Source: Verrucomicrobiota bacterium (GTDB lineage: Bacteria; Verrucomicrobiota; Verrucomicrobiia; Chthoniobacterales; Chthoniobacteraceae). Taken from it: DNA of 32,664 nt. The DNA is taken from positions 1 through 32,664 of the forward strand of contig BJFP01000006.1 of the NCBI GenBank assembly GCA_014189875.1. Reading direction: 5' to 3'. Shown piece after piece: positions 1 to 32,664 of the stretch. Made by a program: the position numbers and the translations under genes. The notes under the pieces are model-generated. The model did no database searches and had not been told where the DNA came from. It saw only the letters and a program-made list of their open reading frames with translations. Positions within the stretch are counted from its first letter, which is position 1, and every line of letters begins with the position of its first letter.

Positions 1-698
1 TCATCCGGCGTGTCGCTGGATGATGTGCCCTTGTAGCGTTTCGGGTTATCCTTTGTCCCGAGAATCTGGTCTTTGCCAAGCGAAAAGGAGATGGCTCCCA
101 TCCGGATGATGTCGAAGTCGCTGTAGTATTTCTGCACGTCCGTCGCGGGGATCTCGTCGGCACCGGTGGCGTCGAGCACGACGCAATATTGTGTGCCCCA
201 CGGATCCATGAGCGCCCCTGTCGGCGCAAATGCGGGGTAGCCTGTGCCATCCACGAAGCCGCTCCGGGGATTCTTCAGATCCTTTGCCACGGGGTGCTCG
301 AAATATTTCGATCCGCGCTTGTTCAGCACGCTGCTGGCGTTCAGCCCGGAGGGGATGGCGCGGAGGATGTTGAAAAGTTCCGAGTTGTCGAGGTCGTAGT
401 TTCCTTGCTCGCCTGTCACGCCGGTGTTCTTGGTCTTCGGCCCGAATGTATAGACGGTCGCCCCGGACGTGGACGAGACCGGCGGGAATTTCCCGTAGTC
501 ATTTGCGTAGTTCTTGCAGGCGGCGACGATGGCCCGCGCGTCGTTGGCGGCTTCGAGGCGGCGCGCCTGGTTCTTCGCCGAGATGATCACGGGGAAGAGG
601 AGCTTCATGAGGATCGCGATGATCGCGATCACGGCGAGCAGTTCGATGAGGGTGAATGCCGCATTTTTCGGCTTTCGGAGTGACGTGCGTGCGTTCAT
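1..698 (-). CDS. type II secretion / type IV pilin-like pseudopilin (prepilin N-terminal methylation domain), partial
   Basis: The reading frame opens with ATG at 698 and is still open at base 1, so the C-terminus lies outside the window. The N-terminus is a class III prepilin signal: a short basic leader, then A-FTLIELL followed by a hydrophobic stretch (VIAIIAILMKLLF). Glu at +5 of the mature protein is present. The residue before the cleavage point is Ala rather than the usual Gly, which prepilin peptidase can tolerate. Downstream, a DPWGTQY motif matches the C-terminal region of GspG-like major pseudopilins. About 232 residues are visible, which is longer than classical GspG and normal for the many GspG-like proteins of Planctomycetes and Verrucomicrobia. 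It would be processed at the inner membrane and assembled into a pseudopilus. No other secretion gene is in view, so it may be one of the scattered orphan pseudopilins common in this phylum. Confidence 0.85.
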   Translation of the reverse strand, partial: MNARTSLRKPKNAAFTLIELLAVIAIIAILMKLLFPVIISAKNQARRLEAANDARAIVAACKNYANDYGKFPPVSSTSGATVYTFGPKTKNTGVTGEQGNYDLDNSELFNILRAIPSGLNASSVLNKRGSKYFEHPVAKDLKNPRSGFVDGTGYPAFAPTGALMDPWGTQYCVVLDATGADEIPATDVQKYYSDFDIIRMGAISFSLGKDQILGTKDNPKRYKGTSSSDTPD

Positions 699-858
699 GG
701 CGGTGGCGGGACGCGGAAACCTACCGCCGCTCCGGCGGGTGACAACAAAAAATCCTTTCGTGCAACGGATTGTCATGCGGAGGAAAAATCCGCTTGCGTG
801 GGCGGGGCTGCACGATAGCTTCGCGCCCCTTTTTCCAAACACACCCAACCTTTTCACC

Positions 859-1014
859 ATGTCCCAACATCGCAGTCTCAAAGGTGCCGCAACCATCGCG
901 GCAAAGCGTAATGTCCTTAAGCGTTTCGAGCGCGTGGAGGTGCTAAAAAAGCGCGGCCAGTGGAAAGAGGGCGACAAGGTGATCGCGCTCCGCAAGACGA
1001 AGCCGGACGCGTAA
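859..1014 (+). CDS. small basic protein of the Verrucomicrobia/Chlamydiae type (TIGR04137-like)
   Basis: The protein is 51 residues, very rich in Lys and Arg, starting MSQHRSLKG and ending RKTKPDA. From memory this matches the small basic protein family restricted to Verrucomicrobia and Chlamydiae (TIGR04137), which has been suspected to associate with the ribosome. The function is unproven. The ATG at 859 is chosen because the conserved family start is here and the open frame further upstream has no family-like sequence. The leader just before it is pyrimidine-rich (TTTTCACC) with no Shine-Dalgarno. The gene is divergent from the pseudopilin and convergent with rsmH; a pair of small hairpins and a 20-bp-period direct repeat follow its stop. 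Confidence 0.85.
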   Translation: MSQHRSLKGAATIAAKRNVLKRFERVEVLKKRGQWKEGDKVIALRKTKPDA

Positions 1015-1015
1015 A

Positions 1016-1095
1016 GCGTAATGCGGACGCATAAGGCGTAACGCGGACAACCCTGTCCGCGCGTCGGTTCTGCGGGCAGGATTGCCCGTGTTACG
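1016..1095. repeat. direct repeat plus two hairpins between convergent genes
   Basis: Two 13-base copies, GCGTAATGCGGAC at 1016-1028 and GCGTAACGCGGAC at 1036-1048, lie 20 bases apart directly after the small basic protein stop. They are followed by an 8-bp hairpin (1042-1049 with 1054-1061, 4-base loop) and a 6-bp hairpin (1073-1078 with 1083-1088). CGTAAC at 1037-1042 and GTTACG at 1090-1095 could close the whole structure. There is no T-tract, so a simple intrinsic terminator is not supported. It may serve as a shared 3' structure for the two convergent genes. Confidence 0.6.
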
Positions 1096-2143
1096 GCGCA
1101 CGCCGTGCCCATCGGAGTTTTGCCGGTGCGGAGCGTGGATTCGAATTCTGCTCGGCTGCCGTCGAGCGGATGACTCCGTCGCTCACGGTGGCGTAGATTC
1201 CTGCGCGCAATCCCGCGTCGAATGATTTTTTCACGCGGCGATCTTCGCCGGAGTGAAAGGTGAGGATCGCGATGCGTGCGCCGGGCTTCGTACAGGCCGG
1301 AAGCTGGCGCAGCAGCGTGTCGAGCGCGGAAAATTCGTCGTTCACGGCGATACGCAGCGCCTGAAAGACGCGGCGGACGGAGAGCGTGGCAGCGTCGCCT
1401 TTCACAGCGGGCAGCGCGGCGCGGATTGCATTCGCGAGCGCGGTCGTGCGTGCGAAATTTTTTCCGGCGAGTGCCGCTGCGAGTGCCGCGGCGTGCGGTT
1501 CGTCGGCATTTTCATCGAGCAATGCGGCGAGGGCGGTGATGCCGATTTTTTCCAACAATGCGGAGGCGGGCTGGCCGCGCTGCGGATTCATCCGCATGTC
1601 GAGCGGGCCGTCGAGTTTCACGGAGAAGCCGCGCGCGGGATCATCGATCTGCATCGAGGAGACGCCGAGATCCGCTAGCACGATGTCCGCACCCGCGAGG
1701 CCGTGCGCCGCGAGCGCCTGCGCGATGCCGGCGAAGTTGCTGCGCTTCGCGATGAATGCCTCCGCGCCGAAGCCGAGCGCGCGCAGGCGTGCCTCGGTCT
1801 TTGGGAGTTCGACCGGGTCGGCGTCGAGGCCGAGCAGCACGCCGCCGGGCTGGATGCGCGCGAGGATTTCCTGTGAATGCCCGCCGTGGCCGAGCGTGCA
1901 ATCCACCGCGATGTCGCCGGGCTTCGGCGCGAGCGCATCGAGGATTTCCGCGACCATGATCGGGCGGTGCGTGCCTGCGGGCGTCTTGCCGGATGCGATC
2001 ACTTTTGCGACCGTGTCGGCGTAGCGCTGCGGATCGCGCTCCTTGTATTTGTCTTCGAAGCGGCGCGGATTTTTTCCGGCATAGCGCTTCCGCCGCTGGT
2101 GCGGAATGGCTGGCGTGGCGGACGGATTTTCCTCGGGCATCAT
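1091..2143 (-). CDS. rsmH: 16S rRNA (cytosine(1402)-N(4))-methyltransferase RsmH
   Basis: This enzyme transfers a methyl group from SAM to N4 of C1402 in the decoding site of 16S rRNA. The 350-residue product has the SAM-binding motif DCTLGHGGHS at 81-90, then LGLDADP at about 104-110. Further on come DLGVSSMQIDDPARGFS, GPLDMRM, the ILTFHSGEDRRVKK signature and the C-terminal EQNSNPRSAPAKLRWARR. The first 60 residues form a very basic extension before the usual family start (HRPIMVAEIL). This makes it longer than the roughly 310-residue enterobacterial enzyme, and I recall a similar extension in other PVC bacteria. Tandem ATG codons at 2143 and 2140 are the best start; upstream codons in the frame give low-complexity Arg/Ser sequence that does not look real. 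No Shine-Dalgarno is visible. The usual mraZ and ftsI neighbours are absent. Confidence 0.95.
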   Translation of the reverse strand: MMPEENPSATPAIPHQRRKRYAGKNPRRFEDKYKERDPQRYADTVAKVIASGKTPAGTHRPIMVAEILDALAPKPGDIAVDCTLGHGGHSQEILARIQPGGVLLGLDADPVELPKTEARLRALGFGAEAFIAKRSNFAGIAQALAAHGLAGADIVLADLGVSSMQIDDPARGFSVKLDGPLDMRMNPQRGQPASALLEKIGITALAALLDENADEPHAAALAAALAGKNFARTTALANAIRAALPAVKGDAATLSVRRVFQALRIAVNDEFSALDTLLRQLPACTKPGARIAILTFHSGEDRRVKKSFDAGLRAGIYATVSDGVIRSTAAEQNSNPRSAPAKLRWARRAP

Positions 2144-2342
2144 CGTGGGCAGCGAGCGTAGGGCAGGGGACGCGCGATGCAAATTGCGAGTGTGACTCCG
2201 GCACGCACTTTTGCTGTGCGGTGAAAGTGCGCGCGGCACTTCCGGTCGCGTGAAAAGATCGCCGCCAAGATCCTCGCGCGCGGAAAAATCGCGCTGCCCG
2301 CGGGAGCAACGTGGTCGGCAGGGATGCGCGGCGCTCCGCTGC

Positions 2343-2858
2343 CTACGAGACCGACATCTGCGTCGCCATGACGAGCACCGCAATCGCGGCGAGCGTGGCG
2401 AGGATGCCGACGGCCATGATCGCAATCCCGACCGTGTCCTGCTTCGCCACACGCTTCTGGAACGGCGACGCGTTCATGAAGTTCGATGGCTTGATGCTCT
2501 TCGCCCCCGGCGCGATCGAACGGTCCACATCTGCCGGCAATTCCTGCGCGCCCTCCGCGGCATTTTCCGGATCGAAAATCGCATCCACATGCCCAAAGCG
2601 CACGCGGTCGCCGGGCTTGAGTGCGTGGTCGGTCTCCGGCGCGAGTTCGGTGCCGTTCACCGCCGTGCCATTCGTCGAGCCGAGATCCTTCAGGATGAAC
2701 TCGCCGTCCACCGGCGCGATCTGCGCGTGGTGGCTCGACAGGCTCACGTCATCAATCGGGAACACATTGTCCGGCGCACGGCCGATGGTGAGGGTTTCCT
2801 CGGTCAGTTCATGATCGATCTGTGAACCATCGTGGCGGACGATCTGGAGTTTCGGCAT
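2343..2858 (-). CDS. FHA-domain protein with C-terminal membrane anchor
   Basis: The 171-residue protein has an N-terminal forkhead-associated domain that would bind phosphothreonine peptides. Conserved FHA positions are present: G26-R27, S42-H43 and the LGSTNGT motif at 59-65. A linker rich in Glu, Ala and Pro follows. One hydrophobic segment near 144-166 (AIMAVGILATLAAIAVLVMA) leaves only a short tail after the membrane. The FHA domain is therefore predicted to face the cytoplasm on a tail-anchored protein. No Ser/Thr kinase or phosphatase is nearby, so its partner is unknown. It lies in the same direction as rsmH, about 200 bases upstream, and may be transcribed separately. Confidence 0.85.
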   Translation of the reverse strand: MPKLQIVRHDGSQIDHELTEETLTIGRAPDNVFPIDDVSLSSHHAQIAPVDGEFILKDLGSTNGTAVNGTELAPETDHALKPGDRVRFGHVDAIFDPENAAEGAQELPADVDRSIAPGAKSIKPSNFMNASPFQKRVAKQDTVGIAIMAVGILATLAAIAVLVMATQMSVS

Positions 2859-2928
2859 GGCCGGGACATAGCGCGGGTGCGCGGAGGTGGAAAGGGCAAA
2901 TCGCGGCTGTATCCGCGAGTGCCGGTGA

Positions 2929-3330
2929 CTATTTCACCACCCGAACGCGGTGCGCTTCGCTGTCGCCGATGAAGACGCTGCCGTCCTTGTCCACGAAGAC
3001 TCCGTGCAGGCGGGCCATCTTGCATTTCAGCGGGTCGCCCACGCCGTTCGCGGCGTCCCGCTGCGGGCCGTCGCCATTTGCGCCGGTGTCGGCGATGAGT
3101 TCGAGAGCGCCCATTTTCATTTCAATCGTGCGGACGCTGTGGCTCTCGGTGTCGGCGACATAGACGTTGCCGTTCGGCGCGACGGAGATGCCTTTCGGGC
3201 CGGAGAGCGTGGCGTCCTTCGCGGGGCCGCCGTCGCCCGCGGAGCCCGCGGTCCCGGTGCTGGCGACGGTGCGGATTTCCGCTGCGGTGAGTGCGGAGGC
3301 GAGGAGGAGCAGGGAGAGGAGGATGCGCAT
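2929..3330 (-). CDS. short exported NHL-repeat protein
   Basis: The 133-residue protein begins with a Sec signal peptide (MRILLSLLLLASALTAAEIR). It then has an AGDGGPAKDATLSGPKG stretch and two recognisable NHL blades, one containing GISVAPNGNVYVADTESHS and one containing GVFVDKDGSVFIGDSEAHR. The stop follows directly on the end of the second blade. Family members usually carry about six blades that make a complete beta-propeller, so this is either a remnant with an internal or C-terminal deletion, or a protein that assembles by oligomerising. The ATG at 3330 is chosen because the signal peptide begins there; the upstream frame runs into a palindromic repeat. It is divergent from pgk and in the same direction as the FHA gene, 70 bases upstream of it. 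Confidence 0.75.
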   Translation of the reverse strand: MRILLSLLLLASALTAAEIRTVASTGTAGSAGDGGPAKDATLSGPKGISVAPNGNVYVADTESHSVRTIEMKMGALELIADTGANGDGPQRDAANGVGDPLKCKMARLHGVFVDKDGSVFIGDSEAHRVRVVK

Positions 3331-3372
3331 GGCGCGGAGGAAAGGGGGACACCTTGCGTGGCCAAGCATGGA

Positions 3373-3504
3373 ATGAAACGCAGAGGCGCAGAGACGCGGA
3401 GAATGGAAAACAAGACGATCTCTCGCATAAATGGCGTGGAGCGAAGCGGAGTCGCATTGCAGAGCGCCATTCTTCTTACGCGTCTCCGCGTCTCTGCGTT
3501 TCAT
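3373..3504. repeat. long imperfect inverted repeat (ACGCAGAG/GACGCGGAG type) between divergent genes
   Basis: The left arm at 3373-3402 reads ATGAAACGCAGAGGCGCAGA and continues GACGCGGAGA. The right arm at about 3475-3504 is its near reverse complement. Inner pairs continue the palindrome: GAATGG at 3401-3406 with CCATTC at 3467-3472, and AATGGCG at 3430-3436 with CGCCATT at 3465-3471. It lies in the shared upstream region of the NHL-repeat gene (minus) and pgk (plus). It looks like a dispersed palindromic repeat and could affect either promoter. Confidence 0.8.
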
Positions 3505-3586
3505 CCTCTTCCTCCTCCGCAGAATTTCACCGTAAAAAACTTGTCTTTTCCTCAACGCTCGCGGTTCATCCGCGCCTCAAATTTTT

Positions 3587-4801
3587 ATGGCCAAAAAAAG
3601 CATTCGCGACATTGAAGTGACCGGGAAGCGCTGCCTCGTGCGCGTGGATTTCAATGTGCCGCTCGACGAGAAGGACGGGCACATGGTGATCACGGACGAC
3701 ACGCGCATCCGGGAGACGCTGCCGACGATCCAATACCTCATTGGCAAAGGTGCGAAGGTGATTCTCTGCTCGCACCTCGGACGGCCGAAGGGCAAGCGCA
3801 GTGAGAAGGAGTCGCTGCGGCCGATCGCGGATCACCTGCACACGCTCATCGGGCACCCGGTCGCATTCAGCCACGACACGATTGGCGAAGTGCCCGCGAA
3901 GATCATCGCGCACATGAAGAATGGCGACGTGGCGCTGCTGGAGAATGTGCGTTTTGAAGCCGGTGAGGAGAAGAACGATCCGGTGCTCGCAAAGGCGATG
4001 GCGGCCCTCGCGGAGATTTTTGTGAACGACGCGTTTGGCTCGGCGCACCGCGCGCACACTTCGACGGCGGGCGTCGCGGCATTGCTCCCGGCGGTGAGCG
4101 GGCTGCTGATGGAAAAGGAGCTGACTTATCTCCACGACGAACTTGAAAATCCCGAGCGTCCGTTCGTGGTGATCCTCGGCGGCGCGAAGGTGAACGACAA
4201 GATCGAGGTCATCAATCGCCTGCTGGAAAAGGCCGACACGATCATCATCGGCGGTGGCATGGCCTACACGTTCCGCAAGCTCACGCAGGGCATCACGCTC
4301 GGCAAAAGCCTCTACAAACCCGAGTGGGAACCCATCGCGCAGGCTGCGATCGAAAAGGCGAAGGCGCGCGGAGTGAAGCTGCTCATCCCCGTGGACGCGA
4401 TGGTCACGGATGCATTCGACTTTGATGCGAAGAAGCTCGGCAACATCAAGCTCGCGCCCGCGGGTGTGGGCATCGAGCCTGAGTGGGAAGGCGTGGACAT
4501 CGGACCCGCGAGCGTGAGACTTTTCGCCGACGAAATCGCGAAGGCGAAGACGGTGATTTGGAACGGGCCGATGGGCGTCTTTGAAATTCCGGAAGCCGCG
4601 AAGGGAACCTTTGCCATCGCCGAGGCCATCGCGGCGAACCGCACTGCGAAGACGATCATCGGCGGCGGCGATAGCGTGAAGGCCGTGAAGAAGGCCGGCG
4701 TCGCGGACAAGGTCACATTCATCAGCACCGGCGGCGGTGCGAGCCTCGAACTCCTCGAAGGCAAGACGCTCCCAGGCGTCGCCGCGCTCAACGACAAATA
4801 G
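3587..4801 (+). CDS. pgk: phosphoglycerate kinase
   Basis: This enzyme interconverts 1,3-bisphosphoglycerate plus ADP and 3-phosphoglycerate plus ATP in the cytoplasm. The 404-residue length is normal. Visible signatures are RVDFNVPLD at 19-27, the substrate-binding HLGRPKG at 63-69, FVNDAFGSAHRAHTS, VILGGAKVNDKI, the nucleotide-site WNGPMGVFE, and the C-terminal GGGDS (about 359) with STGGGASLE. The start follows an A/T-rich leader (CAAATTTTT) with no Shine-Dalgarno. tpiA follows after 22 bases, so the two form a glycolytic operon. The whole gene has a long open frame on the opposite strand that I regard as a composition artefact. Confidence 0.98.
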   Translation: MAKKSIRDIEVTGKRCLVRVDFNVPLDEKDGHMVITDDTRIRETLPTIQYLIGKGAKVILCSHLGRPKGKRSEKESLRPIADHLHTLIGHPVAFSHDTIGEVPAKIIAHMKNGDVALLENVRFEAGEEKNDPVLAKAMAALAEIFVNDAFGSAHRAHTSTAGVAALLPAVSGLLMEKELTYLHDELENPERPFVVILGGAKVNDKIEVINRLLEKADTIIIGGGMAYTFRKLTQGITLGKSLYKPEWEPIAQAAIEKAKARGVKLLIPVDAMVTDAFDFDAKKLGNIKLAPAGVGIEPEWEGVDIGPASVRLFADEIAKAKTVIWNGPMGVFEIPEAAKGTFAIAEAIAANRTAKTIIGGGDSVKAVKKAGVADKVTFISTGGGASLELLEGKTLPGVAALNDK

Positions 4802-4823
4802 ACAGTCCACTTTTCAAAATCCC

Positions 4824-5594
4824 ATGCGCAAAAAAATCATCGCAGCCAACTGGAAGATGAACATGACCGTCGGCGAGACGGAAGGGTTCTTCAAACCGTT
4901 CCTCATCGAAATCGGCTCGGAAAAACGGGCGGACGTCGTGATCGTCCCGCCGTTCACCGCGCTCGCGAAGGCGGGCGAGATATTGCGCAATGTGCAGAAC
5001 GTGAAGCTCGGCGCGCAGAACATGAGCGCGGAGAAATCGGGCGCGTTCACCGGCGAGATCAGCGCCTCGATGCTGCGCGAGCTTTTTGTCCGCTACGTGG
5101 TGCTCGGCCACAGCGAGCGCCGCACGATCTTCGGCGAGACGGATGAGATGGTGAACAAGAAGACGCACGCCGCGCACGCCGCAACGCTGCGGCCCATCGT
5201 GTGCATCGGCGAGACGCTTGCCGAGCGCGACGCGAACCAGGTGGAGGCGGTGCTGGAAAAGCAAATCTGCGGTAGCCTCGCGGGACTCAGCGCAGAGCAG
5301 CTCACCGAGACGGTGCTCGCCTACGAGCCCGTGTGGGCCATCGGCACGGGCCGCACCGCCACGCCACAGCAGGCGCAGGACGCGCACGCATTCATCCGCC
5401 GCAAGCTCACGGAACTCTGGGACGCGGCGACCGCGGACAAGGTGCGAATCCAATACGGCGGCAGCGTGAAGCCCGCAAACACCGCGGAACTCATGGGCCA
5501 GCCTGATATTGACGGCGCACTCGTCGGAGGCGCGAGCCTCGACCCGCGCGGCTTCGCGGAGATCGTCCTCGCGACGGTGAATCTGGCGCGGTGA
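4824..5594 (+). CDS. tpiA: triosephosphate isomerase
   Basis: It interconverts dihydroxyacetone phosphate and glyceraldehyde 3-phosphate. The 256-residue TIM barrel has the N-terminal AANWKMN with N9 and catalytic K11. It also has the catalytic His in VVLGHSERR (H96), the catalytic Glu in AYEPVWAIGTG (E168), and the phosphate-binding GGSVKP and GALVGGASLDP loops. All catalytic residues are present. The ATG at 4824 lies 22 bases after pgk and follows TTTTCAAAATCCC rather than a Shine-Dalgarno sequence. The gene is the second of the pgk-tpiA operon and ends at a strong 26-bp inverted repeat shared with the convergent cysS. Confidence 0.98.
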   Translation: MRKKIIAANWKMNMTVGETEGFFKPFLIEIGSEKRADVVIVPPFTALAKAGEILRNVQNVKLGAQNMSAEKSGAFTGEISASMLRELFVRYVVLGHSERRTIFGETDEMVNKKTHAAHAATLRPIVCIGETLAERDANQVEAVLEKQICGSLAGLSAEQLTETVLAYEPVWAIGTGRTATPQQAQDAHAFIRRKLTELWDAATADKVRIQYGGSVKPANTAELMGQPDIDGALVGGASLDPRGFAEIVLATVNLAR

Positions 5595-5599
5595 GAACG

Positions 5600-5670
5600 G
5601 TAGCGTAGCTCTCCAGAGCTGCGCGTGGTCGGACGCGAGACAAGCGCGCAGCTCTGGAGAGCTACGCTAC
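5600..5670. repeat. perfect 26-bp inverted repeat between convergent tpiA and cysS
   Basis: The arm at 5600-5625 (GTAGCGTAGCTCTCCAGAGC then TGCGCG) is the exact reverse complement of 5645-5670, with a 19-base spacer. The right arm contains the stop codon of cysS, and the left arm starts five bases after the tpiA stop. Each arm also holds the self-complementary core CTCTCCAGAG or CTCTGGAGAG. There is no T-tract, but the stem could end transcription or stabilise mRNA 3' ends from both directions. It looks like a dispersed element used as a 3' boundary. Confidence 0.9.
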
Positions 5671-7073
5671 GGGTTCGGCGTCAGCTTCGGGCCGTCCTTC
5701 GTGTCCTTCACGATCCAGCCGAGCGCAGCGATGGCGTCGCGCAGGCGGTCGCTCTCGGCCCACTGCTTGTTCGTCCGCGCGATCTGGCGCTGCTCGACGA
5801 GCGCGAGCGCTTCCGGCGACGGATTGTGCGCCTCGCGTTCGAGTCCGAGCACGGAATCGATCCGCTTCCAGCCTTCGAGAATTCCCACGGCGATGCCCGC
5901 GCTGATCTCGCCGGCATCGAGTGCGCGGTTCGTGTCGCGGATGAGATCGAACACGCGGCCCATTGCGCCGCTGATGTTCAGATCCTCATCGAGGTCGGTG
6001 AAGAACGCCGCGATGCCGCTCGCAAATTGCGCGGGCAATTCATCCGGCAGGATCGCGCTCGCCGCGCGATCTGCGAGACGCGCGGCCCATTCGTCAATGC
6101 GTCCGAGCGCGCTGCGTGCCGCTGCGAGCCCGTCGAACGTGAAATTCAGCGGCAGCCGGTAGTTCACCGTGATGAGGGCGTAGCGAATCTCGCGTCCGGT
6201 CCAGCCCTTCGCGAGCAGGTCGCGCAGCGTGTAGAAATTCCCCGCGCTCTTCGACATCTTCTGCCCCTCCACCATGAGATGCGCGTTGTGCATCCAGTAG
6301 CGCGCGAATTTTTTCCCGGTCACACTTTCGCTCTGCGCGATTTCCGCCTCGTGGTGCGGAAAAATGTTGTCCACTCCGCCGCAGTGGATGTCCAGTTCCG
6401 GCCCGAGCAGCGCCGTCGCCATCGCGCTGCACTCGATGTGCCAGCCGGGCCGGCCCGGGCCCCACGGCGAATCCCACTTCACGTCGCCGTCGTTTTCATC
6501 CCACGCTTTCCACAGCGCGAAGTCGCCGATGTTTTCCTTCTCGTATTCGTCGCTCTGCACACGGACGCCTGGTCGAAGTTCGTCGAGGTTTAGGTGCGCG
6601 AGCTTGCCGTATTCGGGAAACTTGCTGAGCCGGAAATACAGCGACTTGTCCTCGGCCTGATACGCGATTTCCTTCTCCATCAGCACCCGGATCATCTCGA
6701 TCATCTGCGCCACGTAATCCGTCGCCGCGGGAAAGTGCTGCGCACGCTTCACGCGCAGCGTGCCGAGATCCTCGAAGAACGCGTCCTTAAATTTCTGCGT
6801 GAAGTCCGCGAGCCGCACGCCGAGTTGCCGGCAGCCGCGGATCGTCTTGTCGTCCACATCGGTGAGATTCATCACGCGCTCCACGTCGAAGCCGCGCGCT
6901 TCGAGATGCCGTTGCAGCAAATCCTCGAAGACATACGCGCGAAAATTCCCGATGTGCGCGAAGTTATAGACCGTCGGCCCGCAGGTGTAGAGCTTCACGC
7001 GTTTCCCCGAGGGATCGAGCGGGCGGAACTCTTCCAGTTCGCGGGAGTAGGTGTTGAAAAATCGCGTCGGCAT
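5667..7073 (-). CDS. cysS: cysteinyl-tRNA synthetase
   Basis: This class I enzyme charges tRNA-Cys. The 468-residue length is normal. It shows the zinc-site CGPTVYN at 31-37, HIGN (the HIGH motif) at 40-43, NLTDVDDK, GWHIECSAM and FPHHEAEIAQSE, which supply the other zinc ligands, and KMSKSAGN starting at 272. The C-terminal anticodon region includes WAESDRLRDAIAALG. The ATG at 7073 gives the family start MPTRFFNTYSRELEEF; the upstream in-frame extension is not family-like. No Shine-Dalgarno is visible. It is convergent with tpiA, and the stop codon is embedded in the right arm of the inverted repeat at 5645-5670. Confidence 0.98.
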   Translation of the reverse strand: MPTRFFNTYSRELEEFRPLDPSGKRVKLYTCGPTVYNFAHIGNFRAYVFEDLLQRHLEARGFDVERVMNLTDVDDKTIRGCRQLGVRLADFTQKFKDAFFEDLGTLRVKRAQHFPAATDYVAQMIEMIRVLMEKEIAYQAEDKSLYFRLSKFPEYGKLAHLNLDELRPGVRVQSDEYEKENIGDFALWKAWDENDGDVKWDSPWGPGRPGWHIECSAMATALLGPELDIHCGGVDNIFPHHEAEIAQSESVTGKKFARYWMHNAHLMVEGQKMSKSAGNFYTLRDLLAKGWTGREIRYALITVNYRLPLNFTFDGLAAARSALGRIDEWAARLADRAASAILPDELPAQFASGIAAFFTDLDEDLNISGAMGRVFDLIRDTNRALDAGEISAGIAVGILEGWKRIDSVLGLEREAHNPSPEALALVEQRQIARTNKQWAESDRLRDAIAALGWIVKDTKDGPKLTPNP

Positions 7074-7317
7074 GAGCCCGCGACCGTAGCGGCTGCCGGG
7101 AACGGCGCGCAACACCGAAGCCGATTCGCATCACTGCTGCGGGCGCGCGTGGAATCGCGCTGTGCGAATTCGTAGCGTTGCATGGTGAGAGCCTTGCCGT
7201 GCAGCGCGCGAGGGGAAGTGCGAAGCTTTTGCGCGCGTCCTTTTAACGCCAAAGGGGGGCGTGTGATTCTCTTAGCGAGCTTGTCTTGCGCGCGCGGCAT
7301 CCCTATCCCGTCCCCCC

Positions 7318-8478
7318 ATGTCTGCGGAAACGAAGTCCCCCTACAACGTGCGCAACCCATTCCAAGCGCGCTGTGCTCGAAACATCAGCCTCTGCGGGCC
7401 CGGCTCGGACAAGGACACGCGGCACATCGAAATTTCGCTCGCATGCTCGGGGCTCACGTATGAGGCCGGTGACGCGCTCGCTGTTAAGCCGGTGAACGAT
7501 CCGGCGCTCGTGGAGCTGACGATGAGGACGCTCGGCTTTTCCGGAGATGAGCCGGTGAAGGTGAAGGACGTGGAGAAGCCGGTGCGCGAGGCGCTGCTGC
7601 GCGATTTCCAGATCCATTTCGCCGAGAAAAAATTCCTCACGAAGCTCGCCGAAAAGGGCGTCGGAAAAATCGCGGACCTGCTGAAGCCGGAGAATGCCGC
7701 GGCGCTCGACGAATACACCTCGGCATGGAATGCCGCGCGCGACTGCGTGGACGTGCTCACGGAATTTCCCGGCGTGAAATTTGAGCCGCAGGAATTCACC
7801 GACACGCTGCGCGCGCTGAACATCCGCCTCTACTCGATCGCGTCGTCGCTGAAGGCACACCCCGAGCAGGTGGATCTTACTGTGGCCGCAGTGCGGTGGA
7901 ATGCGCATGGGCGCGCGCGCAGCGGCGTGTGCTCGACCTTCCTCTGCGAGCGCTGGCAGCCCGGTGACACTGCGGGTGTCTTTGGGCAGGTGCAGAAACA
8001 TTTCCGGATGCCGGAGAGTCCCGATGCGCCGATGATCATGGTCGGGCCGGGCACGGGCGTCGCACCGTTCCGCGCATTTCTCGAAGAGCGTGAGGCCACG
8101 GGCGCAAAGGGGAAGAACTGGCTGTTCTTCGGCGAGCGACGCTCGGCGACGGAGTTTTTTTACCGCGAGCAATTCGAGAGGTGGATCAAGAGTGGCGTGC
8201 TGGAATGCCTCGACCTTGCGTGGTCGCGCGAGACGGACGGCTGCAAGGAATACGTGCAGCACCGGATGCACGCGCAAGGCGCGCAGCTTTGGAAATGGAT
8301 TTGCGACGGAGCGTATTTCTACGTCTGCGGCGACAAGGAGCGCATGGCGAAAGACGTCCACGAGGAGCTGATCCAGATCGCGCAGACGCACGGCGGCAAG
8401 TCGCCGGAGGAAGCGCGCGCATTCGTCGAGGAGACGCTGATGAAGACCGAGAAGCGGTATCGGCGCGACGTGTACTGA
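7318..8478 (+). CDS. CysJ-like FAD/NADPH reductase without the flavodoxin domain
   Basis: The 386-residue product matches the C-terminal two thirds of sulfite reductase flavoprotein. It has the FAD-binding RLYSIASS at 170-177 and GVCSTFL at 203-209, the NADPH-binding MVGPGTGVAPFRAFL around 241-255, then FFGERR, YVCGDKERMAKDV and the CysJ-like C-terminus KRYRRDVY. The FMN-binding flavodoxin domain of enterobacterial CysJ (about 200 residues) is absent; the protein starts at the ferredoxin-reductase-like beta-barrel. It would move electrons from NADPH to a separate acceptor, possibly sulfite reductase or a flavodoxin or ferredoxin. No cysI or cysH is in the window. The region 7074-7317 between it and cysS holds the divergent promoters, but I see no convincing -35/-10 pair. 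Confidence 0.88.
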   Translation: MSAETKSPYNVRNPFQARCARNISLCGPGSDKDTRHIEISLACSGLTYEAGDALAVKPVNDPALVELTMRTLGFSGDEPVKVKDVEKPVREALLRDFQIHFAEKKFLTKLAEKGVGKIADLLKPENAAALDEYTSAWNAARDCVDVLTEFPGVKFEPQEFTDTLRALNIRLYSIASSLKAHPEQVDLTVAAVRWNAHGRARSGVCSTFLCERWQPGDTAGVFGQVQKHFRMPESPDAPMIMVGPGTGVAPFRAFLEEREATGAKGKNWLFFGERRSATEFFYREQFERWIKSGVLECLDLAWSRETDGCKEYVQHRMHAQGAQLWKWICDGAYFYVCGDKERMAKDVHEELIQIAQTHGGKSPEEARAFVEETLMKTEKRYRRDVY

Positions 8479-8492
8479 GCGCAACACGCATC

Positions 8493-8879
8493 GTGAATCG
8501 CCTGACTTGGAACGTCCTCATCACCTCGTCGCCATTTGCCGATCCCGTCGTCGGAAAATGCGCGCGTGAAATCCTCGGCGGCGCGGATTTTTCCATCTCG
8601 CACTCGCCGCGCTACGGCCCGCTCAGCGAGGCCGAAGTGCTTCCGCTGCTCGATGGCATGGATGCGGTTTTTGCGAGCGTGGACAAATATTCCGCCGCCG
8701 TGCTGACGTCGCCGCAGGCTGCGCGGCTGAAGGTGCTTTCGCGATGGGGCGTCGGTTGCGATGGGATTGACCGCGAGGTCGCGACGCGGCTGGGCATCGT
8801 GATTGCCTACACGCCGGGACTGCTGGACGAGGCGGTCGCCGAATACGCGCTCGTGCTGCGCATGTCCCTTTCCAAATGA
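8493..8879 (+). pseudogene. truncated D-2-hydroxyacid (3-phosphoglycerate-type) dehydrogenase, N-terminal fragment
   Basis: A GTG-started frame of 128 residues matches the N-terminal part of the D-isomer-specific 2-hydroxyacid dehydrogenase family. It includes LKVLSRWGVGCDGIDREVA followed by LGIVIAYTPGLLDEAVAEYAL. In an intact enzyme this leads into the Rossmann domain (GxGxxG, then catalytic Arg, Glu and His). Here the frame ends five codons later with RMSLSK and a TGA. That stop overlaps the ATG of the aldolase gene (ATGA at 8876-8879). The NAD-binding domain and all catalytic residues are missing, so dehydrogenase activity is not expected. The likeliest history is a deletion that removed about 600 bases and joined the fragment to the next gene. 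The fragment may now only couple translation. Confidence 0.8.
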
Positions 8880-9670
8880 AAACAAATCCCGTCCGGGCAA
8901 AACTCAAACGCGGCGAGTCGAGCGTCGGCACATGGCTGAACCTCTCCGATTCCGTGGGCGCGCAGCTCATGGCGCGCACGGGTTTCGACTGGCTCACTGT
9001 CGAGATGGAGCACTCGCACGCGACCTTCGAGCACGCGGCGCGGAGCTTCGCAATCATCGCTGCGTCCGGATGCGTGCCGCTCGTGCGGGTGCCATTCAAC
9101 ACGACGGAAAACATCAAGCGCGTGCTCGATACGGGTGCGTTCGGGATCATCGTGCCGCTCGTGAATTCGCGCGCCGAGTGCGAGGCCGTGGTGCGCGCGG
9201 CGCGCTACCGGCCCGTCGGCCAGCGCACGATCGGCGGTCAGCTTGGGCCGGCGAATTTCGAGGCCGACGCCGCGACGTATTTTGCAAAGGCGAACGACGA
9301 AATTCTCGTGGTGGTGATGGCCGAGACCGCGGAGGCCGTGGCGAACATTGACGACATCCTCAGCGTGCCGGGCATTGATGCCGTATTCATCGGCCCAAAC
9401 GACCTGCACGCGTCGCTCGGCGTCGCGCCTGCATTCGACAGCGACCTGCCTGCGTTCAACGACGCGCTCGCGTGCATCCTTGCGAGTGCGAAGAAGCACG
9501 GCGTCGCGCCCGGCATCCACGTCGCCGATGCCGCACAGGCAAAGCGCCGCATCGCGGAAGGCTGGCAGTTCATCGCGATCTCCAGCGAGGTCGGCATGAT
9601 GCTCGCCCACGCTGCGAAGATCGTGAGTGACCTCGGTCTCGGCAGCGGCGTGGCGGCAGTGAAATACTGA
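8876..9670 (+). CDS. HpcH/HpaI-family class II aldolase
   Basis: The 264-residue TIM-barrel protein belongs to the family of 4-hydroxy-2-oxoheptanedioate and 2-dehydro-3-deoxy-glucarate/rhamnonate aldolases, metal-dependent enzymes that cleave 2-keto-3-deoxy acids to pyruvate plus an aldehyde. Visible signatures are GFDWLTVEMEHS (ending around 47), VPLVRVPFN with the substrate-binding Arg, GAFGIIVPLVNS, RTIGGQLGPANF, ETAEAVANIDDIL and IGPNDLHASLG with G173-P174-N175-D176. The true substrate cannot be read from sequence. The start overlaps the stop of the truncated dehydrogenase, so translation may be coupled. In other bacteria a dehydrogenase next to such an aldolase suggests a sugar-acid pathway; here that partner is broken. 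Confidence 0.9.
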   Translation: MKTNPVRAKLKRGESSVGTWLNLSDSVGAQLMARTGFDWLTVEMEHSHATFEHAARSFAIIAASGCVPLVRVPFNTTENIKRVLDTGAFGIIVPLVNSRAECEAVVRAARYRPVGQRTIGGQLGPANFEADAATYFAKANDEILVVVMAETAEAVANIDDILSVPGIDAVFIGPNDLHASLGVAPAFDSDLPAFNDALACILASAKKHGVAPGIHVADAAQAKRRIAEGWQFIAISSEVGMMLAHAAKIVSDLGLGSGVAAVKY

Positions 9671-9765
9671 GCCGGAGCGATTCAGTTCGTGCGGTCATTT
9701 TCAAACACAGAGGTGCAGAGGGGGGCGGAGAGGCGGAGCGACAACCTGCCGGCAAAGATCTGCCG

Positions 9766-11352
9766 TCACACCTTCCGCAGCACCGTCGGACGCACGAGAT
9801 TTTTGTCCGGCTCGGGATCGTCGAGCGTGTAGTGGAGCCCTCGGCTTTCCTTGCGCAGCAGCGCGCTGTCCACGATCAGGCTCGCGACGGTCGCGAGGTT
9901 GCGGAGCTCGAGGAGGTCCGTCGTCACCTTGAAGTCCCAGTAAAATTCCTGAATTTCCTGCTGCAGATTCCGCAGCCGCGCCGATGCGCGCTGGAGCCTC
10001 TTGTCCGTGCGCACGATGCCCACGTAGTCCCACATCAGCCGGCGGATTTCGCCCCAGTTGTGATAGATCACGACCAGCTCATCCACATCCGTTGCATCGC
10101 CGCTTTTCCACACAGGCAGATCCGAGAGCGTCGGTTCCGAAGGCGCGCTCCATTTCTCCAGCGCGAGCGCCGCACGGTGCGCAAGCACGACCGCTTCGAG
10201 CAGGCTGTTGCTCGCGAGGCGGTTCGCGCCGTGAAGCCCTGTGCATGCGACTTCGCCGATCGCGAAAAGTCCGGGCAGGGGAGTCGCGCCATTTGCGTCG
10301 GTGACCACGCCGCCGCACTGGTAGTGCGCGGCGGGCACGACGGGAATCGGCTGCTTCGTGATGTCAATTCCCAGCGCAAGACACCGCTCGTGAATCGTCG
10401 GAAAATGAGAGCGCACGAAATCCGCGGGCTTGTGGCTGATGTCCACAAAGACGCACGGGCTGCCGGTGCGCTTCATCTCCGCGTCAATCGCGCGCGCCAC
10501 GATGTCGCGCGGTGCGAGCGCGCCGCGCGGATCGTAGCGGTGCGCAAATTCCCTGCCGTTCGCATCCACCAGCCGTCCGCCCTCGCCGCGCACGGCTTCA
10601 CTGATCAGGAAGCTCCGCGCGTCGTGGTGGAAAAGGCACGTCGGGTGGAACTGGATGAACTCCATGTTCGCGACCTGTACGCCCGCGCGCCACGCAATCG
10701 CCACGCCGTCGCCTGTCGCGATGCTCGGGTTTGTCGTATAGCGGTACACTTTGCCGCAGCCGCCGGTCGCGAGCACCACGCGGTCCGTGCGCAGCGTGAG
10801 CACCTCGCCGCTCACTTCGTTTAGCACATACGCGCCGACGCACCGATCGTTCACCGCCGAGAGGCCGAGCTTCCGCAGCGTGATGAGATCCACCGCCATG
10901 TGGTTTTCGAGCAAGGTGATCCGCGGCTCCTTTGCGACGGCTTCCAAAAGCGCGCGCTCAATCTCACGCCCCGTCGCATCGCGCGCGTGTAAAATTCTGC
11001 GCGCCGCATGCCCGCCCTCACGCGTGAGATCCGGGCTGCCGTCCGAATTTTGATCAAAAGCCACGCCAATCTCGATCAGCTCCGCAATGCGCCCCGGCCC
11101 ATCGCGCACGATGCTGCGCACCACCGCCTCGTCGCACAGCCCCGCGCCCGCCGCCAGCGTGTCCTGCACATGCGATTCGATGCTGTCTGTCTCATCCGTC
11201 ACACACGCGATCCCGCCCTGCGCCCAGGCCGTGTTCGATTCGGCCTTCGCCTTTTTCGTGATGATCGCGACCGTGCCGTGCTTCGCCGCCTTCAGCGCAA
11301 AGCTCAGCCCCGCGAGTCCGCTGCCGATCACTGCGTAGTCAAAATGGAGCAT
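9766..11352 (-). CDS. nadB: L-aspartate oxidase
   Basis: This FAD enzyme oxidises L-aspartate to iminoaspartate, the first step of de novo NAD synthesis. The 528-residue length is normal. It has the dinucleotide-binding VIGSGLAGLSFAL at 8-20, NTAWAQGGIA, the TREGGHAARRILHARDATG segment, ATGGCGKVY, EFIQFHPT, SEAVRGEGGRLVD, PAAHYQCGGV and GLHGANRLASNSLLE. These separate NadB and succinate dehydrogenase-type flavoproteins from other FAD enzymes. The succinate dehydrogenase alternative is disfavoured by the NadB-style HGANRLASNSLLE and by the missing sdh neighbours. panC lies 18 bases upstream in the same direction, so two cofactor-synthesis genes share a unit. The gene is convergent with the aldolase; 9671-9765 holds a fragment of a CAGAGG-type repeat and a weak hairpin. 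Confidence 0.96.
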   Translation of the reverse strand: MLHFDYAVIGSGLAGLSFALKAAKHGTVAIITKKAKAESNTAWAQGGIACVTDETDSIESHVQDTLAAGAGLCDEAVVRSIVRDGPGRIAELIEIGVAFDQNSDGSPDLTREGGHAARRILHARDATGREIERALLEAVAKEPRITLLENHMAVDLITLRKLGLSAVNDRCVGAYVLNEVSGEVLTLRTDRVVLATGGCGKVYRYTTNPSIATGDGVAIAWRAGVQVANMEFIQFHPTCLFHHDARSFLISEAVRGEGGRLVDANGREFAHRYDPRGALAPRDIVARAIDAEMKRTGSPCVFVDISHKPADFVRSHFPTIHERCLALGIDITKQPIPVVPAAHYQCGGVVTDANGATPLPGLFAIGEVACTGLHGANRLASNSLLEAVVLAHRAALALEKWSAPSEPTLSDLPVWKSGDATDVDELVVIYHNWGEIRRLMWDYVGIVRTDKRLQRASARLRNLQQEIQEFYWDFKVTTDLLELRNLATVASLIVDSALLRKESRGLHYTLDDPEPDKNLVRPTVLRKV

Positions 11353-11370
11353 CGTGGAAAATCGTATGCG

Positions 11371-12234
11371 CTACCGGAGCTGGATGTTGTCAATCAGCCG
11401 CGTGCGGCCAAAGAACGCCGCGAGCGCGATGGTGTCACCGCGCTTCATCTCGCGCGCGGGCTGCAACGTCGCGCCGTCCACGGCCTCGATGTAGTCCACG
11501 CGCGCGCTGCGGGAAATTTCACCGCGCACGATCCGCACGAGCTTCGCCGCACTGCACTCGCCACTCGCAAAGGCCGCGCGCGCCGCAAGCAGTCCGCGTC
11601 GCAGCGAGGGAGCCCCGGCGCGCTCCTTGGGCGAGAGGAAGGCATTGCGCGAACTCAGCGCGAGGCCGTCGCGTTCGCGCACCGTCGGCGCGAAGACAAG
11701 CCGCACCGGCAGATCGAGATCGCGCACCATCCACGCGATCACCGCGCATTGCTGAAAATCCTTCAGCCCGAACACCGCCGCATCCGGCTGGACGATCGTG
11801 AAAAGCTTCAGCACCACCGTCGTCACGCCGCGGAAATGTCCCGGTCTCGACGCGCCGCACAGCCCGCCCGAGACGCTCTCCTCATTCACCCACGTCGAGA
11901 AATCCGCGCGGTACATCTCGCCCGCGGGCGGGTGGAAAATCGCGTCTGCTCCGAGCGACGCGCACAATTCTTTGTCCTGGGAAAACGGTCGCGGGTAGCG
12001 CGACAGGTCTTCCTTCGGTCCGAACTGCGTGGGGTTTACAAAAATGCTCACAATCACCGTGCCGCCTTTGCCAGCGAGCGAGCGAGCGCGCAGGATGAGG
12101 GCTGCGTGTCCGTCGTGCAGCGCGCCCATCGTCGGCACGAGCACGACACGTCCGCGCGCCTGTGTGCGGAAGCGCCGTGCGGCTGCGATGGTGCGGAGGA
12201 TTTTCACAGTGCGGTTGGGCTTAGAGATCAGCAC
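11371..12234 (-). CDS. panC: pantothenate synthetase
   Basis: It joins pantoate and beta-alanine with ATP to make pantothenate, a coenzyme A precursor. The 287-residue product has the nucleotide-binding VPTMGALHDGHAALI (34-47 region, HxGH-type H40 and H43), SIFVNPTQFGPKEDLSRYPR, FGLKDFQQ, SSRNAFLSP and a C-terminal RLIDNIQL. All expected motifs are present. Two GTG starts are possible: 12234, which has a GGAGG about 12 bases upstream, and 12207, which gives the typical family start (VKILRTI). I report the longer one without certainty. It is the upstream partner of nadB. Confidence 0.95.
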   Translation of the reverse strand: MLISKPNRTVKILRTIAAARRFRTQARGRVVLVPTMGALHDGHAALILRARSLAGKGGTVIVSIFVNPTQFGPKEDLSRYPRPFSQDKELCASLGADAIFHPPAGEMYRADFSTWVNEESVSGGLCGASRPGHFRGVTTVVLKLFTIVQPDAAVFGLKDFQQCAVIAWMVRDLDLPVRLVFAPTVRERDGLALSSRNAFLSPKERAGAPSLRRGLLAARAAFASGECSAAKLVRIVRGEISRSARVDYIEAVDGATLQPAREMKRGDTIALAAFFGRTRLIDNIQLR

Positions 12235-12305
12235 ACGAAAGGCAAGCCTCCGCGGGCGACATGTCTGCCAGCGGGAGTTTTTAGGACGGCGAAGCGGAGT
12301 GCAGC

Positions 12306-12336
12306 GGGGAGCACAGGCGGGCCGCCTGTGCTCCCC
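12306..12336. repeat. perfect 15-bp palindrome between mfd and panC
   Basis: GGGGAGCACAGGCGG at 12306-12320 and its exact reverse complement at 12322-12336 flank a single central G. It sits 16 bases past the mfd stop and about 70 bases before panC. It would form a very tight stem, though a 1-base loop means a few central pairs must open. No T-tract follows in the mfd direction. It appears to be a dispersed palindrome and a possible 3' end for mfd. Confidence 0.88.
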
Positions 12337-12352
12337 GGAAAATGCTGTCCGG

Positions 12353-15300
12353 TCACAGGCTGCGGATCATCTTCAGCGCCTCGCGCAGTTGCGGCGTGCC
12401 GCTGGCCAAAACGAGCCTCGGAAATTTCCCGCCGATCAAAATGAAATCGCCACCGCGCGTGAGCATGAGCTTGCCCTCCTTCACCTCGACGATCGTGATT
12501 TTCCGCGCCGCCGCCGAGATGCGAATCTCGGCGAGCGTCAGCAGATTTTCGATCGCCTCGGGGAAGCGCCCGTAACGGTCGCGCCAGTCCTTGCGCACTT
12601 TGTCCAGCGCCTCCTGCGTCGCGAGCGCATTGATTTGCCGGTAGGCCGCGATGCGCGGCTGTGTCTCGCCGATGTAGGCGATGGGGATGAAGGCGGGGGC
12701 GGAGGCAGATTTTGAATTTTGAATTTTGAATTTTGAATTCGGATCGGCGGAAGCGGACGGCTGTCTTGATTCCGCACTCGGCACTCCGCACTCCGCACTC
12801 TTTCCCATCCACTCCGTCTCGCGCAGAACGACAAAATCCATCCGCAGCACGACCTCGACCCGTTTGCCGCTGCGCTCGCCCTTCAGCTTCGCGATGGCCT
12901 GCCGCAGCAGCGCGCAATACAGGTCGAATCCGATCGTCACAATGTGCCCGCTCTGCGCGGTGCCGAGGATGTTTCCTGCGCCGCGGATTTCGAGATCGCG
13001 CATCGCGATTTTGAATCCCGCGCCGAGCGAGCCGTATTGCTTGATCGCATTGATGCGCTTGCGCGCCTCGCCGGTGCTCATCATGCCGCGCGGGAGCATG
13101 AGGAATGCGTATGCCTTGTGCTGGGCGCGGCCCACGCGTCCGCGGAGCTGGTAGAGATCGGCGAGGCCGAAGCGGTCGGCGCGGTCTATGATGATCGTGT
13201 TCGCGTTCGGGATGTCCACGCCGCTCTCGATGATCGTCGTCGAGATGAGCACATCCGCCGCGCCGCTCACGAACTTGTGCATCACTTCCTCCAGCTCGTG
13301 CTCGTGCATCTGCCCGTGCCCGACGATGGTGCGCGCACTAGGCACGAGCATCTTGATTTTCGCCTCCACGTTCTCGATGTCGCCTACGCGGTTATGCAGG
13401 AAGAACACCTGGCCCTGCCGCTTCAGCTCGCGCTGGATCGCGTCGCGGATGATGCGTTCGTCGTACGGGCAGATGAGCGTCTCGACCGGGATGCGGTTCA
13501 GCGGTGCGGTCTCGATGGTGCTCATGTCCTTCGCGCCCATGAGCGAGAGGTAGAGCGTGCGCGGGATCGGCGTGGCCGAGAGCGTGAGCATGTCCACGAG
13601 CGGCCAGAGCTGTTTGAATTTTTCTTTGTGTAGCACGCCGAAGCGCTGCTCCTCATCAATGACCACGAGCCCGAGATCCTTGAACGAGACGTCCTTCGAG
13701 ATGAGCCGGTGCGTGCCGATGACGATGTCCACGCTGCCGTCCTTCACGCCCGCGAGTGTCTTCGCCTGCTGCCCGCGCGTGCGGAAACGCGAGAGCATGT
13801 CCACCGTCACCGGGTAGTCGCTCATGCGTTCGCGAAAATTCCGCCAGTGCTGCTCTGCGAGCACAGTCGTCGGCACGAGGATGGCGACCTGTTTTCCCGC
13901 GCACACCGCTTTGAACGCCGCGCGGATTGCGACCTCCGTTTTTCCAAAACCGACATCGCCGCAGATGAGCCGGTCCATCGGCTGTTCGGTCTCCATGTCG
14001 GACTTCGTGTCGGCGATGGCCGTGAGCTGGTCGGGCGTTTCCTTGTAGATGAACGATGCCTCGAATTCGCGCACCCACTTGCCGTCCTCGGGAAACGCGA
14101 AGCCCTTCTGCGTCTCGCGCGCGGCGTGCGTTTCCAGCAGCTTGCCCGCGTAGTCGAACGCAGCCTTCTCCGCCTTTTTTTTCGCGTTCGCCCAAGCCGC
14201 GTCGCCGAGCTTGCTGAGCGGTGGATTTTTTTTGCCGATGCCGACGTAGCGCGCGACGAGGTAGCTCTGCTCCAGCGGCACGTAGAGCTTCGCGCCCTCG
14301 GCAAATTCCAGCACGAGCACGTCCTCGTCGTTCGCGAGCCGGCGCAGCTCCTCGAAGCGCGCGATGCCGTGCTCCAGATGAACGACGAGTTCGCCTTCGA
14401 TCAGCTCGCTGAAATCAATCTGCGAACGGCTCACGATTTCACGCGAACGCTTCAGCGCGATGCGTCGCGCGCGCGTGTTGCGGTAGCGGCCAAAGAGTTC
14501 CGCATCGCTGAGCACGGCGACCTTCCCCGCAGGAAATGCAAAGCCGCGCCCGAGCGTGCCGATGGAGAAATGCAGCGCGTCCGCCTCGACCGAGGGAATC
14601 AAGTCGTGCAGCCGCTCGATCTCGCCCTCGTTGTTGCAAAAGACGAACGTGCTCCAGCCCTGCGTGCGCCACTCGGTGAGCTGCGCGAAGAACCGCTCGC
14701 GCCGCGCCTCGTCCACGACGAAATCGCCGGCCTCAAATTCACCGAGGCCATTTTCGAAAAACGCGAGTGAGTAGTCGAATGCCTGTGCTTGAACCACGGA
14801 GGACACGGACGGCACGGAGACATGAAGGGAGTCGCCCTCAGAATTTCCCGCGCCTTCATCCGTGCTCTCCGTGTCCTCCGTGGTAAAATTTTCTGCGACC
14901 GAATCCACGCCGATCGTCACATCCGCCTCCAGCCAATCCGCGGCGACATCCACCGTGATGTCCTCCTCGCCGATGCAGTCGCGCAGGCGGCGCTCGCGCG
15001 ATGCGGCTTGGCCGAGCAGCAGCGTGCAGGTCTGGAGCTGCTCCACGCTCGTCTGCGCATCGAGGTCGAAGTGGCGGATGCTCTCCAGCTCGTCGCCGAA
15101 AAATTCCAGACGCACGGGCAGCGTGTGCTGGAAGCTGAACACATCCACGATGCCGCCGCGCACCGCGAATTGCCCGCGCTGCGACACCTGCGACACGCGC
15201 TCGTAGCCCGCGTCCGTGAGGCGCGCGAGGAGCGCGTCGCGCCCGGTTGTGTCGCCGCGCGTGAGTCGCACTTCGAGCGAACGCATCTGCTCGGAATCCG

Positions 15301-15811
15301 GCACCGCCTCATTGAGCGCCGCGCGTGTGACGACGATGATTTCCGAGGCCCGCTCCTGCTGAGCCGCGTGTTCTGGAGAGACTTTTCCGGCGGCGCTCTG
15401 ACGTGTGCCAGCGGCATCCTCCGAGTGCGTGAGCCGCTGGAGGATCGCCAGACGCTCGGCGACGACTTCGGGATCGGGCAGCGCGCCTTCGACCGGCGCG
15501 ATTTCCATCTCGGGAAAAAAGAGCGCGTCCGGGTGCCATTGGATCAGCTCGTTGTGAAGCTGCTCCTGTGCGCGCAATGCCGGGCACACGAGCCACAGCC
15601 GCCGCCCGTTTTCCCCCGCCGCGCGGGCAAGCACGGCGCACAGCGCGGAGTGCGCGCCTTCCTCGACGTGTTCGAACGCGACACATTCACCCTGCGCCGC
15701 GGCACGCAGCTTCGCCGCGAGCGCGGGCTCGCGTGCGAGTGCGTCGAGCAGATCTGGAGCGCCGGCCGTCACGTGGGCGGAGAAGGGATGCGCAGTGCGC
15801 GCCCTCGGCAA
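12353..15811 (-). CDS. mfd: transcription-repair coupling factor Mfd, with two repeat-derived in-frame insertions
   Basis: Mfd removes RNA polymerase stalled at DNA damage and recruits UvrA. The frame encodes 1152 residues with all expected modules. These are an N-terminal UvrB-like region, the RNA-polymerase-interaction segment ([18 protein letters not shown]), and the translocase with Walker A GDVGFGKT at 618-625 and DEEQRFG from 719. Next come [44 protein letters not shown] and a C-terminal TRCF domain. Two low-complexity stretches are encoded by repeats. Residues 310-340 start [11 protein letters not shown] and end [11 protein letters not shown]. Residues about 1004-1035 contain [11 protein letters not shown] and [10 protein letters not shown]. 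Both lie in linkers, the second just before the TRCF domain. The start is a TTG one base after the stop of the truncated gene upstream; an in-frame GTG at 15772 is the alternative. Confidence 0.95.
12707..12800 (-). repeat. two heptanucleotide tandem arrays inside mfd
   Basis: In the coding direction, 12800-12768 holds four GAGTGCG-type heptamers (GAGTGCG, GAGTGCG, GAGTGCC, GAGTGCG). About 12739-12707 holds four AATTCAA heptamers. Because 7 is not a multiple of 3, each array cycles through three frames and gives a 7-residue period: SAECGVP repeating as SAES, and NSKFKIQ repeating as NSK. Both arrays and the roughly 28 bases between them stay in frame with mfd. Heptameric repeats of this style also occur at 30361-30451 and 32532-32559. 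Confidence 0.85.
14793..14884. repeat. imperfect inverted repeat inside mfd, translated in frame
   Basis: The arm at 14793-14828 starts ACCACGGAGGACACGGA and ends TGAAGG. The arm at 14853-14884 is its near-perfect reverse complement, differing by a two-base change and a four-base indel. In the mfd direction the first arm is read as [11 protein letters not shown] and the second as [11 protein letters not shown]. The element is about 92 bases long and sits in an interdomain region of the N-terminal half. Confidence 0.88.
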
Positions 15812-15812
15812 C

Positions 15813-16250
15813 TCATTTCAGCAGGCGCGCGACATCCTCCGCGAACGGCAGCAGCGACGACATTTCCTTCGCACGCGCATCCTCGCGATCGAGCAGGCGA
15901 AGCTCGTGAGTGAGGCGTGTGCGCAGCAGCGTCGCATCAATGCGCCCCTCGGTGCCGAGTTTTTCAAAATCCACGGCTGCGAGATTCGTCTGCCACGCGG
16001 TGAAAAATTCGCGCAGCCGCTTTGAGCGCACCGCGGAGCCGGGCACGCTGTGGAAGCGTTCGATCTCACGCCGGTCGCCTACGAAACGTTCGACGAGTTC
16101 GCGCAGTTCGCTGGACTGCGGTTTCGCGAGGGCGGCGACGTCCGGCACGTAGTCGGCGATTGGTCGCGAGGCGGCGGGATTTTTTTCCGCAGCGAAGGCA
16201 AAGGCTGCGGTGATGACGAGGAGTGTGGCGCAGGTGAGGAGGGGTGCCAT
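15813..16250 (-). pseudogene. truncated DUF885-like exported protein, N-terminal fragment
   Basis: The 145-residue product starts with a signal peptide (MAPLLTCATLLVITAAFAFA). It continues with a region resembling, from memory, the N-terminus of DUF885 proteins: FVGDRREIERFHSVPGSA, FFTAWQTNLAAVDFEKLG, GRIDATLLRTRLTHELRLLD and LLPFAEDVARLL. DUF885 proteins are normally about 550-600 residues with the conserved catalytic-looking region further downstream, and all of that is missing. The TGA at 15813-15815 lies one base before the TTG start of mfd. A deletion that brought the fragment against mfd is the simplest explanation. It could still be secreted, but enzymatic function is unlikely. The ATG at 16250 is chosen because the signal peptide starts there. 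Confidence 0.65.
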
Positions 16251-16282
16251 GCGCGCAGTTCGCTGGCATCGCGCCGCCCGCG

Positions 16283-18160
16283 TCAACTGTGGATCACGAG
16301 TTCGATGTTCTCCGGGAGATTGCTCGCGACGCGCTCGATGACGTTGCCTTTCAGCAGCCGCGCCATTGCCGCGCGATGCGAGGAGCCGAGCATGACGATG
16401 TCCGCTCCGAGCGTGGCGGCGACGTCCACGATGGTTCCTGCGGGGTCGGTGGATTCGGCGTACACGGGCTGCACGCAGACGCCGATTTCCTCACCGAGAT
16501 TGAGTACCAGGGACATGATCGGGGCGGCCTGAGGATCGTCCTGCCAGCGGTTCTTGCGCGCTGCGCCGTAATGGGCCGCGCCGAGGAAGACGGCGAGTTC
16601 CTTGATGTAGAGGACGCACAGCGAGGCGCCGCGAAGCCTGGCTTCGTCGAGCGCGAACCGAAGCACGGGCGTGAGGCCGCGCGCGGCGACGAGAATCTTG
16701 CGCCCTTCCATGAGCCTCGGGCGCAGCCTCGCGACGGCTTCGGGGTCAATGAGGTCTGCGATTTCCTTGCTGATCGTGAGGGTCTTGAGGCCGGTGCGTT
16801 TGTGCGAATACGCGCGCAGGCCGAGTCCGACGCCGATGACGATGACGGCGAAGTAGAGCGCGTGCGGCTTCACGTAGGCGATCGTGAGTTCCGCGCCGAG
16901 GAGGACGATGAATGTCGCGCCCATCGCGACGCGCTCGAACCACCGCATGTCGAGCTTCATGTTGCCCACGCACGCGCCGAGGTTCACGGCGATGGCGCCG
17001 ACGACGCTGATCTCGTAAAGCTCGGCGAGGCCCTCGAGATCCTGGGTGAAGGTGAGGATCACCACCGGGATGAATGTGGCGAGGAGGAGCGGGATGATCG
17101 GGACGCCGTTCGCATTCAGGCGCGAGAGCGGGCGCGGCATTTCGCCGTCCTGGCCGAGCATGTAGAAGACGCCGATGACGGCATTGATCGCGGTATTCAC
17201 CGCGCTGAGGAGCAGCACGCCGAAGACGATGCCGGTGAGGACGCCGATGGAATGGCCGAGGATCGGGCCGCCGAGCTTTGTGCCGTAGTGCTCGCCGAGG
17301 AAGCGGAGCATGTAGTCCTTGTGCTCCTCGAACGACGCCTGCGTCTCGGGGGTGTTTGCCATCGAGAGTATCGCCCAGCCGAGGAGGATCGTGGCGATGA
17401 CGACTTCGATCGCGACGATGAAAAGTGCGCGTCCCGCGGTGCGTCCGACCTTCGCCTTTTCTCCGGGCGCGCCGGGATCCGCGTGCATCACGCCAGTCAT
17501 GCTTGCGACGGCCTCGACGCCGCTGAGCGCGAGGATCGCCCCGGTGAACCACACCCAAGTCTGCCCCATCGCGCCGTGCACGGCCTTGGGGTGCTGCTTG
17601 AGAAATTCCGGATCGGCGAGCGCCTCGCCGGGCCAACGGAGAAATTCCGTGGTGAGGTAGGGCGCGCTGATGATGATGAGAAGGATCACCGTGACGACGG
17701 TCGGGATGGCCATGGCGATGGCCATGCTGCCGCTGTGCTTCGGGCCGAACCAGTTCACCGCGCCGAGCAGGACGATCGCGCTCATCGTCGCGATGGGGAG
17801 CCACTTTTCCGGCACGCCGAAATAGCTCATGGCCGCCCAGCCGCTGAGTGCGGCGGTGACGAGGAAATTTGCAATCAGCAGCAGTGCGCCGACCGATGCG
17901 AGGATGCGGCTCTGCTGGCGGGCGGCGGAATACACGCCGCCGCCGTCGGGGAAATTGCGGCAGATGATGGAGTAGTTGTAGCCGACGATCGCGGTGAGCA
18001 CGCAGACGGCGGCGATGACAGGCATCGCTGCAAATCCTGCTGCGACGATCGCGAGGCCGATGACGTATGCCTTCGAGGTTCCCCAATCTCCGTAGAGGAG
18101 TGCGGCGGCGCGCTTCCAGTCGAGGTTCCGCGGGCGTGTGACATCAGTGGACGGTCCCAT
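16283..18160 (-). CDS. APC-superfamily amino acid permease fused to a universal stress protein domain
   Basis: The 625-residue protein starts with about 12 hydrophobic segments of the amino acid-polyamine-organocation type, spanning roughly residues 20-470. These include GDWGTSKAYVIGLAIVAAGF near the start, ALSGVEAVASMTGVM and an NTAINAVIGVFYMLGQDGEMP segment. From about 485 the C-terminal part is a cytoplasmic UspA-like domain: KILVAARGLTPVLRFALDEA, VLYIKELAV and GADIVMLGSSHRAAMARLL followed by GNVIERV, the ATP-binding glycine-serine region of Usp proteins. The fusion suggests nucleotide- or stress-dependent control of transport. The substrate cannot be predicted. It is separated from the upstream EF-hand gene by a 384-base divergent region, and its stop is 33 bases from the truncated DUF885-like start. 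Confidence 0.88.
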   Translation of the reverse strand: MGPSTDVTRPRNLDWKRAAALLYGDWGTSKAYVIGLAIVAAGFAAMPVIAAVCVLTAIVGYNYSIICRNFPDGGGVYSAARQQSRILASVGALLLIANFLVTAALSGWAAMSYFGVPEKWLPIATMSAIVLLGAVNWFGPKHSGSMAIAMAIPTVVTVILLIIISAPYLTTEFLRWPGEALADPEFLKQHPKAVHGAMGQTWVWFTGAILALSGVEAVASMTGVMHADPGAPGEKAKVGRTAGRALFIVAIEVVIATILLGWAILSMANTPETQASFEEHKDYMLRFLGEHYGTKLGGPILGHSIGVLTGIVFGVLLLSAVNTAINAVIGVFYMLGQDGEMPRPLSRLNANGVPIIPLLLATFIPVVILTFTQDLEGLAELYEISVVGAIAVNLGACVGNMKLDMRWFERVAMGATFIVLLGAELTIAYVKPHALYFAVIVIGVGLGLRAYSHKRTGLKTLTISKEIADLIDPEAVARLRPRLMEGRKILVAARGLTPVLRFALDEARLRGASLCVLYIKELAVFLGAAHYGAARKNRWQDDPQAAPIMSLVLNLGEEIGVCVQPVYAESTDPAGTIVDVAATLGADIVMLGSSHRAAMARLLKGNVIERVASNLPENIELVIHS

Positions 18161-18544
18161 ATTTTTTCAAAGTCGAATGACTGCATCCCGGCGTGGCGCG
18201 AGGCCTCAGCGCACGGGGGAGAAAACGGATGGCGATGCGGCAGTGCCGGGGGGCCGCCCGGCAAGGGAAGCGACTGCGTGCTGCCCGGTGAAAGATTCGG
18301 TTTTCAAGATTTGGAGCGGGCTACATGAGACCGGGAGGCCGGAAATTGGAAGGAATAGTTTTTTTCGGGCGGAGCGGGGACATAGCGGGTGCGGTGTCGT
18401 TTGGGACAAGGGTGAGCGAGTTTTTGCCAAATATGTGCGTTGTGGGCGGAGGGGCGAACGGCTCACATTTCCACCGCAATCGCACCGGCGTGATCCCGCG
18501 TCGGCGCGCGCAACAACAACAGCAACTCAACCCGAAGAAGAATA
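18161..18544. other. 384-base divergent intergenic region, no gene seen
   Basis: This stretch separates the divergently transcribed permease and EF-hand genes and must carry both promoters. I see one GC-rich hairpin (TGCCGGG at 18244-18250 with CCCGGCA at 18257-18263), a run of seven T at about 18360, and a CAACAACAACAGCAACTCAA leader just upstream of the EF-hand start. I find no convincing sigma-70 promoter pair, no riboswitch-like fold and no family-like open frame. Confidence 0.5.
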
Positions 18545-18820
18545 ATGAAACGCATCATCACCACCCTCGCAGCGCTCGTCATCACCGCCATGGGCATCCA
18601 GACCGCCAGCGCCGCAAAGGGCGAAAAGAAGAAGGCCGATCCGGAAGCCGCATGGAAGAAGATCGCCGGCGACAAGGAATCCGTCACGAAGGAGGAGTTC
18701 ACCAAGGACGCCAAGGACAAGGCGAAGGCCGAGGCGAAGTTCGACAAGAAGGACGCAAACAAGGACGGGAAGCTCACGAAGGAAGAGTTCCTGGCTGTGC
18801 CCGCAAAAAACGCGAAGTAG
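18545..18820 (+). CDS. small exported EF-hand protein
   Basis: The 91-residue protein has a signal peptide (MKRIITTLAALVITAMG, predicted cleavage after A23). The rest is extremely rich in Lys, Glu, Asp and Ala. One canonical calcium-binding loop is present at 70-81 (DANKDGKLTKEE), with ligands D70, N72, D74, L77 backbone and E81. A second, degenerate half-motif (ESVTKEEF at 45-52) lacks the calcium ligands but keeps the TKEEF helix start, suggesting an EF-hand pair where only one site binds. Small periplasmic EF-hand proteins of this kind are common in Verrucomicrobia and Planctomycetes and have no established role. It is a single-gene unit ended by a strong terminator at 18847-18880. Confidence 0.88.
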   Translation: MKRIITTLAALVITAMGIQTASAAKGEKKKADPEAAWKKIAGDKESVTKEEFTKDAKDKAKAEAKFDKKDANKDGKLTKEEFLAVPAKNAK

Positions 18821-18846
18821 GACCGCTGTCTGATAAGTCACACACA

Positions 18847-18880
18847 GCGCCGCATCCGGAAGGGTGCGGCGCTTTTTCTT
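18847..18880 (+). terminator. intrinsic terminator of the EF-hand gene
   Basis: An 11-bp stem, GCGCCGCATCC at 18847-18857 and GGGTGCGGCGC at 18862-18872 with one G-U pair and a GGAA loop, is followed directly by TTTTTCTT. It lies 27 bases after the stop codon and is the clearest rho-independent terminator in the window. Confidence 0.9.
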
Positions 18881-18897
18881 GAGGCGAGGGTGTCCGC

Positions 18898-19692
18898 TCA
18901 GTCCGGGATCTGGAGCTGCGCGCGGCTGTAGAGCGCGGCGCTGCCGCCGATGCCGACGCGTTCGCCGCGCATCTCGCAGTGGAGCGTGCCGCCGCGGCGC
19001 GAGAGCTGGCGGGCGGTGAGCTTTTGCTTCCCGAGCTTTTCCGCCCAGTACGGGATGAGCGTGCAGTGCGCGCTGCCGGTCACGGGATCCTCCGCGATGC
19101 CGACGCCCGGCGCGAAGAAGCGCGAGACGAAATCCGCGTCGCTCCCGCGCGCCGTGGCGATGATGCCGAGGCAGTCGAGTGACGCGAGTTGCGGGAGGTC
19201 GGGCGTGAGTGTGCGCACTTCGTCCTCGCTGCCGAGGAGCGCGAGGAAGTCGCGGCTCTTGCGCACTTCGCGCGGGATGTGGCCGAGCCCGCTCACGAGC
19301 CCCGCGGGCGCGGCGCACGGCACGCCGGGACGCGAGGGGAAATCCATCATCACCACGCCATTTTCAAAAGTCGCGCCCAGCTCGCCGCTCGTGGTTTTGA
19401 AATTCACCGCGGTGCCGGTGTGTCCGAGTTCCGTGAAGATCACGAACGCCGCTGCGAGTGTCGCATGGCCGCACAGATCCACCTCGACGGTCGGAGTGAA
19501 CCAGCGCAGCTCCCAACTGTCTTTGGAGCCGCCGCTGCCGACGAGGAACGCGGTCTCGGAAAGGTTGTTCTCCTCGGCGATTTGCTGGAGCACGGCGTCG
19601 GGCATCCAGCCGTCGAGCAGGCACACGCCGGCGGGGTTGCCGCTGAAGGCGCGCTCAGTGAACGCGTCCACTTGGAAGTAGGGAACTTTCAT
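18898..19692 (-). CDS. PhzF-family isomerase/epimerase-like protein
   Basis: The 264-residue protein belongs to the PhzF/diaminopimelate-epimerase-like fold. It has the N-terminal YFQVDAFTERAFSGNPAGV, the catalytic Glu in NNLSETAFL (E46), WFTPTVEVDLCGHATLAAA, and near the C-terminus GIAEDPVTGSAHC. These are the hallmark motifs. Family members isomerise small acids; the phenazine pathway is only one case and there are no phenazine genes here, so the substrate is unknown. The ATG at 19692 gives the normal family start (MKVPYFQVDAF); a GTG nine bases earlier is possible. It converges on the EF-hand terminator and diverges from the GNAT gene. Confidence 0.92.
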   Translation of the reverse strand: MKVPYFQVDAFTERAFSGNPAGVCLLDGWMPDAVLQQIAEENNLSETAFLVGSGGSKDSWELRWFTPTVEVDLCGHATLAAAFVIFTELGHTGTAVNFKTTSGELGATFENGVVMMDFPSRPGVPCAAPAGLVSGLGHIPREVRKSRDFLALLGSEDEVRTLTPDLPQLASLDCLGIIATARGSDADFVSRFFAPGVGIAEDPVTGSAHCTLIPYWAEKLGKQKLTARQLSRRGGTLHCEMRGERVGIGGSAALYSRAQLQIPD

Positions 19693-19754
19693 GCGGCGCA
19701 CGCTGGCAGAGCAGGGCGGAGGTGTGCAACTGCGGTGTTTTTCCGTGCCCTCTC

Positions 19755-19825
19755 AATCCTAATCCTAATCCTAATCTTACTCCCCTTCGTGACGGGTGGA
19801 GGCCGGGGATTAGGATTAAGATTGG
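19755..19825. repeat. hexanucleotide AATCCT array with inverted partner
   Basis: Four hexamers (AATCCT three times, then AATCTT) run from 19755 to 19778. A complementary stretch, GATTAGGATTAAGATTGG, lies at 19808-19825, so the element is both a short tandem repeat and an imperfect inverted repeat. It occupies the divergent region between the PhzF-family gene and the GNAT gene. Confidence 0.8.
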
Positions 19826-19904
19826 GGGCCGCTGCGCAGGGGGTATCGCCGTGCATTCTTTGCGTGATGGACGCGCGGCGTGCGATGCGGCAGCGTCGCG
19901 CGAG

Positions 19905-20342
19905 ATGGAATGGACGCACAACGATTACACGCTGACCGATGATCCCGACCGGATTGATTTTGCGGAGCTGTGCTCGCTGCTATGGGGCACATACTGGGCG
20001 GAGACGCGCGGGCGCGAAGTGATCGAGCGCAGCGTGCGGCGTTCGCTGTCCTTCGCGCTCCTGCGTGGCGGAAAGCTCGCCGGCTTTGCGCGAGTGGTCA
20101 CCGATGCGGCGACGGTCGGCTACCTGTGCGATTTTGTGATCGGCGAGGCGCACCGCGGCGCGGGGATCGGGCAATGGATGCTCACGCAGATCCTCGCTCA
20201 CCCGGACCTGCGCGGATGCCGGATCGATCTGTTCACGCGCGACACGCAGGAGTTTTACAAGCCGTTCGGCTTCGGCCCGCACAAGTTCACCTCGATGGTC
20301 CGCTACCCGCCGCGTGAGACGCGCGATGAATCCGAGGCGTGA
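19905..20342 (+). CDS. GNAT-family N-acetyltransferase
   Basis: The 145-residue protein has the GNAT core. A strand around LAGFARVVTDAATVGYLCDF is followed by the acetyl-CoA-binding motif A, IGEAHRGAGIGQWMLTQIL, with the R/Q-x-x-G-x-G/A pattern. The C-terminal strand FTRDTQEFYKPFGFGP matches motif B with the frequent FY-x-x-x-GF. It would transfer an acetyl group to an amine on an unknown substrate. The ATG at 19905 (MEWTHNDYTL) is preferred because the frame upstream is made of the hexamer repeat. It is followed by a large palindromic element. Confidence 0.88.
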   Translation: MEWTHNDYTLTDDPDRIDFAELCSLLWGTYWAETRGREVIERSVRRSLSFALLRGGKLAGFARVVTDAATVGYLCDFVIGEAHRGAGIGQWMLTQILAHPDLRGCRIDLFTRDTQEFYKPFGFGPHKFTSMVRYPPRETRDESEA

Positions 20343-20353
20343 GGGGAGATCGT

Positions 20354-20496
20354 GGGGAGCGCGGGCTTCCAGCCCGCAGATTCGTGCTTCCAGCGCGAAT
20401 CGGGCGTGCATCCTGCACGCGGACTTCCGTGCGCAGGATACACGCCGATATCCGGCAGGGATGCCGGACATTGCGGGCTGGAAGCCCGCGCTCCCC
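20354..20496. repeat. 143-base nested palindromic element
   Basis: Perfect 25-base arms lie at 20354-20378 and 20472-20496 (GGGGAGCGCGGGCTTCCAGC, then CCGCA). Each arm contains its own 7-bp hairpin (GCGGGCT-tcc-AGCCCGC). Between the arms are further hairpins: GATTCG with CGAATC, a pair starting GGCGTGCATCCTGC with its near complement ending ACACGCC, and TCCGGCA with TGCCGGA. The element fills most of the space between the GNAT gene and the YidB-like gene. Confidence 0.9.
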
Positions 20497-20577
20497 GTGC
20501 CGCATTCTTGCGATGATTGCAATTAGCGCGCGCACTGCTAGCGTGCGCGTCCACTTTCACCAACACGCACCAATTTT

Positions 20578-20991
20578 ATGAGTCTCATCAGCGGCCTTCT
20601 TGGCTCACTTCTCGGCGGCAGCGGCGGCCATCAGAGCAGCCTTCTGAATTCCGTCGGCGGCCTCATCACGGGCAGCGGTGGCATCGGCGGGCTGTTGCAA
20701 AAATTCAGTGCGCACGGTCTCGGTGACCTCGTGCAGGGCTGGGTGGGCACCGGGCCAAATCCGCCGCCGACCGCGCAGAACATCGAGCAGGTTTTCGGCG
20801 CGGATCAGCTCCGGCAGATTGCGGCGCAGACCGGGATCGATCCGGGCCAGATATCCGGCCATATCGCGGAGATCCTCCCGCAGCTCGTGGACAAGCTCAC
20901 GCCGCACGGCCAGCCCGTCGAGGGCGGTGCGCTGCAGGGCGGCCTCGCGTCGCTGCTGGAGGGCGGGCTTGGAAAACTTTTCGGCCACTAG
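20578..20991 (+). CDS. YidB-family (DUF937) protein
   Basis: The 137-residue protein has a Gly-rich N-terminus (MSLISGLLGSLLGGSGG), then GGIGGLLQKFSAHGLGDLVQ and GWVGTGPNPP. A helical region follows, with IEQVFGADQLRQIAAQTGID and EILPQLVDKLTPHGQ. The order and the LxxKFxxxGLGDxVxSWxGxGxN-like pattern match YidB/DUF937 proteins, which have no established function. The start follows an AT-rich leader (CACCAATTTT). It sits between the palindromic element and sucA. Confidence 0.85.
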   Translation: MSLISGLLGSLLGGSGGHQSSLLNSVGGLITGSGGIGGLLQKFSAHGLGDLVQGWVGTGPNPPPTAQNIEQVFGADQLRQIAAQTGIDPGQISGHIAEILPQLVDKLTPHGQPVEGGALQGGLASLLEGGLGKLFGH

Positions 20992-21066
20992 AACACGCGA
21001 TGCGGCGCGTGGGCCGGTGCGTTCATTGAAATGCGCCGGGCTTCCCCGTCTTGAAATCTGAACTCC

Positions 21067-23853
21067 ATGTCCACGACCTTTGCGACCCGTCAAAATGCGG
21101 AAATTCTCGATGAAACTTACCAGCGCTGGCTGAAGGATCCGGAATCCGTCGAGCCCTCCCTCCGCGGATTCTGCGAGGGCTTTCATCTCGGCTTTGAAAA
21201 ATTCGAGCACAGCGTGCCGGGATCGAACGGTGCTGCCGCGGCGACGCAGATCAATGGCGATGTCTCGCTCCAGACGCGCGTGGACGGCCTCGTGTATGCC
21301 TACCGCACGCTCGGTCACACGATCGCGCAGACGAACCCGCTCGCGCGGCAGCGTCCGCAGAACGATCTGCTGAGCCTGCGCGAACTCGGCTTCGACGAGA
21401 AGGATCTCGGGCTCACCGTGGCGTCGAAATATTTCCTCGGTGGCGCGGCGATGACGTTGCGCGACCTGCGCGCAAAACTGGAGGCGATTTTCTGCGAGGA
21501 CATCGGCTTCGAGTTCATGCACATCACGAATCCCCGCGTGCGGAACTGGCTGCGCGAGCGAATCGAGAACCGCGCACAGTGGGCCGTGGACGCCGACACG
21601 AAGGCGCGGATGCTGCGGCACATCAATGAGATTGAGGCATTCGAGCGGTTCCTGCACACGGTCGCCTACAAGGGGCAGAAACGGTTCAGCATCGAGGGCG
21701 GTGAGTCGCTCATCAGCGCGCTGGATGCGGTGCTGGAAAATTGCCCGCGCCTCGGCGTGGAGGAAATCACGATGGGCATGGCGCACCGCGGACGCCTTGC
21801 GATCATCGTGCAGTTTTTGCGGAAGCCGTACAGCATCATGTTCCGCGAGTTCGACCCGAACTTCGTGCCGGATTCCGTCTATGGCGACGGCGATGTGAAA
21901 TATCACCTCGGCTACGTGAACACGCGCGAGACCTACACGACCGACAAAAACGTGGACGTGCGCCTGAGTGCGAACCCGAGCCATCTCGAAGCCGTGAATC
22001 CCGTCGTGATCGGCATGACGCGCGCGCGCCAGCGGCACCGCGACGACACGGTGGAGCGGAGCAAGGTGGTGCCCATATTGATCCACGGCGATGCGGCGAT
22101 GGCAGGGCAGGGGATCGTCGCGGAAGTGCTGAACATGTCGCAGCTCCCCGGCTACCGCGTCGGCGGCACCATCCACATCATCACAAACAACCAGATCGGA
22201 TTCACCACATTGCCCGAGGATGCGCGCTCCTCGCAGTATTGCACCGACGTCGCGAAGATGGTCGAGGCGCCGGTCTTTCATGTGAATGGCGACAACCCGC
22301 TCGCCGTGCGTTTCTGCACGGAGCTGGCGTTCGAGTTTCGCCAGCAGTTCAAGCGCGACGTCGTCGTGGACATCGTCTGCTACCGCCGCCACGGGCACAA
22401 CGAGACGGACGAGCCTGCGTTCACGAGCCCCGATCTGTATCGCGAGATCGCCTCCCATCCCTCAGTCGGGAAAATTTTTCAGGACCGTCTCGTCGCGGAC
22501 GACTCAATCGCTGAGGAGGACGCCGTGGCTGCGCAGAAAAAAATCTGGGCGTTGCTGGAGCAGACGCTCGCCGAGGCGCAGGAATCCGCGAAGCAAAAGA
22601 AGCCCCAGGGCAAGGCCGGCAAGCTCGCGAAACTCGAGGGCAGCAACTACGTCATCCAACCGCCGTATTCACACGATCCGGTGGACACCGCGGTGTCGAA
22701 GGCCATGCTCGGGAAAATCATCAAGGGCATCACGATGGTGCCGGACGGATTCAATATTCACCCGCGTGTGAAAACTTTCGTCCTCGACAAGCGCAGGCAG
22801 GCATTCGAGCGCGGCGAGGGCTTCGACTGGGCGACGGCTGAGGCGCTCGCCTGGGGTTCGCTTTTGATCGAGGGAAAACATGTGCGCCTGAGCGGACAGG
22901 ACTGCCGTCGCGGGACGTTCAGCCAGCGCCACGCGTATTTTTACGACACGAACACGCGCGACCGGTGGTGCCCGCTGAACGGTATTGCGCCCGGCAAGCA
23001 GGGGAAAATCTGCATCTACAATTCGCTCCTCAGCGAGGCCGCCGTGCTCGGCTTCGACTATGGATATTCGCTGAACTACGAGGGCATGCTCTGCCAGTGG
23101 GAGGCGCAGTTCGGCGATTTCGTGAACGGCGCGCAGGTGATCATTGACCAGTTCATCGTGAGCGCGGAGAGCAAATGGCAGCGCCCGAGCGGCATCGTGC
23201 TCCTGCTCCCGCACGGCTACGAGGGCCAAGGGCCGGAGCATTCCAGCGCGCGGCTTGAGCGCTTTCTCCAGCTCTGCGCCGAGGACAATATTCAGGTCGC
23301 GAACCTCACGACCTCCGCGCAATATTTCCACATCCTGCGCCGGCAGATGATGCGCGAATTCCGCAAGCCGCTTGTGCTCATGACGCCGAAATCCATGCTG
23401 CGCCTCGAAGCCGCCGCATCGAAGCTCAGCGACTTCACCGAGGGCCGCTTCCGCGAAATCTTCGACGGCACCGAGTCGCTGAACTGCAAGCGCGAGGACG
23501 TGACGCGCATCATTTTCTCCTCGGGAAAAGTCTTCCACGACCTGATCAAATTCCGCGACGAAAACCAGATCAGCCGCACCGCATTCGTTCGTGTCGAGCA
23601 ACTCTATCCGCTGCACGAAAAGGCCATCAAAGCCGCCATTGCGAAGTATCCGAAGGCGAAGAAATTCGTCTGGTGCCAGGAGGAGCCGGAGAACATGGGC
23701 GCGTGGCGCTACATCGCGCCGCACCTGCGCCGCATCGCGGAGCAGAGCGCGCACTACGCCGGACGCGACGAGGGCGCGAGCACCGCGGTTGGCTCGAAAA
23801 ACGTGAGTGACCTCGAACAGGCGCAGCTCGTGCGCCGCGCGTTTGAAGTGTGA
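21067..23853 (+). CDS. sucA: 2-oxoglutarate dehydrogenase E1 component
   Basis: The thiamine-diphosphate subunit decarboxylates 2-oxoglutarate and passes the succinyl group to SucB lipoyl domains in the TCA cycle. The 928-residue length is normal. It has the N-terminal E2-contact helix (AEILDETYQRWLKDPESVEP), the active-site GMAHRGRL with H240, and the diphosphate motif from HGDAAMAGQG (D342) to NNQIGFTT (N374-N375). Further on are RRHGHNETDEPAFT, SEAAVLGFDYGYS, LLLPHGYEGQGPEHSS and WCQEEPENMGAW. Residues about 505-525 (KQKKPQGKAGKLAKLEG) form a basic loop I do not recall from the enterobacterial enzyme. sucB follows 51 bases after the stop. No lpd (E3) gene is in the window. Confidence 0.98.
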   Translation: MSTTFATRQNAEILDETYQRWLKDPESVEPSLRGFCEGFHLGFEKFEHSVPGSNGAAAATQINGDVSLQTRVDGLVYAYRTLGHTIAQTNPLARQRPQNDLLSLRELGFDEKDLGLTVASKYFLGGAAMTLRDLRAKLEAIFCEDIGFEFMHITNPRVRNWLRERIENRAQWAVDADTKARMLRHINEIEAFERFLHTVAYKGQKRFSIEGGESLISALDAVLENCPRLGVEEITMGMAHRGRLAIIVQFLRKPYSIMFREFDPNFVPDSVYGDGDVKYHLGYVNTRETYTTDKNVDVRLSANPSHLEAVNPVVIGMTRARQRHRDDTVERSKVVPILIHGDAAMAGQGIVAEVLNMSQLPGYRVGGTIHIITNNQIGFTTLPEDARSSQYCTDVAKMVEAPVFHVNGDNPLAVRFCTELAFEFRQQFKRDVVVDIVCYRRHGHNETDEPAFTSPDLYREIASHPSVGKIFQDRLVADDSIAEEDAVAAQKKIWALLEQTLAEAQESAKQKKPQGKAGKLAKLEGSNYVIQPPYSHDPVDTAVSKAMLGKIIKGITMVPDGFNIHPRVKTFVLDKRRQAFERGEGFDWATAEALAWGSLLIEGKHVRLSGQDCRRGTFSQRHAYFYDTNTRDRWCPLNGIAPGKQGKICIYNSLLSEAAVLGFDYGYSLNYEGMLCQWEAQFGDFVNGAQVIIDQFIVSAESKWQRPSGIVLLLPHGYEGQGPEHSSARLERFLQLCAEDNIQVANLTTSAQYFHILRRQMMREFRKPLVLMTPKSMLRLEAAASKLSDFTEGRFREIFDGTESLNCKREDVTRIIFSSGKVFHDLIKFRDENQISRTAFVRVEQLYPLHEKAIKAAIAKYPKAKKFVWCQEEPENMGAWRYIAPHLRRIAEQSAHYAGRDEGASTAVGSKNVSDLEQAQLVRRAFEV

Positions 23854-23904
23854 CATGCGCCGCGGTTCGACGGCATTTTCAAAATCCAATCCAAAGCGAC
23901 AACA

Positions 23905-25059
23905 ATGAGTCTCGAAGTAAAAATCCCGGCAGTCGGCGAGTCAGTCACAAGCGGCATGATCTCCGCGTGGTTGAAAAAGGACGGCGATGCCGTGAGCAAA
24001 GGCGACGCGCTGCTGACCCTCGAAACGGACAAGGTCTCGACCGAAATCACTGCCGATGCGGCAGGCACGCTGCGCATCAATGCGCAGGCTGGCGCAGAGG
24101 TGAAGATCGGCGAGGTCGTTGCGACCATCGAGGCCGGTGCTGCTGCGCCGGCGAAGGGTGCTGCGGAAAATACTGCGGAGGCGAAACCCGCCGAGGCGAA
24201 ATCTCCCGAGACCAAGCCGGCGAAAAAGGCCGCGAAACCCGAAGCCGTGCCTGCGCCTGTCGCCGCACCCGCACCCGTCGCGGAGACTCCCGCCGCCGCA
24301 GTCGCGGCCGCGAATGAATCGCTGGCCGTCATTTCCGAAAACATCGCGCCGCAGGAAACCGGGCGCGTGACGCGCAAACGCCTCTCGCCGCTTCGCCGGA
24401 AGATCGCGGCGCAGCTCGTGATGGCGCAGCACACGGCAGCGATTCTCACGACGTTCAACGAGGCCGACATGTCCGCGGTGATGACGCTGCGCAAGGCGAT
24501 GGGCGACGACTTTCAGAAGCAGCACGGCATCAAGCTCGGGTTCATGTCGTTCTTCATCAAGGCCGTCGTCGCGGCGCTGAAGGCCGTGCCGCAGGTGAAC
24601 GTGCGCGTCGAGGGCGACGACCTTGTGCAGAATCATTTCTATGACATCGGCGTCGCAGTCGGCACCGAGCGCGGGCTCATGGTGCCGGTCGTGCGCGACG
24701 CGCACCGCAAGTCGTTCGCAGAAATCGAGCGTGACCTCGTGGCCTACGCGGTGAAGGCACGCGAAGGGCGCATCGGGATTGATGATCTTTCCGGCGGCGT
24801 CTTCACGATCAGCAATGGCGGCATCTACGGCAGCCTGCTGAGCACGCCCATTTTGAATCCGCCTCAGAGCGGTATCCTCGGGATGCACAAGATCCAGGAG
24901 CGCCCCGTCGTGGTGAACGGTGCGGTGGTCATCCGCCCGATGATGTATCTCGCGATGAGCTATGACCACCGCGTCGTGGACGGGCGCGAGGCGGTGACGT
25001 TTCTCGTGCGGGTGAAGGAAGCGATCGAACAACCCTCGCGCCTGCTGCTGGAAGTATGA
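23905..25059 (+). CDS. sucB: 2-oxoglutarate dehydrogenase E2 (dihydrolipoyl succinyltransferase), short form
   Basis: The acyltransferase core of the complex. The 384-residue product has one lipoyl domain at 1-75 with the lipoylated lysine in ETDKVS (K43), then an Ala/Pro/Lys-rich linker. The catalytic domain starts at [11 protein letters not shown] (161), with [40 protein letters not shown] and the catalytic [12 protein letters not shown] (H355, D359). The usual peripheral subunit-binding domain, expected between about 100 and 150 with a GTGxxGRxTxxDV motif, is not visible; only linker and RVTRKRL occupy that space. I recall that chlamydial SucB is similarly short. The start is preceded by TTTTCAAAATCCAATCC with no Shine-Dalgarno. 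Confidence 0.95.
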
Positions 25060-25078
25060 GCGGCGCGCCGCACGCGCG

Positions 25079-26875
25079 ATGAATGACGAGGCCCGGCTCG
25101 CAGCCGCATTGCAGTGCGCAACTTCCGCATTGCTCGCGGAGATGAATGCCGCCGGGCACTGGACGGGCGAGCTTTCCAGCAGCGCGCTCTCGACTGCGAC
25201 AGCAGTTGTCGCGCTGGCAAAAGTGGATGCGCTCCGGCACTCCGCGCTCGTCCGTGGCGGTCTGTTCTGGCTTGCGGAGAACGTGAACACCGACGGCGGC
25301 TGGGGCGACACAACGCGGAGCAAGTCGAACATCTCGACAACCGCGCTGTGCTGGGCCGCATTCGGCGCGGCGAATGCCGACGATCAATTTCGCGCAGTCG
25401 TGCAAAACGCCGAGACTTGGCTGCGTCGAAAATGCGGAGCCGACGCCAGCGACGCAGCGTGGCGTGCCGCATTTCTCCCCGCCGCAATTGCGCGCCGCTA
25501 CGGCAAGGATCGCACATTCTCCGTCCCGATCCTCATGACGCTCGCGCTCTCCGGCCGTCTCGGTGCGGACGGCTGGCGGCTCGTCCCAAAGCTCCCGTTC
25601 GAGCTTGCCGCGATGTCCCACAAATTCTGGGGCGCGCTGCGCCTTCCCGTCGTGAGCTATGCGCTGCCCGCGCTCATCGCCATCGGCCAGGCGATCCATC
25701 ACCACGCGCCGACGCGCAATCCGATCACCCGCGTGCTACGCGCACTCACACGCAAAAAAACACTGCGCGTGCTGGAGACGTTGCAGCCTCCGAATGGCGG
25801 CTTCCTCGAAGCCACGCCGCTCACGTCATTCGTCACGATGGCGCTCGCCTCGATGGGCCTCGCGTCGCACGTCGTTGCACAGAAGGGCGTGGAGTTTCTC
25901 ATCGCGTCCGTGCGAGCGGATGGGAGCTGGGCGATTGATACAAACCTCGCGACGTGGACGACCACGCTTGCAATCAAATCCCTCGCGCACCAGCGCGACA
26001 CGCTCACGTCGGAGCAGTGTGGGAAGCTGCGCGCGTGGCTCACCGGCCAGCAGTGGAATGGGGAGCATCCCTACACGCACGCCGCGCCTGGCGGCTGGGC
26101 GTGGACCGATCTGCCCGGCGGCGTTCCGGATGCCGACGACACGCCCGGTGCGCTGCTCGCGCTGAAGCATCTCGGTGCGAACGATCCAGCAGCGCGCACC
26201 GCCGCATTCTCCGGCATCCGCTGGCTTCGCGGTTTGCAAAATGGCGACGGCGGCATCCCGACATTCTGTCGCGGCTGGGGCGCGCTGCCGTTTGACCGCA
26301 GCTCGCAGGATCTCACCGCGCACACGCTCCGCGCCTGGAACGCATGGCGCACCGAGATCGATCCGCGCGGGCGGCCGGCGCTCGTGTATGCGATGTCGCG
26401 CGGCCTCGCGTATCTGATCCGCACGCAGCGCGAGGACGGTGCGTGGGTGCCGCTGTGGTTTGGAAATGAGCACGCGCCCGGCGACGAGAATCCGCTCTAC
26501 GGTACGGCGCACGTCGTCATCGCATTGCGCGAACTTTCCGGTTCCGGCATGTCGCCCGCGCTCGGCCCGGCGACCCGCGGCGCAGGGTGGATCGCATCGG
26601 CGCAGAACGACGACGGCGGGTGGGGCGGCGTGCGCGGCGTGCCATCAAGCGTCGAGGAGACCGCGCTCGCCATCGAGGCCCTCGCAGGCACGTCACATGG
26701 CGCAAATGTCGAGCGGGGCGTCGCGTGGCTGGTCGGGCGCGTCGAGTCCGGGACATGGCGCGAGCCCGCACCGATCGGCTTTTACTTTGCGAAGCTCTGG
26801 TACCACGAACGGCTCTACCCGCTCATCTGGACGGTGGGCGCGCTGGGTAGAGTAATTCAGAATTCCCGAAGCTGA
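25079..26875 (+). CDS. squalene-hopene cyclase-like class II terpene cyclase
   Basis: The 598-residue protein is built of alpha/alpha-barrel QW-type repeats. It shows GHWTGELSSSALS near the N-terminus, DGGWGDTT, LQPPNGGFLEATPLTSF, RADGSWAIDTNLATW, LQNGDGGIPTF, QREDGAWVPLWFGNE and QNDDGGWGG. The acidic D-x-D-D motif that protonates the substrate is present as DADDTP (D351, D353, D354), so it should be a protonation-started class II cyclase. A C-terminal FYFAKLWYHERLYPLIW matches the family end. Squalene, another C30 or C35 polyprene, or an unknown isoprenoid could be the substrate; I cannot choose. It lies 20 bases downstream of sucB, and no hopanoid or squalene-synthesis genes are nearby. Confidence 0.87.
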   Translation: MNDEARLAAALQCATSALLAEMNAAGHWTGELSSSALSTATAVVALAKVDALRHSALVRGGLFWLAENVNTDGGWGDTTRSKSNISTTALCWAAFGAANADDQFRAVVQNAETWLRRKCGADASDAAWRAAFLPAAIARRYGKDRTFSVPILMTLALSGRLGADGWRLVPKLPFELAAMSHKFWGALRLPVVSYALPALIAIGQAIHHHAPTRNPITRVLRALTRKKTLRVLETLQPPNGGFLEATPLTSFVTMALASMGLASHVVAQKGVEFLIASVRADGSWAIDTNLATWTTTLAIKSLAHQRDTLTSEQCGKLRAWLTGQQWNGEHPYTHAAPGGWAWTDLPGGVPDADDTPGALLALKHLGANDPAARTAAFSGIRWLRGLQNGDGGIPTFCRGWGALPFDRSSQDLTAHTLRAWNAWRTEIDPRGRPALVYAMSRGLAYLIRTQREDGAWVPLWFGNEHAPGDENPLYGTAHVVIALRELSGSGMSPALGPATRGAGWIASAQNDDGGWGGVRGVPSSVEETALAIEALAGTSHGANVERGVAWLVGRVESGTWREPAPIGFYFAKLWYHERLYPLIWTVGALGRVIQNSRS

Positions 26876-27056
26876 CCGCTCTTGAAAATGTGAGGATTAC
26901 GCGTGGAGCCTGCGGAGCAAGCTCGCGGATGATGAAAAAGTGTCTATCGTAAGCTGCTCTGGGAAAGGCACCTGAAGCGTGCTCTTTAAAATTAATACTT
27001 GCCGCTCCCGCCAGATCGCATAGTTCTAGCTCACAGGAGTCTCGTAGATTCCGCCT
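26876..27056. other. 181-base AT-richer intergenic region upstream of the DUF1592-group gene
   Basis: This region has lower GC than its surroundings (for example TTTAAAATTAATACTTGCCG at about 26984-27003) and presumably carries the promoter of the 27057-30325 pair. A TTGCCG at about 26999 could be a -35 box, but the matching -10 is weak. I see no RNA gene or strong terminator for the cyclase gene. Confidence 0.4.
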
Positions 27057-28928
27057 GTGAATAGAGTTCATCTCATTCTGACAGTGGCGGCGCTCGGGGT
27101 GAGCGCCAAACAGGGTGGAGCTTTCGCCTCTGATTTCAAAAAGGACATCCTCCCAGTCCTCGAAAACTACTGCTTCAGTTGTCACGACGAGACCGCAAAG
27201 GGAGGGGTGAATCTGGAGGCGCTTTCGCAGGATTCAACTTTCTGGATGGAGCCGAAGACCTGGGAGCGGACGCTGAATGCCATTCGCGACGCCTCGATGC
27301 CGCCGGCGAAAAAGGCGCAGCCGAAAGCGGCCGAACGCGCCCTTCTCTCCGCATGGCTCGCCTCGACGCTCGATAATCCGGACGCCGCGAAAGTCCCCAG
27401 CGACATCGGGCGCAAGCCGCTCCAGCGCCTCAGCCGTCTCGAATATAACAACACCGTCCGTGACCTGCTCGGCGTGGATTCGCAGCCCGCGGACCGCTTC
27501 CCTCCGGACGGCGGTGGCGGCGGCGGCTTCGACAACAACGCCTCCACGCTCTTCATCCCGCCCATCCTGATGGAGAAATATCTCGCGGCGGCGTCCGACC
27601 TCGTCAGCGCGGCCAAGCCTGACCTCATCTTCCGCATCCGCCCGTCCGAGACGAAGGACGCTCGCACCGCGGCGCGCGAAAATCTCACGTGGCTCGCCGA
27701 GCGCGCGTTCCGCAGGCCCGTCGCGGGCGACGAGATTGCGGCGCTGCTCGGGCTCTTCGACGAGACCATGCAGCAGGCCGGAAAATGGGACGACGCGATG
27801 CGGCAATCCGTGCGCGCCGTGCTCGTCTCGCCGTCGTTCCTTTTCCGTGTCGAGCAGGATCGCCCGGGCCTTGTGCCGCAGCGCGTGAGCGACTGGGAAC
27901 TCGCCTCGCGCCTGAGCTATTTCGTGTGGTCATCGATGCCGGACGAACCGCTCTTCGCGCTCGCCCGCGAAGGGAAGCTGTCGGAGCCCGCGACGTTCGA
28001 AGCGCAGGTGCGGCGGATGCTCGCAGACGCGAAGGCGCGCGTGTTTGCGGAAAATTTCGCAAGCCAGTGGCTGCGCACGCGCGAACTGAGGACAAGCGTG
28101 CGGCCAGCGAGTGACGGCCAGGCGGAGTTCACGCCTGCACTCCGCGATGCGATGGCCCACGAGCCGATCGTATTTTTCGACGCGCTGCTTCGTGGGGATC
28201 GCCCGCTCACGGAATGCCTCGATGCGGACTACGCGTTCGTGAACGCGGAACTCGCGAAATTTTACGGCCTCTGCGAACCCGGCGGCGACGGCTTCGAGCG
28301 CGTGACGCTCACGGATCGCACCCGTGGCGGCGTGGTCACGATGGCCGGCGTGCTCACGCTCACGAGTTACCCGCGTCGCAGCAGCCCCGTGCTCCGCGGA
28401 AAATGGATCATGGAGGAAATCCTCGGCACGCCCCCGCCGCCCCCGCCGCAGATGATCAAGAGCCTGCCGACTTCCGACAAGGGCCGCAACGGCCTCACAT
28501 TCCGCCAGCAGCTCGAGCTGCATCGAAGCAAGCCGGAATGCGCATCGTGCCATAAGACGATGGATCAGCTCGGCTTTGGCCTCGAAAATTTCAGCCCCGT
28601 CGGATCATGGCGGACGACGGCCGGCAACAACCCGGTGGACGCTTCGGGCGAACTTCCCGACGGCACGAAATTCACCGGCCCCGTCGAACTCAAGCGCCTG
28701 CTGCTCGAGCGTCGCGATGAGTTCATGCGCAATCTCACCGAGCGCATGTTCAGCTACGCGCTTGGACGCGGTGTCGAGCAGACGGACTGGCTCGCCGTCC
28801 GGCAAATCGCCCGCGCTGTCGCGAACGACGGCTACCGCGCGCAGCGCCTCGTGCTCGAAATCGCGAAGAGCCCCGCCTTTCAACTCCGCAAGCCTGCGGA
28901 AATACAGGCCACCGCATCCACCCCATGA
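27057..28928 (+). CDS. planctomycete-type cytochrome c protein (PSCyt1 / DUF1587 / DUF1595 / DUF1592 / DUF1588 / DUF1585)
   Basis: The 623-residue exported protein starts at a GTG with a short hydrophobic leader ending near A24. A cytochrome-c-like region follows with CFSCH (C39, C42, H43). Then come the DUF1587 segment LSRLEYNNTVRDLLGV, a DUF1595-like stretch (LAERAFRRPVAGDEIAALL), DUF1592 with VLVSPSFLFRVEQ, DUF1588 with RGGVVTMAGVLTLTSYP and the Pro-rich GTPPPPPP, and DUF1585 with LTERMFSYALGRGVEQTD. A second CxxCH, CASCH at C495-H499, lies between the last two. These multi-domain proteins are abundant in Planctomycetes and Verrucomicrobia, with no proven biochemical function. The stop overlaps the start of the DUF1552 gene (ATGA), so the pair is translationally coupled. 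Confidence 0.93.
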   Translation: MNRVHLILTVAALGVSAKQGGAFASDFKKDILPVLENYCFSCHDETAKGGVNLEALSQDSTFWMEPKTWERTLNAIRDASMPPAKKAQPKAAERALLSAWLASTLDNPDAAKVPSDIGRKPLQRLSRLEYNNTVRDLLGVDSQPADRFPPDGGGGGGFDNNASTLFIPPILMEKYLAAASDLVSAAKPDLIFRIRPSETKDARTAARENLTWLAERAFRRPVAGDEIAALLGLFDETMQQAGKWDDAMRQSVRAVLVSPSFLFRVEQDRPGLVPQRVSDWELASRLSYFVWSSMPDEPLFALAREGKLSEPATFEAQVRRMLADAKARVFAENFASQWLRTRELRTSVRPASDGQAEFTPALRDAMAHEPIVFFDALLRGDRPLTECLDADYAFVNAELAKFYGLCEPGGDGFERVTLTDRTRGGVVTMAGVLTLTSYPRRSSPVLRGKWIMEEILGTPPPPPPQMIKSLPTSDKGRNGLTFRQQLELHRSKPECASCHKTMDQLGFGLENFSPVGSWRTTAGNNPVDASGELPDGTKFTGPVELKRLLLERRDEFMRNLTERMFSYALGRGVEQTDWLAVRQIARAVANDGYRAQRLVLEIAKSPAFQLRKPAEIQATASTP

Positions 28929-30325
28929 TCATGAACATCACACGACGCACCATGTTGAAGGGAATCGGCGCGACGCTCGCGCTGCCCGTGCTCGAAGCCA
29001 TGCTGCCCGCTTCGAACGGCGCGCGTTTTCCCGTGCGGATGGCGCATCTCTACATCCCGAACGGCGTCCATGCCGACCTGTGGACGCCACGCGCGACGGG
29101 CCGCAATTTCGAGCTCCCGCAGACGCTCTCGCCGCTCGCGGAAGTGAAGGACGACATCCTCGTGCTCAGCGAACTGATGAACCACGCGAGCAACACCGGA
29201 GACGGCCATTACGTGAAGACGAGCGGCTACCTCACGAGCACGACCATCACACACACAACCGGCGAGGCGCTGAATTGCAACGGCGTCTCGATGGATCAGG
29301 TCGCCGCAAAAAAGATCGGCAACCTCACTCCGCTGCCCTCGCTCGAGCTCGGCATCGAGCCGCCCGCGACCGGCGTGGACACGAACGTCGGCTACACGCA
29401 GCTCTACGGCGCGCACATCGCGTGGAGCCAGCCGACGCTGCCGCTCGCGAAGGAAATCAACCCGAAGCTCGCCTTTGAACGTCTGTTCCGCCCGAAGCCC
29501 GCGACCACTCGCGAGGCCGCAGACATCGCCGCGACCCGCGACCGAAGCGTGCTCGATCTCGTCGCCGGCGATGCGAAGCGCCTCCACCAAAAGCTCGGTT
29601 CCGGCGACCGCGCGAAGCTCGACGAATATCTCGAAAGCATCCGCGCCGTGGAGCGCCGGATCGAATGGGACGCGAAGCGCCAGAACGAGACCGCGATGTC
29701 CGATCCTGCCGCGCGCGCAGCAGTGGATGAACTCGGACGGCGCATTGATGCCTATTCCGATCCCGCGAATCTCAGCGAGCGCGCGGGCAACCACACCGAG
29801 CACACGCGGCTCATGCTGGATCTCATGGCGCTCGCCTTCTGGACCGACACCACGCGCATCTCCACGTTCATGTTTGGCAACGCCGTCAGTGCGCGCAGCT
29901 TTGCATTCCTCGGCGGCGGAGTCGGCTCGCACCACGAGACGTCGCATCATGAAAACAACGCCGCGAAACTCGAAAACTACCAGCGGATCACCCAGTGGCA
30001 CATCGAGCAATACGCCTACCTCATCGGAAAACTGCGCAGCATCCGCGAGGGCAGCGGCACGCTGCTCGACCAGTGCATGATCGTCCTCGGTGCGGGAATG
30101 CGCGACGGCAACGCGCACAGCCCGAAAAATCTCCCCATCATCCTCGCCGGACGCGGCGGCGGAACCATCGCCACGGGCCGCCACGTCATGCACGAGCCCG
30201 GCACCCCGCTCGCAAACCTCTGGCACTCGATGCTCACGCGCATCGGCGCACCCGCCGAACGCTTCGCCGACAGCACGGGCGCGCTGAAGGGGATCAACGA
30301 TCCGGATTTCGCAGGCGTCTCGTAG
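28925..30325 (+). CDS. DUF1552 exported protein
   Basis: The 466-residue protein begins with a twin-arginine-like signal (R7-R8, TRRTMLKGIGATLALPVLEAM). It continues with typical DUF1552 sequence: MAHLYIPNGVH, LVLSELMNHAS, GDGHYVKTSGYLT, SMDQVAAKKIG, LDEYLESIRAVERRIE, MLDLMALAFWTDTTR, a His-rich GGVGSHHETSHHE, and C-terminal LPIILAGRGGGTIATGRHV. The fold resembles alkaline-phosphatase-like/DUF1501 proteins, and the His-rich loop may bind metal; this is inference. It is the standard partner of the DUF1592-group protein and overlaps it by four bases. The gene ends at a heptamer inverted repeat shared with the convergent gene. Confidence 0.93.
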   Translation: MIMNITRRTMLKGIGATLALPVLEAMLPASNGARFPVRMAHLYIPNGVHADLWTPRATGRNFELPQTLSPLAEVKDDILVLSELMNHASNTGDGHYVKTSGYLTSTTITHTTGEALNCNGVSMDQVAAKKIGNLTPLPSLELGIEPPATGVDTNVGYTQLYGAHIAWSQPTLPLAKEINPKLAFERLFRPKPATTREAADIAATRDRSVLDLVAGDAKRLHQKLGSGDRAKLDEYLESIRAVERRIEWDAKRQNETAMSDPAARAAVDELGRRIDAYSDPANLSERAGNHTEHTRLMLDLMALAFWTDTTRISTFMFGNAVSARSFAFLGGGVGSHHETSHHENNAAKLENYQRITQWHIEQYAYLIGKLRSIREGSGTLLDQCMIVLGAGMRDGNAHSPKNLPIILAGRGGGTIATGRHVMHEPGTPLANLWHSMLTRIGAPAERFADSTGALKGINDPDFAGVS

Positions 30326-30360
30326 CCGCCGACGGAAGGAGGCGGGCTGTTCCTCGGAAA

Positions 30361-30451
30361 GTGCTCAGTGCTCAGTGCTCAGTTCGCAGTGCTCAGTAAG
30401 AACAGGCTCCTCCTCCGCGTGACTGAGAACTGAGCACTGAGCACTGAGAAC
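30361..30451. repeat. heptamer tandem array forming an inverted repeat between convergent genes
   Basis: Five heptamers (GTGCTCA three times, GTTCGCA, GTGCTCA) run from 30361 to 30395. Four complementary heptamers (TGAGAAC, TGAGCAC, TGAGCAC, TGAGAAC) run from 30424 to 30451, with a 24-base spacer at about 30398-30421. The arms can pair over about 28 bases in several registers. The element lies between the stops of the DUF1552 gene and the convergent nuclease-like gene. Confidence 0.9.
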
Positions 30452-30452
30452 T

Positions 30453-31193
30453 TCACTTCCCGCTCCCCGCGACCACCGCATCCTCGCGGTACATGTCCGC
30501 ATTGCTCCCCTCGAACTCCGCCTTCAGCCGCACGCGGAACTTGCTGAGGTCGATCAGCTCCCAGCGCGTGAACTTCACCTCCGCGCCCGTCTTCTCGTGC
30601 TCGACGCCGATCACGAGATGGTGTGCATCGTCATTCACCTTGTTCGTCTCGCGCTTCGGCGTGAAATAAAACGTCCGCAGCGAACTGCGCTTGCTGCCGT
30701 TTGCATAGAGCTTCGGGTCGAGGTAGAAGATGCGCCCCGTCGCCTTGTCCACGAGCCGGATATCGGGATAGCCGCTGCGCTGCACATGCCCCGCCGCCGT
30801 CTTCGGCACTCCGCACTCGAAGCCCTCGATCTTGTTCAGCTTCGCCGCGATCGCGTCCTCGAAAAACTTGCTCATCTCATTCACGCGCTTCTGCCGTTTC
30901 GCGGGACTGTCCGCGGAGTTCATCTGCACGAGCACATCGTCGAGCACGGTGCCGATGCGTTTCAAAGTGCGCGTTGTGTCCGCATCCGCGCGATCCACGG
31001 GGAGCACGCGCTTGCCGCTCGTGGCGCTGATCACGTCGGAGAAAGGGATGCCCTTCAGCGCAGCATCCTCGTCGAGCAGCCACGGGATGAGCTGGCGGAC
31101 GGGCGACGGTTTTTCCTCGGCAAAGGTCGTCGTGCAGAACGTGAGGAGGCCGAGCAGAAGTGCGCGGATTGGGTTTCGGCAGGATTGTTTCAT
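30453..31193 (-). CDS. exported protein with a PD-(D/E)xK-like motif, unknown function
   Basis: The 246-residue protein starts with a Sec signal peptide (MKQSCRNPIRALLLGLLTFC, probable cleavage after A25). A helical region (LDDVLVQMNSADSPAKRQKR, FFEDAIAAKLNKIEGFEC) follows. A segment with SGYPDIRLVD (D144) and IFYLDPKLY (D159, K161) then gives a P-D...D-x-K arrangement, followed by SSLRTFYFTP and DAHHLVIGVEHE. The pattern of PD, DxK, then an S-S-[LF]-R-[TS]-F-Y stretch and a hydrophobic strand resembles uncharacterised restriction-endonuclease-like proteins. It is weak evidence: no structure prediction was possible here. The ATG at 31193 is chosen because it gives a clean signal peptide. A longer start at 31295 would overlap the phosphorylase stop (ATGA) but places the signal peptide internally. 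No methyltransferase is adjacent. Confidence 0.6.
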   Translation of the reverse strand: MKQSCRNPIRALLLGLLTFCTTTFAEEKPSPVRQLIPWLLDEDAALKGIPFSDVISATSGKRVLPVDRADADTTRTLKRIGTVLDDVLVQMNSADSPAKRQKRVNEMSKFFEDAIAAKLNKIEGFECGVPKTAAGHVQRSGYPDIRLVDKATGRIFYLDPKLYANGSKRSSLRTFYFTPKRETNKVNDDAHHLVIGVEHEKTGAEVKFTRWELIDLSKFRVRLKAEFEGSNADMYREDAVVAGSGK

Positions 31194-31229
31194 GCGTTCG
31201 TGATTCGACAGCGGAGGTGAGATGAGGAC

Positions 31230-31265
31230 GGCGGGCACCGGGTAGCGCGGGCATCCCGCCTGCCG
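31230..31265. repeat. small GCGGG/CCCGC palindrome upstream of the nuclease-like gene
   Basis: GCGGG at 31247-31251 and CCCGC at 31255-31259 flank a CAT loop, with an additional GGCGGG upstream near 31230. It resembles one arm of the dispersed palindromes seen elsewhere in the window and lies between the phosphorylase stop and the nuclease-like start. Confidence 0.45.
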
Positions 31266-31291
31266 TATCCTGTGAATTTTCAGAGACCGCA

Positions 31292-32524
31292 TCATGCGAT
31301 CTCGATGGCCTGTCCGATGAGCGCGAGCGCAGCCTTCAGCGTTTCATCGCTTCGCGCGTGAACGGTGAGCAGCGGTTCGCCTGTCTGCACCGCAGTGCCG
31401 ATCTTTGAGATGCCGGAAACGCCGACGGCGAAATCAATCGCGTCGCTCGCCTTCGCGCGTCCGGCACCGAGCGCGATGCACGCGCGTCCGATCAGTCCCG
31501 CGTCCATGCGTGTGAGCTTCCCATCACGCGATGCAGTGACGACGTGGCGCAGCGGCGTGGCGTGGATTTCGACGATGCGCTCCGTGTCCGCGGCGCGCCC
31601 GCCCTGCGCTTCGACGAGCTGCACCCACTTGCGCCACGCGGTGCCGTCGTCGAGCCAGTGCGCGAGCTGCGTGCGCGGGACGTTGGCGATGCGCTCTGCG
31701 AGATCGAGCGTGAGCTTCACGAGGTCGGCGGGGCCGCGGCCTTGCAGCGTCTCGACGGATTCCCACACTTCGAGCGCGTTGCCCGCGGTGTGGCCGAGCG
31801 GCTCGCTCATCGGCGTGAGCACGGCTTCCGTTCTCACGCCGCACTCGCGCCCCGTCGCGCAGAGTGCGGCGGCGAGCGTCTCGGCGTCGGCGCGGTTTTG
31901 CATGAATGCGCCGCTGCCGAATTTCACGTCGAGCACGAGCCGGTCGAGCGACTCGGCGAGCTTCTTCGACATGATGCTCGCGACGATGAGCGGGATGCTT
32001 GGCACGGTCGCCGTCACGTCGCGCAGCGCGTAGAGCTTCTTGTCCGCCGGGCAGAGATTTGCCGTCTGCCCGATCATCGCCACGCCGATGCGCGCGAGCT
32101 GCGCGGCGGTTTCATTTTCGCTGAGCGAAACGCGGAAGCCGGGGATGCTCTCCAGCTTGTCGAGCGTGCCGCCCGTGATGCCGAGACCGCGCCCGCTGAT
32201 CATCGGCACCCAAAGATCGTCGCACGCGAGCAGCGGCGCGAGGATGAGCGAGACCTTGTCGCCGATGCCGCCGGTGCTGTGCTTGTCCACCTTCGGCGGC
32301 GAACCGGCGGGATGCGTCATCACGCTTCCGCTGTGCATCATCGCCCGCGTGAGTGCGCCAGTTTCCGTTGCGGTCATGCCCTTGAAATAGACGGCCATCG
32401 CCCAGGCCGCGGCCTGGTAGTCCGGCACCTCGCCGTCTGTGTAGCCGCGGATGAACCCGGCGATTTCCTCCGCGCTGAGTTCATGGCCGTCGCGTTTGCG
32501 TTCGATGAAAGTGGGGATGTGCAT
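31292..32524 (-). CDS. deoA: thymidine/pyrimidine-nucleoside phosphorylase
   Basis: It phosphorolyses thymidine or other pyrimidine nucleosides to the free base and (deoxy)ribose 1-phosphate in nucleoside salvage. The 410-residue protein has the N-terminal helical domain (AGFIRGYTDGEVPDYQAAAW), the phosphate-binding KHSTGGIGDKVSLILAPL, and the family signature SGRGLGITGGTLDKLESIPG. It also has LDVKFGSGAFM and a C-terminal PYNP_C domain ending LALIGQAIEIA. Sequence alone does not separate DeoA from Pdp. The ATG at 32524 gives the usual start (MHIPTFIERKRDGHELS); the open frame upstream is made of a TGACGGA heptamer repeat. The downstream nuclease-like gene may be co-transcribed. Confidence 0.94.
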   Translation of the reverse strand: MHIPTFIERKRDGHELSAEEIAGFIRGYTDGEVPDYQAAAWAMAVYFKGMTATETGALTRAMMHSGSVMTHPAGSPPKVDKHSTGGIGDKVSLILAPLLACDDLWVPMISGRGLGITGGTLDKLESIPGFRVSLSENETAAQLARIGVAMIGQTANLCPADKKLYALRDVTATVPSIPLIVASIMSKKLAESLDRLVLDVKFGSGAFMQNRADAETLAAALCATGRECGVRTEAVLTPMSEPLGHTAGNALEVWESVETLQGRGPADLVKLTLDLAERIANVPRTQLAHWLDDGTAWRKWVQLVEAQGGRAADTERIVEIHATPLRHVVTASRDGKLTRMDAGLIGRACIALGAGRAKASDAIDFAVGVSGISKIGTAVQTGEPLLTVHARSDETLKAALALIGQAIEIA

Positions 32525-32531
32525 CGCGGAA

Positions 32532-32559
32532 TGACAAATGACGGATGACGGATGACGAA
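32532..32559. repeat. TGACGGA-type heptamer array upstream of the phosphorylase
   Basis: Four heptamers (TGACAAA, TGACGGA, TGACGGA, TGACGAA) lie immediately upstream of the phosphorylase start on the promoter side. It is the same style of heptanucleotide repeat as those in mfd and at 30361-30451, with a different unit. The remaining bases to 32664 show a small TCACCC/GGGTGA hairpin at 32644-32658 and no gene that I can support. Confidence 0.8.
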
Positions 32560-32664
32560 GGAAGCGCGAATCGCGGATGCGGTAGAAGACAGACTTTTGA
32601 GCCTCGCGTGAGTGGCGGGCCGATAGTCGGCGAACTGCTTTCCTCACCCGGAGGGTGAAAGGAA

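Follow-up and report, generated by a model that had tools for sequence, protein, structure and literature searches.

The usual picture of a restriction enzyme is of a weapon kept in the cytosol, from which the host is shielded by a methyltransferase, and enzymes without such a partner are puzzling; the locus described here raises the question of what a restriction-enzyme-like protein would do if it carried a signal for export and sat beside a gene for nucleoside breakdown. It lies in a window of 32,664 nucleotides, which is the whole stretch of DNA analysed and an entire contig (G000:C6) of a Verrucomicrobiota genome that is incomplete (93% complete, 6% contaminated) and has one clear copy of the gene. 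This gene occupies 30453..31193 on the minus strand and encodes a predicted exported nuclease of the PD-(D/E)xK, Type II restriction-enzyme-like kind, 246 residues long. Plus-strand ORFs that cross the same stretch (30597-31220 and others) were set aside as shadow ORFs, the conserved protein being the minus-strand one.

Active site, profile matches and fold of the nuclease

The protein begins with MKQSCRNPIRALLLGLLTFCTTTFA^EEK, followed by RVNEMSKFFEDAI and then by SGYPDIRLVDKATGRIFYLDPKLYANGSKRSSLRTFYF. An earlier note on this DNA had read in it a PD...DxK arrangement (D144, D159 and K161) and an SSLRTFYF stretch, and its residue numbers are right for the 246-residue minus-strand ORF: D144 (minus-strand codon 30762..30764) falls in a GYPD motif, D159 (30717..30719) and K161 (30711..30713), whose codons were checked by hand, fall in YLDPK, and SSLRTFYF is S170-F177. 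Conservation of the three residues had been named as a check, and in an alignment of 57 homologues (A1; identity down to 25%) D144 is invariant with the rest of its motif (G141-Y142-P143-D144), as are R103, N105, E106, E112 (codon 30858..30860), R173, F175, Y176, P179, K185, K224, E226, N231 and Y235, D159 and K161 being near-invariant. Of 60 sequences in another alignment, 59 have D at position 159 and one has E; likewise, 59 have K at position 161 and one has T. At 159 the odd one out is L083 (1462-2190), the most divergent member, where ECK replaces DPK (within MECK) and gives a canonical ExK; at 161 it is L027 (1498-2235), which has T for the catalytic lysine (YLDPTLY) and is otherwise intact. 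Conserved across the 57 aligned homologues, the active-site pattern exceeds chance.

A profile search, also proposed beforehand, returned PDLC03511 (PADLOC; 'Type II restriction enzyme', REase_II; E=5.5e-25) in a near full-length alignment of residues 46-241 of the nuclease with positions 21-224 of 230 in the model. PDLC03511 matches all 57 of the 57 aligned homologues, the top score being that of L083 (1e-31); the only control genome with a match to it is that of Methanocaldococcus jannaschii, the 13 others giving none. Homologues of the nuclease occur in 17 of 289 genomes across the phylum, all from the same class and not only from the same order; PDLC03511 matches in the 289 are confined to these 17 genomes with the exported family, and no separate cytosolic branch was seen among them. 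Within the order the distribution is patchy (72/197 genomes), and no relatives were found in plasmids, phages or viral contigs. Pfam and NCBIfam scans of the nuclease and all 57 homologues gave no matching model, only weak scattered matches, and PDB sequence searches with the nuclease gave matches at chance level only.

AlphaFold2 run on A1 produced a confident model (mean pLDDT 92) with E112 in a helix (104-121), D144 at the edge of a strand that comes after it (145-149), and D159 and K161 in the next strand (154-164). The fold had been set beforehand as another test that could refute the PD-(D/E)xK reading; it is predicted to be restriction-endonuclease-like, with EcoRV ranked first in a Foldseek search of the PDB (E=2.9e-4, probability 1.00, TM 0.41), SwaI second (TM 0.49-0.52, probability 1.00) and SfiI, BglI and HincII lower. 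The first 39 PDB matches were all to EcoRV or SwaI (probability 0.98-1.00); a viral structure library yielded nothing at E<=0.001. As the Foldseek E-values and TM-scores are modest, the model points to a superfamily core shared with EcoRV and SwaI rather than to close kinship. A comparison of sequence profiles with EcoRV gave nothing significant; its single short match aligns VQRSGYPDIRLV with KQQNHYPDFTLY. It is structure, then, that ties the nuclease to EcoRV. The nuclease and EcoRV are alike in the E...PD...DxK order of their catalytic residues and in structure, but they show no detectable sequence homology by profile comparison and belong to different PADLOC models; orthology with EcoRV was rejected, EcoRV matching its own model PDLC03472 at 9.7e-175 and the nuclease not matching it. 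By order along the chain, rather than by superposed coordinates, E112, D144, D159 and K161 are the proposed counterparts of E45, D74, D90 and K92, which we take to be the catalytic residues of EcoRV. The core fold is present and the PD...(D/E)xK site and the helix glutamate are conserved; computation thus places the nuclease in the PD-(D/E)xK superfamily, gives it a core like that of EcoRV and makes it kin to a family of Type II restriction enzymes. On the basis of fold, catalytic residues and family membership, the expected activity would be that of a metal-dependent DNA endonuclease.

Predicted export and the absence of a linked methyltransferase

The Sec signal peptide claimed in the earlier note is borne out by n-, h- and c-regions in MKQSCRNPIRALLLGLLTFCTTTFA^EEK, and a Sec-type signal sequence is predicted at residues 1-25 (31119..31193, minus strand), with cleavage after TTFA. 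Our own heuristic (not SignalP) was used here and for the homologues; it looks for a positively charged start, a hydrophobic stretch and small residues at the cleavage site. With the start codon left free, 51 of 58 homologues score as signal-like at the N-terminus; at fixed starts the count is 43/60, against 6/98 (a 6% background) for cytosolic neighbour families. In most of the remaining homologues the N-terminus is still plainly hydrophobic, and in L074, L079, L081 and L082 it looks like a membrane anchor. We regard export as well supported by these N-terminal sequences; the final site would be the envelope or the outside of the cell, and periplasm, outer membrane and medium are not separated by the heuristic. 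An in-frame ATG further upstream (31295) overlaps the phosphorylase stop codon (ATGA, 31292-31295) and would give a 280-residue form, an overlap possibly reflecting translational coupling or an alternative start. The 246-residue start is preferred because it results in a signal peptide of normal length.

The absence of a methyltransferase, likewise claimed beforehand, agrees with a simple motif scan that took in every called gene of 59 neighbourhoods, out to at most ~6 kb per side, and detected no amino- or C5-methyltransferase signature. The nuclease is like the PDLC03511 Type II family in its profile match and its PD...(D/E)xK active site, but unlike it in carrying a signal sequence and having no methyltransferase nearby. 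A Type II enzyme in the usual sense has a linked cognate methyltransferase and acts in the cytosol, as does EcoRV, which is cytosolic and paired with a methyltransferase; here no linked partner was found, and the signal-like N-termini, on heuristic grounds only, speak against cytosolic action. Many genomes are predicted to encode solitary Type II enzymes whose methyltransferases are unlinked, and such enzymes have been treated as a puzzle (PMC3488263); the nuclease resembles them as a Type II-like enzyme with no methyltransferase nearby, but export is not among the explanations offered in the available part of that paper. Secreted DNA-scavenging DNases (PMC8289736, PMC11495043) share with it both export and linkage to nucleic-acid catabolism. 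The secreted nucleases of these sediment and sludge surveys are endonuclease-type, NUC, SNase, HNH and lamin-tail-domain proteins, however, and none described in the available portions of the two papers is PD-(D/E)xK restriction-enzyme-like. A literature phrase search for a secreted, exported, extracellular or periplasmic restriction endonuclease, the scope of which excluded most subscription journals, returned no paper, and the novelty of a secreted restriction-enzyme-like nuclease is provisional.

Linkage to nucleoside catabolism

The pyrimidine-nucleoside phosphorylase claimed in the earlier note is confirmed as the neighbour: directly upstream of the nuclease, ~100 bp away and on the same strand, lies a gene (31292..32524, minus strand) for a 410-residue pyrimidine-nucleoside (thymidine) phosphorylase that matches PRK05820 (E=4.9e-151), TIGR02644 (above cut-off) and three Pfam domains. 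Conservation of this pairing had been suggested as a check. By tblastn, 14 of 59 neighbourhoods have a phosphorylase directly upstream on the same strand, at a gap of 3-174 bp, and 2 more have one within ~5 kb; an adjacent phosphorylase is absent in 45/59. Four families (f1, f8, f9 and f15) contribute the 14 linked loci, f15 belonging to another order. These loci are scattered over separated parts of the nuclease tree, several having a phosphopentomutase (deoB, TIGR01696 above cut-off) and/or an aldehyde dehydrogenase (PF00171) further upstream. What lies downstream of the nuclease varies from family to family: by inspection it is ribBA-ribH-nusB-ftsY-like in f8, histidinol-dehydrogenase-like in f9 and an opposite-strand gene in the window; the nuclease neighbourhoods hold housekeeping genes. 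In the sister clade f6 an OprB porin (PF04966) replaces the phosphorylase directly upstream in 10/10 neighbourhoods (L030, L033, L036, L044, L049, L050, L054, L057, L060 and L062), and is possibly an uptake partner of the nuclease. Across the order, 43 of the 72 genomes with the nuclease also have a phosphorylase, the two genes being no more than 400 bp apart in 18 of the 43, and the other 29/72 gave no phosphorylase match at E<=1e-20; the co-occurrence (odds ratio 5.6, P=7e-8) is descriptive only, as the P value ignores relatedness. Computation thus shows the nuclease to be genetically linked to nucleoside catabolism.

The genome that contains the window has both deoB and deoC. Its deoB stops 104 bp short of one end of another contig (C89), in an orientation fitting a place upstream of the window phosphorylase. 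That phosphorylase in turn begins 140 bp from the end of the window contig, and no sequence overlap was found between the two contig ends. A divergent GDP-fucose-synthase-like gene adjoins this deoB, as one does near the deoB-phosphorylase-nuclease block in relatives (e.g., L046), and a deoB-phosphorylase-nuclease operon in this genome is plausible.

Between the 3' end of the nuclease gene and the next gene, positions 30360-30450 contain a long near-perfect hairpin with a TGCTCAG heptamer repeat (z-score -5.6). Its 15-mer TGCTCAGTGCTCAGT is a dispersed repeat family, with 94 copies in this genome and 0 of the reversed control sequence.

A proposed role and its alternatives

We think it probable, with some reserve, that the protein is a restriction-enzyme-like DNase that is exported, works without a methyltransferase, cuts DNA outside the cell or in its envelope and feeds deoxynucleoside catabolism. 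It would leave the cytoplasm via Sec for the periplasm or beyond, with a few relatives apparently membrane-anchored, and would cut double-stranded DNA there, Mg2+ being held by E112, D144 and D159 and the attacking water assisted by K161. A protective methyltransferase would be unnecessary, because the inner membrane would separate the enzyme from the cell's own chromosome. Other enzymes would then degrade the fragments to deoxynucleosides for import, the co-encoded phosphorylase would split these, and phosphopentomutase (DeoB) and deoxyribose-phosphate aldolase (DeoC) would route the sugar into central metabolism. Because linkage with deoxynucleoside catabolism recurs, we put scavenging of external DNA first among the possible roles; the cleavage activity, the final location, the steps in between and the purpose of nutrition are what we infer. 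In the incomplete genome of the window we found neither a UshA-type 5'-nucleotidase C domain nor a NupC-type nucleoside transporter; this counts against the scavenging route, as it leaves a gap there between the nuclease step and the phosphorylase step, which other enzymes could fill.

The main rival to scavenging is that a sequence-specific exported restriction endonuclease forms an envelope barrier against entering phage or transforming DNA, again with the chromosome out of reach and no methyltransferase required. Such a barrier would suit the kinship with a Type II restriction-enzyme family, the patchy spread (72/197 genomes) and the occurrence of the nuclease in most genomes without an adjacent phosphorylase; moreover, the many invariant residues outside the catalytic set (R103, N105, E106, R173, F175, Y176, K185, K224, E226, N231 and Y235) could reflect retained sequence-specific recognition and so read a fixed sequence, which counts against scavenging because a scavenging DNase has no obvious need of sequence specificity. 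The repeated linkage to deoxynucleoside catabolism and the f6 porin suit nutrition better, however, and we found neither relatives on phages, plasmids or viral contigs nor a setting like that of mobile defence islands, the neighbours being housekeeping genes. We rate the barrier as unlikely, if still a serious contender.

The lack of K161 in L027 also counts against a nutritional reading, and it is the observation that would fit a family with lost or altered activity, serving in the envelope as a DNA-binding protein or in some other way; yet across the class practically every other member keeps the full catalytic set, which indicates continued selection for catalysis, and the DxK-to-ExK change in L083 preserves a canonical site, so that this account seems to us very improbable indeed. 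Nearly as hard to credit is a cytosolic solitary Type II enzyme whose hydrophobic N-terminus is no working signal and whose host is protected by a distant methyltransferase. The predicted solitary enzymes with unlinked methyltransferases (PMC3488263, in the part available) give it a precedent, but signal-like N-termini recur family-wide over a low background, a few relatives have apparent membrane anchors, and the 59 neighbourhoods hold no methyltransferase motif.

Returning to scavenging, a wider proposal, which we put forward tentatively and would sooner doubt than back, is that a whole Type II lineage was relocated outside the cytoplasm, keeping its sequence-specific cleavage, dropping its methyltransferase through export and being recruited for DNA foraging class-wide. 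Surveys of DNA-degrading bacteria would miss a nuclease of this type, since Pfam and NCBIfam do not recognize it. The nuclease and phosphorylase together would offer a DNA-foraging route in Verrucomicrobiota that is open to test. If true, the conserved exported family would represent a simple escape from the need for a methyltransferase, namely separation by compartment, and would show a path by which a defence enzyme may become a metabolic one.
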